Below are positions 1 through 64,000 of a stretch of DNA of 64,000 bases, piece after piece. The translations under genes were made by a program, and so were the position numbers. The stretch covers positions 1 to 64,000 of the forward strand of contig JAMCUL010000006.1 in the NCBI GenBank assembly GCA_023381355.1. Reading direction: 5' to 3'. The notes under the pieces are model-generated. The model worked only from the letters and a program-made list of their open reading frames with translations, had not been told where the DNA came from and made no database searches. Source of the stretch: Thermoplasmatota archaeon (GTDB lineage Archaea > Thermoplasmatota > Thermoplasmata > Thermoplasmatales > Thermoplasmataceae). Each line of letters opens with the position of its first letter. Within the stretch, counting starts at the first letter, position 1.

Positions 1-260
1 CAAGGGAGACTGCAGATGTCATCGTGATTGATGAAATAGGAAAACTTGAGAATACCACAAAGAATGTTCAGAAGGAGATAAATGATACCCTGAATTCAAC
101 CAAGCCCCTGATTGTAACAGTACACAAAAAATCGAGAAATCCGGTCCTCCAGGAGATCAGGGCACTTGAAGGAGTCAGGGTCTTTGACATAACGCCAATA
201 AACAGGAGTTTGCTCCCATACAGGGTTATGAAGGTAATTAATGGAGAGGAGAGTCCATAG
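1..260 (+). CDS. THEP1-like nucleoside-triphosphatase, C-terminal part (truncated by window edge)
   Basis: Frame is open from base 3; ...ETADVIVIDEIGKLE matches the Walker B region of THEP1 family NTPases. Confidence 0.7.
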   Translation, partial: RETADVIVIDEIGKLENTTKNVQKEINDTLNSTKPLIVTVHKKSRNPVLQEIRALEGVRVFDITPINRSLLPYRVMKVINGEESP

Positions 261-1315
261 GAATCTATAGAGAAGGAAAAGTAGAAGTAGAGACGGGATC
301 GGAAAGTAACGATATCGGGCCTGGCAGGGCCACGCCGGGATTTTTCAATATTGATCAGAAATTCAACAGGGACCTGACCATCTCATTTTTGAATACATGC
401 AGGCCGTCGCTTTATCTTGATGGATTTTCGGCCACAGGAGTGAGAGGATTGAGGGCTGAAATTGAGCTTGGAATAAGAACAGTGATGGTCGAAAGGAGCA
501 GGAAATCCTTTGATATGCTACAGAGGAATGTGGAGAAAAATCATTCAGAATCTGAAATTTATAATGACACTTTTGAATCCATTGTTTCAAAGTTCAGGTT
601 CGATTTTATTGACATTGACCCGTATGGAGATGTTGTACCCTATGTTGATATTGCATTGCACTACATCCGGAATAGGGGGTTTATAGGATTCACCGCAACT
701 GATCTGAGTGTCCTGACCGGTTCACTGAAGGATCATACTTTCAGGAGATACGGGAGTGTGGTGATGAACAGCGCTCTGAGACATGAGATGGGAATCAGGA
801 ACCTGATAGGTTTCATTGGGAGGAGGGCGATCAACCTCGAAAGGGGGATAGACGTCAGGATTTCTGCATATCATGGTCACTTTTACAGGGTGATAGTACA
901 GGTCAACAAAGGATCGGAAGAGGCTCAGGAGACAATGGACAATATAGGATATTTCAACCCTTATACTGAACTATCAAATGTCTATGAGAATTTTCCATAT
1001 GGCCCAATATGGACTGGAAAAATAGAGAACCTTTTCTCGGATTGTGAACTGGTGATTCCGTCAGGCGTTGATGAAAAACATGCGGAAGTTTTCAGGAACC
1101 TGAGGCATGAGGACAGAGGACTATTCTTTGTTGATATAGGAGAGATATTTTCAAGGAAAAAGATCAACCTGCCATCGGTGAAGCATGCCATGGAATATCT
1201 CAACGAAAATGGTATGGAATCTCAAAGAACCCACTTTTCCCATACCGGAATAAAAGTTCTGGACCAGAAAATTGCCTCAGAAGAACTGCTAGAGAAGTTC
1301 CGGAGCAATACCTGA
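257..1315 (+). CDS. trm1: tRNA (guanine(26)-N(2))-dimethyltransferase Trm1
   Basis: EGKVEVETGSESNDIGPGRATPGFFNIDQKFNRDL...YLDGFSATGVRGLR...DFIDIDPYGDVVPYVD...GFIGFTATDLSVLTG is the Trm1 family. Homologous N-terminus lies upstream of the TTG at 389; a possible ATA start is at 257. Confidence 0.88.
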   Translation: MGIYREGKVEVETGSESNDIGPGRATPGFFNIDQKFNRDLTISFLNTCRPSLYLDGFSATGVRGLRAEIELGIRTVMVERSRKSFDMLQRNVEKNHSESEIYNDTFESIVSKFRFDFIDIDPYGDVVPYVDIALHYIRNRGFIGFTATDLSVLTGSLKDHTFRRYGSVVMNSALRHEMGIRNLIGFIGRRAINLERGIDVRISAYHGHFYRVIVQVNKGSEEAQETMDNIGYFNPYTELSNVYENFPYGPIWTGKIENLFSDCELVIPSGVDEKHAEVFRNLRHEDRGLFFVDIGEIFSRKKINLPSVKHAMEYLNENGMESQRTHFSHTGIKVLDQKIASEELLEKFRSNT

Positions 1316-1388
1316 TAGAAATTATTGCCGGGAACAAAACTTTGCTATTAAGGAAATTCATAAATAACGAAAGGCATTAACCCATTGA

Positions 1389-2207
1389 ATGAATCCTGCC
1401 CTACGACTTTTCAGACCAGTGAATGCAATCATGGCAGTCCTTGGAACCTTTATATCATCCCTTGTGGCAATTGGTTCCAATATGCTGAACCACATTTTTC
1501 TAATTTCTATTGCGTCTTTAGTGGTTTTTCTGGTACTTACAGGAGGAAATGTCATGAATGATGTCCTGGACAGTGAAAATGACAGGGTGAATCATCCAGA
1601 AAGACCTATTCCTTCAGGGAAGATAACGGTAAGGCAGGGAACTTATATTTACGTAATATCCTACGTACTTTCCATAGTTGTTGCCCTGATTTTTCTCAAC
1701 CTGTATGCTGCAGCAATTGTGGTCGCTGCGGATCTTCTCCTCATACTGTATGAAACAAAGGGCAAATACAGGGGGCTCTCTGGAAACATAATAATAAGCA
1801 TACTGATCGGATCAATATTCCTGTTTGGAGGAGTAATTTTCATGAAGCCAGAAAAAACCTTTCTGCTGATGGCTCTCGCCTCATTATCAAACCTATCAAG
1901 GGAATTAATCAAGGATGTGCAGGATGTAGAGGGAGATGTTGACAGGATTACCTTTCCAAAGAAATACGGGATTAAGAATGCCCTGAATCTGTCATCATTC
2001 CTGATCATAACCACAATAGGTGTCTCATTCGTTCCATATGTCGCAGGGCTGTTCTCTTATCAGTATCTTATAGCTGTCATAGTATGCGACATCTGCTTCG
2101 CTGCAACACTTGTCACACAGTATAAAAGTGCCAGGGAGGGACAGAAACTTTCCAAGGTTTCCATGATCCTGGGCCTTGTTTCATTTACAGTTGGTGGTAT
2201 CTTCTGA
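1389..2207 (+). CDS. UbiA-family prenyltransferase, probable digeranylgeranylglyceryl phosphate synthase
   Basis: Multi-TM protein with NDVLDSENDRVNHPERPIPSG and RELIKDVQDVEGDVD motifs of UbiA/DGGGP synthases; adjacent to GGGP synthase. Confidence 0.88.
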   Translation: MNPALRLFRPVNAIMAVLGTFISSLVAIGSNMLNHIFLISIASLVVFLVLTGGNVMNDVLDSENDRVNHPERPIPSGKITVRQGTYIYVISYVLSIVVALIFLNLYAAAIVVAADLLLILYETKGKYRGLSGNIIISILIGSIFLFGGVIFMKPEKTFLLMALASLSNLSRELIKDVQDVEGDVDRITFPKKYGIKNALNLSSFLIITTIGVSFVPYVAGLFSYQYLIAVIVCDICFAATLVTQYKSAREGQKLSKVSMILGLVSFTVGGIF

Positions 2208-2950
2208 ACGTATATAATAAAATACTGGAAAAGATTAGCACAGAAAAAATCCACATGACACTGATTGACCCAGCAACTTCGGGCGATGAGGGCAGTGGAA
2301 AAATTGCCGGGCAGGCAAGCAAGGCTGGCACTGATTTTATCCTTGTCGGTGGGAGTACCCACCTTACAATGAACGAGATGGACAGGGCAACAAAGAGGAT
2401 AAAGGAAGAATGTGACACTCCTGTCATAATTTTCCCTGGTTCATCCAGCATGTTCACAAGATATGCTGATGCCATATTCTTCATGTCACTCTTGAACTCC
2501 TCGGATCTTGATTTTGTGGTCGGGCATCAAAAGAGGGCTTCAGTCATTGTCAAGAGGAGCGGGGTTGAAAGCATTCCAATGGGGTACCTGATATTTGATC
2601 CTGGAATGACCGCGGGACGGGTTGGAAAGGCAAGATTGATTGGAAAGACGGATTATCAGGATGCCGTGGAATACTCGGTCGCCGCAGAACTCATGGGAAT
2701 GAAGCTCATTTACATGGAGGCGGGAAGCGGTGCACCTTACCCAATACCGGAAGAGATGGTAAGGAGGGTTAAGGAGGCCGTTGGAATTCCGGTCATTGTA
2801 GGTGGAGGAATAAGAAACAGCCAGGCTGCCTCTGCCATTGCAATGGCAGGTGCTGATATAATAGTTACTGGAACCGTTGCCGAAAAGTCAGAAAACGTGT
2901 ATGAAGCATTGAAGCCAATCATAGATTCTATAAAGAATATTAAGAGATAA
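2204..2950 (+). CDS. Geranylgeranylglyceryl phosphate synthase (GGGPS)
   Basis: TLIDPATSG...AGTDFILVGGSTHLT...VIIFPGSSS...MKLIYMEAGSGAP...VIVGGGIR...ADIIVTGTV. Start uncertain: CTG 2204 or ATG 2255. Confidence 0.9.
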   Translation: MNVYNKILEKISTEKIHMTLIDPATSGDEGSGKIAGQASKAGTDFILVGGSTHLTMNEMDRATKRIKEECDTPVIIFPGSSSMFTRYADAIFFMSLLNSSDLDFVVGHQKRASVIVKRSGVESIPMGYLIFDPGMTAGRVGKARLIGKTDYQDAVEYSVAAELMGMKLIYMEAGSGAPYPIPEEMVRRVKEAVGIPVIVGGGIRNSQAASAIAMAGADIIVTGTVAEKSENVYEALKPIIDSIKNIKR

Positions 2951-2989
2951 ATGTAAAATAATTTAATGTTAATGTAATATGGGTATCAG

Positions 2990-3235
2990 ATGGTCAAAAT
3001 CAGAATAGAGGTCGGTTACCTTGACGGCGTTGAGGATCCTGAATCTTCAACGTTATTCCACAATCTTGGAATTCTGGGTTATGATGATGTTGAAAAGGTT
3101 AAAATTCTGAAGACATATGAAATTGAATTTTACGGGGATGAAAATTCTGCCACTGAAATGGCCAAAGCCATAGCAGAAAATCTTCTCATAAACCCTGTTA
3201 TTAACAGTTATCGGGTTGTTGTTCTGGGTGAATGA
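2990..3235 (+). CDS. purS: Phosphoribosylformylglycinamidine synthase subunit PurS
   Basis: 81 aa, PurS-like fold sequence, immediately upstream of purL. Confidence 0.85.
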   Translation: MVKIRIEVGYLDGVEDPESSTLFHNLGILGYDDVEKVKILKTYEIEFYGDENSATEMAKAIAENLLINPVINSYRVVVLGE

Positions 3236-5550
3236 TGATGCACAATGTGCAGGGCGAAAATTTTTCGGGCATGGTGAAGATAAGGGACCTTGACCATCAT
3301 TCCCTTGTTGACCTGAGTATGTCCATGGGATTATCACTCAACCTCGAGGAGATGGTAAGGCTCAAGCACTATTTCACTGCCCTTGGAAGGGATCCTACCG
3401 AGACAGAATTACAGGCGATGGGACAGGCGTGGAGTGAACATTGCTGTTACAAGTCCTCGAAATTATACCTGAAGAAGTTCCTCTCCGGCCTGAAAACTGA
3501 ATATACAATCCTCGCGATGGAAGATGATGCAGGAGTTGTGAGGATAAGGGATGATCTTGCATATGTACTCAAGATGGAAAGCCACAATCATCCCAGTGCA
3601 GTGGAGCCTTATGGTGGAGCAGCTACTGGCGTTGGAGGGATACTCAGGGATGTGCTGTGCATGGGTGCCCAGCCCATAGCAGTAATTGATTCTCTGTACC
3701 TGGGTAATGGCAGGGGCAGGAGGCCGAAGGGATCAATAAACAACACATTCATGGTAAATAACATAGTCGGAGGGATCAGGGATTATGGTAACAGGGTGGG
3801 CATCCCCACCGTGGCAGGTTCACTATTTTTCGGGGAGGAGTTTGAAGGGACCCCACTCGTTAACGCGGGATGCGTGGGAATCACCAGGGAGAAAAATATC
3901 AGCAGGAGCAGGGTTTCATCATCAGACGATGTACTGATTCTTGCCGGGGGAAAGACCGGAAGGGATGGAATACATGGTGTCAACTTTGCATCGAGGAATC
4001 TGGAGACTGAGGATAAGGAGAACAGGAAGGCAGTGCAGCTGGGGAATCCAATAGTAAAGGAACCACTCATAAAGGCGATCCTGGAAGCAAACTCACAGGG
4101 TCTGATCGCAGGAATGAAAGACCTTGGAGGAGGCGGACTCTCCAGTGCGGCTGGCGAGATGTGCCTTGCAGGTGGCGCAGGAGGAGAAATAAATCTTGAC
4201 AGTGTACTTCTCAAGGAGAAGGACATGCAGCCCTGGGAGATATGGATAAGTGAAAGCCAGGAAAGGATGCTCCTCGCCGTAAAGGAACGGGATGTCAGGG
4301 CAGTCAGTGAAATAATGGAAAGGTGGGGGATAGATAACAGTGTCATAGGAAAAAGTGCATCCGGTAAGAGGATGAGGCTCTATTTCAGAGGAGAGAGGGT
4401 CATGGATCTTCCCCTCACTTTCCTCACTTCAGGTCCGGTGTATGCCAAACCGTACAGGCTGATGAAGAAAAAGGGAAGGGAGACGGTACTGGTCAGGGAT
4501 CCTGACAGTTTCACTGAGGACCTGCTCGAATTTGTACAAAATCTCAACAATGCCTCAAAATTCAAGGTAATCAGGCAGTATGATTTCACAGTGAGAGGAA
4601 ATTCAGTAGTCAGGCCCCTGTCCGGATATCCTAACAAGGAAGGGCCCACAGATGGGGCAGTAATGAGGGTGGACAACAATTCCATGGACGGCCTTGCGAT
4701 AACTTCCGGGTGCAGGGTTACGGCCACTGAGGTTGATTCTTATGAAGGTACTGTGTGGACAATGGCCAGGGCATACAGGAACATCCTATGCCTTGGGGCA
4801 AGGCCCCACAGTGTTGTAGACGCCCTGAACTTCGGTAATCCCGACAGGTCTTTAATCATGGGACAGTTTGTCGAATCCGTCAGGGCAATAGGGGAATTCT
4901 GCAAATTGACAAAACTGCCAATAGTTGCTGGAAATGTAAGCCTGTACAACCAGACTGGAGGGATTGATATTCCGCCAGTTCCCAATATACTGATGACTGG
5001 TGTAATGAAGAATTATGAGAAATCGCTGACGCCGGATATAAAGGCGTCGGGAAGCACACTGTATATTGCTGGATGGAGTGCCTATGAACTTGAGGGGAGT
5101 CTCTACCTGAAGCAGAGAAATGTCGAATCAAGTGGACTTGAGAAAAACAACGTGGAAGACCTTTCGAGACTCGGCTCATTCATTGAGAAGGCCAATGAGA
5201 GAAACCTGATATTATCTGCTCATGATATCGGAACAGGCGGTCTTGCGATGGCATTGCTGGAGATGAGCCTTGGTTCGGGCACAGGAATGAATATTGATAT
5301 ATCAGATATATCCCCGGCCAGGATCTTAAATAAGCTATACTCAGAATCCGGTAACAGGATCATAATAGAGGTTCCTGCTGGATCTGAAGAAGAACTCGAG
5401 AAGCTCGGGGAGAACATTTCCATGAGAAGGATTGGCAGGACGCAGGGCAACATGTTGAAAATAGTCAACGATGGTATAACGCTTGTCAATGAGCACGTGG
5501 AAAAACTCAGGAAAGTTTGGGAATCCGGCCTTGACAGCTTATTCAATTGA
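3232..5550 (+). CDS. purL: Phosphoribosylformylglycinamidine synthase subunit PurL
   Basis: AWSEHCCYKSSK, KMESHNHPSAVEPYGGAATGVGGILRDV, DLGGGGLSSA motifs. Confidence 0.95.
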   Translation: MMMHNVQGENFSGMVKIRDLDHHSLVDLSMSMGLSLNLEEMVRLKHYFTALGRDPTETELQAMGQAWSEHCCYKSSKLYLKKFLSGLKTEYTILAMEDDAGVVRIRDDLAYVLKMESHNHPSAVEPYGGAATGVGGILRDVLCMGAQPIAVIDSLYLGNGRGRRPKGSINNTFMVNNIVGGIRDYGNRVGIPTVAGSLFFGEEFEGTPLVNAGCVGITREKNISRSRVSSSDDVLILAGGKTGRDGIHGVNFASRNLETEDKENRKAVQLGNPIVKEPLIKAILEANSQGLIAGMKDLGGGGLSSAAGEMCLAGGAGGEINLDSVLLKEKDMQPWEIWISESQERMLLAVKERDVRAVSEIMERWGIDNSVIGKSASGKRMRLYFRGERVMDLPLTFLTSGPVYAKPYRLMKKKGRETVLVRDPDSFTEDLLEFVQNLNNASKFKVIRQYDFTVRGNSVVRPLSGYPNKEGPTDGAVMRVDNNSMDGLAITSGCRVTATEVDSYEGTVWTMARAYRNILCLGARPHSVVDALNFGNPDRSLIMGQFVESVRAIGEFCKLTKLPIVAGNVSLYNQTGGIDIPPVPNILMTGVMKNYEKSLTPDIKASGSTLYIAGWSAYELEGSLYLKQRNVESSGLEKNNVEDLSRLGSFIEKANERNLILSAHDIGTGGLAMALLEMSLGSGTGMNIDISDISPARILNKLYSESGNRIIIEVPAGSEEELEKLGENISMRRIGRTQGNMLKIVNDGITLVNEHVEKLRKVWESGLDSLFN

Positions 5551-5596
5551 GAAATGAATGGTTTTTTAAAAGATGATGCCATAATGGAAGGGTTCA

Positions 5597-5851
5597 ATGA
5601 GAGACTACTCCAAGATTTCCAGATTTATTCCATCCAGGAACGTTACAGTGATTTGCACATACAGGCATAATTTTGATGCCGAAAGAAACTGCGGGAGCAT
5701 GGTTGTTTATGAAGGGAAGGAGATCACGGATGAATCATTTGAACTCTTCATGGAATACCTTGAATGCGGGTTAAATGAAGAAGCCCTGGAAAAACGTATA
5801 AATAAATTTGTAGAAGAAATTGAAAGTGGCAGGATCGATGTTACCTTTTGA
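5597..5851 (+). CDS. Small conserved-looking hypothetical protein (84 aa)
   Basis: Open frame downstream of purL, protein-like composition; no family recognised. Confidence 0.55.
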   Translation: MRDYSKISRFIPSRNVTVICTYRHNFDAERNCGSMVVYEGKEITDESFELFMEYLECGLNEEALEKRINKFVEEIESGRIDVTF

Positions 5852-6524
5852 ATGAAAATTCCACTTTCACTGAATCATCATCCTTTAGGTCTAATTTATC
5901 CCGGAGATATTCTGATGATATTATTTCCATAACATCCCTGTATATTGACCTGTATGGGAAAATAAGGGCACATTTTATGCCCATTATGGTGCACCTGAAA
6001 GCCTTTACTGCACCATAAGTCCTGTCATCGGAGGAGAATCCCTCAATCAGGATTCCCCTTCTTCCGCGGATCTGCCTCAGTGTGCCTTCATATTCTGGAT
6101 TTATCTTGATATTCAGTGTCCCGGGAAATGGAACGATGCCAAGCTTTTCCGTAAACTGTGTGACATATGGCTTCTTGGAGACATAATACCTCCCTTCACC
6201 CAGACCGCTCTTAACCTTTCCAACAACCTCAATTCTTCTCTCATTTTCCAGTATCTCCGACAATAAGCCATATACGTCATATAGCATGTCCATTCCTTTC
6301 TCCTCAATCGTAATTTCCTGGCATTTGCTGGTAATGCGCCTCTTGATCAGGCCCTCCTTCTCCATTTCGATGATGAAGCGTGAGGCACTCTGCTGGCTAA
6401 CATCCCACATGCCTCCGAGATCTGATGTACTTACCCGGATCTCGCCATTTTCCTTCTTTGCTTCTGCAAGCGAGGAGAGGAAAAAGAAATATTTCCTGTC
6501 ATTCTCCTTATCTATCTGTACCAT
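5841..6524 (-). CDS. ribK: HTH-domain CTP-dependent riboflavin kinase RibK
   Basis: N-terminal winged-helix plus GLGEGRYYVS...LGIVPFPGTLNIKI, typical of archaeal RibK (DUF120). Confidence 0.9.
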   Translation of the reverse strand: MVQIDKENDRKYFFFLSSLAEAKKENGEIRVSTSDLGGMWDVSQQSASRFIIEMEKEGLIKRRITSKCQEITIEEKGMDMLYDVYGLLSEILENERRIEVVGKVKSGLGEGRYYVSKKPYVTQFTEKLGIVPFPGTLNIKINPEYEGTLRQIRGRRGILIEGFSSDDRTYGAVKAFRCTIMGIKCALIFPYRSIYRDVMEIISSEYLRDKLDLKDDDSVKVEFSFKR

Positions 6525-6898
6525 TCAAGATTCCTTCCATCCCTAAGATTCAATACCCTGATCTCCTTGTCTCTTAACTTTTTTGCGAGTTCACGATCGT
6601 TTGTAACAAGGATTCCACCTGTCTTCAGGCAGGTATCCTCTATACATGCATCTCCATGACCCCTGGAGCTGACCTCTTCTAGCTGTGAGTATATCTTCAG
6701 TGCAACCGATGCCGCCGTGATCGATTTTGAAAGACCCTCAAGTTCCTCCCTCACACAGTGGATAATTACCATCCTGTGTGAACCCAGTTTCCTGCTTAGC
6801 TCCCAGTTCAGGTCAATATTCTGCTCAACCGAGTAGATTAAAATATTTGTGTCGGGAAGAACAAGGTTATTTGATGACCTCTGCAATGGCGGTTCCAT
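6512..6898 (-). CDS. PIN-domain protein (Fcf1/VapC9-like)
   Basis: LPDTNILIYSVE, VREELEGLS, GDACIEDTCLKTGGILVTNDRELAKKLR: PIN acidic residues. Confidence 0.8.
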   Translation of the reverse strand: MEPPLQRSSNNLVLPDTNILIYSVEQNIDLNWELSRKLGSHRMVIIHCVREELEGLSKSITAASVALKIYSQLEEVSSRGHGDACIEDTCLKTGGILVTNDRELAKKLRDKEIRVLNLRDGRNLEWYR

Positions 6899-7481
6899 CC
6901 CTTATCTTCTTCACTTCAACCTTGACTGTCTGGCCCTTCTTTGCACCCGGAACAATTATCCTGAACCCGTAAAGCTTTGTCCTTCCTTCGCCTGATTTCC
7001 CAATTTCATCAATTGTCACCGTGTATCTTTTTCCCTCCTCTATCTGATCCCTGTTGATTGTGATTTCCCTCGATGAATTGATGGGATGCTGGGCTCCACA
7101 GGCTTTGCAAACTATAACGCTGACACGGTTTTCCTTGGTTATTTCAGTATCAGGAGAATTGCATTCATAACATCTCACGTATACATTCAGGTACTGCTCC
7201 AGTTTTGCAGAGAATTCCTCCTCCGATATCTTCCTGTTTATCATGAGTCTCCTGCCATCAATATTCACGCCTATGCCAAACTCCTTCATGAAGAATTTTG
7301 CAACATCCTTTGGATCCCTGTTTATCATCTCAACTATATCTATGAAATTCCTGACTATTGTAACTTTTCCTTCAAGAATTATGACTGGTTTTGGAATTTT
7401 CAGCCTCTCCTGGCTCACTGTTGATTTCGCAAGAATATCTGAGGTTCGTCCCAGTAATGATTCATAATTTTCTATGCCCAT
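6867..7481 (-). CDS. Translation initiation factor aIF2 subunit beta fused to a C-terminal TRAM domain
   Basis: aIF2-beta core with zinc ribbon (CYECNSPDTEI...CKACGAQH) followed by a TRAM domain (EEGKRYTVTIDEIGKSGEGRTKLYGFRIIVPGAKKGQTVKVEVKKI). Confidence 0.9.
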   Translation of the reverse strand: MGIENYESLLGRTSDILAKSTVSQERLKIPKPVIILEGKVTIVRNFIDIVEMINRDPKDVAKFFMKEFGIGVNIDGRRLMINRKISEEEFSAKLEQYLNVYVRCYECNSPDTEITKENRVSVIVCKACGAQHPINSSREITINRDQIEEGKRYTVTIDEIGKSGEGRTKLYGFRIIVPGAKKGQTVKVEVKKIRDGTAIAEVIK

Positions 7482-7589
7482 ACTTCAGTATCATGAATCA
7501 GCATATTAATTTGTATGGAGCCACTGGCAATGAGAATTGAGGACAATGCCAGATCTGGATGGAATACTCCTGGCTTTTTAAGAAATGCC

Positions 7590-8351
7590 TCAATACAGTT
7601 CCCCGAATATTTCGTCCAGATTTCGATAGGATCCAACCTGGCTATCCCGTGAGGGAATAAAGGATACTGCCGTTCCGGCACTGTACACCGTAATCAACGA
7701 ATCCCCACTTTTGCCGGGAACAGGCATGCTATTCAGGAAATCCCTTGCAAGTATTGGCCCAAAGATTGTCCCGTCAGACAGGATATAGATGTCCCATTCC
7801 TCGAAATTCCTGAGGATTTCAAGCTCATGAGTTACCATCACGGCAGTGGACTGAAATTGGAGGATATGGTTCATCATGATCTTCCTACGCCTTGGGTCAA
7901 GGTTCTCGAAAGGTTCATCGAGGAACGTAATGGTTGCCTCTGCTGAAAGAGCGAGACATGTAAATGCGATTTTCTGTTCTCCTGTTGACATCTCCTTGAA
8001 GTTCTTCTCATACAGGGAATGCATGCCGAAAGTGTCAAGACATTCCCGGAATTTGCCGCTGTCCATACTTGAATATTCGGAAAACAGGAGTGAAATATCC
8101 CGGGGGTTTGTTGCGAAGGAGAATATCTCTTCCACGTTTGAGACCACGTCCATGTTCCCGTTGTTCTCCTTTTCCAATTCGAACCTGATCTCTCCATGAA
8201 CCTTCACTATACCGCATATGGACTTAATCAGTGTCGTCTTGCCCGATCCGTTTTGCCCTATAATTATGGAACTTCTTTTTACATCCATATTCACTGGGCC
8301 AAGCACCTGATTCCTCCCATAACTAACACGCAGGTTAACTATCCGTATCAT
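7590..8351 (-). CDS. ABC transporter ATP-binding protein
   Basis: Walker A GQNGSGKTT, degenerate signature STGEQK, Walker B ATITFLDEP, MVTHE H-loop. Confidence 0.88.
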   Translation of the reverse strand: MIRIVNLRVSYGRNQVLGPVNMDVKRSSIIIGQNGSGKTTLIKSICGIVKVHGEIRFELEKENNGNMDVVSNVEEIFSFATNPRDISLLFSEYSSMDSGKFRECLDTFGMHSLYEKNFKEMSTGEQKIAFTCLALSAEATITFLDEPFENLDPRRRKIMMNHILQFQSTAVMVTHELEILRNFEEWDIYILSDGTIFGPILARDFLNSMPVPGKSGDSLITVYSAGTAVSFIPSRDSQVGSYRNLDEIFGELY

Positions 8352-8447
8352 GAAGTTTTATTGCTTCAATCAATTATAATATTTCATACTGTTCAGATCC
8401 TGTACCTTTCTTCTATTCTTAATTCCATTACAGGAATAGAGGTGATC

Positions 8448-9263
8448 ATGAAGATGATTTCCTACTTCATCAGGAATATTACTGCAAACAGGAGGATGAT
8501 ATTCTGGTCGATCGGGGTTTCCATAGTAATAGGAGTTCTGACTGTACTCTCACTGAAGATTGGCCGCCCAACTACAAATATCTCTGTATACAGGCAGTCG
8601 TTTGCCCTCAGTTTCGCATTTGTGTACGGTTTTTCCTGCAGTACTTCAGCAGCTGCAATATCAGCATCTTATGCTTCCCAGTCAAGATCATTCGGGTTTC
8701 TCTTTAAGCGGCTGAATATCAGCAAAACTGAATATACGGGCTCACTGCTTACTGGGATTGGGGTCGCATTCCTCATGAATGCAGCCATACTTTTCCCACT
8801 GGAGCTGATCCTCATTGAATTGCGATTCGGTTACTGGGCACTTCCACCAGATATTGTTTTCAGCATCCCTCTTATATTTCTGGTGTCAGTTGCAGACGGA
8901 CTCATATTCGCTGTCATTGCGCTGGCAATCACCTCCGTAATACTGATTATCTCAGGTTTCCGTCTTTTGTCATTAGCAAAATATTTCCCATTTCTTCTTT
9001 ATATAATCACATTTATCCTGATGACAAACGGGCTCCATGGCATACTTGAAGATGTATTCCCATATTCTTCGGTTTTCTACATTTTCAACTTTCTGTACAC
9101 TGGTTCCGATACCTTTTACATGAATGTGATCCATCCATTCCAGCCCGACCTGATCATATCATCCCTGTCAATTGGAATTTACCTGGTTGTTTCAGCCGGA
9201 ATTCTATATTTCCTTATGGATCATATATATATCCAGGGCGGTGAGAATGACAGGCAGTTCTAG
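8448..9263 (+). CDS. Multi-TM membrane protein, possible ABC-2 type permease
   Basis: About six hydrophobic segments; divergent from the ABC ATPase; start ATG 8448 preceded by GGTGATC. Confidence 0.6.
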   Translation: MKMISYFIRNITANRRMIFWSIGVSIVIGVLTVLSLKIGRPTTNISVYRQSFALSFAFVYGFSCSTSAAAISASYASQSRSFGFLFKRLNISKTEYTGSLLTGIGVAFLMNAAILFPLELILIELRFGYWALPPDIVFSIPLIFLVSVADGLIFAVIALAITSVILIISGFRLLSLAKYFPFLLYIITFILMTNGLHGILEDVFPYSSVFYIFNFLYTGSDTFYMNVIHPFQPDLIISSLSIGIYLVVSAGILYFLMDHIYIQGGENDRQF

Positions 9264-9352
9264 AGGCCAACCATGACTGAATGTTTATATAATAAAAGAC
9301 ATCAGACAATTCGACTTGAAAAAGATAACCCGATCTGGACGAGGAGGAAATC

Positions 9353-10021
9353 GTGAATAATGAGATAGACACGACCATTGACGTTTCTGGGAGGATCATA
9401 TATCGCTATGTGCGAACTGTTGAGATATTTGTATATATCTTGTTTTCCACATATATTCCGGTTAATTTTCTTGTTGGGCTTTCCCTCGAATTCCTTATAA
9501 ATCTTGATTTCGCAGTTAACGCGCTATATTTACTCCTTGACTTCTATTCCTTGATTCTCTTCCTGGTATATGTATTCCTGATTTATAGATACAGACGAAA
9601 GATAAAGAAGGCAATAGAACCTGTCATGAGAATTAGTGTTCCCAGAAGAAGACAGCCTGAAAGAATGCATGGATACAGGGCTGGAAGTGCCTCGCCAGTA
9701 TTTTCACTTCTTATCACGGCCGTTGGGATTTCAGCACTTCTTGATATTCTTGACCTATCAGCCTACGAGTTCATACCCATATTCATTTTCTATATCTCCG
9801 GCCTTATCTGGTTCATCAATGTCAGCAGATCCATTTACGACGCTATGGGAAGCGGGAAATTGATCCGCATTGATCTACTTGCCTTTATAGGCTTCTCAGT
9901 CGGGTATCTTGGCGGCATTTTCATTTCTGATGCATTCTTCATCCTTTTTACCCTGACCTGGCTGTTCTCCGGAATATTCCTGTATCTTGAAAACAGAGGG
10001 AGTGAGCCCGCAGATGAGTGA
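9353..10021 (+). CDS. Multi-TM membrane protein
   Basis: Hydrophobic segments; GTG start preceded by GAGGAGG. Confidence 0.6.
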   Translation: MNNEIDTTIDVSGRIIYRYVRTVEIFVYILFSTYIPVNFLVGLSLEFLINLDFAVNALYLLLDFYSLILFLVYVFLIYRYRRKIKKAIEPVMRISVPRRRQPERMHGYRAGSASPVFSLLITAVGISALLDILDLSAYEFIPIFIFYISGLIWFINVSRSIYDAMGSGKLIRIDLLAFIGFSVGYLGGIFISDAFFILFTLTWLFSGIFLYLENRGSEPADE

Positions 10022-10328
10022 AGAACTTGATTTCAGTGAGATAGTTGGTGACGATCTCTATTCAAGCGGCGTAAGGACAGGAATCATGATTGCCCTCTAC
10101 GGAATACGGAAAATAACATTCACAGACCTTCTCATATCAACAGGTCTTCCCAGGTCCTCATTCTACTCCCACCTTAAATATCTCAGCGAGAACCAGTATA
10201 TTACTGTTAGAACCGAGATTACACTTCGGAGGCCGCTTACCTTCATCAGGATTACGGATACTGGGATGAGGAAGGTGGAGAATTATTTCAGGATCATAGA
10301 GAAATACAGGCAGAAGAATAATGAATAA
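10014..10328 (+). CDS. Winged-helix transcriptional regulator (MarR/ArsR-like HTH)
   Basis: FTDLLISTGLPRSSFYSHLKYLSENQYITVRTEITLRRPLTFIRITDTGMRKVENYF. Confidence 0.78.
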   Translation: MSEELDFSEIVGDDLYSSGVRTGIMIALYGIRKITFTDLLISTGLPRSSFYSHLKYLSENQYITVRTEITLRRPLTFIRITDTGMRKVENYFRIIEKYRQKNNE

Positions 10329-10366
10329 TACAATATGGAATCATCCTTTCAACTAGTGCACAGAAA

Positions 10367-10597
10367 TTGAAAACGATATATGTCATGTTGAAATATGGAA
10401 CAATGGGTATTTCACTTGCTTACAAATATGGCCTGTTTGGCCTGATTATAGGCGCATTTCTTGCATTGGCCTCTTCATTCATTGATGTTGGAAACAACCT
10501 GAAGGTCATGTTCATCATGACGTTCGTTGAACTTGGGTTCATAATAGGTCTTCTTATGGGTGCGAAGATCGATGATGCTAAAAACCTCAAGAAATAG
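10367..10597 (+). CDS. Small membrane protein (76 aa)
   Basis: Two hydrophobic segments with glycine-rich helices. Confidence 0.5.
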   Translation: MKTIYVMLKYGTMGISLAYKYGLFGLIIGAFLALASSFIDVGNNLKVMFIMTFVELGFIIGLLMGAKIDDAKNLKK

Positions 10598-10676
10598 TTG
10601 TATCCATATTTTATATGAAAATATGCCATGTTTGAAGAGATACAAGGCAATGTTGAATGGTTCATGGGATAGGGTT

Positions 10677-12593
10677 TCAGAGTAAATCCCTGATCGTTAT
10701 CCTTTCTTTCTCCACATCCATGATTTTCATCTTTTTATTCTCGGAAGTTTCAGTACTGCCAGTGTTATGCTCAATCTCAATCCACTTTCCCTCATGGAAG
10801 ATCTTCTCCTTTATCCGTCCGAATGCAACGAGTCCCTTTCGCGTAAGCAGTACGCTGTTTTCCTTCAGATATACAGGTATGTCTCCCCCAGAATTGACCA
10901 TTCTGTCCCCCATATTGATCTCCCCTGTCTGCAAGTTGTACCACCGGCCTTCCGGAAGGAACACCTTCCTGGATTCCATATTCCTGTGTATAATAGGGGC
11001 TACCATTATTTCAGTGCCCACCATATACTGGTCATCTATCTGGAACAGCCCATCGTTATGTGGGTAGTTGAATGCAACGGGCCTTATGACTGGTTCAAAA
11101 TTCTGCTCTGCAAGTCTCGCTTTCCAAAGGAGGTGTGGAACAATGGAATGCCTCAGGCTGAGAATTTCCCTGAAACGATCCACGAAGTAAGAATTATACA
11201 GGTAAAGTTCCTGATCGTTCTCAGTCTTGGATTTATGATTCCTGTATATTGGGAAAAACAGGGCCATCTGGTAAAATCTCAGAAGGATCTCCGGATCGGT
11301 ATATTCCAGAAATCCACCGAGGTCACACCCAACATATGGAATCCCGGAAATACTGAGTGATGCCAGGAGAGGTATCTGAAGGGCCATACTCTTGAAATTG
11401 CCATTCCCGTCCCCGGACCAGACTGCTGCATATTGCTGTATTCCTGCGAATCCTGATCTGGAAAGGATAAGGTTATCCTTGCCGAGTGCTTCCCGGGTGG
11501 CTTTTGCCTCATAATATGCATAATAGTTATGGATCCTGGAGTGCTCAACCTTCCTGCCTTCAATATCATGCAATGCGTCCTCGTCTATAGTCCTTGATTG
11601 ACTATTCATTGATGGCTCATTCATGTCGAGCCAGATTCCATCAAAGCCATCCTTCATGAAGGCTGAAATCTGCGAATTCCAGAAACTCCTTCCACCACTG
11701 CTTATAAAATCAGGGAAAGCGCACTTTCCCGGCCAGACGTTCGAGGTGAATATTTCGCCCTTTGAGGTTTCTATGTAGTTTCCCATTCCTTTCAGGAAGA
11801 TCTCATTTCTCTGATCAACCTTCAACCCCGGATCTATTATTGGGATAACACGGGTTCCCATGCTGTGGCATTTATCTGTGAATGATCTAATATCAGAAAA
11901 TTTAGTGCTGTCTATTGTGAACGGTGCGTAGTCCTTCATATAATCAATATCCAGGTAAACAGTGCCAACGGAATCCTTCCCAAATGTCTTCTGGTACATT
12001 TCCAGTATTTCCACTATCCTTGTGTCCGGGTAATAGGAATATCTGGAGATCTGGTGCTCAAGTGCCCATTCAGGCATGGTGAATGGCTTTCCGGTCAGCG
12101 TGATGAACTGTCGTAAGACTTCAACAGGTTCTGCCTCAGGGAATATATAGAACTCAAAATCCTTCGACGGTACTGTAATGACGACCCTGTCATAAATTTC
12201 CTGCCCGAAATCCATCCACATCCTTCCGCCATAGTTCACGAAGAAGCCTTCCGATTTTCCACCACTGATTTTCAGGAAGAATGGTATGGATACGTACAGT
12301 GGATCTGCCTTGAGATTGTATGCATAGCTGTCGTAATTCCAGAATTCAACCTTTGTTCTTTTTCTTTCGACTGGAAATGCTTTCTCTCCTAGCCCCATTA
12401 TGTGATCCATCAGTCCCAGTGGCATGGAAATTCTCATGCCTGCTTCATCTTCATCTATCCTGATCCCAGCATTGTCAAGAAAAGTCTTTGATTCGTCATT
12501 CTTCGCGTCAAAATTATACATATCTTTGATTAATGGAGTGTTGAATCTTGCTCTTATAACCCCTTTGCCATCTCTCTGAATCTTCAGTGACAT
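10677..12593 (-). CDS. malA: GH31 alpha-glucosidase
   Basis: GIWLDMNEPS catalytic motif, YLDIDYM, SGDGNGNF, GIPYVGCDLGGF. Confidence 0.92.
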   Translation of the reverse strand: MSLKIQRDGKGVIRARFNTPLIKDMYNFDAKNDESKTFLDNAGIRIDEDEAGMRISMPLGLMDHIMGLGEKAFPVERKRTKVEFWNYDSYAYNLKADPLYVSIPFFLKISGGKSEGFFVNYGGRMWMDFGQEIYDRVVITVPSKDFEFYIFPEAEPVEVLRQFITLTGKPFTMPEWALEHQISRYSYYPDTRIVEILEMYQKTFGKDSVGTVYLDIDYMKDYAPFTIDSTKFSDIRSFTDKCHSMGTRVIPIIDPGLKVDQRNEIFLKGMGNYIETSKGEIFTSNVWPGKCAFPDFISSGGRSFWNSQISAFMKDGFDGIWLDMNEPSMNSQSRTIDEDALHDIEGRKVEHSRIHNYYAYYEAKATREALGKDNLILSRSGFAGIQQYAAVWSGDGNGNFKSMALQIPLLASLSISGIPYVGCDLGGFLEYTDPEILLRFYQMALFFPIYRNHKSKTENDQELYLYNSYFVDRFREILSLRHSIVPHLLWKARLAEQNFEPVIRPVAFNYPHNDGLFQIDDQYMVGTEIMVAPIIHRNMESRKVFLPEGRWYNLQTGEINMGDRMVNSGGDIPVYLKENSVLLTRKGLVAFGRIKEKIFHEGKWIEIEHNTGSTETSENKKMKIMDVEKERITIRDLL

Positions 12594-12686
12594 AACTCCA
12601 TATCTGGTGAATGTGTAAAATCTTTTTTATAATTACTACCGATCGTAGTCAGATTATTCAAAAAATGCCCTGCCAGATTAAAAAAA

Positions 12687-14153
12687 TTAGAAACCGGGAA
12701 CGGTTCCTATCCTTAACTTATTTCCGGAATAATCCACATAGACATTCTTTATCTTGAGATATTCCTCTATTCCATACTTGCTTCCTTCACCGGCCTGCCC
12801 GGTCATCCTGAAACCAGTGTGGTATCCCTGTGATGCTTCTGGGCCTGGCATGTTTACATATATTTCCCCAAATCTGATCCTCTCCGAGGCCTCATACACA
12901 AGATTCATGTCTGAGGTGAAAAGGTATGATGCGAGACCATACCTGGAATCATTGGCGAGCCTGAACATTGTCTCCTTATCGCTTACCTCGTGAATCCCGA
13001 CTATTGGACCAAAAATTTCTTCCTGGAAGAGAGGGGATTCCTGTGGTACATTATCTATTACCGTCGGTTCAAAGAAGAAGCCGTTCTTCAAAGGACCGGA
13101 CATATCAGGAATCTTTCCACCTGCCACAATATTGAGTTTTTCCTGCCGGGCCTTGGACATGAACGATTCCATTGTCTCCACTGCCCCCCTATTTATCAGT
13201 GGTCCCATTACAGATGTTGTAGGATCGCCAACCCTTATCTCACTGGTCATCTTCAGGAAGATATCCATGAACTTCTTCTTGACGTCTGAATGGACATAAA
13301 CCCTTTCAGCCGCGATACATGACTGGCCTGCATTCCAGAATTTGGCCCATATAAGCGCTCTTGCAGCGTTTTCAAGATAAGCATCCTTCCATATGATGAA
13401 TGGTGCCTTGCCCCCCAGTTCCAGGATTGTCTTGGCCATGTTCTTTGCAGTGTTCTGAATTATTCTCTGTCCGGTTTCTGTGGATCCGGTCATGGTCACA
13501 AGGCCAACCTTTTTGTGGGATACTATATAGTCGCCGATCTCTGAGCCTTTTCCAGTGATGAGGTTGAGGACTCCTCTTGGTATCCCTGCTTCCACAAATT
13601 TCCTAACAATCCATTCAGCTGTGAGCGGCGTATCACTGCTTGGCTTCAGCACTACAGAATTACCGGTTAGCAATGCCGGAGCAAGTTTACGTGCGACCAT
13701 TGCTGCAGGGAAGTTCCATGGAGTCAATGCGATAACGACACCATGCGGGATCTTGTACTGGAAGATCTTCCTGTGGGAAGTCGTCCCTTCAACAATATCA
13801 CCGGTGATCTTCCTGGCGAATTCAGAATAGTAATAAACCTGATCCAGGACCCCATCTACCTCCTCGGCCGCCTGTACCTTCACCTTTCCGCACTCCCTGA
13901 TCAGTATCTCCTCAAGTTCCTTTCTTGCAGCCTTTATGCGGTCTCCTGTTTCACGTATAATCCTTCCTCTTTCAACAGATCCAAGAGCATACCAGGCCTC
14001 ATAGGAGGCTTCTGCTGCATCGATTGCCCGGTCCACGTCATCAGTTGTGGATGCTGGAAATTTGTCCAGTAATTCCCCTGTTGAGGGATTCAGCTTGTCT
14101 ATGGTCTTTCCGTTGCTAGAATCTACCCATTGACCATCAATATAGTTTTTCAT
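12687..14153 (-). CDS. NAD(P)-dependent aldehyde dehydrogenase
   Basis: TPWNFPAAM, ELGGKAPFIIW, NAGQSCIAAERVYV, EEIFGPIVGI motifs of the ALDH superfamily. Confidence 0.93.
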   Translation of the reverse strand: MKNYIDGQWVDSSNGKTIDKLNPSTGELLDKFPASTTDDVDRAIDAAEASYEAWYALGSVERGRIIRETGDRIKAARKELEEILIRECGKVKVQAAEEVDGVLDQVYYYSEFARKITGDIVEGTTSHRKIFQYKIPHGVVIALTPWNFPAAMVARKLAPALLTGNSVVLKPSSDTPLTAEWIVRKFVEAGIPRGVLNLITGKGSEIGDYIVSHKKVGLVTMTGSTETGQRIIQNTAKNMAKTILELGGKAPFIIWKDAYLENAARALIWAKFWNAGQSCIAAERVYVHSDVKKKFMDIFLKMTSEIRVGDPTTSVMGPLINRGAVETMESFMSKARQEKLNIVAGGKIPDMSGPLKNGFFFEPTVIDNVPQESPLFQEEIFGPIVGIHEVSDKETMFRLANDSRYGLASYLFTSDMNLVYEASERIRFGEIYVNMPGPEASQGYHTGFRMTGQAGEGSKYGIEEYLKIKNVYVDYSGNKLRIGTVPGF

Positions 14154-14304
14154 GGTTAGACATGTGCTACATAGGATTTATCTGTTTTCATTTTTACGGG
14201 ATTTCCCGGAAGGTCTTCCATTCAGGGATGTGTGCACACTGATTTACCAATCCATAAAATCCAAGTTATCAGATCTGATCCTCGGAATATGCCTGCAATC
14301 AACA

Positions 14305-15078
14305 TCAGAACATCCTGACATTTCCCTTTTCATATTTTTTATATGCGCTGAGAAGATCTTCCAGGTGTTCCACGGTTGAAAATTTCGGTACAGGATAAGC
14401 TCCAAGCGAAATTGTGTAAAGCAGGCTGTATGCTGATACGGAAAGCCCGGATTTCTTTATGTTATCCCTCATCTTATGATTCTCAGGCATTCTGTTCCTG
14501 TTAAGGGGTGAATAAGCTATTGGCAGGATCCCTTTTTCCTCAGAAAACTCCCTTATTTCATTGAACTGTGACTGTCTGGACACATTCAGTTCGATCTGGT
14601 TTGCGTAAATCTGGCCTGATGAAAGGGAATAAGAAAGGGAAAGCAGTTCAAGGCCAAAATTGCTAACGCCGACGTATCTTGCCAGACCATCGTCTTTCAG
14701 GTCAAGCAGATCCTTTATTAATTCGGGTAGATCGTGATTCTCATCGGGCCAGTGAAGAAGGTAGAGATCAACATAATCAGTTTTCATCCTCCTAAGTGAT
14801 CTGTTTAGTGCGTCCCTCAAATTGCCATATGATGATGGCCAGGCCTTGGTAATGATGAACAGGTTCTTCCTGTTGTTCGTTTCAACTGCCCTTCCAACCA
14901 GCTCCTCTGAATGCCCTGCTCCATACATTTCAGCTGTATCAATAACATTGATCCCACCCTGGATTGCCCTGTTTATGATTTCAACCCACTGGTTGTCCCG
15001 CGAATAATCCGGTTGCGAGGCTCCTCCCATCCGCCATGTACCTATTCCGAACGGGAAGAACTGCTTTTTCTCTATCAT
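14305..15078 (-). CDS. Aldo/keto reductase
   Basis: GINVIDTAEMYGAGHSEELVGRA, DYVDLYLLHWPDE, YVGVSNFG. Confidence 0.93.
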   Translation of the reverse strand: MIEKKQFFPFGIGTWRMGGASQPDYSRDNQWVEIINRAIQGGINVIDTAEMYGAGHSEELVGRAVETNNRKNLFIITKAWPSSYGNLRDALNRSLRRMKTDYVDLYLLHWPDENHDLPELIKDLLDLKDDGLARYVGVSNFGLELLSLSYSLSSGQIYANQIELNVSRQSQFNEIREFSEEKGILPIAYSPLNRNRMPENHKMRDNIKKSGLSVSAYSLLYTISLGAYPVPKFSTVEHLEDLLSAYKKYEKGNVRMF

Positions 15079-16196
15079 ATTTCAATTCCCAGCATCTTTC
15101 CTATTTCTTTTCCTGAGGTGCCTGCAAGCGCAAGCTTCTCCTTGACATTGAATGATTCGGTTTTTGTTCCAGGCTGGTTTTTCAATACATTTTGCAGGAG
15201 GTCCTTCTTCATCTCGAAGACCTTCATTGCAAATTGCCTGATATTCCCGGTGTCAATTATCTCATTCCCATTATCAGAAAGATGAGTCAGCTTCATCTTG
15301 TTTCCCTCAATTTCCATTATGCTCCCATATATGCGATCGAGTGGATCCTGAATCCTTTCCATTTCTATGGTACTGCTGAGCGCAGAATTTCCAGTTATAT
15401 CAATTGTCTGTTTGTCTATAGAATATTCGATGGAAAGGAATGCGCTGTCATTTCCTCTTGACATCACGAATGTAACTTTACCATCACTGTCCGGATCTGA
15501 AAAGACAACAAACAGGTTTCCCTTGCTGATGCTTGCAGATGACAGGTAATAACGGTCAATCCTCTCATAATCTACCTGGGTTTCCTTTCCAACCCAGTTG
15601 CTGCCACTGCTGACCGGAATCCTGACTCCCTTTTCGAGTGAACCGAATTTTATCGGTTCCTTGAATATCTCCAGGCTTCTAGTGTTGAGGGAAAATTCGT
15701 ATTCGATTCCTCCCTCTGCGATATATTTGACCGTCGAATCATATACACCCTCCACCAGCTTGAGATTGATGGTCATGTCAATCACTTTCATTGCATCTGA
15801 GGAGAGGAAGGCCTGTATATTCTTTGTTGAATTCATTCTTGCTGACGACATCCCTGTCTCGATCTCGTCCATCTTCGCCTTGAAGTCATCACCAACACGT
15901 TTCTTCAGCTTCTCAAGGCTTGCCTTTACGAAGTCGTTGATCTCCTTCTCTGTATCTCCTATTCCCTTGTATGCCTTTGTTGCCTTGAAATCCTCTATTA
16001 CCTTTGAAATATTGACCTGGAGCTTGTCTATATCTGCAGTTTCCTGAGGTAAAGCATTTTTTAAACTGTCAAGATTGACCTTCAGATTATCGTAATCATT
16101 CTGGCTGATTATGGAATCCAGCAAATACTGGAAATAAATCCTAACCGTTTTCTCATCAGCCGAAGAGTTTGAAGTTTCTATTTTAATCCCCGTCAT
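15075..16196 (-). CDS. Hypothetical protein (N-terminal coiled-coil, C-terminal beta-rich)
   Basis: Long open frame, charged helical N-half; no family recognised; overlaps the aldo/keto reductase start by 4 nt. Confidence 0.65.
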   Translation of the reverse strand: MTGIKIETSNSSADEKTVRIYFQYLLDSIISQNDYDNLKVNLDSLKNALPQETADIDKLQVNISKVIEDFKATKAYKGIGDTEKEINDFVKASLEKLKKRVGDDFKAKMDEIETGMSSARMNSTKNIQAFLSSDAMKVIDMTINLKLVEGVYDSTVKYIAEGGIEYEFSLNTRSLEIFKEPIKFGSLEKGVRIPVSSGSNWVGKETQVDYERIDRYYLSSASISKGNLFVVFSDPDSDGKVTFVMSRGNDSAFLSIEYSIDKQTIDITGNSALSSTIEMERIQDPLDRIYGSIMEIEGNKMKLTHLSDNGNEIIDTGNIRQFAMKVFEMKKDLLQNVLKNQPGTKTESFNVKEKLALAGTSGKEIGKMLGIEI

Positions 16197-16349
16197 GGAT
16201 ATGACAGGATGTTTTTTTAATCTTACCTTCACAGATGGATAGCTTGTATCAATTCATGATAATGGCAGACAAATGTATGGCTCCTCCATGAAGTACTGTA
16301 TTACGTGCAAATTTGATAAGATTTATATCCTTGGTCACATAGAAGATTC

Positions 16350-16820
16350 ATGGATGAGGAGAAGCGAGAAGACCCGCTGGATCCATTGATCGATTCATTT
16401 GAGATTAGCGTAAAAGCCCTTATGCTTCTTTCCGACAGGGATGATACCATATCAAGATCGGATATAATACGGAGAATGGAGAACAGTTCAAGCGAGGAGG
16501 TCCGGGAGTTCATAGACATAATCAGGACAGCCAGGAAGGGTAATGACCTGAGCATTCTCTTTTCAACAGTAGGTGAGTTCCTGCTTTCTGCTTTCCTGTT
16601 TATACTGGGCATAATCCTGGTAGTTCCGACGTTTTCTTCGGGAGCAAACAGTAATGTCTTCTTTTCCTATTATGTGAATGCACTCAGGTTTGCTGAGATA
16701 AGTTCAGGATATTTCCAGGTTGCGCTCTTCATAAATTTCCTGATTGCACTGATTGTTCTCTTTGCAGGATTCTTCACTCTCAGGACGGCACGTGTTAATA
16801 TCAGGTACCTGTTCAGGTGA
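16350..16820 (+). CDS. Membrane protein with two TM segments
   Basis: Soluble helical N-terminus then two hydrophobic segments; immediately upstream of a permease. Confidence 0.6.
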   Translation: MDEEKREDPLDPLIDSFEISVKALMLLSDRDDTISRSDIIRRMENSSSEEVREFIDIIRTARKGNDLSILFSTVGEFLLSAFLFILGIILVVPTFSSGANSNVFFSYYVNALRFAEISSGYFQVALFINFLIALIVLFAGFFTLRTARVNIRYLFR

Positions 16821-16826
16821 AGTAAT

Positions 16827-18650
16827 TTGGACAGAAAGACCATCAGGAAGATCTATTTTGCAAGGGTACTGATTACTGCCGCATCGTTTTCAATATTCAT
16901 GCTGATCAGCATATTCGGCATAGTTAATTTCTCATATATCTTCGATTTCACGTCATTCACACTTAGGAGGACTGTCCTGCTGATATCGTTCTTCACAGGC
17001 CTTGTTCTTGCGCTCTATCTTACACTGTCGTTCCCACTTTCCCTAAGGGTTCATTTCTCAAGGCCCAGAGTGACAGGAAAGTCACGGCCTGTTTATGGCT
17101 TCTTTATCGTTCTATCAATAGGAATAGGATCCACGCTTGGTTCTCCCCTGTTCATCCTCATTCCAGAAAATGCACTTCAGTTCGGCATCATATCTACCAT
17201 CTCCCTTCTGGTCGCTGCCGGAACATCCCTGATAATGGCGAGAGTCTACAATGATGTTTATCTCTTTCACAGGAATAACGGGAAAGACATAGTCGGAGGA
17301 CCTGCTTTTGTCAGGGAAGCCTACGGAGTTTCATCGGTGAGGTACTTCATAAGCAGGACTTCGATGTGGGTGGCTAATTCTGCACTGGCTGCATACTGCG
17401 TGATAATTTTCTTCGATCTGCTCCTCATCGTCCTTCCTTCAAGCCACTTTGTGTCTGGCATGTACTCGCAGATACTTATTTACGGGATTCTGGGTCTCTT
17501 CATCTTCTGGTTCATCATCAATGCATTCTTTGAGGAAAGGTATATTGTCCTGATTGGAAAGGTACAGCTAATTATGATGGTGGTTATGGCAGCCATCCTC
17601 ATTGCTGAGGAGGCAGTTGTCTTCCACAGTGCACCTCTTTCCACAAGGCTCTTCTTCTCATTCTCTGGAAACTGGTTCGAGGACATCCTTATTGACACCG
17701 GGTACCTCTTCATCCTCTTCTTCGGTTTCCAGGAAATAATGGCGTTCCAGAGAAGCGTGGATACGAAATCCGAATATTTCATACCCCTGATAAGGAAGAA
17801 GATCAGGATTGGGAAGGACAGGATCATCAAGCTCAGCATGATTCTCACAGTGATTATATCCTCTTCAATCAACATCGCATACTCAATTGCAGTGCTCATG
17901 ACTCAGCAAAGGGGGGAAGGACTGGAAACTGCCTCAATTCCGGCCTTTAAGATAGCCAGTCTTGCAGGAGGCGGGGTTGCTTACGTATTCATGATAGTAG
18001 CCTTCATAATTGCAACCCTGACCACCTTTGTTCCGGCTTTTCTTGCTGCCTCCCGACACCTTAGGTCCCTTGGAGAAGACCGTATCTTCCCGCTCTCCGT
18101 AACCAGATTCTCATGGGTATTCACCCTTATTTTCATAATAATATTGATTGAAACAGGTGAAGATTTCCTGCTGAGCATTACTGACTTCATGGTTTTGATC
18201 AGCCTTGCATTCATCAATCTTTCAGCGCTGAGGTACAGGAGGGAAATGGGAAGGATCAATGGAGCTGTAAGGCCGGTGATAGTCGGAATGCTGACATTCA
18301 CATTTGGCGCTTTCAATTATTTCATTGACCCCTATGTCGTGCTTTTTTCGATTCTTGTAATAGCCACTTCCTATCTAATACACAATATAATAAACATGGA
18401 AGCTGCAGCTAAGAAGCTTTACTCCGCATCAATCCTTGTCATGGTCTTCCTGACCTCAGTCTTTACAGGAATAAATTACAGCAGCCTCAACGCGATTAAT
18501 ATACCATCAATAGGGATTACGGGAGAGTTTGAAGGTCTGCTATTCCTTCTTCTTCTGCTCATCCTGTCCGTGATAGCAATGGTGGAATTCATACTTGAGT
18601 GGATACTGACAAGAGGAGGTTATGAGGAGGCAATTAAATCATTGATCTGA
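16827..18650 (+). CDS. APC-superfamily amino acid permease-like transporter
   Basis: About 12+ TM, GIGSTLGSPLF N-terminal motif, TFVPAFLAASRHLRSLGEDRIFP. Confidence 0.8.
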   Translation: MDRKTIRKIYFARVLITAASFSIFMLISIFGIVNFSYIFDFTSFTLRRTVLLISFFTGLVLALYLTLSFPLSLRVHFSRPRVTGKSRPVYGFFIVLSIGIGSTLGSPLFILIPENALQFGIISTISLLVAAGTSLIMARVYNDVYLFHRNNGKDIVGGPAFVREAYGVSSVRYFISRTSMWVANSALAAYCVIIFFDLLLIVLPSSHFVSGMYSQILIYGILGLFIFWFIINAFFEERYIVLIGKVQLIMMVVMAAILIAEEAVVFHSAPLSTRLFFSFSGNWFEDILIDTGYLFILFFGFQEIMAFQRSVDTKSEYFIPLIRKKIRIGKDRIIKLSMILTVIISSSINIAYSIAVLMTQQRGEGLETASIPAFKIASLAGGGVAYVFMIVAFIIATLTTFVPAFLAASRHLRSLGEDRIFPLSVTRFSWVFTLIFIIILIETGEDFLLSITDFMVLISLAFINLSALRYRREMGRINGAVRPVIVGMLTFTFGAFNYFIDPYVVLFSILVIATSYLIHNIINMEAAAKKLYSASILVMVFLTSVFTGINYSSLNAINIPSIGITGEFEGLLFLLLLLILSVIAMVEFILEWILTRGGYEEAIKSLI

Positions 18651-19230
18651 GTTTCAATGTGTCTGCGTAGGGATCCTGTGATGAGTAGAGCATTGAACTG
18701 ACTGCTATTCCGTCGTAATTAAGATCAATAATTCTGGCCACGTTGCTGAAACTTATCCCCCCTATGGCGTATATCGGAATGTCAATCCTTGGCCTTGCAC
18801 TTTTTATAACCTCTGGATTGCATAGAGTATAATCCTTCTTCGTGCCTGTTGGATACATTGAGCCAAAGGCTATGTAATTTGCCCCCTTAAGTTGAAGGTT
18901 TACGGCAATATCCGGATCGCAGTAGGCTGATCCACCGAGCAGTATTCCGGGATATTGTTCCCTGATGGACCCTATATCCCGGTCGTCCTTTCCCACATGG
19001 ACACCGTCTGATTCTATTTCTGGATAAAGATCAATGCGGTCATTTATATAGAAAAGTGTCCCATGATCCATGCACATTCCTTTCAACTTCCTTGCAACCT
19101 CTATAAATTTACTGCTACTGGATGTCTTATCCCTGTACTGAAGAATCTCGATTCCTGCCATCAATATCCTTTCAGTTTTCCTGTAAAATGAATCCCCGGT
19201 GAAATCAGGAGTAATTCCATATATTATCAT
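18634..19230 (-). CDS. thiE: Thiamine-phosphate synthase
   Basis: IEILQYRDKTSSS, FYINDRIDL, DGVHVGKDD, ANYIAFGSMYPTGTKKDY, IYAIGGIS. Confidence 0.9.
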   Translation of the reverse strand: MIIYGITPDFTGDSFYRKTERILMAGIEILQYRDKTSSSSKFIEVARKLKGMCMDHGTLFYINDRIDLYPEIESDGVHVGKDDRDIGSIREQYPGILLGGSAYCDPDIAVNLQLKGANYIAFGSMYPTGTKKDYTLCNPEVIKSARPRIDIPIYAIGGISFSNVARIIDLNYDGIAVSSMLYSSQDPYADTLKLRSMI

Positions 19231-20300
19231 TTTTTTATTGCACCCCAGTATGGATCTCCATCTATGGGTTCCCACATCTGCCCATCAAGAAAAACATTTC
19301 CTCCCTTATTCGCTGAAAAATAGCCTGCCCTGGACACCCTGATTCCCTTTCCTGACATGAATTTCTCAAATTCCTCTGAAAACTCCTTCATAATACCAAC
19401 AAGAATGCATCCTTCGCCTGTTGTCTCCAGAGGATTTATCCCGAATTTCTCAAGGTAACTGCAAACCAGCGGTGAAGAGTTCAACATGTTGCCTGCTAGG
19501 TGAATATCCATTCCAACGAGGGACGAAAGCTCATTTGATGCATTGACCATTCCACCTTCTGTTACATCGTGGATAAAGAGAACTGAGTTTGTCTGATTGT
19601 GGAAATCTATGATGTTCTTTGTCCGGTATGACGGGATCATTTCTTCCTTCATTTCCATGAGATTCCTGATCTCCGCAGATTCAGGGTCTCCGCCAATCCC
19701 ATAGGAGGCCATAACCACCGCTGCCTGTATTCCAGGTATCCCCATGACGTAAATTTGGTCTTCACTTCTGGTTCTCCGGAAATCTGGTATGGCGGTCTTT
19801 TCGGTTCCAATCATTGTAAGTGAGCCAATGAGTGGGAGGGATGATGATGGATATCTTCCGGTGTGGCCTGTAACTATATCCACTGACCATTTCTCAGCCT
19901 CCCGGGTAAACGCATCCCAGTATTCCTCCAGCGAATCGTTGCTAAAATCAGTCGGTAGCGTTAGCGTTACTGTCATGTAATCAGGAACGTTTGCTGATGC
20001 CATGAAATCTGTCATGACTATGTGAAAGCCGAATCTTGCTGCAAAGTCCAACCCGAGGGGTCTGTGACACGAAAGAGGATCGGTTGTTGCGATGATTTTC
20101 CCTGCGCCTCCAGAATATATTCCAAAGTCAACCCCAGGACGGGGTCCAAGAAGTGTTCTGGAATTCCTTATCTTGTCGAGTATTATCCTCTCCAGTTCCT
20201 GACTGCCCAATTTTCCATATCTAGATGATGTCCTTCCTGCCAGATTCAACACCCCTGAAGTACCATACAAGTGCTCCTGCTGCTCCCATGATCTCAACAA
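19227..20300 (-). CDS. AIR synthase-related (PurM/HypE/ThiL-fold) protein
   Basis: IIATTDPLSC, TGHTGRYPS, IHDVTEGGMVNASNEL, TGEGCILVGI: PurM-superfamily motifs. Upstream end of ORF overlaps the MFS gene; true start probably within about 20200-20230. Confidence 0.8.
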   Translation of the reverse strand: MLRSWEQQEHLYGTSGVLNLAGRTSSRYGKLGSQELERIILDKIRNSRTLLGPRPGVDFGIYSGGAGKIIATTDPLSCHRPLGLDFAARFGFHIVMTDFMASANVPDYMTVTLTLPTDFSNDSLEEYWDAFTREAEKWSVDIVTGHTGRYPSSSLPLIGSLTMIGTEKTAIPDFRRTRSEDQIYVMGIPGIQAAVVMASYGIGGDPESAEIRNLMEMKEEMIPSYRTKNIIDFHNQTNSVLFIHDVTEGGMVNASNELSSLVGMDIHLAGNMLNSSPLVCSYLEKFGINPLETTGEGCILVGIMKEFSEEFEKFMSGKGIRVSRAGYFSANKGGNVFLDGQMWEPIDGDPYWGAIKK

Positions 20301-21456
20301 TGCTTATAATTATAAGGTAGAAGAGCAACGGTGGCTCCAACTGGTATATTATGAAATAGAGCAGAATAAGGACAGAGTATGAAAACGCCCTTATTCTTGA
20401 AATATGTCTTGCCCTCTCGGTTGTTAATGTAAGCTCAGATTGCAACAGGTCCCTGCTTCCCCATCCTATTTCGGAAAGAAAACTCCGAAAGACGAGAATC
20501 CTTAGCAGGATTGAGAATGGCAGCATGGAGTAGAATGAAAGAACCACGGCAATAATAACAAGCGTTGCCATAGCTGGAAATGAGATCACAGGAATTGTCT
20601 TGTGAGGAATTCGGGTTACAAGCAGCGTCAGTATTATCCCTGAGAGCACTCCTGCACCTGTTGTGAGCAGGGTTACCAGGTATGGCTGGTCTGTGTACAG
20701 TTCTCCTAGGTAGATATTGATCAGGAAAAATCCAGTGACAATTGCAGTTCCTGTTGTTATCTGCTCAAAGTCGGAAACCAGGGAAAAGTGCTTTCCACTA
20801 TATCCCCATACTTCCCTTACCTTCCGCTTCATCATATCCCTGGAAGGAGTGAGAGAATGCGAGGCTTCCCATCCGGGACTCTCGGCAATTTTAAGCCGCG
20901 AGACTATTGCAATAGCAATGATCGAAAATGATGAGAGTAGGAGAAATATTCGCGTACTCCCTAAACTTAAGGGAATCGCATAAAGAAAGAATGCTGTGAA
21001 GAAGACGCCTGCATTTGCCATATTGGTTATCCCGATTATGTAACGCGATCTTTTCGTGCGGGTATATTCCTCAAATATATACGAAAGAAGCACAGTCTCA
21101 TCACCACCAAGGGAGAAGTTTGCCATAAAGATTGAAACTGTCAACTGCACAAAATTTGATGAAAGAACCGCACCCATTATTCCTGCAGCAGTCAGGAAGA
21201 TTGAAAATAGAAATGGCCTCCTTCTTCCTATCCTGTCGGAGATGTGCCCAAATACAAGATTTCCCGATAAAAGGCCGGTTGCAGCGGAAACCGGATAGAT
21301 ATAATCAATGTTCTTCGGAATCCTTTCAAAATCATACACAGTAACTGACATGAATAGAATAATCCCCCACAGGAACATTGAGGATCCGCCTGCCAGTATA
21401 AACCAGGCATTCCTGTGAGTCAGGTTTTCCGGAGCTTCAGTGAAATAGTTATGCAC
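20221..21456 (-). CDS. MFS transporter
   Basis: 12-TM pattern; GHISDRIGRRRPFLFS MFS loop 2-3 motif. Confidence 0.9.
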   Translation of the reverse strand: MHNYFTEAPENLTHRNAWFILAGGSSMFLWGIILFMSVTVYDFERIPKNIDYIYPVSAATGLLSGNLVFGHISDRIGRRRPFLFSIFLTAAGIMGAVLSSNFVQLTVSIFMANFSLGGDETVLLSYIFEEYTRTKRSRYIIGITNMANAGVFFTAFFLYAIPLSLGSTRIFLLLSSFSIIAIAIVSRLKIAESPGWEASHSLTPSRDMMKRKVREVWGYSGKHFSLVSDFEQITTGTAIVTGFFLINIYLGELYTDQPYLVTLLTTGAGVLSGIILTLLVTRIPHKTIPVISFPAMATLVIIAVVLSFYSMLPFSILLRILVFRSFLSEIGWGSRDLLQSELTLTTERARHISRIRAFSYSVLILLYFIIYQLEPPLLFYLIIISIVEIMGAAGALVWYFRGVESGRKDII

Positions 21457-21575
21457 AGACAGGCATGTAATGCTGTGCTCAAATTTAATATTGCTATGAT
21501 ACCCTTCAGATATCTTTTCCTCCTGAATTTATCAACACCCGATATAACTGGAACAAAAATGATGTTTCGATTCGT

Positions 21576-22232
21576 TCACGAGGGGACAAATGTGTAGAAA
21601 AATGCAGCGGGGAGGGGTGGTATAAATATAACACTCATCAGCAGAGAGACCTCAAGGATCATTGGAACCCATATCGACCTCGTTGAGGTGTATAGGGAAA
21701 TGTAAATTATCCCAACTCCAACAGAATCGAGAATGAAAAACCAGAAATATACTCCGGGAAATCCCCTGGTATCATTTATCAGTATAACAAAATAATAGAG
21801 TCCATAGAATATTACAGATAGAAGAGCAGCTGAACCCCTTCTTAAAACGGTTGATCCGATCTCCACCCCAATAACCGAAAAATTGAACTGCTCAACGAAT
21901 GATGGAAAATAAATGATTTCAATCAAATATACCAGTTCCGGAGTGGCGATGTTTATCTCTACCACAAAAATTGCATATGCCCAGAAAACCAGGACGGAAA
22001 GGAAGAAGATAAACCAGTAAACAGAATGAAAAGCCCTCATTATTGATTCGCCGCCTCCCGAGAAGAATCCAAAAATAAGCAGTTCAATTAATGGGGTGAC
22101 CAGTATTGTATAATAAAAATATTCTCCTAAGGAGGGATACCTGTAAAAAAAGTAGTTTACAGTTATTAGAAATGCCTGAAAGAAGAGGTAGAGAAAAAAT
22201 TTCTGGTTCCTTGATAAATGCAGATATTTCAT
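21576..22232 (-). CDS. Multi-TM membrane protein downstream of ctaB
   Basis: About seven hydrophobic segments; co-directional with the oxidase cluster. Confidence 0.6.
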   Translation of the reverse strand: MKYLHLSRNQKFFLYLFFQAFLITVNYFFYRYPSLGEYFYYTILVTPLIELLIFGFFSGGGESIMRAFHSVYWFIFFLSVLVFWAYAIFVVEINIATPELVYLIEIIYFPSFVEQFNFSVIGVEIGSTVLRRGSAALLSVIFYGLYYFVILINDTRGFPGVYFWFFILDSVGVGIIYISLYTSTRSIWVPMILEVSLLMSVIFIPPLPAAFFYTFVPS

Positions 22233-22243
22233 CTGTGATCAGT

Positions 22244-23116
22244 TCATATCAATGAAGACACCATTATAACGATAAGGGTTACAGTTAGAAATGTGTTTGA
22301 CATGGAGAACAATTTCCTGTATTTTTCGACGTTACCCTTCCGTATATAATACATGGTTGAAGGTACGAGGAGAATCATGCCAAGCGGAATTGCCAGAATC
22401 CTGAACATAATAGAACTTTCGAGAACTGGAAGAAAGACAGGCAGGACCATCAGGAGCATAAGGATGGAAGAGTTCACAAGTATCCACTTTCTTGTGGAAT
22501 TTATACCTCGCGTTGCAGGCAGCATAGGAATCCCTGCGGCCTTGTAATCGTCCGTGTATTTGATCGCCAGTGACCAGAAGTGCGTTGGAGTCCAGAGAAA
22601 GACAACACCTGCCACAAATATTGATTCAACGGTTGGGAAGCCAGAAAGAACAGCCCCTCCAGCCAGGGCAGGAAAACTCCCTGCGATACCGCCAATAACT
22701 ATATTCATATCTGTCCGTCTCTTGAGCATTACGGTATAAAGGACAGCATAACTCAAAAATCCTGCCATTATGAAGATCAGTGTACCTATATTGATATAAA
22801 GAAGTGCAAGAATAGAAGATATTGCGAGAAAAACAAGCATTATGGCAATCAGAGGGATTTTTTCATGAGAAACGAATGACCGTCTTTGGGAGACTCTCTG
22901 CATCCTCGAATCTATATCGATATCATAAAGGTTGTTGAAAACTCCTGCAGCCATGGATGCCAGTGTTCCGGATATAAGCAGTGGGATCAGCAGGAGAATG
23001 TGCGAACCGGGATTCGGGACTGTGAAAAATCCTGCAACTGCTACAAGGTCAATTAGAAAGGTGATCTCCAGTTTAAATGCATCATTTAAAAATGAAAAAC
23101 TGAGATATTTTGGCAA
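22244..23116 (-). CDS. ctaB: Protoheme IX farnesyltransferase (heme O synthase)
   Basis: UbiA family with NNLYDIDIDSRMQRVSQRR and YTDDYKAAGIPMLPATRG. Confidence 0.93.
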   Translation of the reverse strand: MPKYLSFSFLNDAFKLEITFLIDLVAVAGFFTVPNPGSHILLLIPLLISGTLASMAAGVFNNLYDIDIDSRMQRVSQRRSFVSHEKIPLIAIMLVFLAISSILALLYINIGTLIFIMAGFLSYAVLYTVMLKRRTDMNIVIGGIAGSFPALAGGAVLSGFPTVESIFVAGVVFLWTPTHFWSLAIKYTDDYKAAGIPMLPATRGINSTRKWILVNSSILMLLMVLPVFLPVLESSIMFRILAIPLGMILLVPSTMYYIRKGNVEKYRKLFSMSNTFLTVTLIVIMVSSLI

Positions 23117-23749
23117 TCAGAACACCGGTTGCTGAAGAGTTGTAAGGCTTAAAATGTTTGTTGTCGCTTCATAATTCCGTTCCATCTCAAGTGCGAACTG
23201 GCTTAATGAACCGAGAAAATTTTGAGGGTTTGAATGTGAGGCGTGAGTTGAATCGAAGGATGTGGACGCTGTGCTGTTCGAAGCTGTTGCGTTGACAATT
23301 ATTTCGCCCACCATTGTTGTTGGGTGAACAGTACACCAGTACGTATAGACACCAGTTTTGAAGAATTCATATTGTGCAGTATACTTAGCCCCGATAACCT
23401 GGGTGAGTTCCCCGGTTGTTACTATCGTATAGGTTGCACCTGTCTCCTTCGGTCCGGTATTTATAGTGAGGGTGTGTGGGAGACCGTCCTCCTCTATCAC
23501 TGTGAAATTTACCAAGTAGTCCAGTGGAATATAGAGCGTTGGATTTACGGGACCATGATTTGTATCCCATCCTGCCGCATCAGCCCATAATGTAATGTTC
23601 ATGTGGCCTTTAACAGGCAAATTCGACGGATCTGTTAATCCCCCAGCAGTTTGCGTTGGTGCAGAAAGCACAAAACTAAGTGTTAAGGCTATTAGCAATA
23701 TTATTATTATTCCATAGGCAGCGCCTGCTAAATTTTTCTTTTCACCCAT
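23117..23749 (-). CDS. Membrane-anchored cupredoxin (type-1 copper protein, sulfocyanin/plastocyanin-like)
   Basis: N-terminal TM anchor; DGLPHTLTINTG and YWCTVHPTTMVGEIIV supply His, Cys, His, Met type-1 ligands. Confidence 0.85.
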   Translation of the reverse strand: MGEKKNLAGAAYGIIIILLIALTLSFVLSAPTQTAGGLTDPSNLPVKGHMNITLWADAAGWDTNHGPVNPTLYIPLDYLVNFTVIEEDGLPHTLTINTGPKETGATYTIVTTGELTQVIGAKYTAQYEFFKTGVYTYWCTVHPTTMVGEIIVNATASNSTASTSFDSTHASHSNPQNFLGSLSQFALEMERNYEATTNILSLTTLQQPVF

Positions 23750-25432
23750 TTAGTCACCTCCTACAGCTCCTGGAGATGGTAGCTTGTATACTTCCTCCAG
23801 TACATTAGATGGAGAGGTACTTGGTTCTTCCAGCAAAGATTTTATTAGGTTTGCGAGGAAGAATAACTGCCCGATGCCTATTATTACTCCACCAGCTATA
23901 GCTATGTCCTGATATACCTGGAATCTGGCGAAATACCCTGATACGTACCTAGGCATGCCCAGGAATCCTCCGACTGTCCAGCCTATAGACATAATGAATG
24001 AACCGATTGCAGTTAATGATAAATGCCAGTTAGCAAGTCTCTGGTCGTACTTTCTTCCACTTGTAAGCGAAGGCCATATCATGTAAATTGCTGCAAATGC
24101 TATTCCGGTTGTAATTCCCATGAATATGAAATGGAAGTGTCCAGTAATCCAGTATGTTCCATGCACCTCCTCGTTTATAACAAGCGTTGACTGCATCACC
24201 CCGGTAATACCACCGATAATAAAGTCAAATATCCCATTGATGACAAAAAGCATTGGCACGGTTAAGCGGATTTTCTCTGCTGACCATAGAGTTGCTATGT
24301 AGTTGAACACTGTTATTGCTGATGGTATGGTTACTGCAAATGATGCGGTAGTGAAGAAAAGTCCCCATGCGAGGCCAAGACCTGAATTGAGAAGATGATG
24401 TCCCCAGACAAGCTCTGACAGTGGCATGAGCAGACCAAGAGCAAGAACACCAGAACTGTAACTGAATATTTTCTTTCCAGTGAATTTTGGAATGATTTCA
24501 TAAATCAACCCGAATTGGGGCAATATTGCAATGTATACTATTGGATGACCCCACACCCAGAAAAGCTCCGCGAATGAGATTGGTGAACTCCCCCCCACTC
24601 CAGTGAAGAAAATCGGGTTGAAGAAATCATAGAAGAGCATGACCAGTGCAGCCATCATGAATGGGGCGGATGCAAGAAACATTATCAGCGTAAATAGAAC
24701 TCCCCAGGCGAACAGAGGCATCTTCGTCATCGGGACTTCCTGGCTTCTATCAAAAATAATCATCCTTATGACAGTTATTGATGCTATTGCTATTCCGATG
24801 AAGATCATTTCCATTCCAATTACCGCAAGCCAGTTCATGGATCCTGCCCCATATGGATTCAATTGAAGTGCCAATGGTGGATAGTAATACCATCTTGTCG
24901 ATGTTCTTGACAGAAGTATAAATATTCCTCCAAGAACATATATCCAGTAAGCCCATGAAGAAATATTACCGTACTTGTCATTCTTTATTTTCAGGAATGT
25001 CGGAAGAAGATAATAAGCCAGTCCAAATGCGCTACCTACTGCCCACATATATATCATGAGGATAGAGTGTTCAGTGGTAAGTATGTCATATAGAACCTCG
25101 CGATGTGCGAAAAGAGTAGGAGTTGGCTCTATCAAACTTACCCTCATTATAACACCAAATGTTCCGGCAATGAAGAAGAATACAAGACTGGTCATCAGGT
25201 ATCTGAGGCCTATGCTTTTTGAATCGGTTAGAACAAAAGCGCTTGTTGAAATCGCTCCATTACTCTTCCTCTTTTCCCTGAAATATGAACTCGAATCATA
25301 ATAATCACTTTCATCTGAAGCGTTATCCATTCCTGTCTTTACTGTCAGGTACTTGTAATACATGAAGAAAAGTATCACGAAAACAAATGACAGGATTATT
25401 GATACCTCAAGGAGAAGCATGGTTGCAGACAT
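23750..25432 (-). CDS. Heme-copper terminal oxidase subunit I
   Basis: FWVWGHPIVYIAILPQFGLIYEIIP, TGHFHFIFMG, about 12-14 TM. Confidence 0.95.
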   Translation of the reverse strand: MSATMLLLEVSIILSFVFVILFFMYYKYLTVKTGMDNASDESDYYDSSSYFREKRKSNGAISTSAFVLTDSKSIGLRYLMTSLVFFFIAGTFGVIMRVSLIEPTPTLFAHREVLYDILTTEHSILMIYMWAVGSAFGLAYYLLPTFLKIKNDKYGNISSWAYWIYVLGGIFILLSRTSTRWYYYPPLALQLNPYGAGSMNWLAVIGMEMIFIGIAIASITVIRMIIFDRSQEVPMTKMPLFAWGVLFTLIMFLASAPFMMAALVMLFYDFFNPIFFTGVGGSSPISFAELFWVWGHPIVYIAILPQFGLIYEIIPKFTGKKIFSYSSGVLALGLLMPLSELVWGHHLLNSGLGLAWGLFFTTASFAVTIPSAITVFNYIATLWSAEKIRLTVPMLFVINGIFDFIIGGITGVMQSTLVINEEVHGTYWITGHFHFIFMGITTGIAFAAIYMIWPSLTSGRKYDQRLANWHLSLTAIGSFIMSIGWTVGGFLGMPRYVSGYFARFQVYQDIAIAGGVIIGIGQLFFLANLIKSLLEEPSTSPSNVLEEVYKLPSPGAVGGD

Positions 25433-25926
25433 CAGGCCACCACCGTTAGATAGCCTCTCATCTCATAATGAAGGTAACCGCAGTACTCAACACACTCAAT
25501 TATGAATGTCCCCGTATGTATTGGGGTAAATGTAATTGTGTTGTTCTGCCCTGGCACGGCATACGCCTGGACATCGAATTGTGGAATGTAAAGATCGTGT
25601 ATCACAGCAAATTGATGAGACCCTTTTATTGATGTTATGACGAAAGTATAAGTATGATTCACAGTGAGTGTTACTCCATCTGTAGTTGTGTGTTTACCTG
25701 TACTGTTGTATGTAGTGAACAGCCATGACCACTGAACGCCTTCAACGTACACAACAGTTGTATTACCTGGTATGGGACTGCTCGGTGTTTCTTTTGTGGC
25801 AATTGTGAAGTTAGGGGATTCTGTTGTGTATATGTTTATTCCAGCAGCAACGACGAGCACAACAAGTACGCCAATTATCCATAACGCCTCTATTTTAGCC
25901 TTTGAATTCATCTGAAATCCTCCCAT
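25432..25926 (-). CDS. Heme-copper oxidase subunit II (CuA domain)
   Basis: HDLYIP and ECVEYCGYLHYEM CuA ligand set; single N-terminal TM. Confidence 0.93.
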   Translation of the reverse strand: MGGFQMNSKAKIEALWIIGVLVVLVVAAGINIYTTESPNFTIATKETPSSPIPGNTTVVYVEGVQWSWLFTTYNSTGKHTTTDGVTLTVNHTYTFVITSIKGSHQFAVIHDLYIPQFDVQAYAVPGQNNTITFTPIHTGTFIIECVEYCGYLHYEMRGYLTVVA

Positions 25927-26156
25927 TCATGACTTCTATCACCTTTTTTAAACACAGGATAAAACAGAAGAAGTATTGTAAAAATACCGCTTGCTATTCC
26001 AGCCGCATATACCGGTGAGCCGTATGTGGCTTCCAGCTGTCCCTGTGTTGTAGCTTCATATCCTCTTAAAAATATTGTAAGCAAAATGTCACTCACGATC
26101 CCGGAAATTACCGAAACCAGAAAGAACGCTGATACCACCACAGTGTTATGGTTCAT
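25908..26156 (-). CDS. Small membrane protein, putative oxidase accessory subunit
   Basis: Two hydrophobic segments, overlaps the subunit II start; upstream ATG at 26156 preferred. Confidence 0.55.
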   Translation of the reverse strand: MNHNTVVVSAFFLVSVISGIVSDILLTIFLRGYEATTQGQLEATYGSPVYAAGIASGIFTILLLFYPVFKKGDRSHEWEDFR

Positions 26157-26237
26157 AGGTGGTGATATTGAAATTTTATTAATAGTTTTTTGGTAGTAAT
26201 TCAATTTTTACCGATTTTTTCAGTATTAAAGATAAAT

Positions 26238-26274
26238 TAAAAAAAACATGAAATCTGTGAATTAAATTCAGATT
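26238..26274 (-). terminator. Hairpin plus T8 tract downstream of MBF1
   Basis: AATCTG(TG)AATT-A-AATTCAGATT inverted repeat at 26252-26274; A8 on + strand at 26239-26246 (T8 in the minus-strand transcript). Confidence 0.45.
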
Positions 26275-26337
26275 CAATTTAATGTTCTGCCTTCATTAAT
26301 CAGATATCCGTGCTGGATCTGCGTAGTCCACAAACCA

Positions 26338-26787
26338 TTAAAATTCCTCCAGTATCTTTATTTTCAATAAATTTTCAATTTTCCTCGCAGTCTTGATGTC
26401 AGGCTTGATACCGCCACGTTCTATTGCGGATATCAATGTCCGTTTTTCCCTGAGCTTGTCAGCCATCTCATCCTGGCTCATTCCAGTCTTTTCTCTTGCA
26501 AGCCGGATAACCTCAGCATACTCCGGCACGATTTCCAGGCTTTCAATTTCCTTCTCTGAATTTCTTGTTCTGTTTGGCTTTCTCTGGATTATAACAGGTT
26601 TTACAGGAACATTAACCTGTGTTGAGCCCTTTGAACCCCTGTCATCATAAACACGCATACTCTCAACTGGTGTTCCAAATCGTTCGCACTTCTGGCATAC
26701 CGAAAGAATTGCTCCATCCACCTTGATTTTCTTAAGCTTATCTACCCTGGCACCACACATTTCGCATTCCATAGTTCCACACCACAT
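26338..26787 (-). CDS. Archaeal multiprotein bridging factor 1 (zinc ribbon + HTH)
   Basis: CEMCGARVDKLKKIKVDGAILSVCQKCERFG plus Cro/C1 HTH REKTGMSQDEMADKLREKRTLISAIERGGIKPDIKTARKIE. Confidence 0.92.
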   Translation of the reverse strand: MWCGTMECEMCGARVDKLKKIKVDGAILSVCQKCERFGTPVESMRVYDDRGSKGSTQVNVPVKPVIIQRKPNRTRNSEKEIESLEIVPEYAEVIRLAREKTGMSQDEMADKLREKRTLISAIERGGIKPDIKTARKIENLLKIKILEEF

Positions 26788-26842
26788 CTTAATTGAAACA
26801 TTGCTTATCTAATCTTTTCTTTTTATAGAAATGATGGAATCA

Positions 26843-27457
26843 TCAGAAAAATCCACGCCCAAACGCTATCAGGAGAACGAGGGAGAGCCCAAGCAATAAT
26901 GCATATACTGTGAAATCCCATGCGATTACCTTTGAACCGTCAAGAGGAGGTATGGGCAGGAGATTGAAGAATGCGAGAAAGAAATTTATTGCCCCTGAAA
27001 TAGATGCCACGAAGTAGATTATGCCACCTGTGAATGAACTGATAAACACCAGTGTCAAACCAACTATTATATTACTGACCGGACCGGCTGCCGAGATCTT
27101 TCCATATATTGTCTTGTCGTACACATTGTATACTTCTGTCGCCCCTGGCAGTGCCAGGATGAATCCGAATAACGATGTCATAAGGGCTATCAGTATCCCG
27201 AGTGGCCACATCCTGAACCTGGCGTTATATCCATACCTCAGGGCAACCTCTCTGTGTGCAAATTCATGTAAGGCGAAACCTGAAATTCCAGCTGTCATGC
27301 CTGTGGGAAGAAAAATTACAAGGAATTCATAATTTGATATTGCCTGAAATCTTGAAAAGGCAATTGAAAAGGCAAGCCCGATTCCAAGACTGGCTACTAC
27401 AAAATCCTCAGCCTCACTCCTTCTTCTTGTATTTCCAAAGTTTAGTAACTGCTCCAT
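26843..27457 (-). CDS. M50 site-2-protease-like membrane metallopeptidase
   Basis: FALHEFAHREVALR (HExxH) and NLLPIPPLDGSKV. Confidence 0.9.
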   Translation of the reverse strand: MEQLLNFGNTRRRSEAEDFVVASLGIGLAFSIAFSRFQAISNYEFLVIFLPTGMTAGISGFALHEFAHREVALRYGYNARFRMWPLGILIALMTSLFGFILALPGATEVYNVYDKTIYGKISAAGPVSNIIVGLTLVFISSFTGGIIYFVASISGAINFFLAFFNLLPIPPLDGSKVIAWDFTVYALLLGLSLVLLIAFGRGFF

Positions 27458-30400
27458 TAGTTATTCACTCGATCTATATTATTGATGAAGGCATTCAGCT
27501 CCATGGCCTTCCTTATTCCTATATTGAATCTCAAACTATAAGTTATCGGATTCATAGGGATATTTTCCCTTATACAGATGCCTGCCATATTCAAGAGCTG
27601 CGAATTTTTTTCTACATAGATTGGATGATTATCCATGCGCTGGGCCTGAATATAGTCATATATAGCTTTTGCCTTCTTCAGATCCTTGAACCCGGTGGTG
27701 TAAAACACATCAGCAAGTGAAATAGTTTCCATTCTTTCTATTTTCAACTTCTTGTACATCACAAAGATGGCCTTCATGGATTCATCTTCAAGATAGGACT
27801 GATTGAATAAACTGAGATTTGTCTGCGAATTAATAAATTCAAACACGTCATCAACGCTTGACACTGGGACTCCTCCAAGCGCAACCGCTTCCCTTTTGTC
27901 CAGAGCCCGCCCCCTCTTAAAGCAAGCCTTGAGGTATTCCCCAGAATAGTAGACTATTTCACTGAAATCCCAGTTTTTCCGGAGTAAATTCCATAGCTCA
28001 TCAAAAATATCCTTGCTTGCAAATTGGCCCTGAAATTTAGAAAGGATCTTTTCCGCTGAATCAAAGTATTCCTCCTTTATGAGGGCCTTGATCACAGGAA
28101 TAGAGGAATCAACATCCATCAGGCTGCCGAATTCATGATACAACCTTACGACTTCCTCATCATAGCCGTATTTAACAAGGTTTGCGGTTAGAGTGTAAAA
28201 AATTCGTCTCTTCCTCTCAAGGGATTCCTTCGATTTGAAATATTTAATGGCATTTTCGTGTGCCTCTTCAAATTTTCCATATTCGCACAGAAGATCTATG
28301 GTATATGCAAGAGCCTTCCCTGTCTGGACCTTTTCTTTTATAGTGCGCCTGAGGATTGAGAGTGCCCCTTCAATGTCCCTTTCATCAATCAGGAGACCTG
28401 CAATTTTAATGGCAAGCTCCTCAGAAGGATGCTGGGAAAACACTTCCAGAAGTGCCTTCCTGATGTACCGGTTGTTCCAGTAATCTTCCAGTATGATTTC
28501 AAAGCCTTTTACATCACTTTCTTTTCTCAGATCAAGTTTCCGTATAATCCTTACCAGCTCGTCTGGCTTGTTGGATTCTGCATATACCTTTACCTCATAT
28601 GGTGTTGAGATCTTCAAGTTAACCGTGTATTTTAATGCCTGATCGAATTTCTTTTCCTTGATGAGGGCATCGATCAAACCCTTGCATCTTTCAATACTTG
28701 AGCCCGATTCCATTGCTTTTTCATAATAATATATTGCCGATGAATAGTCTGATATAGACAGGAAGAAGTCACCGAATATCGCATAATTTTCTGCGGGAAG
28801 CAGGTCATTATGCACCTTTGATACAAGTGTTTCCATTTCATCAATCATATTCAGTGCCTTCAATCTCAGGGCATATTTCATCACATCTTCACTGTTTCTG
28901 AGCGGATCTTCAAATATGATCCTGTCAATTTCGACTGCCTCCTCCTGTTTGTTCTTGCTCTCGGAAATATCCCGGAGCAGCCTTAAGCTTGAAATTGATT
29001 TTAATGAACTGTATTCGATCATATCCACAATGTTTCCTATAACATCTTCATCTGATGACATGATCCTTTCTTCAATTGGCCCAAAATCAACAAGATACAA
29101 CCCACCATTCCTGCTTATTGTTTCGAGTATTTTTACAATTTCGTTTATTGAAAGCTGAACATTGAATTTTCTAAGATACTGTGCCACAATTATGTTTGAG
29201 CCGAACTCATTTTTTGCGTTTTCAATATATTTTTTTGCATCCTTATCGTTCCCTTCCCTTTCCGATATTAAGCTCCTGTAATAATTCACGAAGGGATCGT
29301 TGTTCCACTCATATTTTGCTAACAGGGATTTTGATCTGTCAAGATTTCCAGATATAATATTATGCGCAACGGATGGGTAGATGAATTCCGGTAAATCCTC
29401 ATCGTTTGAAGTGCCGTCAAGTATGGACTTTACCCTTCTTTCCATTTCTGAGCCGGGAGGAGTGCCAGAAGAGGTTCCATCTTCATATACAAGTTCCAGA
29501 ACTCCGATGATATCGCTCTTCATAACCCCTTTGAGAATCTGAAATTCCTTTCGATCAAGGGAATTGTTGAAGAGAATTCCCCTGATCACCCTGTATAAAG
29601 ACTGGATTTTATCCGGATCGTTTCCAATCGAGTGAGAGAGATCAGCAAAGGTTTTATCGCTCCTGCAACCTGTCAATATAGTAGAGAAAACATCATATTC
29701 CATGTTTTCTATCCCTGAGGCCTTGATTTCATTTCCAGCGGATTCTATCTGGCCATTCTTAAGAAGTGCTTTGATGTATATGTTCCGAAACTCATTATCG
29801 TCCCTTACACTCACATCTGATTTGAAAAGGGATATCACTTCACCATAATTACCTGAGACTGTGAGTTTTCGTGCGAAATCCTTTATAAATTTGGTGTCGT
29901 ATGGGTTTGCCTGGATATACTTTTTGGCAGAGATTATAAATTCATTGCCCTTTCCGGTATCCTTTCTCAACAGAGCCTTTATTTTAAGAATTTCCGGATC
30001 GTTCAGGTTGTCCATTGGTATTTTTTCAGCAACCTTCTCAGCCTTTGCATTATTCCCAGATAATAGAAGAAATTTAACCTCCCAGATTTTGATTGGGATT
30101 TTATCTGAGAGTTTATGATCCAGATTGTCAATTAGGGTAAGAGGATAAGAATAAGAATTGATATTATATGCAGAGGCAAAGAACACAGATAGATTTTCCT
30201 CATTCTTTTCGATTGTGGCCTCATTTTTAGTGAAAATGTCCACTACATCCTCATCCCTTCCAAGTATTCCCATTGCCTTCATTCGCAACTCCATGGCCAC
30301 CTGGTTTCCGGGAGACAGCGAAAGTATACGTGTTGAGAGACTTATCACATCATCATACAATCCAGATTCAAAGCATAACTTCAGGATTCTTTCAAGAAGG

Positions 30401-31101
30401 ATTTCATCCTTTACCGCATTGAAGTCCAGGGATTGGAGGTTAACCTTCAAAACCTGCAATTTCTGGCTATTCAAAAGCGTTTCCATGTAAAGTATAGCCG
30501 ATTCAATGTCATCTGGGTTTATTGTGGAAAGAATCGCCATGAATTCCTCAACATATTTCTCCTTCCCACTTTTCTTCAGATTTTCCACAACTATTTTTGT
30601 AAAAACAGGAGTTGAATGTTCAGCATACTTCTGGTAAATCATTCCACTGTAAATTCCATTTCTTGATAAAAAAAGCGTGGCATAATCCCACATTTCAGAT
30701 GCCTTTGCCATTGCTTCGACCTGCTCTATTATCTTAGGGGCTTCAGATATTAGGTAATCACTTCGCAGGAAAGACTTGATTTCATCCATATTGCCGGAAT
30801 TAACAAGGGATGTGGTGAAGAAAAGCTGAAAATTAACATTCTCCTGTTTTAAATCATATAACCGTCCCCAGATTTTATAATCGCTCTGATTCCCGACCTT
30901 CCAGAGATCTCTGGATAATGCTTCTATCTTTCCTTCTATCTCTGAATCCTTCTTAAAGAGTGCCCTACCTTCAACTGTATCCAGAATATCCAGAAGCATC
31001 TTGAAACTTGACTCCTTCCTGGCTGATTCCTTTGAAGAAAGATATAACTCAATCTTGTCATTAACTCTGTTTCTTACATCATCAAGACTTGTGGAAGGCA
31101 T
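27457..31101 (-). CDS. Large (1,214 aa) TPR-like helical-repeat protein
   Basis: Repeated amphipathic helices resembling TPR/SEL motifs throughout; no TM; abuts the M50 peptidase start. Confidence 0.75.
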   Translation of the reverse strand: MPSTSLDDVRNRVNDKIELYLSSKESARKESSFKMLLDILDTVEGRALFKKDSEIEGKIEALSRDLWKVGNQSDYKIWGRLYDLKQENVNFQLFFTTSLVNSGNMDEIKSFLRSDYLISEAPKIIEQVEAMAKASEMWDYATLFLSRNGIYSGMIYQKYAEHSTPVFTKIVVENLKKSGKEKYVEEFMAILSTINPDDIESAILYMETLLNSQKLQVLKVNLQSLDFNAVKDEILLERILKLCFESGLYDDVISLSTRILSLSPGNQVAMELRMKAMGILGRDEDVVDIFTKNEATIEKNEENLSVFFASAYNINSYSYPLTLIDNLDHKLSDKIPIKIWEVKFLLLSGNNAKAEKVAEKIPMDNLNDPEILKIKALLRKDTGKGNEFIISAKKYIQANPYDTKFIKDFARKLTVSGNYGEVISLFKSDVSVRDDNEFRNIYIKALLKNGQIESAGNEIKASGIENMEYDVFSTILTGCRSDKTFADLSHSIGNDPDKIQSLYRVIRGILFNNSLDRKEFQILKGVMKSDIIGVLELVYEDGTSSGTPPGSEMERRVKSILDGTSNDEDLPEFIYPSVAHNIISGNLDRSKSLLAKYEWNNDPFVNYYRSLISEREGNDKDAKKYIENAKNEFGSNIIVAQYLRKFNVQLSINEIVKILETISRNGGLYLVDFGPIEERIMSSDEDVIGNIVDMIEYSSLKSISSLRLLRDISESKNKQEEAVEIDRIIFEDPLRNSEDVMKYALRLKALNMIDEMETLVSKVHNDLLPAENYAIFGDFFLSISDYSSAIYYYEKAMESGSSIERCKGLIDALIKEKKFDQALKYTVNLKISTPYEVKVYAESNKPDELVRIIRKLDLRKESDVKGFEIILEDYWNNRYIRKALLEVFSQHPSEELAIKIAGLLIDERDIEGALSILRRTIKEKVQTGKALAYTIDLLCEYGKFEEAHENAIKYFKSKESLERKRRIFYTLTANLVKYGYDEEVVRLYHEFGSLMDVDSSIPVIKALIKEEYFDSAEKILSKFQGQFASKDIFDELWNLLRKNWDFSEIVYYSGEYLKACFKRGRALDKREAVALGGVPVSSVDDVFEFINSQTNLSLFNQSYLEDESMKAIFVMYKKLKIERMETISLADVFYTTGFKDLKKAKAIYDYIQAQRMDNHPIYVEKNSQLLNMAGICIRENIPMNPITYSLRFNIGIRKAMELNAFINNIDRVNN

Positions 31102-31146
31102 AAAGATATGATTAAGAAATATGTATATAAGTTTGCGATTCTATTA

Positions 31147-31644
31147 TCACTCTTCATCCAGAAGGTATTTTTCCCTCAGGGTTCCATACTCCATAGCGTT
31201 TTTTCTTGCCATTTCTCTGTAAGAAGAGTCGTTTCTTATTACTTTGCCTGGCACACCCACTACTAGGCTGTTTTCTGGAACTACCTGGTTTTCCAGTACC
31301 AGAGTTCCTGCTCCCACAACAGATCCGCTTCCAATTTTAGCTCCGTTCATTATTATTGCCCCCATTCCTATAATGCATTCATCATCAATCGTACACCCAT
31401 GAATGACTGCATTATGCCCAACTGATACAAGATTGCCTATTTTGACTGGAAAGCCAGGATCCACGTGAAGGGTGCAATTATCCTGTATGTTGCTGTCATT
31501 TCCAATTACGATTTTATCCAGATCTGCCCTAATTGAGGCAAAATCAAATATGCTTGCTCTTTCTCCAATTTCAATTTGGCCCCTCAGAGAGCATTTCTTT
31601 GAAATAAAAGTGTCCTTCCCAATTACCACATTTTTGGATTCCAT
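31147..31644 (-). CDS. Gamma-carbonic anhydrase-like left-handed beta-helix protein
   Basis: Hexapeptide repeats IGNDSNIQDNCTLHVD..VSVGHNAVIHGCTIDDECIIGMGAIIMNGAKIG. Confidence 0.9.
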   Translation of the reverse strand: MESKNVVIGKDTFISKKCSLRGQIEIGERASIFDFASIRADLDKIVIGNDSNIQDNCTLHVDPGFPVKIGNLVSVGHNAVIHGCTIDDECIIGMGAIIMNGAKIGSGSVVGAGTLVLENQVVPENSLVVGVPGKVIRNDSSYREMARKNAMEYGTLREKYLLDEE

Positions 31645-31736
31645 TGGTGATCAGTTTTGTAAATTTAATAAATTTTCCCGAATGGTTGTGTAAAATTAAT
31701 AAACCTGACTTTAATAGGGAGCAAACGTGATTCCAT

Positions 31737-32174
31737 ATGGCGCGAATGCATACTAGAAAAAGAGGAAGATCAGGATCAAGAAACACATACTACGGAGTTG
31801 GGCATGAGTGGGTCCAGCAAAGTCCCAAGGAGATAGAAGACATAGTCATACAGTTAAGAAAAGAGGGTCTTACAGCATCACAGATCGGGATTAGACTGAG
31901 GGACTCCTATGGGGTACCAAAACTCAGATATGTAAATCATAAGAAAATAGGTGATGTGCTTGCGGAAAACAATCTGAAGCCGGACGTACCTGAAGATTTG
32001 ATGTCCCTCATAACAAAATACAAAAGAGTCACAAAGCACATGGAACTAAATAAAAAGGATTTGAACAACGGCAGGAAGAGAAACCTAATAATGGCCAAGA
32101 TGTTAAGACTTGTAAGATATTATAAGGAAAATGGCTATCTTGCAAGAGAATGGGAACTCAATAAAGTATTATGA
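31737..32174 (+). CDS. rps15: 30S ribosomal protein S15
   Basis: MARMHTRKRGRSGS...GLTASQIGIRLRDSYGVPKLR. Confidence 0.95.
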   Translation: MARMHTRKRGRSGSRNTYYGVGHEWVQQSPKEIEDIVIQLRKEGLTASQIGIRLRDSYGVPKLRYVNHKKIGDVLAENNLKPDVPEDLMSLITKYKRVTKHMELNKKDLNNGRKRNLIMAKMLRLVRYYKENGYLAREWELNKVL

Positions 32175-33529
32175 GCACCCAACTGGAGCACATTTTAACC
32201 CCTGATTTTTTAGAAATCCTGAAGAAAGGTCAGTCTTTCTTTCAATCATTTGATTATTTCAGGATACTTGTACATTATGATGGCGATGGGACCAGTTCCG
32301 CTATAATACTGACAAGACTTATGCAGAGATATAATAAGAAATTTCATCTTGGATTTATCAGGGAACTTTCGGAGGATGGCTTTTCGAAGAGATATTTAGA
32401 GGAAAGGAGCATACCTACGATTTTTGTTGACTGTGGATCGGATCAGTTAAGATTCCTCCCGGAGGATACCAGCAACGTTATGGTTCTGGACCATCACTTT
32501 TATTCTACATCTCCTGAATGGGCAATTAACATTAATGCCAGAGATTATAACATCGATGGTACCCGCGAAGCATGTGGCGCTACCATGGCATTCATCTTCG
32601 CGGCATTCATTGATGATAAAAATGCAGAAGATCTACTTCCTTTCATGATTTCAGGGTGTATTTCAGATAAACAGGACATGGGCGGGTTTAGGGGCGTCAA
32701 TAAAAAATTGATTGAGGTTTATGGAAAAAACATTGAGAAGAAACGTGGGCTTAATCTGCACGGCGAAAGTGTAAGGGATTCCATAGTATTTTCTCTCGAT
32801 CCATTTTTCAAGGATCTGTCCGGATCGAATAATTCCGTAAACACCCTTCTAAACGACCTCGGTATTGATGGGGATAAGAAATTAAATGCCCTGACAGGCG
32901 AAGAGACTCGAAGACTGGGACTGTATCTGTCTTATAAGCTAGCGTCACAGGGATGTCAGAGTGAAGCCATGTCATATCTTGAGACTGATGAATATTACTT
33001 TGAAAATGGATTTGCATCTAACGAACTTTCATTAATCATTGATGCAAATGGAAAAAATGGAGAAAATGCAACACCTGTTGAGTATTTCCTAGGTAATAAT
33101 TCCCTGAAGAATGCGCTTATAGAAAACAAGAAAATATACCAGACAAGACTCATCGACTATGTGATGAGATCCTATAAATCGATGGAAATTGAGAAAAATT
33201 TACAATTTTTCTATGCACCTGGATCCGAGATGGCAGGGGCAATATCTGGAATCCTGATGCTGTATTTGGCTGATCAAACACGACCCATTATAGGCTTCAA
33301 TGCGGGAGAAACCTTTACACTCATTTCATCAAGGGGAACAAGGAAAATGGTTGAAAAAGGGTTGAATCTATCCAAGGTGATGAAGGAATGTACAGCCGAA
33401 GTTGGAGGTAGTGGGGGAGGGCATGATATCGCTGCAGGTGGAAGCATACCAAGAGGCACAGAAAGGCAATTTATCGAAATTGCAGATAAAATGATTGGAA
33501 AACAGCTTGAAGATATAGAAAAATATTAA
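32171..33529 (+). CDS. DHH-family exonuclease (RecJ/GAN-like)
   Basis: VHYDGDGTSSAIILTRL, VDCGSDQ, VLDHHFY, GGSGGGHDIAAGG (DHHA1). Confidence 0.9.
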   Translation: MSTQLEHILTPDFLEILKKGQSFFQSFDYFRILVHYDGDGTSSAIILTRLMQRYNKKFHLGFIRELSEDGFSKRYLEERSIPTIFVDCGSDQLRFLPEDTSNVMVLDHHFYSTSPEWAININARDYNIDGTREACGATMAFIFAAFIDDKNAEDLLPFMISGCISDKQDMGGFRGVNKKLIEVYGKNIEKKRGLNLHGESVRDSIVFSLDPFFKDLSGSNNSVNTLLNDLGIDGDKKLNALTGEETRRLGLYLSYKLASQGCQSEAMSYLETDEYYFENGFASNELSLIIDANGKNGENATPVEYFLGNNSLKNALIENKKIYQTRLIDYVMRSYKSMEIEKNLQFFYAPGSEMAGAISGILMLYLADQTRPIIGFNAGETFTLISSRGTRKMVEKGLNLSKVMKECTAEVGGSGGGHDIAAGGSIPRGTERQFIEIADKMIGKQLEDIEKY

Positions 33530-33553
33530 AAGTATTAAGTGTTGATATCTTGA

Positions 33554-34198
33554 ATGGGGAAGATTGGAGTATATTCAAGGAATCCAAGATTCTATTATAA
33601 GGTAATCCAGATCCTGCGTGATTGGGAGGTTCCGTTTTTTTCGATAGATGACCCATATAAAATTACAGGCGAAATTACCGTCATAATTAGCCATAAGGAT
33701 GATATCAGGTTCAATGAAAGGCAAATATTCGAAGAAAATGCATTATCAGCAGTGAGAAAATCTATTCCAAAACTTATGGGAAAGGATAATTTTAGAAAAG
33801 TCACAATCGGTATAGATCCTGGGCCAAAGCCTGGAATCGCCGCTATTGGTGATGGCATTGTTATTGAGGCATTCGAGCTTCCGGAAATAGAGCAGATAGG
33901 CTCTACCGTCAATGATATAATTTCTGATTACGAATCTGTACAGACAATAATAAGGATAGGGGACGGAGATAAACCAAATATGGAAAGAATACTGATGACG
34001 CTAGGAGAACAAAAGAAACTAATGGAAGTGGTTGATGAAAGCGGAACAAGCATGCCGCACAAGACTCATAATAACGCACTTTCAGCTGCCAGAATTGCAA
34101 ATATAGAAGAATTTAAGAAAAATGGTCCAGTTGTAAAAAATACGAAGAGAAAAAAAATAATAGATATGGAATTCACAACTATTAAAAATATAATCTGA
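33554..34198 (+). CDS. RNase H-fold/RuvC-like protein
   Basis: KVTIGIDPGPKPGIAAIGDGIVIEAFELPE resembles the beta1-beta2 of RuvC/YqgF-type RNase H folds; TIIRIGDGDKP; C-terminal HNNALSAARIA. Confidence 0.6.
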   Translation: MGKIGVYSRNPRFYYKVIQILRDWEVPFFSIDDPYKITGEITVIISHKDDIRFNERQIFEENALSAVRKSIPKLMGKDNFRKVTIGIDPGPKPGIAAIGDGIVIEAFELPEIEQIGSTVNDIISDYESVQTIIRIGDGDKPNMERILMTLGEQKKLMEVVDESGTSMPHKTHNNALSAARIANIEEFKKNGPVVKNTKRKKIIDMEFTTIKNII

Positions 34199-35023
34199 TT
34201 ACTTTTTCTTCTTCTGCTTTCTGTTTTTCCATTTTGGAAGTCCGGGTGTCAATTTTCTCTTACCTGCTGCAAAGAACAGTAATATCATAACTCCGGCAGC
34301 TAATGCAACAAAGTAGTATATCCAATCGTAGTTTGGTGGATTTCCTACGTAAAAACTGCTCTCATAATTGACGTTAACATTCTTGAAGACAGATGAGTTG
34401 GTTATCCCTACTACAACTGTGTGTTCCCCACCACCGATAAGGTAGTCTGGAACCCTAACACTTACAAGTTCACTCTGGCCTGGAAGTATTTTAGATAACA
34501 CGGTTGTCTTGTTCAGGTTGCCTATCTGGAAATACACCGTCATGTTATAATATGGAACTCCACTCCCATCAGTTACCATAGCATAAAAAACAATCGCTTT
34601 ATAGACGGAAATTGAATATGTAAGTATTTTTTCCACATGCGTACTGCCAAAAGTCGCATCAAGGATTATCATTACGCTGATTGACTGGTTGTCCGCATTA
34701 GGAGCTGTTATATTAAATTCAAAGAAGCCATTTTTTGATGTCTTGTGATCAGGGACCGTTGGACTGAGGCCGATATCATAGTCCGCTCCTACAATCATGG
34801 TTGCCGTGTAATTACTGTAACCACTCGTAGCGGTTACGCATATTTGGAATCTCTGGCTTTCAATAACCTTTGGAACTGTAGGGGTAGGACCATGTCCTAT
34901 GTTAAAGGTTGTTGTTGCATTAAAAGACCCATTTGAAGCGCTAGATTCAGATGCCATAGCAACAGGAATCGCAAAAAGAAGAATTAACACGGACAGTATT
35001 GACAGAGTTTTAATTGAGTTCAT
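34199..35023 (-). CDS. Secreted, C-terminally membrane-anchored beta-sandwich protein
   Basis: Signal peptide, N-glycosylation-sequon-rich ectodomain, one C-terminal TM and Lys-rich tail. Confidence 0.7.
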   Translation of the reverse strand: MNSIKTLSILSVLILLFAIPVAMASESSASNGSFNATTTFNIGHGPTPTVPKVIESQRFQICVTATSGYSNYTATMIVGADYDIGLSPTVPDHKTSKNGFFEFNITAPNADNQSISVMIILDATFGSTHVEKILTYSISVYKAIVFYAMVTDGSGVPYYNMTVYFQIGNLNKTTVLSKILPGQSELVSVRVPDYLIGGGEHTVVVGITNSSVFKNVNVNYESSFYVGNPPNYDWIYYFVALAAGVMILLFFAAGKRKLTPGLPKWKNRKQKKKK

Positions 35024-38000
35024 CTTACCTTCCTCCCCTTAATTGCCACGCCTATGAAGCCAATGACGACCACCAAAACCAGGAATATGATTCCATATTC
35101 GAGAGTAGCGAATGGGTTTCCGGTATAATTAGAAATGATGCCGGGGCCATGAACGTAGTTATATAGACTTGAAAGATTCGGATACTCCACATTAATGGTC
35201 TGATTATGTCCAACCCCATTTTGCTTAATCTGGTAAAAGACGTCAAATTTAGTGAATTGAGATGCTGCAAAGTTCTTCTGGGGAACGATGTTTAGATATA
35301 CAGTGTATGTTTCATTGAACGAAAGATTCACTTCACTGATCTGTTTTCCGCTGATTCCAGTAAATGTTAGATTCACATGCAAGAGTGAGATGTTTACATT
35401 GCTTCCATCGATAGTCATATCCGTGGGAACGCTGAAGTTTACAGTCTCGTTTTCATTTCCGGTATTCCTGAAAACAAGATCGAATGAACCATTCCCATTA
35501 TTATACCCCAGTACTGGACTCTGAACTGTCATGTTGACGCCATAAAAGCCTGTTACGTTTACCTTTACCTTATCCACCGAAGAATATCCATCATAGCTCA
35601 TCATGATAGGCACCATGTTGATTCCGCCAGGAACCCTATAGTTAACGGACATCCTTGCAGAAATGTTTACAGTGTCAGTAATTCCAAAGTTTTTAACTGT
35701 GGTCCTATTGAATACGATCTTCCAGTCTGGAGACCCAGATGAAAGTGATAGATTCACCGGCGTGTTCAACATATTCTTGAGTGTAAAGTTAACTGTAGTG
35801 AACCCGGCTGTCTCATTGAATATTGGCGTTGAACTCTGTGTCAAATTGATGTTGCCGGTAACTTCCTTCGCGAGTATAATCTGTACGTATGATACCTTGT
35901 CTACATCCTTGGTTATGCTACCTTCAAATTTCTGGTAGAATGATATATTTCCGACGTTAAATGAACTTGAAACATATGACTGGAATGTGTAATTTCCTCT
36001 TGGAAGGAGTAACGGCTGTCCATTCGATATAGATGAAATCATCTGTGTAGAACTGCTAATATTAACTCTGTTTGCAGTTTGATACCTGCCGATTGATGTG
36101 TAAACATAGGTATAATATGCAGTCACCAGGTTCATGGAAAAATTAGACGACCCCTCGAATTGCCCTATTGATAAGGTGGTAAGCTGTGCAACCTTCATAT
36201 TCCTGTTATAAGCATAAACAGTAAAACTTCCATTTGCAAGATAGGCTGTGAATGCCCCTGTGCTATTAGAAGTGACTGATTCTATCATTGAGCCATTCTG
36301 GTAAATGGATATATTAGTCGCTGATAGTGGGATTCCGGAAACACGTACAGCACCGTTCACGATTGTATAAAATTGCTTTACTTCCAGCGTAAGTAACATG
36401 GTAGAGTTTTGATTGAGATATTCAGTTATTGTGCCTGTCGAAACATAGAATTCACCAGTGTTGTTCGCGATCTGCTTCTGATATGAAATTTCATAAACAC
36501 CCTTCGGGAGAACGAGGTAAGAGGTAGTCATTATCAAATGTACCTGGGAGTTTGATATGTATATATTTCCTCCACTTATGGAAGTTGAATATGTAAGGGC
36601 AAGAGAATAAGATCTCTGGTAAACTGGATAAAGTGTTGTGTTTGAATTTACAGATATAACCGAGAGATTCGCCTGCCCAAGTTCATTCAAAGCATACAGA
36701 ACATAATTACCGGGGGCGACCTCAGATATGTTTGAGATTGCGGTTGTGTAACTTGAAGTATAGTTGAAAAGTGATGCGTTTATAGCCCCGATAAAAGCTA
36801 CGTGAATCCTGCTCGTGAAGGTAACATTGAAAGTACTCTGATACGAACTAATTGTTATAAGGCTTTGATTATCCAGGACAATCTGGTTACCACCTTCAGT
36901 GTTCATATAATAAGTTCCGACAGGGATAGTGAATGAAGAGGTTCCATTTATAATACTCTCTCTAAAACTATTGCTCGATGACAAATTGAGTGTCCCGTCG
37001 AGTGGGGCTCCACCATTGATTGATATGAAATTGATTGTAACCCTGGTCTTCACAATATTCAAGGGTAGCTGGGAATTCCTGCTGATAATCGTGGTATTTG
37101 ACGAGAACCCTTCTGAAAAAGCCCTTGCAGTAATGTCTGATTGAGTCGAATTGATTATGAAAGTTGCATATCCATTAGATGAAATTGAGGAGGCAGCGAA
37201 TTCAGATCCAAATTGGGAAAGAAATACTACTCCTCCGGATACCGCTGAACTTGATGAGAAGATTCCAGCCACTGAAGGATTGTAAACTCCTACTGAAATG
37301 GCAGTCCCCTTATACATAGGCATTGTTAGCCTGGCTCCATTAGCAACATTGTAAGTTTGAGAAGAATAGTAATTAACACCAACCTTTACTCCCTGAATAT
37401 AGAAATTGTAAGAGAAATTTGAAGGTAAATTAAATGATAATTTCTGTGAGCCGGAAATTGCTTGATTTATGACTACATCAGAATGGGATATATACAGGTT
37501 CCCTGAAAATGAAGATAAATTTGCACCATATGGACTGACATACACGTGTGATGAGCTATATGCGACTAAATTGAATGAACTGTTCTGATAAACGTTTATT
37601 TCATCAAATACTGTGTTATTATGGTATGTGTCATAAACAGTATAAAATCCGGTGTTTATTACTCCACTATAAGAATTTCCGTTCTTCTTCAAAGTTACGG
37701 CATTGGACAAGATCCCATTGCTGTAAATATTTAAGGTATTGCTACCATAATTCTTTACATTTATGGATACATTTGCTCCAGGAACCAACGTAAGATTCAA
37801 TGTTCTGTTCTGGCCCAGTGACGGGAAGGTAATTGTGGAAATTGTACTCACACTATTTCCATCTTTGGCATAGATTGAGTAATTTCCAGAATTTGTATAT
37901 ACATAGGAAAATCCTGAACTATTAGTGTAATAAATTTTATCATCAACTATAATCTGGGCATCCTTGACAGGAATTCCATCCATTATAACTCTGGTCTGCA

Positions 38001-41000
38001 CCAGATTTAGTGGAACCTTTATGTCGTAAATTAATGGTGATCCAGGTGTTAACACATTATCCTGAATGGCTTTGTATACAGTTCCGTTGGAGGTGATTAC
38101 GCTTACAGAATAATTACCCGGTCCAATGTTTGAGGCATTATAAAGCCCATTCCTTATTGTAAAATTGTATTCCTGCCCGTTTGAAATCCGCTTCAACTGA
38201 ACAGTTCCGTTAAGGATCTTCGAAGTATTATATGAATGTGATCCGACTCCGAGTTGCCTGTTTATAGTAACAAAGCCAGAGGAGGTTACATTTGAAATCA
38301 CATAATTTTTAACCACATAATACTGTGGAAGGCCAGTGGTATAATTGAGTTCAAAAGTCTTTCTCTCAGCCTGCTGTCTTGAAATATTTAGACCAAATGC
38401 ATTAAGGATGTTTGCCCCATAAAGTGTCCTTCCATTGAGGGTACCGTCTGAAAACACAAGTGTATCATTTCCGGGGAGGCCTGAAAGATTGTAATAGCCG
38501 TATTTGTTTGTGAGTACAGTCTGATGAGGTATCCCGTATTGATCCAGAATAGTGACCCTTATACCCGATATTGGAACACCAGTTGGTGATTTCACCTGGC
38601 CAGTGATGACTGCTCCAGGGAAGTACCTAAGGATAGGATCAGAACCCTGAATTATAGATGCTGCTGATGGGAATATAACGGATGTACCCTTCTTCTCCTT
38701 TGCATAAGAGTAGGCTTGCTGGAGGGGAATAATCTTGAAGGCGTTTTGATGTGCTGAGGCGTTCTGGTATGGATTATATGGGACACCCTCATAGCATACT
38801 TCAAAATTACTCATATTCCATGCAGGTTGAATTTCATACTGATTTGTTCCAAATGTTAAGCCAGGAACACCGGAACTTTGACCCACTGCAGTCGGAGGTA
38901 AGCCGACTAACGCCCTGTATATTGTCGTGTTATAGAATGCAGGAGTGTAAGTTATTTCGTAATTTGTGGGAACTACATTAGTAGGAGTTTGATTTAAGGG
39001 GTATGTTCCATTGGGAGTCACGGCATATATTTGGTAATACTCATATGGCACAACACCGCCACCCTCTGTCGTATATGAAGGAGTATCTGTCAAGTAAGCT
39101 GGTGCATAGAATATACCAGTATCCAGACCAGACAATGGGAATAAATTATGATCAGTCTGGATGTATTGGATTGACCATCCTGTAGCCTTTTGGACAGCCT
39201 GATAAAGATTTACTATCTCAGGGAGAGATAACTTCGAGGAAAGCTGCCCTTTGACAAGTGCATAATAGGCATTTTGGTTTGATATATTCTTAATGAAAAC
39301 CCCATAGACTGATGAGTTGTCGATTATCCACGGAACAAACTCATGAGGGTTGTTGTATATCTGCTGTATTAGAGACAACTCGTTATTACTCAAGTATTGA
39401 GACATTGCCTGCTTCAATGCCGGAGTATATTGCCCGGAATTCTGGATAAATTCAGCCTGAATTAGTCTTGAAGTCATCAATGATATTATTTGTGACTGGT
39501 TTGTTGAAAGTAAGATCTGTCCGGATATTTGATAAGCCTGCTGAAAATCATCTGCTACTGTTGGGTGCTTACCCTGGTACAATTCCTGAAAACCATAATC
39601 CCACCAATCAACGTATGCAGGTTTCTCCGAAGTAGGTAAGTTAGATTGTTGCGTGGAAAACCAAGTGAAGGATTCAGAGAGAGGACTTGATGAGTTTGTG
39701 ATAAAACTACCAACAGTTCCAAAATAGGCAGACTGGTTTTCCTGGAAAGTTGCTGGCTTTGCGAACGAAGGAAGAGCATTATAAATCTCCTGATTTATCG
39801 GCACTGCGGAATTTGCAGGAACCGCTGTCGACACAACGCCAAGCCCGGATGGAACCAGGAGCGCAAAGACAAGAAGAAGAACAAACAATGCCTGGAGCCA
39901 TTTTATATTACCCTTGAGACCGCCAACTTTCCTAAATGATTTCCTTGCGCTAGCTGAAGCATTGACATTGTCAACCTTCAGGATCGAGGCAAAATAATAA
40001 ATCAAAGCCCCACCCATGATTGCATAGCTTGGTGCTGCAGTCACATTGAACCTTGCTGCAGAGAAACTCATATAAATTGATACACCACTGAATATGATAA
40101 GCAAAAGAAGTGAATCAGTTTTTTCCTTCATGAATTTATAGATAACATACCCAAAGCCGCCTATTCCAAATATAAATTGAGCGACACCAAACCCGGCAAT
40201 ATACTGGCCTAGAGCTGGTGCCTGAGCTTCCGCAATGGTGCTGTATACACGCGTTTTAATGAAGTAGCCTTCTCCAGAGATAATCTCGTGGAATATGTTG
40301 GGAGTAAGGTAATAAGTTGCAAATAGAACAACTGAAACTGAAACGAGAAGAGCGGGGACTGATATTATCCATGGTTTCCTGCCGAATATAGATATGAGGA
40401 GACTTATAAGTATCATTACCACTCCTATCATCAACGGAGGTATAAACCACAAAGATGGAGTATTGTCCGCTGCATAGTAATAATAATAAGCCATCGCGAA
40501 GGAGACGAATACAAATATGGTGCTGATGTATAAGATGTAGCCATTATTTCTACCCATGAAAAGATTTGCAAGTAACTGTATAACAACATAAATGGCTACT
40601 ATGGCGAGAATATATGCATAACCCTGCCATGATAACGCAAGTGCACCAAAGGAAGCTGCGGATAGTAAAGCATACACAGATCCCTTCTTGTTTTCTCTAA
40701 TATAATCCATTAAATCAGGATAATATTGCTTCACCCTGAACAGACTACCAGTTATTATTCTATCCTTGGAAAGGAATTTCACTGCGCGTTCCAGGAAATA
40801 TATAGTGAAAAATGCGAATATGAGCTCAGGCGTGTGCATTCTACCATCAGATAGAATACCTGATGTTAGATTGCTTGGCATCAGAGTATAGAGAATGGCA
40901 CCAATCATTCCAGCTTTTTTGCCTAGGACGCTCTTTCCAAGTAGATAGACGGGAATAATCAGTAGGGCACCGAATACTGCGTCAAACTCCATGAACGAAT

Positions 41001-41355
41001 AGTATGCTGCGTTTGAAGCACTACCGAATATTGGTGCGGTAATTGTTGATATAAACACAATCATCCAATGGAAAAACGGGTTTCTTGGATTATGTGAACC
41101 AATTGGATAATTCAAATTGTACGTATAAAGTAATGATTGGTGATGGGCCAGAATATATTGTATGAATATATAATTAAAGTAAGGGTCACTCCCACCAGAG
41201 AAGTTCGCGAGACCATCAAGAAATGCCTGTCCCCACATAAAGAAATTCCCGAGGAACATATATAATGAGAACAGCATCAGTATTCCCACGAACTCCCAGT
41301 TTCTGCCTAACCACCTTTCCAACCTGTTAATAGATTTGATTTCTTGGAGTTCCAT
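35020..41355 (-). CDS. aglB: AglB/STT3 oligosaccharyltransferase with giant C-terminal ectodomain
   Basis: N-terminal multi-TM GT-C domain, signature YVDWWDYGFQEL, then about 1,300 aa of carboxypeptidase-regulatory-like beta-sandwich repeats and a C-terminal TM. Confidence 0.9.
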   Translation of the reverse strand: MELQEIKSINRLERWLGRNWEFVGILMLFSLYMFLGNFFMWGQAFLDGLANFSGGSDPYFNYIFIQYILAHHQSLLYTYNLNYPIGSHNPRNPFFHWMIVFISTITAPIFGSASNAAYYSFMEFDAVFGALLIIPVYLLGKSVLGKKAGMIGAILYTLMPSNLTSGILSDGRMHTPELIFAFFTIYFLERAVKFLSKDRIITGSLFRVKQYYPDLMDYIRENKKGSVYALLSAASFGALALSWQGYAYILAIVAIYVVIQLLANLFMGRNNGYILYISTIFVFVSFAMAYYYYYAADNTPSLWFIPPLMIGVVMILISLLISIFGRKPWIISVPALLVSVSVVLFATYYLTPNIFHEIISGEGYFIKTRVYSTIAEAQAPALGQYIAGFGVAQFIFGIGGFGYVIYKFMKEKTDSLLLLIIFSGVSIYMSFSAARFNVTAAPSYAIMGGALIYYFASILKVDNVNASASARKSFRKVGGLKGNIKWLQALFVLLLVFALLVPSGLGVVSTAVPANSAVPINQEIYNALPSFAKPATFQENQSAYFGTVGSFITNSSSPLSESFTWFSTQQSNLPTSEKPAYVDWWDYGFQELYQGKHPTVADDFQQAYQISGQILLSTNQSQIISLMTSRLIQAEFIQNSGQYTPALKQAMSQYLSNNELSLIQQIYNNPHEFVPWIIDNSSVYGVFIKNISNQNAYYALVKGQLSSKLSLPEIVNLYQAVQKATGWSIQYIQTDHNLFPLSGLDTGIFYAPAYLTDTPSYTTEGGGVVPYEYYQIYAVTPNGTYPLNQTPTNVVPTNYEITYTPAFYNTTIYRALVGLPPTAVGQSSGVPGLTFGTNQYEIQPAWNMSNFEVCYEGVPYNPYQNASAHQNAFKIIPLQQAYSYAKEKKGTSVIFPSAASIIQGSDPILRYFPGAVITGQVKSPTGVPISGIRVTILDQYGIPHQTVLTNKYGYYNLSGLPGNDTLVFSDGTLNGRTLYGANILNAFGLNISRQQAERKTFELNYTTGLPQYYVVKNYVISNVTSSGFVTINRQLGVGSHSYNTSKILNGTVQLKRISNGQEYNFTIRNGLYNASNIGPGNYSVSVITSNGTVYKAIQDNVLTPGSPLIYDIKVPLNLVQTRVIMDGIPVKDAQIIVDDKIYYTNSSGFSYVYTNSGNYSIYAKDGNSVSTISTITFPSLGQNRTLNLTLVPGANVSINVKNYGSNTLNIYSNGILSNAVTLKKNGNSYSGVINTGFYTVYDTYHNNTVFDEINVYQNSSFNLVAYSSSHVYVSPYGANLSSFSGNLYISHSDVVINQAISGSQKLSFNLPSNFSYNFYIQGVKVGVNYYSSQTYNVANGARLTMPMYKGTAISVGVYNPSVAGIFSSSSAVSGGVVFLSQFGSEFAASSISSNGYATFIINSTQSDITARAFSEGFSSNTTIISRNSQLPLNIVKTRVTINFISINGGAPLDGTLNLSSSNSFRESIINGTSSFTIPVGTYYMNTEGGNQIVLDNQSLITISSYQSTFNVTFTSRIHVAFIGAINASLFNYTSSYTTAISNISEVAPGNYVLYALNELGQANLSVISVNSNTTLYPVYQRSYSLALTYSTSISGGNIYISNSQVHLIMTTSYLVLPKGVYEISYQKQIANNTGEFYVSTGTITEYLNQNSTMLLTLEVKQFYTIVNGAVRVSGIPLSATNISIYQNGSMIESVTSNSTGAFTAYLANGSFTVYAYNRNMKVAQLTTLSIGQFEGSSNFSMNLVTAYYTYVYTSIGRYQTANRVNISSSTQMISSISNGQPLLLPRGNYTFQSYVSSSFNVGNISFYQKFEGSITKDVDKVSYVQIILAKEVTGNINLTQSSTPIFNETAGFTTVNFTLKNMLNTPVNLSLSSGSPDWKIVFNRTTVKNFGITDTVNISARMSVNYRVPGGINMVPIMMSYDGYSSVDKVKVNVTGFYGVNMTVQSPVLGYNNGNGSFDLVFRNTGNENETVNFSVPTDMTIDGSNVNISLLHVNLTFTGISGKQISEVNLSFNETYTVYLNIVPQKNFAASQFTKFDVFYQIKQNGVGHNQTINVEYPNLSSLYNYVHGPGIISNYTGNPFATLEYGIIFLVLVVVIGFIGVAIKGRKVR

Positions 41356-41574
41356 TGTACGACTACCGAAAACGCTAATACAATTTACATATAAGAATGT
41401 TTAACTAGAATTCAACTGTTGCTATCCTTTCGTGGTGATCAGTGGGATAACTTTTTCAATCCCTTTAATTTCAATCGTGAAGGCTCTTTGTAAACTGAAC
41501 AGGATTACTTTTAATTATTGCAAATTTCGATTCTGATCTCAACCATGATAACATAATTGCCTTTGCAAGGACTT

Positions 41575-41781
41575 TTATGTCATCTGGTACCATTTTCCAT
41601 CATGGTAGATATTCCACTCTTTGTTTTCTTCTACCGTACCAATGAGATTCTACTCCTGTTTTAGCCCTTGCAGGCAAAAGAATACATAGCAGGCCAGTGT
41701 AAATACTCTGGCTAACTCATCTCCGTGAATGCAATGCTCATATGGAAAAGACAGATCGTGCTTGACAATGACAGGGTATCA
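41575..41781 (-). pseudogene. Possible decayed ORF with an in-frame stop
   Basis: Minus-strand frame reads YPVIVKHDLSFPYEHCIHGDELARVFTLACYVFFCLQGLKQE*NLIGTVEENKEWNIYHDGKWYQMT*; protein-like, possibly transposase-derived. Confidence 0.35.
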
Positions 41782-41946
41782 TACATTTAAGCACCGTTCC
41801 ACATAAAATGAATAAACGCAATACAACATTGAGCATAATGAAAAGAAGAAGTTGAACCGAATGATGAAATTAGTTATTTTCTGAAATAGTAATCTAAAAA
41901 GATTTATTAGTGAAAAACATTATTGGCACTTATTGGGAAGGTTCAG

Positions 41947-42246
41947 ATGTCAGTTCCATATAGAATAACAATCCGAGTTTCAGAGGAAGACCTTGACAGA
42001 CTTATGAAGATTAGGGAAATAAGTAAATACGAAACTATTTCTGAAGTCATCAGAGATGCGATTAAAGAATTCCTGGAAAAATATGACCAAGAAAGCAATG
42101 TGAAAAATGTCCAGGTGAAATTAACCAGCAGGATGGTTGAAAATTTAAATTCTGTGATTCAAAATGGAGAAGCCATTTCAATAGAAGAACTGATAAGAAC
42201 AATTCTGAAGGAATACATGGCACAAAATCCAATTAAAAAAGATTAA
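41947..42246 (+). CDS. Ribbon-helix-helix (CopG-type) transcriptional regulator
   Basis: YRITIRVSEEDLDRLMKIREISKYETISEVIRDAIKEFLE. Confidence 0.85.
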   Translation: MSVPYRITIRVSEEDLDRLMKIREISKYETISEVIRDAIKEFLEKYDQESNVKNVQVKLTSRMVENLNSVIQNGEAISIEELIRTILKEYMAQNPIKKD

Positions 42247-42256
42247 GGTGTAAATT

Positions 42257-43846
42257 TTGGTCGTAATCAGAACAGAAGAGGATATTCTAAAGAATTACCT
42301 GGGAATGGAGTGGGAATCCAGACTGAACAAATTTTCAAGAGTAATAGGGTTTAGCTATGAAAAATCTGGCGAAGTCAAGATAGAATTTAATCCTGATCGC
42401 CCTGATCTTTATTCAGTATTGTCCCTGATAAAATCAATGGATATTTTCGAGGGAAAGCCTAACAGAATTGGGAGAATTTTAAGAACAGATAGAATTCTCG
42501 TAAATCATAAGCCACAGATAAGACCATATATAGCAGTTTTTGAAGTAAAAATAAAGAAGGAAAATAAATATATTTCAAATGATGCCGTAGATTATCTTGA
42601 TAAATTAAGTGAAAGTGCCGGAAAAAAGAGAAAGTTGTTTGCATATGGTGTTCACGATCTTGAGAGTATCAGAGGTGACCTTGACTATGAGAATATTTCC
42701 ATTAGTGAACAATTTGAAACCTATGACGGAATGAATTCTGAAATCTCTCATCTAATAAATGAACACAATAAGGGTATACAGTACGGAAAACTGGCGTTAA
42801 TAAGGGAAAATGATAAAAAAATATGTGCTCTAAAAGATTCCATTGGCCCAATTTCTATTCCACCTTTGTTCAACTCCAGCAGGACAAAAATTACATCTAA
42901 GACCACATCCATACTTGTAGATGTAACTTCACCAAGCATGTCTGGCCTTATGCTGGGCACGAGACTTGCGACTGGATACTTTAGAAAGTTGGGTAGGAAT
43001 ATAGAATTTGCAGGTGGGAATGACATAAGTTATGTACTGAAGAATTTAAAGAACACCGAATATCCATTGCAAACTGGGAAAATACAGGAGATAGCGGGAA
43101 TTGAAGTTAGTGCCATGGAAGTAAAACAAAATCTGAAAAAAATGGGGTACAGTTTCAGGTCAAACATGATTGTTGTTCCAGACGAAAGGATAGACGTTAT
43201 GGGTTTCGAGGATATTGCTGAAGATTTTATCAAGGCCTATGGACTGAACAGGATTAATGCAAAAGATCTCACTTCAAATTTTACTGGAAGTTTCGAGGTA
43301 CTGAATCTATTCACCTCTAAGGCAAGGGAAGTCTCGATTGAACTTGGCTTCCAGGAGATCATCAACTTTGTACTTAGAAAAGAAGATGGCGATTCAACAT
43401 TAGACATAGTTAATGCTAAAAGTGAGGAATACTCAAAATTAAGAAAGGATCTTGTTGGAGGATTCCTTGAATTTTACCAGAGAAATATGCAATATGGGTT
43501 TCCACAGAAAATATTCGAGGTGGGAGACGTATTCAACAGAGGTATACAGGACAGGGTTTTGGGCATTTCAACATGTGGAAGACATGCAAATTATTCTGAA
43601 GTAAAAGGCTATCTGGATAGATTCCTTTCGGCATTTACTGAAAACAGGTTTGAGATAATTAGGGATAACAGGGAAGAGTTTATAGAAGGGAGATCCGGCA
43701 CCATTGAATTATCTGGAGAAAACATAGGGTACATAGGTGAATTAACTCCTGGCGTAATATCGAGATATACATTTTATTTTCCTGTAACCTATGCTGAATT
43801 GAGCCTCTCAAAACTTCTGAAATGCATAAAGAGTAAACATGAATAA
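42257..43846 (+). CDS. pheT: Phenylalanine–tRNA ligase beta subunit
   Basis: Archaeal-type PheT; EFNPDRPDLYSVLSL, DERIDVMGFEDIAEDFIKAYGLNRI, QEIINFVL. Confidence 0.92.
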   Translation: MVVIRTEEDILKNYLGMEWESRLNKFSRVIGFSYEKSGEVKIEFNPDRPDLYSVLSLIKSMDIFEGKPNRIGRILRTDRILVNHKPQIRPYIAVFEVKIKKENKYISNDAVDYLDKLSESAGKKRKLFAYGVHDLESIRGDLDYENISISEQFETYDGMNSEISHLINEHNKGIQYGKLALIRENDKKICALKDSIGPISIPPLFNSSRTKITSKTTSILVDVTSPSMSGLMLGTRLATGYFRKLGRNIEFAGGNDISYVLKNLKNTEYPLQTGKIQEIAGIEVSAMEVKQNLKKMGYSFRSNMIVVPDERIDVMGFEDIAEDFIKAYGLNRINAKDLTSNFTGSFEVLNLFTSKAREVSIELGFQEIINFVLRKEDGDSTLDIVNAKSEEYSKLRKDLVGGFLEFYQRNMQYGFPQKIFEVGDVFNRGIQDRVLGISTCGRHANYSEVKGYLDRFLSAFTENRFEIIRDNREEFIEGRSGTIELSGENIGYIGELTPGVISRYTFYFPVTYAELSLSKLLKCIKSKHE

Positions 43847-44017
43847 AGTATCATATATTGGTACAACAAAATAGAAACTTAAATGACGGAAATAATTGGC
43901 TATTGTATTTTCTATTGTAACAATATTCATTTAAAATTTGGCATTTATTAGTTAGAATAACTACAAAATACTTTTAATTAACTATAATCTATGATTTTGA
44001 AATAGGTGATTCAATAA

Positions 44018-45841
44018 ATGATAGCAATTGAGGAAAAGAAAAAATACCCGGATATCAGATTTGCGTCTGATTTCGAGTTGAGCAAGAATGCGCCATTTAA
44101 GACGGTTGATGAGTTTGTGCAGAGCATGGGACACCTTGTGAATGATGACATGCTCCTGATAAGAGTGACAGAAAGTCTCTGCCCAATATGTGTCGACGAT
44201 GAAAAATTTGATCAGATGAGAATCCCCGCAATTGTATATGAAAACGGTGGAGAAGTCAAGTTAATAAAGGAATGTGCAGAGCACGGAATCACCAAAGAGA
44301 AATACTGGGAAGATTATGAAATGTATGAAGAGGCTAAGAAATGGCAGGATGGAGGAGTGAAGATACTAAATCCCCATGTGGCCTATCTGGAGTCTAAGAT
44401 TGTTTGCCCAACTCACTGTGGACTTTGCGTTAAGCACAAGTCACATACAGGATTGGGAAACGTGGTTGTAACGAACCGCTGTGATCTGTCTTGCTGGTAC
44501 TGTTTCTTCTACGCAAAGGAGAACGAGCCAATATATGAGCCATCCCAGGATCAGGTCAGGATGATGCTCAGAAGAATGAGGAACGAAAAGCCTGTTGGCG
44601 CAAATGCAGTTCAGATAACTGGTGGTGAGCCTACAATCAGAGATGACATACTTGATGTTATCAAAATAGCAAGAGAGGAAGGCTACGAGCATATCCAGCT
44701 GAACACAAACAGTGTCAGGGCTGCATTCGATCCTGACTTTCCGAAGAAGATCAGGGAGGCAGGATCAAATGTTATATACACAAGTTTTGACGGCCCTACG
44801 CCCAGATCAAACCCTAAGAATTTCTGGGAAGTTCCAGCCGCCCTTGAAAACTACAAGAATGCCCCACTTGGTGTCGTCCTTGTTCCCACAGTTATAGGTG
44901 GAATCAACGATATGTACCTTGGTGACATAATAAAGTTTGGGCTTAACAACATAGATGCTGTTAGGGCTGTCAATTTCCAGCCGGTGAGCCTTGTAGGAAG
45001 AATGCCTGACAGGATGAGGGAGAAACAGAGAGTTACCATACCTGGATGCATCAAGAAAATAGAACAGCAGACAGATGGTCTCATTGGAAGGGAAGACTTC
45101 TTCACAGTTCCATCCACGACAAAGATTTCCAACTTCGTTGAACAGCTCAAGGGTAAGGACATGTACAAGCTGTCCATTCACTTTGCCTGCGGTATGGGTA
45201 CCTATCTGTTCAAAGAAGACGACAAGGTAACCCCGATAACGAGGTTCATAGATGTCAGGGGAATGTTCGAATACATTGGAGAACTATCTGACGAGATTAA
45301 AGGCTCCAGCATAAAGACGCTTTCAAAAGCTTCTTCACTTGCAAAGCTTCTAAAGAATATGAAGAGATTCGTGGATTACGAGAAAGCTCCAAAGGACTTC
45401 AGCCTCAAGGATATGATATACAACGCCTTTACCGAGGGAGATTATCATGGTCTCAAGGCCTTCCATTACAAGAGCATGTTCGTCGGCTTCATGCATTTCA
45501 TGGATCCTTACACCTATGATGTTGACAGAGTTGAAAGGTGTGATATACATTACGCCATGCCTGACGGCAGAGTAGTTCCCTTCTGTGCATTCAACGTAAT
45601 TCCAGAACTGTACAGAGATGCAACCCAGAGGAAATATTCAATCCCGGCAAAAACATATGAGGAGAGAACTGGAAAGAACCTGAAGAAGGAGAAGTACTTT
45701 AGGGAGTACACAATGGAAGAGAAGAGATCAATAATTGACTTCTACGAGAGAAGCATAGGAAGAAAACTCTCACAGGACGAAATTGGTCTTAACCTTGAAG
45801 AAGCCATACCGGTTATATCATCCTCAAAGCCCGAGGAATAA
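44018..45841 (+). CDS. tes: Radical SAM tetraether lipid synthase-like protein (Tes/GDGT-MAS)
   Basis: NRCDLSCWYCFF radical-SAM CxxxCxxC, TGGEPTIRDD, extra Cys clusters CPICVDD, CPTHCGLCVKHKSHTGLGN, matching MJ0619-like proteins. Confidence 0.85.
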   Translation: MIAIEEKKKYPDIRFASDFELSKNAPFKTVDEFVQSMGHLVNDDMLLIRVTESLCPICVDDEKFDQMRIPAIVYENGGEVKLIKECAEHGITKEKYWEDYEMYEEAKKWQDGGVKILNPHVAYLESKIVCPTHCGLCVKHKSHTGLGNVVVTNRCDLSCWYCFFYAKENEPIYEPSQDQVRMMLRRMRNEKPVGANAVQITGGEPTIRDDILDVIKIAREEGYEHIQLNTNSVRAAFDPDFPKKIREAGSNVIYTSFDGPTPRSNPKNFWEVPAALENYKNAPLGVVLVPTVIGGINDMYLGDIIKFGLNNIDAVRAVNFQPVSLVGRMPDRMREKQRVTIPGCIKKIEQQTDGLIGREDFFTVPSTTKISNFVEQLKGKDMYKLSIHFACGMGTYLFKEDDKVTPITRFIDVRGMFEYIGELSDEIKGSSIKTLSKASSLAKLLKNMKRFVDYEKAPKDFSLKDMIYNAFTEGDYHGLKAFHYKSMFVGFMHFMDPYTYDVDRVERCDIHYAMPDGRVVPFCAFNVIPELYRDATQRKYSIPAKTYEERTGKNLKKEKYFREYTMEEKRSIIDFYERSIGRKLSQDEIGLNLEEAIPVISSSKPEE

Positions 45842-45906
45842 ATAACCCATTTTCCCTAAATTTTTTATAAATTTTTAGCATTCTCATACCAGGTTGTTGT
45901 TTTACC

Positions 45907-46308
45907 ATGTTTGAACTGATCGATAATACTGCCGATGTTACAATTAGAGTCACCTACGAGGATATTTTCGACCTTTTTAATTCACTGACGTCTGGATTCA
46001 GATTCCTGATGATCGAAGACCAGGAGCTACAGGGCAATATTGCTGAGACCCACTGTTACACATTTGATTTAAATGAAAAAATATACAGAATGGCTGTGGA
46101 CCTCCTTAACTCGTTTATTTTTGAGTTTGATCTTCTCCACGCCATTCCTTACAGATGTAATGTCAGTGTAGAGCAGAGTACAGTGAAGGTTCTCGTTGAC
46201 TTTCTGATTCTGGAAAATGGTCAAACTCTGGTTAATATTCCTAAGGCCGCAACTTATGCTTCCATGGGAAATATAGCCAAAATGGTAGAAATTACGCTAG
46301 ATGTTTAG
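45907..46308 (+). CDS. Divergent archease-family protein
   Basis: FELIDNTADVTIRV (cf. DHTADVGI), SFIFEFD, IPKAATYASM...VEITLDV (cf. KAVTYH...VVLDI). Confidence 0.7.
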   Translation: MFELIDNTADVTIRVTYEDIFDLFNSLTSGFRFLMIEDQELQGNIAETHCYTFDLNEKIYRMAVDLLNSFIFEFDLLHAIPYRCNVSVEQSTVKVLVDFLILENGQTLVNIPKAATYASMGNIAKMVEITLDV

Positions 46309-46360
46309 ATACTCACCCCAAGATTATATTTTTATCTTATAGTAAGATATACCGGATGAA

Positions 46361-46909
46361 ATGACAAATTTAGTTCCTTCAAAACTCTTCTTTACCAGAG
46401 GTGTGGGGAGAGGAGATACAATGCTGAGATCATTTGAGGAGGCCCTCAGGGATGCAGGAATTGCACAATTCAATATTGTGAGCGTGAGTTCTATATTTCC
46501 ACCGGGGGCCACAGTCATAGAGCGGGATGATGGTCTGAAACACCTTTCCCCGGGCCAGATTCTTTTCACTGTCCTGGCTAGGAATGCCTCAAACGAGCTT
46601 AACAGGATGGTTTCATCTGCCATCGGATATGCAATTCCTACAGATAGAAGCAAGTGGGGATATCTAAGTGAACATCACAGTTTTGGAGAAACGGAAAAGA
46701 AGGCAGGTTTTTTTGCTGAAAAGCTTGCAGCTGAAATGCTAGCAAGCACAATGGGCGAGCAGGACCAGTTAAGGTGGAATCCAGAAAGGGAGGAATATAC
46801 CCTTACTGACAGAATTCTCCAAACAAGGAATATTTGCTCAACTGCAATAGTATTGAAGGAGGAGGAGTGGACAACCACTGTTGCGGCCGCTGTACTGATC
46901 CTGGAATGA
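46361..46909 (+). CDS. pdaD: Pyruvoyl-dependent arginine decarboxylase
   Basis: [22 protein letters not shown] self-cleavage site, AIGYAIP. Confidence 0.9.
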
Positions 46910-49593
46910 TTCCAATGATAGATGAGAAACACTGGCAGGATGAATGGGAAAAATTGGATATGTTTGTATCCAGGAAGGACGGGAGAAAGAAATTCTTCAT
47001 AACCGTTCCATGGCCATACACAAGCGGACCTCTTCATGTTGGACATGGCCGAACATATACAATAGCTGATTTCATCGCCAGGTTTAAGAGACTCATGGGT
47101 TACAATGTACTTTTTCCAATGGGATTTCACGAAAGTGGTACACCTATTGAGGCGATATCAGATAAGCTAAGGAAAAATGACCAAAAGACAGTGGCACTTT
47201 ACCGGAAATATATTGCAGAATATGAAAACAAGGATAATGTAGAGGCTACAATAGAAAAATTCTTTGATCCACAGGAAGTGGCTGATTTCTTTGCAGATAA
47301 GATAATAAAGGATTTCAAGGCGCTAGGTTATTCAATAGACTGGACGAGAACGTTCAGATCTGTTGACGAAAGGTATAAGAAGATGGTTGAATGGCAATTC
47401 AGGAAACTTGATTCTCTTGGTTTTCTGACAAAGGGAAGCCATGCAGTGCTGTATTCCCCGGAGGACGGGAATGCGGTAGGAGAGGACGACATAGAAGATG
47501 GAGATACAAACAAGGTTTCTATTGAGGAATTTGTTACAGTTCTTTTCAAGGGCAAGCATTTCTACCTCGCAGCATCTTCCCTAAGGCCGGAAACAATATA
47601 CGGAATAACAAATCTTTGGATAAACCAGAAGGCAAAATATGTAATTCTCAAGATTAATGGTAAGAAGGTTGTTATGACAAGAGAAGCGTCTGAAAAATAT
47701 GCGTATCAGAACAGAAAAATTGAAATTATTGGGAATTGTAAACTGAGTGAAATAATAGAGGATGAATATGATGTCCCTCTTTCCGGGAAGAAGGTGAAGG
47801 CGTACCTTAACGATGAAATAGATCCCGATCATGCGACTGGGGTCGTTTATTCTGTTCCCGGGCACTCAGTAAAGGATTATTATTACCTGGAAAAGCTTGG
47901 AATTGCCACAGAAATGGATACTATGATAGAAATTGGCGGCAAGAATACAAATGTACGGGAATATCTGGATAAGTACCAGGATCTTGAACAGGCCAATGCA
48001 GATCTCTACAGGGACGAGTATTACTCGGGCAAAGTCAGGAAGGGGATACCTGAAATTGAGGGAATTTCCGTAAAGGAAGCAAGGGAAATAATAAAGAAAA
48101 GACTCATAAATGAGGATCTTGCGTTTATTTTCCTCGAGACTACACGCAAGGCCAGGACGCGAAATGGGGGAAAGGTCGTAGTTTCAGTGATTGATGATCA
48201 GTGGTTTATTGATTATTCAAACAAAAAGTGGAAAGAAGAAACCAGAAAACACGTTAAGGACATGGATTTCCAGCCCGATTTCTACAAAAAGAACATGCTT
48301 GATATTGTTGACTGGATTGCTGAAAGGGCATGTGCAAGAAGAAGGGGACTCGGGACAGAATTGCCAATGGACAGGAGCTGGGTCATAGAATCTCTCTCAG
48401 ATTCTACAATTTATCCCGCATTCTATACCATGTCACCATTCATAAGGGATGCAAACCAGCTGAATGATGACTTTTTTGATATGATTTTTGATGCGTCAAA
48501 TCCAAATCCTGCCGAATCTGAATATAAAGAAGCCGCTGAGGAATTCAGGTACTGGTACGGAGTTGATCAGAGGATTACATCGAGCCCGCACATGTCCAAT
48601 CACCTTATCTTCTACATAATGAATCATGTAGCGTTGTTTAATAATCAATACTGGCCAAAGGGAATAACAATCTCTGGTACGGTTATATCCAACGGGGCTA
48701 AAATATCAAAGAGCAAGGGGAACGGCATTTCGCTACTTGATGTTGTTCGTATATACGGTGCCGATTTGTTCAGAATGTATGTTGCTGTAAATTCTGATGT
48801 TCCGTCTTCATTAGACTGGAACGAGAAGGATGTTGCAGTAATAAGGAACAAATATGAAGAGCTGTGTTCAGTGCTTGATGAAGCCTCGACAGGATCACGG
48901 GAATGTAAAGGAGTTGAATACGAGTTATTCCTCTCAAAATTTGCTCTTCACCATGAAAAGTTCATAGAGAAAATGGAAAAATTATCTGTGCGCGATGCAT
49001 ATATCGAGATAATTTATGAGGTCCTGAACGATCTTTCAGAGTTAAGGAACATGGGCGGAAACCCCACAGATGCTACCAGGAAGATTTCCAGGGATTGGTT
49101 ACAGATGCTATCCTGTGTTATTCCCCACACATGTGAACATTTCTGGAAGAAGTTTGGATTTGAAGGATACGTAAGTAAAAGTATTTTAAGCGACAGCAGG
49201 GTGAACGCAGATGAACTTAATCTTATCAGGGAGTGGAAATACTGCCAGGGTATTATTGCTGATGTAAGATCCATCGAAAAAGTCACGAAAATAAAGGCGA
49301 GAAAGGTGGAGATAATCATGGCAGACAGGATAATGTACGAGGATGCAGAGAAGATTTTACATAATGACTACAATGTGAAAAGAAAAGGTGCAATACAGGC
49401 CATCAAGAGGATGCAAAACAAACTTTCCCTTGAACTAGATGAAGCGGGCGCCCTGACCAGATTCCAGAAAATCGTGGAAAGAATCACGGGCTGGAGTATA
49501 TCAACAAGGGTATTTATTGAGACAGACAATAAAATGCCCCTCCCGGGCAGGCCAGTTATAAATATAGAAGGTGATAGAAATGACAATGATTAA
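46906..49593 (+). CDS. leuS: Leucine–tRNA ligase
   Basis: [42 protein letters not shown]1 editing domain; ATGA overlap with pdaD stop. Confidence 0.95.
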
Positions 49594-51517
49594 TGACAGG
49601 ATTGTGACAGCCAGGAAGCTTGGTAGTGACATGGACCTTGTTCTTCATGGCGGCGGAAATGCAAGTGTTAAGGTTGTGGAAATTGACCATGCAGGAAGAG
49701 AAGTTAAAACCTTGAGAGTGAAAGGAAGTGGGTCTGATATGGCCACTATAAATGAGAAAGGATTCACTGGCCTGAGAATGGAGGATCTGACTCTGGCAAA
49801 GGACATTGAGAGGATGAGTGATCTTGAAATGATGGACTACCTGAGGAAGAGCATGCTGGATCCTTCAGAACCGGCTCCATCTGTAGAAAGCTTTCTCCAC
49901 GCATTCATTCCTTATACATTTGTTGACCATACACATTCTGATTTTATCCTTATGCTGACAAATTCTTCAATGCAGGATAGCGATATCAAGAAAATACTTG
50001 GAAATGTTGTTGTTGTCCCATATATTCCACCGGGCTTCACCCTTGCCAGGGAAATACTCAAGATAATGAATGTGATGACGCCAGACGTAGAGGGAATTGT
50101 ACTCAAAAAACACGGCCTCTTTACATTCGGCGAGACTGCAGAAGAGAGTTATGGTAAGCATATACGGATAGTAGAAAGAGCAAAAAAATACATCAGCGAT
50201 AAACTTGGCTCTATTGATCTGGAAACAATATATGATAAAGACAGCACGTTCAGCAGAATAATCCCTGAAATAAGAGGTATTCTTTCGTCAAAATACAGGA
50301 AGACAGTCTTCGTGGATACCGGTGAGCAAGCCCTGGCTATAAGCAGATCCAGGGAGGCGGAGGTATTCGTGGAAAGTGGTCCTGCCACACCGGATATGCT
50401 GATAAGGACAAAATACGACTACCTCTATCTTAAGGATGAAAAAAACTATCCAGAGGAGATTGAAAAATTCAAGAATAAATATGAGAAGGAATACAGTGAA
50501 TACGTAAATGGGTTCAAGATGCACGATCCATATCCGACAATAATTGTAATGCGAGGGTATGGAATCCTGACTGCATCAAGAACAATAAGTGAATGCAGGA
50601 TCATCAGGGACCAGTTTGTCCACTCCATTCGTGTAAACACAGCGGCATCAAGGCTAGGCAAACAGGAATTCATAACCAGAAAAGAAGCCTATGACATGGA
50701 ATACTGGCCACTGGAAGAGGCAAAACTCAAGAAGTTTGTACCGAGGAAGAATGAGGGAAGCATAGCCCTGGTTACAGGAGCAGCTAATGGAATAGGGCTT
50801 GAGGCCATGAAGAAACTTTCAGAAACTGGTGCTAATGTTGTTGCGGCTGATCTGGACGAGAAAGTTCTGAATATGGCAAGTGAGGTGGCAGAGAAAACAA
50901 AGACAAGGACAGAAGGTTACGTGATAGACCTCTCAAACAGCGGGCAGGTTGAGAGGATGATGGTATATATTGAGCAGAAATTTGGCGGAATTGACATCGT
51001 GTTTCAGAATGCAGGTATACTGAAGTCCGAATATATAGAAGAGATAAAACTTGAAACGCTGATGAAGCACCTTGAAATAAATTCAATTGCCCCTTTCATA
51101 ATATCCCAGAAAGCTTTCAACATAATGAGAAGACAGGGAACAGGAGGCAATTTTGTTTTCAACATTACCAAGAACCTCACTCATCCAGGTCCTGGGATGA
51201 TTTCCTATGGGACCAGCAAAGCATTCTCTGCACAGCTGTGCCATTATATAGCGAAAGAGGGTGGCAGGTACGGAATCAGGTCTAATATTATTAACCCGGA
51301 CAAAATCTTCAGGAATTCAAGGATATGGGATAATGGAGTGCTGGAATCAAGAGCAAGGGCGAAGGGAATCACGGAGGAGGAATACAAGAAGGGAAATCTA
51401 TTGAGGAGGGAGGTTCTTCCTGAACACGTTGCAAACATGCTCCTTTCTATGATCGATGAGGATATTTTTGGTGCGACCACCGATGCAATGGTTCCAGTTG
51501 ATGGCGGGATATTATAA
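49580..51517 (+). CDS. Bifunctional class II aldolase / short-chain dehydrogenase (rhamnulose-1-P aldolase/alcohol dehydrogenase type)
   Basis: N-terminal aldolase class II domain (HGGGNASVKV, HAFIPYTFVDHTHSD, VLKKHGLFTFG) and C-terminal SDR (VTGAANGIGLEA, YGTSKA). Confidence 0.88.
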   Translation: MTMINDRIVTARKLGSDMDLVLHGGGNASVKVVEIDHAGREVKTLRVKGSGSDMATINEKGFTGLRMEDLTLAKDIERMSDLEMMDYLRKSMLDPSEPAPSVESFLHAFIPYTFVDHTHSDFILMLTNSSMQDSDIKKILGNVVVVPYIPPGFTLAREILKIMNVMTPDVEGIVLKKHGLFTFGETAEESYGKHIRIVERAKKYISDKLGSIDLETIYDKDSTFSRIIPEIRGILSSKYRKTVFVDTGEQALAISRSREAEVFVESGPATPDMLIRTKYDYLYLKDEKNYPEEIEKFKNKYEKEYSEYVNGFKMHDPYPTIIVMRGYGILTASRTISECRIIRDQFVHSIRVNTAASRLGKQEFITRKEAYDMEYWPLEEAKLKKFVPRKNEGSIALVTGAANGIGLEAMKKLSETGANVVAADLDEKVLNMASEVAEKTKTRTEGYVIDLSNSGQVERMMVYIEQKFGGIDIVFQNAGILKSEYIEEIKLETLMKHLEINSIAPFIISQKAFNIMRRQGTGGNFVFNITKNLTHPGPGMISYGTSKAFSAQLCHYIAKEGGRYGIRSNIINPDKIFRNSRIWDNGVLESRARAKGITEEEYKKGNLLRREVLPEHVANMLLSMIDEDIFGATTDAMVPVDGGIL

Positions 51518-52477
51518 GAAATGTCTCAATATTTTAAGATAATCTGGTTTAATGCCAAAGTTCTTCAATTCCTTCATGGCATGCCTTGCCGCCATTATAT
51601 TTCCTGCAGTCAGTGTCTTGCCGGACTGGATATTTGAGACCAGGGTAGAAATCAACTTGAAATTTTGCATCCTCTTCATCACTGAATCCGTGTATTTTAT
51701 GGAAATTTCATGAATATCTTCTGTACTGCTGACTATGTTGAAAAACTTCTCAGCATTTTCAATGGCCGGAACTATCCCCTCACCGAGCAAGGGCGATATG
51801 TATCCTATGCTTTCCCCAATACCTATAACGTTCCCACTGATTATCTCACCGATAGTTGGCGCCATCCTTATTTTCCTTGAAAGGATAGATGTACCATTAA
51901 ACTGGGCCAGGTAGGATCGAACCTCACCAAGATCCACTCCCCCTGCCCCTATGTGATACCGATCACCCAGTGGAAATGACCAGAAATACCCCCTTCCTCT
52001 CCTGAAAAAATTGAAGTAAAAACCATCATATGGTGAGGATTTACATACCTTCTCGATTGCAAACATCGTTTGATCAGACTGGACCTTGCCAAGATATGCT
52101 CTTGATATTCCTGTACAGTCCAGAATAACTGAGTTCCTGTCATTTATCATACCTCTCTGATAGGGCATGCCGCCTCTCATCAGTAGCTCCATCTTCATCT
52201 TATTGATTGTACTGAGCCCATTCTGCAAAAACTCCGTCTTTTCAAAGTTATTTCCTGAAATCCATATCCTACCTGTATCTACTTCGGCTATTTCATCAAA
52301 TGAGATTGAAAGCTTTTTCAGATAAGGATCTATTGAATTCCTGTTTGTAGCAAATCCACATGGTATATAGAAATTAGGTCTCTTTGGGTCATATATTTCA
52401 ACATCAAACCCGGAAGCTTTCATTCTTCCAAAGAGATACGATCCGGCAACACCTGCTCCGCCTATTTTCCAAGACAC
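51512..52477 (-). CDS. FAD-dependent geranylgeranyl reductase-like oxidoreductase
   Basis: IGGAGVAGSYLFGRM Rossmann, YIPCGFA, GRGYFWSFPLGDRYHIGAGG (YxWxFP motif), ESIGYISPLLGEGIVPAIE. Confidence 0.75.
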   Translation of the reverse strand: MSWKIGGAGVAGSYLFGRMKASGFDVEIYDPKRPNFYIPCGFATNRNSIDPYLKKLSISFDEIAEVDTGRIWISGNNFEKTEFLQNGLSTINKMKMELLMRGGMPYQRGMINDRNSVILDCTGISRAYLGKVQSDQTMFAIEKVCKSSPYDGFYFNFFRRGRGYFWSFPLGDRYHIGAGGVDLGEVRSYLAQFNGTSILSRKIRMAPTIGEIISGNVIGIGESIGYISPLLGEGIVPAIENAEKFFNIVSSTEDIHEISIKYTDSVMKRMQNFKLISTLVSNIQSGKTLTAGNIMAARHAMKELKNFGIKPDYLKILRHFL

Positions 52478-52570
52478 GGGGTATTATTGCTGGCTTTTTT
52501 AATTACTTTTCTTAAATCGGGAATGAAAAGCAATACCAAAAAACATATAGATATATTAACTGCAATGGGC

Positions 52571-53344
52571 ATGGGAAGATTGCTCATTGCATTTTCTTAC
52601 GATGGTACAAGATTCACCGGGTTTCAGAGAGGAAATGGAGAAAGAAGTGTGGAAGGATCAATAAATCAATGCGTTGCTGAATTCGACCTTGGATCGAAGA
52701 TAAGATGTGCGTCGAGGACGGATAGAAATGTGTCAGCCCTGAATAATTTCATGACAGTTGATACAGTAAAGAAGCCTGAAAATATACTTGGTATACTTAA
52801 TTCACATATTTCAGGGGCAGTCTTTCATTCATATTCGCCAGTCGATGAGAAATTCAATGTCAGGCACAGTGTTAGAAAGACCTATGCCTACATACTCTCA
52901 CCCGGTTCTTATCCGGAATCTGGACTCATGAATACACTGAAGAAATTCGAGGGCCAACATGATTTTGCTCATTTTTCAAGGCCAGAGGGAAAACCAACGG
53001 TAAGAACCATTGACAGGATCTGGCTATCAGAGATTTCTGGGTTCCCTGCAATATTCTTCATGGCCAGCGGTTTCCTGTGGAATCAGATCAGGTTTATCAT
53101 GGGTTATGCACTGAACAGACGGGAGGATCAGGGAGATCCTTTCCTGGATGATCTGAGGATACTTGCTCCCCCCCACAACCTCATTCTTGTTGACATTACA
53201 TATGAGAATGTAAATTTGAAACCATTCAGGAGTGGTTCTGTATCCAGGAGGGTATATCTTGAAAGGGAGAGGATGAGGAATTCATATATATTCTACAATG
53301 AGCTGAACATCATTACCCGTAAAAGTTCCACAGATGATTTATAA
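52571..53344 (+). CDS. truA: tRNA pseudouridine synthase A (divergent)
   Basis: LIAFSYDGTRFTGFQRG, CASRTDRNVSALNN catalytic Asp, FMASGFLWNQIRFIMG. Confidence 0.85.
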   Translation: MGRLLIAFSYDGTRFTGFQRGNGERSVEGSINQCVAEFDLGSKIRCASRTDRNVSALNNFMTVDTVKKPENILGILNSHISGAVFHSYSPVDEKFNVRHSVRKTYAYILSPGSYPESGLMNTLKKFEGQHDFAHFSRPEGKPTVRTIDRIWLSEISGFPAIFFMASGFLWNQIRFIMGYALNRREDQGDPFLDDLRILAPPHNLILVDITYENVNLKPFRSGSVSRRVYLERERMRNSYIFYNELNIITRKSSTDDL

Positions 53345-53365
53345 ATAAGGAATACATGGAATTGT

Positions 53366-54085
53366 ATGGGATTCCTGGAAGATTATTTTAATGAAAAGCT
53401 GTTTGTTGTTTCTGGGGTGGGTACAGGCCAGGGGTTATCCACTGTGAAATTGCTATCAGCCATGGGCGCACATGTGATTGCACTTTCAAGGCATGGTAGA
53501 AGTGTTACTACCTGTGAGGATGAAATGAGGAATGTTGACTTCCAGATCATGGATGCAACCTCGGAGGAAAGTATTGAGTTATTTGCAGGCAGATTGCGCA
53601 AGGAAGACAGGATTATTGACGGTATTGTTAACAATACAGGAATATGGGAACCTTCTGAGGAGAAGAATGTCTCTCCGGGAAAGGTAACCGAGTTCTTCAA
53701 ATCAAACACCTTGAGCCAGTATAATGTGATTTACCACATGATACCCCTTGTAAGAAGAGGCGGGTCAGTAGTGAATATAGGGGCCGCAAGAAGCCTGTTC
53801 AGCGGAAATCATTCTGCATACACGATCTCAAAATTTGCCATTGAGGAGGTCACAAGAAGCTTTGCATCAGAATACCTGAAGCATGGCGTAAGAGTAAATG
53901 CCATACTTCCCGGTTCGATCTCCAAGGAAGACAACTTTTCAACAGTATTTCCCTTCAATTTCAACGAGAAGGGAAGCGCAATGGACCCACTTAACATTTC
54001 ATATATCACGGCTTTTTTACTGTCCCCAATGTCTCATGCCATAAACGGTCAGTGCATTTCAGCAGATAGGGGAGTCAATATCTAA
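53366..54085 (+). CDS. Short-chain dehydrogenase/reductase
   Basis: GVGTGQGLSTVKLL, NNTGIW, YTISKFAIEEVTRSFASEYLKHGVRVNAILPG. Confidence 0.9.
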   Translation: MGFLEDYFNEKLFVVSGVGTGQGLSTVKLLSAMGAHVIALSRHGRSVTTCEDEMRNVDFQIMDATSEESIELFAGRLRKEDRIIDGIVNNTGIWEPSEEKNVSPGKVTEFFKSNTLSQYNVIYHMIPLVRRGGSVVNIGAARSLFSGNHSAYTISKFAIEEVTRSFASEYLKHGVRVNAILPGSISKEDNFSTVFPFNFNEKGSAMDPLNISYITAFLLSPMSHAINGQCISADRGVNI

Positions 54086-54469
54086 TCATATCCATGTTCC
54101 CTTTATCGCAGACTCTCAGGTATCACAAGCCGGCTTTGTGTGTTTCTTAGATTTCATTCAGGCTTTCGCTATTTCATCCTTTTCCTCGAGACTGACTTTT
54201 TCTATTATCCTGATCGTTACAAACTGGTATTTTGATCGGTCATCACACCTTTTTGTGAGTTGTTACTAAGGAAATCTCACAGGTGATAAGGAAATAACGG
54301 AATTATCCCTACATTGATGATCTCGCGGATGAAAATACATCCTGGAAGTTGAATGTAACTCAGATAAAATAGGATTGTATCTTCGTTGCACACAATAAAG
54401 CCCGAAATGCCAAACGAATAAAACCGGGCAGGAGATATAATCTTATTCGTTAGTTGAAAACATGTCATA

Positions 54470-54853
54470 ATGAGCATTCCCGGAAATGAGCCATTAACAG
54501 GATCTGTTCCACTGAAAGGATATACGACATCAATCGTTTTGAGAATGCAGAAAGACTTGCGCCATTCTCTGATATTGATCCTGCATTAAAAGAGGGTGGG
54601 AGACCAAGATCTGAAAAAAACAATATCAAAGAAGGGAGATTCATCAATGAGATCTGCCGTATGCCAGAGCACACCTGCAGCAATAAGAAGTAATCCAGTC
54701 ATTTCAGAATTCTATCATCCCAAGGTAGATGGTGAAAAGCCAAAGAAGAAGGCCCTTGTTACAGCATCAAGGAAACAGTGCAACATCATATGATCAGTAT
54801 GGCAAACGACAAGTCCATTCGAGATGCCAGAAAGATTCAGGACGAAGGAATAA
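54470..54853 (+). pseudogene. Frameshifted remnant of an IS110-family transposase (C-terminal part)
   Basis: Across shifted frames: SIPGNEPLTGS / YDINRFENAERLAPFSDIDPALKEGGRPRSE / ISKKGDSSMRSAVCQSTPAAIRSNPVISEFYHPKVDGEKPKKKALVTASRKQCNII* / SVWQTTSPFEMPERFRTKE*. Confidence 0.82.
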
Positions 54854-54973
54854 ACCAGAGAAGAGCTATATTAAATATAAATATGGACCAGCTGTATCTA
54901 TGAAGCTGAACCAACCCAACGGGGTTCTTTTAAAGCCCAAAAAATTATATTTAGTAATCTGCAATATGAACAT

Positions 54974-56524
54974 ATGCCATTCGATAATGAGGTAACTTTT
55001 GTAAAATACACCAAAGCAGGCAAGGAGAAGGAGTTTCACGATCTTTATGAGGATGCTGTGAAGCTCTCAGAGAAATATCTCAATAAGGAATATCCCAATA
55101 TAATCGGAGATGAGATTATTGAGAAAGAGAAAGTCAAGCTTATATCTCCAATTAATGGGAAGGAAATTGCGACTTTCCAGGCAGGGAGCAAAGAATCGGT
55201 TGAGCGTGCAATTGAACTTCTTAAGAAAGGTCAGAAAGAATGGTTCGGAATGGGTTATGTAAAAAGAGCTTCCGTGATGCTTAAAGCTGCAGATCTGGTT
55301 GCAAAGGATAAGTTCCTTATTTCTGCAATCCTGGCCCACGAAAACGGAAAGACCAGGATGGAGGCTGTCGCCGATGTTGATGAGGGTATTGATTTTCTTA
55401 GATACTACGCACTTAATCTCATCGAAAATCAGGGGTTTGTCAGGTTCACCGGGAAGGGGTATGATAATGAGGAAAGTGTGAGTTACATGAAGCCATATGG
55501 AATTTTTGCCGTAATAGCTCCTTTCAACTTCTATGCAATTACCGCTGGAATGGTTGCTGGACCCCTTGTAACCGGAAATGCCGTAATCCTGAAGCCCTCA
55601 AGCAACATTCCTCTAAGCTCGTATCTATATATAAAGACACTTTACGAGGCAGGAGTCCCAAGAAATGCGCTGGCATTCATTTCTGGAAAAGGAAGCGTTA
55701 TAGGTCCTTACATAGTTTCACACAGAGATATTTCCGGGGTACTTTTTACAGGATCCAGACAGGCAGGTATAGACATATTCAAGAATGCAACAAGAGATAG
55801 ACCGAAAGTGGTGATAACAGAAATGGGAGGAAAGGATACCATCATTGTTACAAACAAGGCAAAACTTGAAAAGTCCGTGAATGGTGTTTACAGGGCTGCA
55901 TTCGGTTATTCTGGACAGAAATGCAGTGCATGTTCCATTGCTTATGTTGAAGAGGGGATATATGACGATTTTGTGAAGAAAATCAAGGAGGTAACAGACA
56001 CGTTAAAACTTGATGATCCAAGGCGGAAGGATACATACCTGGGACCCGTCATAAATGAAGAATCTGTTGAAAAATTCAGGGATGCCATTGAAAGGGCAAG
56101 GAAAGAGGGAAAAATCCTTGCCGGTGGAACCGTTCTGGATAAGCCAGGATTCTATGTGCAGCCTACACTTGTAACGGATCTTCCCCAGGAATCCTATATA
56201 GTTCAAAACGAATTATTCCTGCCGCTTCTTGCCATTGTAAAGGTCAAGAGTCTTGATGATGCAATTAGCAGGGTGAATAAATCAGACTATGGGCTGACAG
56301 GAGGGATCTTTACTGAAGACCCTTCAGAGATCCAGAAGTACTTTGACGAAGCGGAAGTTGGAGTTATATATGCAAACAGGGAGAGAGGCGGGTCAACTGG
56401 AGCAATGGTTGGTTCCCAGCCATTCGTGGGTTGGAAGCTTAGCGGTATAAGCGGCAAAGGCACAGGGTCCTTCTACTACTTGCAGCAATTCCTCAGGGAA
56501 CAGTCCCAGACAATTGCGCACTGA
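54974..56524 (+). CDS. 1-pyrroline-5-carboxylate dehydrogenase-like aldehyde dehydrogenase
   Basis: APFNFYAITAGM, TEMGGKDTIIV, GYSGQKCSACSIAYV: P5CDH group. Confidence 0.88.
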   Translation: MPFDNEVTFVKYTKAGKEKEFHDLYEDAVKLSEKYLNKEYPNIIGDEIIEKEKVKLISPINGKEIATFQAGSKESVERAIELLKKGQKEWFGMGYVKRASVMLKAADLVAKDKFLISAILAHENGKTRMEAVADVDEGIDFLRYYALNLIENQGFVRFTGKGYDNEESVSYMKPYGIFAVIAPFNFYAITAGMVAGPLVTGNAVILKPSSNIPLSSYLYIKTLYEAGVPRNALAFISGKGSVIGPYIVSHRDISGVLFTGSRQAGIDIFKNATRDRPKVVITEMGGKDTIIVTNKAKLEKSVNGVYRAAFGYSGQKCSACSIAYVEEGIYDDFVKKIKEVTDTLKLDDPRRKDTYLGPVINEESVEKFRDAIERARKEGKILAGGTVLDKPGFYVQPTLVTDLPQESYIVQNELFLPLLAIVKVKSLDDAISRVNKSDYGLTGGIFTEDPSEIQKYFDEAEVGVIYANRERGGSTGAMVGSQPFVGWKLSGISGKGTGSFYYLQQFLREQSQTIAH

Positions 56525-57191
56525 GAGTACCCCTTTTAAAATCTTCTATCTCGAATCTTTTTATGATATTCCCTATAAGGATTTCCCTGACCTCGTCCAT
56601 GATATAATTTTTTCCTGTTTCTCTTTGCACTGACGTCATTATTTCCCATCCGAATCCACATGGGTTGATAAATGAGAACCTTTCAAGATCGGGTTCTATG
56701 TTAAGAGCAGTTCCATGCAAAGTCGCATTCATCTTTATAGCAAAACCAGTTGATCCAATCTTTCTTGATCCAACCCAGATACCTGTTTCCTTTCCAAGTC
56801 TTGACTCTGCATTCTGCACGCCCAGATTGTATAAAGTATCTATCTCTGCCAAATGTGCATTTTCTATAATTCCAAGTATATTTGTCCTGAGGTGCTTCAT
56901 GTTCAGGATATAATATGCAATGATCTGGCCTGGCCCGTGATAGGTAATTGATCCTCCACGTTCTATCCTTACCGGATTTTTTATCCTGTCATCGATGTGT
57001 TCTGTATGTATCCCGCATGTGTACACATCCTGATGTTCACATAAAATTATAAAACCAGTATCCTCTTTTTCATTAACATGATTATTTAGGTCCCTTTGCA
57101 GGTCAAGAACCCTCTGGTATGGTTCAACCTGGCCTGCCAGGATTGTTATTTCTGTATCCTTAAAGTTCTCTTTCCAGCCTATCTCTGACAT
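56493..57191 (-). CDS. lipB: Octanoyltransferase LipB
   Basis: RGGSITYHGPGQIIAYYI, RKIGSTGFAIKMNATLHGTALN, FINPCGF. Confidence 0.92.
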   Translation of the reverse strand: MSEIGWKENFKDTEITILAGQVEPYQRVLDLQRDLNNHVNEKEDTGFIILCEHQDVYTCGIHTEHIDDRIKNPVRIERGGSITYHGPGQIIAYYILNMKHLRTNILGIIENAHLAEIDTLYNLGVQNAESRLGKETGIWVGSRKIGSTGFAIKMNATLHGTALNIEPDLERFSFINPCGFGWEIMTSVQRETGKNYIMDEVREILIGNIIKRFEIEDFKRGTLSAQLSGTVP

Positions 57192-59022
57192 TATGGTACG
57201 TTCTCCAGAGTTCCTCGGGAAACATTGAGCCGAATGATTTAAAGAATGGCTCAATTGTATCGAATTCATTCAGGAAGCCTTTTGCGTCTATTTCAAGGAT
57301 CGATTTTATCTTATCGCGTTCTACATTGGCTGGAAGCCTGAGATCATCAATATTTGGAACATATCCCATCGGAGTATCCACTGCACTCGTAATTGTCCCA
57401 TCAATCCTCTTCACGATCCATTCGACGACTCTCATGTTCTCTGAGTACCCGGGCCAGATGAAATTCCCCATCCCGTCTTTTCTGAACCAGTTCACATTAT
57501 AAATTTTTGGAGGATTTTTAAGTATTTTTCCTATTTCAATGTAATGCTGGAAATACTCACCCATATTGTAGGGCATGAACGGCCTCATTGCCATTGGATC
57601 ATTTCTCAGTTCTCCTACTTTTCCTATAGCAGCTGCAGTTGTCTCAACACGTTGCATTGCACCAAACAGTACACCTTCATTCCATGACTTTGCCTCCATT
57701 ATAAGAGGAATCAGATCACTTCTTCTTCCCCCAAACAGGAAAGCAGAAACCGGTGCCCCCATGGGATTTTCATAATCCTTTGACAGATCGGCATACTCGT
57801 GTATTGGTGTGGTGAATCTGGAATTTGGATGGGCAATCTTTTCTTTTCCATCATATACCCTTCCCTGCCAGTCAATAACTCCATCAGGCACAGGACCCAT
57901 CCCTTCCCAGAATGGATTTCTGTCCCTGTCTATTCCGACGTTCGTAAAGAGGGTATTCTTCATAATCGCCTCCATTGCCCCCGGATTTGTTTTCATGCTT
58001 GTATGCGGAGCAACACCGAAAAAGCCATATTCAGGATTTATGCCTCTCAGTGTGCCTTCCACATTGTTCATCCAGGTTATATCATCACTTATGAGGGAAG
58101 TTGCCCACCCCTCTTTCGCGTAATGTTCAGGAGGCTTCAGCATTGAAAGATTAGTTTTCCCGCTTGAACTTGGGAATGCGCCTGATATAAATGTTGATTT
58201 GCCGCTCGGGTCCTTGACCTCTATAAGCATCATATGTTCTGCAAGCCATCCCTCCCTCCTTGCCTTGAAAGATGCAATCCTGAGTGCATGGCACTTTTTA
58301 CTGAGCAGTGCGTTTCCACCATAATCTGTATTGAAACTGACGACAAGACCCATCTTCCTGTTCTCATCGGGAAAATGCATGATAAATCTCTTCTCTGGAT
58401 TCAGCCTCGCTGTTGAGTGGAGGCCAAGAACATAGCTATTCTTCATCGCAATTGATTTTGCCACCTTTTCTCCAACCCGTGTTATTTTCATAAGATTGAG
58501 GACGACGTACCTGCTGTCAGTGAGTTCAAAACCACCGTCACCGAATCCTGAACTGAGTGGACCAAGCCAGTAGGGCACCGCGTATAGCACTTTACCCGCC
58601 ATGCTTCCCTTGAGGTTTGAAATTGCTATCTTCATTGCATCCCGGGAATTCATCCAGTTGTTAGTCGGACCGACTTCTTCCGGACCCCTTTCGGTACATA
58701 TGTATGTATCCTTCTCTGATCTTGCAACATCAAAGGGAGGGCTTCTGTAGAGATAGCAGTTTGGAAAATTTGACTCGTTAAGCTTTATAAGTTTTCCTTC
58801 GCGATGCAATTCATCAGTAATTGTCTTTTCTTCATTACCGTCTATAACATGTATTGAATGAGCACCGGTAAGGAATGCATATTCAGTTATGAGATCCGAA
58901 ACCTCGTTGAAAATACCCTCATTTTCCTTCCTGAGTAATTTCATAAATAAGCTACTACCGATCTCCTCTCTGTATGATTGAACAAACTGTCCCTGCTTGG
59001 CTTCTTTTTCAACACCTAACAT
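57160..59022 (-). CDS. pckG: Phosphoenolpyruvate carboxykinase (GTP)
   Basis: FISGAFPSSSGKTNLSM, FGVAPHTSMKTNPGAM, MGPVPDGVIDWQG, FLFGGRRSD. Confidence 0.95.
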   Translation of the reverse strand: MLGVEKEAKQGQFVQSYREEIGSSLFMKLLRKENEGIFNEVSDLITEYAFLTGAHSIHVIDGNEEKTITDELHREGKLIKLNESNFPNCYLYRSPPFDVARSEKDTYICTERGPEEVGPTNNWMNSRDAMKIAISNLKGSMAGKVLYAVPYWLGPLSSGFGDGGFELTDSRYVVLNLMKITRVGEKVAKSIAMKNSYVLGLHSTARLNPEKRFIMHFPDENRKMGLVVSFNTDYGGNALLSKKCHALRIASFKARREGWLAEHMMLIEVKDPSGKSTFISGAFPSSSGKTNLSMLKPPEHYAKEGWATSLISDDITWMNNVEGTLRGINPEYGFFGVAPHTSMKTNPGAMEAIMKNTLFTNVGIDRDRNPFWEGMGPVPDGVIDWQGRVYDGKEKIAHPNSRFTTPIHEYADLSKDYENPMGAPVSAFLFGGRRSDLIPLIMEAKSWNEGVLFGAMQRVETTAAAIGKVGELRNDPMAMRPFMPYNMGEYFQHYIEIGKILKNPPKIYNVNWFRKDGMGNFIWPGYSENMRVVEWIVKRIDGTITSAVDTPMGYVPNIDDLRLPANVERDKIKSILEIDAKGFLNEFDTIEPFFKSFGSMFPEELWRTYHNVRDRLEREL

Positions 59023-59179
59023 TTCAAGCTACCTGCAGTTGTTTATTTTTTTCCTGATATAAAGTTGTTGATAATAATATTCGTCAGTTACATAATCTTC
59101 CATTTGAGCATAAGCAGGGCCAGTTAGATCATGTAACAAGGCAGCAGAATATAAGAAATATATAAATAATAGAAACAGG

Positions 59180-59968
59180 ATGCACCATGAAATGGGATCA
59201 GACCAGCACATTAAAGACGTAAATATGATGGAGATTTCAGTTCTCATTAAAGTGATAAAGGGCGAAAGAAACCTCGCAGAAATCGCCAGAAGCCTTGATA
59301 TCACGCTCCAGGGCGTGAGATATTATATAAACATCTTGAGACAGGATGGATATCTTCTGGATCTTGACATCACGAGCAAGGGTTATGAGTTTCTCTCCTC
59401 TTCACTGTTCCAGATAAAAAAATTCCTGAACGATAATTCCGATTTTCTTTCTGATGCCAACGGATGGGAGGTCATATGTGACGATGATATTAAATCCGGT
59501 GATATTGTATATCTCCGGATGGCAGACGCATATCTTCATGCAAGCAAGAAGAATGTTTCATCAAGCAAGGCAAGATCAGTATCAGATAGCAGTAGGGGCC
59601 AGCGTGCAATCATCGGAGAAATACAGGGAATAATAGAAATTAATTTCGGAAAGGTAGAGGTGCTGCTTATAAAGGATCTTGACAGCAATAATTATGAAAA
59701 GTACATGAAGGAAATTAAAGACGTGAAGAAGAATTTGAATGACAGAAGTATCTTCGTGCTCGGTGAAGGGGCAAGAACACTTTTCGAAGATGGTGATGGA
59801 ATAAACGTGTTTTCCCCCTTAAGGGGTGCATTTGATTCTGCAGTTCGAGGGATGGATTCACTGGTCATTTCCACGGAGGAAGCGTTCAACCTGAATTTTG
59901 AGGAATTTTCGAAACTCAAGGAAGAATTTACAAAAGTAGATGTAACCCTGAATTTCCTACAAATATAA
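59180..59968 (+). CDS. Winged-helix transcriptional regulator with C-terminal sensor-like domain
   Basis: KGERNLAEIARSLDITLQGVRYYINILRQDGYL HTH; C-terminal domain unassigned. Confidence 0.78.
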   Translation: MHHEMGSDQHIKDVNMMEISVLIKVIKGERNLAEIARSLDITLQGVRYYINILRQDGYLLDLDITSKGYEFLSSSLFQIKKFLNDNSDFLSDANGWEVICDDDIKSGDIVYLRMADAYLHASKKNVSSSKARSVSDSSRGQRAIIGEIQGIIEINFGKVEVLLIKDLDSNNYEKYMKEIKDVKKNLNDRSIFVLGEGARTLFEDGDGINVFSPLRGAFDSAVRGMDSLVISTEEAFNLNFEEFSKLKEEFTKVDVTLNFLQI

Positions 59969-60126
59969 TAATATATTTATTTAATAAATTAAATTTTTAT
60001 ATGTCTAACAAATAACGAGAAAAAACAGATGGGAAAAAAATCATAAACGAATCATTTACATAAATATTTAAATAAGTTGAAATTATCACTAATAAATTAG
60101 TACTGAGGTGAATATGATGGAGGACG

Positions 60127-60519
60127 ATGAAGGTGGCCGTGGGAATGCACATTCTTGCAGATATGTATGGGATAAAGCCGGAGCTTCTGGAGACAAAAGA
60201 TATCCTTATGGATATAATTGAGGAATCCGTCAGGGTTGGAAACCTCACGAAGATATCTTCAGATTACTACCAGTTTGAGCCTGTTGGTGCAAGTGGAGTT
60301 GTACTGTTAGCTGAGTCTCATATTTCTTTCCATACGTGGCCGGAATTTGGCTTGATTACACTTGACCTGTTCACATGTGGCGACCCACATAAAGCAGATG
60401 TGGCCTTTGAATACATAAGAGAGGTTCTAAGGCCAACTGAGATCGATTTCAAGAAGCATGAAAGGGGAGAAAAAGTTCCTGAGACAACGGTGATCCCGGA
60501 ACCCCTGGGACCACAATAA
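60127..60519 (+). CDS. speD: S-adenosylmethionine decarboxylase proenzyme (prokaryotic type)
   Basis: ESHISFHTWPEFGLITLDLFTCGDPHKA: pyruvoyl cleavage and catalytic Cys motifs. Confidence 0.95.
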   Translation: MKVAVGMHILADMYGIKPELLETKDILMDIIEESVRVGNLTKISSDYYQFEPVGASGVVLLAESHISFHTWPEFGLITLDLFTCGDPHKADVAFEYIREVLRPTEIDFKKHERGEKVPETTVIPEPLGPQ

Positions 60520-60526
60520 ACCACTG

Positions 60527-61411
60527 ATGAACAATAGATACATTTCAATAATTATTCTTCTGGCTGTTTCCTTTATTCTTTATTTCTATGACAATATAAT
60601 TTCTGATTTCATTCTTGTAGTGGTTCTTGTTGCGGGCCTGGATCTATCATCTGATTTAGTATTTGATCAGATGGTTGAATCACCCGGATCGGATTATAAT
60701 TATTCCTTTCTCCTGCTTGGTTTTATAACTTCCCTGGATGAGATACTGGTTGCAGCTGGATCTGTGTTTTCTGGATTTCCGCAGATTGGATCCGGTGCAC
60801 TTCTCGGCTCATCAGTCCTGATCATTATTCTGTATTCCATGATCGTTGCTATTTCAAGAAGTACATTTCATTTCATGCATCCTTACTATTTCCTCATTTT
60901 CCCGTTTATTCTTGTTCTTGAATTGATTTCCTACAATTATTCTCTTAACGCGACTCCTGTCTATGCACTGTCCATTATTGTGTCACTTGTTGTTGTCTGG
61001 AAGGTGATCAGGGGATGGCAGATAATTCCAGGGAAAAGTGAAGGAGGGAGGATGACAGGTTTCATCTTCCTGATCCCACTTGTCATTTTTGCCCTCCTAC
61101 TTTCCATAGGTACTGAGAGGATATCCAGTGCTGTAAAAATCAGTCAGTTCATGTCAGGTTTTCTGATACCTGGGGTACTGGGGACTATCCCAGAAATGAT
61201 CATGATTTATGGAACTTTCAGAAGAAACATTCATAATGCGGGCGAAGGATTGCTGACAGGTAGCACAATTATGAAGGGCACGCTCCTGTTCCCTGTTGTC
61301 CAGGTGCTGTTCTATGCTGATACCAGGGCTGACACACCACTGATAATATTCTCAGCAGTAGTTTCTGTATTCTTTGCATGCGTGTTATTCTTTAAAGAAT
61401 TCAGGCCTTAG
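60527..61411 (+). CDS. CaCA-type cation/calcium exchanger-like membrane protein
   Basis: About 10 TM; GFITSLDEILVAAGSVFSGFPQIGSGALLGSSVL and GVLGTIPEMIM alpha-repeat-like motifs. Confidence 0.7.
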   Translation: MNNRYISIIILLAVSFILYFYDNIISDFILVVVLVAGLDLSSDLVFDQMVESPGSDYNYSFLLLGFITSLDEILVAAGSVFSGFPQIGSGALLGSSVLIIILYSMIVAISRSTFHFMHPYYFLIFPFILVLELISYNYSLNATPVYALSIIVSLVVVWKVIRGWQIIPGKSEGGRMTGFIFLIPLVIFALLLSIGTERISSAVKISQFMSGFLIPGVLGTIPEMIMIYGTFRRNIHNAGEGLLTGSTIMKGTLLFPVVQVLFYADTRADTPLIIFSAVVSVFFACVLFFKEFRP

Positions 61412-63146
61412 TCCCCCAAAATATATTGTCCTTTCTTTTTATCTTGATTATTTCTTCCAGTGTCCCCATAGTGGCCTCATCAAGCGCATTTGAGCGTAAT
61501 GCCCTGACGACCTCCTCATTGATGTCGACATAAATAGGTCTTTCGGGAAATATCTGCCTGTTCAGGGTCACACCGTCAATTGCAACTGCAACCTCAGAAC
61601 CGGCTTCAGCAAATTTCTTTGAAGTTTCACCTTCCCGTATACTTTTGATTGTACCTGCATACTTGCCATCTTCCCTGATGAGATTATCGTCTACCTTTAT
61701 CCTGCCGGACATCACCTTTACACCGACTATCACAGGTTTAGCTGCCCTGAATATATAATCAGGCATTATAACAAATTTAGAAGGGACTGGCATACCCTGC
61801 TTTCTTTCCTCTTCCATGGCATTCTTACGGTTCACCAGCCATTTATCAATCTCCTCAACGAGATGGTATATAACTCCAGAAGTAACTATTCCAATATCAT
61901 ATGCCATAACTGATGATTTCGCATCAGGGGATAATTCAACATTAAAGCCTGCAAGAATTCTATCCATCGGATCTGTTAATGTTGAAACATCGATAAGGTC
62001 TCTCTTACTGATCTCTCCTATCTGGGCTGACCTTATCTGTATATTCTTCTGTCCCATCTCGTAGGCGATTGCTTCCAGTGAGCCAAGAGTGTCTGCTTTT
62101 AACGTAATTCCATGCTCGGCAAGTTCAATCTTTATTTTTGTCTCGTCCGTGAGCTCCTTTCTTGCCTCTTCCTCATTCCCTGGATTTATTTCTATCACGG
62201 TGGTGCCAGGTAGAACATCATAGCTATCAGAAAGCACAATCCTGACACCTGCTGCCGAAGAAACACTTGATTTTTCAATAACCCTGGTTGAACGGTTTGA
62301 CGCATTTACAAACATTGCCCTGATCTTGGTCTCTTTTATGCCATGTGATGTATTTACAAGGATTTTGGAGCCTGCCTTGAACGTGCCCTGATAGAGTATA
62401 CTGTCCAGGGTTAATCCAAGTGAATCACCACGTCTCACCTCGAGAACGCTGGCTTTTCCGTCACCTTCCTTCTTCGATATGGATTCAGAAAGATATTTCT
62501 GTGCCAGTCCTGTAACAGTGAGAAGGATCTCAATGATCCCTATTCCATACTTCGCACTTGCAGGTACTATAGGAACGGATTTTGTAAAATCAGAAATTCT
62601 ATCGTACCTTTCAGAGGGCAGATTGTACTGATACATCTGGTTCACAATATTGTAAATCTTGGTTTCCATGTCAGCTGCATATTCTTCTCTCTGCTGCTTA
62701 AGGAATTCGGGAAGTGGCAGTTTATCGGTCTTCCTGAAGAGGGAGATCATATCAATCTTGTTTGCCACAATAATGAAGGGGGTCTTGAACTTCTTCAATA
62801 TATTTATTGATTCAACAGTCTGCGGCATCAACCCTTCGTTTATGTCAATGACAAGGATCGCAATGTCAGCCAATGCTCCTCCCCTGGTCCTCATGTTTGC
62901 AAATGCAACATGTCCAGGGGTATCTACAAATAGGAGACCCGGTATCTTAAAAATATTTTTGGTTACCCTGCCATCGGATAATTCTACAATACGGTTAATC
63001 CCAATCTCGGTGGCAGCGATTCGCTGGGTTATTCCACCCTCTTCCTTCTTGCTTATGGCAGTACCCCTTATGGAATCCAGAATGCTTGTTTTACCGTGAT
63101 CTACATGGCCTAAAACACAGATTATGGGTTGCCGTAAGGTTGACAT
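61401..63146 (-). CDS. infB: Translation initiation factor aIF5B (IF-2 like)
   Basis: GHVDHGKTSILDSIRG, VDTPGHVAFANMR, VANKIDMI. Confidence 0.95.
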   Translation of the reverse strand: MSTLRQPIICVLGHVDHGKTSILDSIRGTAISKKEEGGITQRIAATEIGINRIVELSDGRVTKNIFKIPGLLFVDTPGHVAFANMRTRGGALADIAILVIDINEGLMPQTVESINILKKFKTPFIIVANKIDMISLFRKTDKLPLPEFLKQQREEYAADMETKIYNIVNQMYQYNLPSERYDRISDFTKSVPIVPASAKYGIGIIEILLTVTGLAQKYLSESISKKEGDGKASVLEVRRGDSLGLTLDSILYQGTFKAGSKILVNTSHGIKETKIRAMFVNASNRSTRVIEKSSVSSAAGVRIVLSDSYDVLPGTTVIEINPGNEEEARKELTDETKIKIELAEHGITLKADTLGSLEAIAYEMGQKNIQIRSAQIGEISKRDLIDVSTLTDPMDRILAGFNVELSPDAKSSVMAYDIGIVTSGVIYHLVEEIDKWLVNRKNAMEEERKQGMPVPSKFVIMPDYIFRAAKPVIVGVKVMSGRIKVDDNLIREDGKYAGTIKSIREGETSKKFAEAGSEVAVAIDGVTLNRQIFPERPIYVDINEEVVRALRSNALDEATMGTLEEIIKIKRKDNIFWGTKA

Positions 63147-63162
63147 ACAATAATATTACACC

Positions 63163-63609
63163 TCAGAAAAGGTCTTCGTCCCCATACTGGAACTCAATAA
63201 TTTCGTTTTTGCTGAAGAAGATTGGATATTCATGCATGAATGATTCGTCAGAATCAGAAGCATGGATTATATTCCTGTCAATACTGATTGAATAGTCTCC
63301 CCTTATGGTGCCAGGCGCTGATTTTGAACCGTCAGTTGCCCCTGTCATCGTCCTGACCACAGATATTGCACTCTTTCCTTCAAGAAGTATTGCGACTATC
63401 GGGCCACTGGTGATATATGAAACAAGATCCTTGAAAAAAACCTTGTCCTTATGGACATCATAATGTTTCCTTGCCATCTCTTCGCTGACTTTCATCAGTT
63501 TCATTCCTATGATGTTGAGACCTTTTGATTCCAGCCTCTTTATGATTTCACCTGAAAGACGTCGCTTTACGCCGTCTGGTTTTATAAGGACAAGCGTTCT
63601 TTCACTCAA
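63163..63609 (-). CDS. ndk: Nucleoside diphosphate kinase
   Basis: [52 protein letters not shown]. Confidence 0.95.
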
Positions 63610-63845
63610 TGAGATCCCTCTTGCTCAACCTTTTGCCTTTGGGACTCAGAATTTTTCCTAAGTCTCTTTAGATTCTGATATTCTCTTGTCCATTTTATCC
63701 TTCTTGGGACTCTCTTCAGCTTGAGCATGTTGACCCTGCATTTCCTGCTACAGAAATTGAATATGTTTCCATCCTTCCTTATGTATGTCATCCCTGTGCC
63801 GGGCTCAATTTCATTACCGCAAAAAGTGCATACTTTATTAACCAT
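63606..63845 (-). CDS. rpl24e: 50S ribosomal protein L24e
   Basis: [48 protein letters not shown]. Confidence 0.95.
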
Positions 63846-63849
63846 TTTA

Positions 63850-64000
63850 TCACCTTATGGACAGCTTCTTTGCTTCCCTTGCTGTTTCTCTTAGCATTAA
63901 TATGTCTCCAACCTTAACAGGACCCAGAACGTTTCTGGCTATGATTCTTCCCTGATCTCTTCCGGATAGCACTCTAACCTTGACTGTTGTTGCTTCGCCA
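63850..64000 (-). CDS. rps28e: 30S ribosomal protein S28e, C-terminal part (truncated at window edge)
   Basis: Reverse complement reads ...[42 protein letters not shown]. Confidence 0.9.

Follow-up and report, generated by a model that had tools for sequence, protein, structure and literature searches.

Why does an enzyme of N-glycosylation carry a giant ectodomain that is itself packed with N-glycosylation sequons? In archaea, AglB is generally regarded as an enzyme with one subunit and a length of about 750-1,000 aa. In the window (the whole 64,000-nucleotide stretch of DNA that was analysed), aglB encodes an oligosaccharyltransferase catalytic subunit of 2,111 aa (35020..41355, minus strand, stop codon included; all features below are on the same strand). 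The gene is one open frame that starts with ATG and is intact and without interruption in the ORF analysis of the window, and no ORF of at least 100 aa was found on the plus strand opposite it. Its coordinates, strand and length agree with those in an earlier note on this DNA. According to a genome search, its product is the sole STT3/AglB homologue in the source genome.

The protein begins with a GT-C multi-pass membrane half (residues 1-520, 39796..41355), recognized by hydropathy and by its profile match to the Archaeoglobus fulgidus AglB structures 5gmy and 3waj, followed by a soluble core that contains the sequon-binding WWDYG motif (residues 521-915, 38611..39795). The extension (residues 916-2085) contains eleven tandem, sequon-rich carboxypeptidase-regulatory/TTR-like beta-sandwich domains, D1-D11 (residues 916-1835, 35851..38610; AlphaFold2, hhalign and sequons), and two CARDB-like domains, N1 and N2 (residues 1836-2055, 35191..35850; hhalign). 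A C-terminal transmembrane helix conserved class-wide (residues 2087-2105, 35041..35097) and a basic tail, KGRKVR, end the protein. The earlier note had thus correctly described a WWDYG-type GT-C enzyme ending in a transmembrane helix, and its repeated units are carboxypeptidase-regulatory-like as it proposed, but they span about 1,170 aa rather than ~1,300 aa. PF13620 (CarboxypepD_reg) matches AglB with 50.8 bits against a cut-off of 32.3, best at residues 917-969 (E 2.2e-13), and D2-D11 were assigned through profile homology to D1 and among themselves. Pairwise hhalign probabilities within D1-D11 are mostly 89-99%, the weakest link to D1 being that of D8, and N1 and N2 are related at 98%. 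AlphaFold2 prediction of the extension with 66 orthologues gave an almost all-beta model with a mean pLDDT of 86.8 and a pTM of 0.51, so that the domains are credible and the model fixes neither their overall arrangement nor any doubling back. A fold search with the extension returned generic Ig-like/beta-sandwich matches with low TM-scores, and therefore no function was read from the fold.

The catalytic motifs are largely recognizable, with one substitution. The AglB profile (A2) matches A. fulgidus AglB (5gmy/3waj) at E 2.6e-37, and PF02516 scores above its cut-off. The first DXD motif is GGSD (residues 54-57, 41185..41196), with Asp57 invariant in the class alignment; the TIXE motif of external loop 5 aligns as TIAE (residues 373-376, 40228..40239); and WWDYG is at residues 584-588 (39592..39606). 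The second DXD position aligns as R-M-H instead of D-H-D (residues 172-174, 40834..40842). It reads R-x-H followed by T-P-E in 22/22 aligned Thermoplasmataceae, so that the Asp metal ligand expected of AglB, STT3 and PglB is replaced in the whole family. For the DK/MI motif, Asp735 is conserved at the likely place and the Lys is absent, in a region too diverged to align with the solved structures. We take the source genome to belong to the same genus as C. divulgatum, Cuniculiplasma. As a sequence-based assignment, the name AglB is kept despite the R-x-H because N-glycosylation has been observed in this genus. In C. divulgatum, N-glycans were found on pilin sequons (PMC12448462).

The whole protein contains 73 N-X-S/T sequons, and their expectation was calculated from composition-preserving shuffles in local 60-aa segments. 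The extension holds 59 sequons against 28.8±4.5 expected (z 6.8), the core 10 against 4.3, and the membrane half 4 against 2.5, which is not significant. Ser or Thr follows Asn at offset +2 in 44% of cases, compared with 14-25% at other offsets, and reversed sequons in residues 916-2085 number 36. As a cytosolic control, 145 ORFs without a membrane helix from the same genome gave 303 observed against 295.9 expected sequons, a ratio of 1.02. These results rule out a composition artefact, and the ectodomain is indeed packed with sequons above background, as the earlier note had claimed. The other large signal-peptide proteins of the genome have observed/expected ratios of 1.7-2.2 (a set drawn from the 64-kb window and ~241 kb of further stretches), which rules out that AglB is uniquely sequon-rich. 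With a ratio of ~2.05, the AglB extension lies where surface proteins of this cell usually lie, above background without being exceptional. The ratio for the extension is 2.09 in the family, 2.25 in the rest of the order and 2.06 in the rest of the class. Within the family the counts stay high while the positions drift, and 20/59 extension sequons are found in at least half of the 22 members. Sequon columns 619, 847 and 963 recur in at least half of the members of every group compared, and the one at N963 is present in 38/38 sequences from the order. Some lineages with intact motifs have no excess, namely genus g81 (0.79) and L126, L129 and L143 (near 1). The strongest excess was seen in an AglB of family f45 (L159), with 98 sequons in the extension where 24.5 are expected (z 17).

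A giant AglB is the rule in the class, not an oddity of the source genome. We found aglB in 32/32 complete genomes of the family, covering 19/19 genera, with most ORFs at ~2,057-2,134 aa, and open frames of ~2,030-2,440 aa predominate in the class. The stretch after WWDYG has a median of 1,531 aa in 66 class sequences (5-95%, 1,479-1,608). The earlier note had allowed for relatives without the extension; when AglB lengths were compared across Thermoplasmata, the extension was found class-wide and co-linear throughout, with homologous pieces across the phylum. This rules out an extension specific to wall-less acidophiles, and the tie to a wall-less archaeon drawn in the earlier note did not hold, as the extension also persists in lineages without sequon excess. 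In the phylum, AglB lengths differ by family: ~1,160-1,430 aa, ~2,300-2,750 aa, and ~3,120-3,260 aa in two families, which we infer are probably Poseidoniales. Homology in the proximal extension domains reaches as far as the AglBs of ~1,160 aa, and the full array and C-terminal helix are found in the long ones. Among the extension domains, D1 is conserved best, and the extension as a whole evolves faster than the core. In Acidiplasma (3/3 genomes; L267, L268, L269), AglB is 1,433-1,454 aa long and is missing ~680 aa from the central part of the extension, while the proximal domains, C-terminal domains and helix are kept. The length of the rod is therefore not essential. We note that aglB of one E-plasma locus (L090) is split into two overlapping frames (profile 7-1199 and 1197-2132), by a sequencing error or a true frameshift. 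We also note that in families f49/f57 (L166, L172, L173, L183, L184), an AglB of ~3,120-3,190 aa is followed by a different gene of ~410 aa.

Directly downstream of aglB lies a gene for a protein of 274 aa (34199..35023), which we call the partner. Its first ATG overlaps the aglB stop codon (ATGA, 35020-35023), an overlap mostly kept in the class, where the two genes adjoin throughout. The partner contains a signal peptide, two beta-sandwiches, the second of which is a CARDB domain, a C-terminal transmembrane helix (residues 233-252, 34268..34327) and a basic tail; class copies are ~260 aa and single-pass, and the source genome has a single copy. Of 64 members of the partner family, 62 match CARDB (PF07705) at E ≤0.1, with a best value of 1.5e-13; the copy in the window has no direct match. 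The CARDB domain of the partner is related to N1 of AglB at 87-90% (hhalign). To avoid circularity, a profile was built from Thermoplasmataceae copies only and run on all ORFs of the other loci. The best match was the ORF directly after aglB in 44/44 class loci with downstream sequence (E 1e-12 to 5e-53), which rules out a chance neighbour. Outside the class, a single locus, in family f39, has an adjacent match (E 1.7e-9), and when 25 genomes from beyond the class were searched genome-wide, one further partner-like match was obtained, in f56, the rest being mostly CARDB-domain matches. The genes upstream of aglB and further downstream of the partner vary. The partner has a sequon ratio of 2.0-2.84, and 1.25 in the family f11 orthologues with lost motifs described below. 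Its fold search returned transglutaminase beta-barrels, which are generic, and oligosaccharyltransferase (OST) subunits were found neither among the PDB profile matches listed nor among the 50 Foldseek matches listed.

One family, f11, which is probably the methanogen family Methanomethylophilaceae, has kept the architecture while losing the catalytic motifs. All complete f11 genomes (36/36) contain an AglB homologue, and no sign of a further AglB/STT3 locus was seen in the f11 genomes searched. Of 22 fully read f11 AglBs, 20 (including L144, L145 and L290-L307) no longer have the second DXD, TIXE or WWDYG, and most of these lack the Asp of the first DXD as well; genus g81 keeps the catalytic motifs. 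The first DXD Asp remains in g91, g86 and L298, and this pattern suggests a stepwise decay. The f11 ORFs are 1,818-2,544 aa long and retain the extension and C-terminal helix, and the partner adjoins aglB in 21/22 loci, the exception being a contig end. In the four pairs compared, dN/dS for whole genes is 0.13-0.49, and each region taken separately stays below 1, indicating purifying selection. That extension and partner are kept where the catalytic motifs decayed points to a structural role separable from catalysis, and, judging from these sequences, the extension seems to serve a function in its own right; a repurposing of the module in f11 alone is a possible alternative to a general non-catalytic role. 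The extension sequon ratio is 1.24 in the motif-dead orthologues, compared with 2.06-2.25 elsewhere, and this drop fits an excess that reflects real glycosylation. The two g81 sequences, with intact motifs, also have no excess, and therefore the drop may predate the loss of catalysis. Because there are motif-intact lineages without excess, most of the link between catalysis and sequons comes from a single clade, and it does not count as independent evidence. The glycosylated surface protein proposed in the earlier note is in part supported. The ectodomain is rich in sequons and attached to the membrane at its two ends, in a genus with an exterior protein layer and pilus N-glycans but no S-layer (PMC12448462), and the excess falls from ~2.1 to 1.24 in motif-dead orthologues, but other surface proteins of the cell carry a comparable sequon load.

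The best explanation, to which we assign a probability of about 0.5 as a whole, is that the source is a Cuniculiplasma-like archaeon whose only AglB, the window protein, is active and bifunctional, serving as oligosaccharyltransferase and as glycosylated envelope scaffold. The membrane half and core would transfer N-glycans. The rod, made up of D1-D11 and N1-N2, would exit the membrane and return to it via the last helix, anchoring the ectodomain at both ends, and may be glycosylated by AglB, either by itself or by neighbouring molecules. Together with the partner, which may bind to AglB, the rod would form a scaffold unit of the glycoprotein layer that covers the S-layer-less cells, and catalysis and scaffold would be separable functions. 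TTR/CARDB-type domains are ~3.5-4 nm long each. Thirteen of them would give a contour length of 45-50 nm, and a rod doubled back would be 20-25 nm high, which would fit an exterior layer of ~20 nm. C. divulgatum has no S-layer and is covered by a dense, unordered exterior protein layer of ~20 nm whose identity is unknown (PMC12448462). Several points stand against a scaffold: a coat needs many copies of AglB, whereas an enzyme could be rare, and both the loss in the middle of the Acidiplasma extension and the motif-intact lineages without sequon excess argue in the same direction. For the class in general, we tentatively suggest that Thermoplasmata AglB may be a two-gene envelope module, a coat building block with a dedicated membrane partner, and that the f11 protein may be a pseudo-oligosaccharyltransferase that survives only structurally.

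The main rival to the bifunctional protein, which we consider rather unlikely, is that the extension and partner are accessory glycosylation machinery that holds or guides substrates near the active site, like the accessory subunits of eukaryotic OST, with incidental sequons. Such a role would suit a single-copy partner gene that overlaps or abuts aglB class-wide, the proximal domains found even in the short AglBs of the phylum, and the conservation of D1. The module is, however, kept in the 20/22 motif-dead f11 orthologues, which makes an accessory role in catalysis alone less likely, and the large natural deletion in Acidiplasma also disfavours it. In eukaryotes, accessory subunits such as OST48/Wbp1 and the ribophorins provide a single-pass beta-sandwich protein that accompanies the catalytic subunit. 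The likeness of the partner to them is functional only, as the matches listed showed neither sequence nor fold homology to known OST subunits. It is improbable, in our view, that common adhesion domains simply accreted onto AglB, with sequons following passively from the extracellular location and the partner being a nearby surface protein with no specific link. It is true that other proteins encoded in these genomes also have TTR/carboxypeptidase-regulatory and CARDB domains, that other surface proteins show an equal sequon excess, and that the extension changes faster than the core, but accretion does not predict a near-constant length and co-linearity over the class, nor a unique partner at the same place with mostly the same ATGA overlap. 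That aglB was misassembled or became fused to a gene for a surface protein in the source genome has next to no probability: no point in its favour was found, and it is already refuted by the same ORF in many independent assemblies, including single-contig genomes.

Comparable arrangements are known from other systems. Pyrococcus AglB likewise has extra units beside its catalytic core, the peripheral units P1/P2; these are one or two units and are not known to carry a sequon array or to return to the membrane. Archaeal S-layer glycoproteins consist of membrane-anchored arrays of beta-sandwiches that are rich in sequons. The window AglB differs from them in that its N-terminal half is an enzyme and that no lattice is known here, C. 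divulgatum having an unordered layer and no S-layer (PMC12448462). A. fulgidus AglB-L (5gmy, 3waj) shares the GT-C half, the first DXD Asp, TIXE and WWDYG, but has 868 aa, with a C-terminal globular domain of only 369 residues (PMC3703281), and its second DXD is D-H-H (PMC8342417), compared with R-M-H in the window. The AglBs of Thermoplasma, Cuniculiplasma and E-plasma are the same gene with the same architecture (orthologues of ~2,060-2,130 aa). Genome papers list Thermoplasmatales AglB as a gene only and describe neither extension nor partner (PMC5155288, PMC10354927), and our literature searches (AglB length, CARDB with AglB, OST with Methanomassiliicoccales), which covered few subscription papers, brought up no earlier account of either feature or of the loss of motifs in f11. 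A whole class with AglBs of 2,000+ aa and a conserved partner, one family of which keeps the architecture after losing the catalytic residues, makes it testable what covers the S-layer-less Thermoplasmatales and whether an archaeal oligosaccharyltransferase has accessory subunits.

Two minor observations concern related proteins. The AglB tails in families f20, f39 and f56 (L132, L157, L165) resemble PGF-CTERM (archaeosortase-type) signals, for example IPGFEAFALLASL...KRR. In the source genome itself, a frame of 1,044 aa (G000:C16:119167-119946, L266) resembles the extension domains (E 6.3e-15) and may encode a paralogous surface protein.
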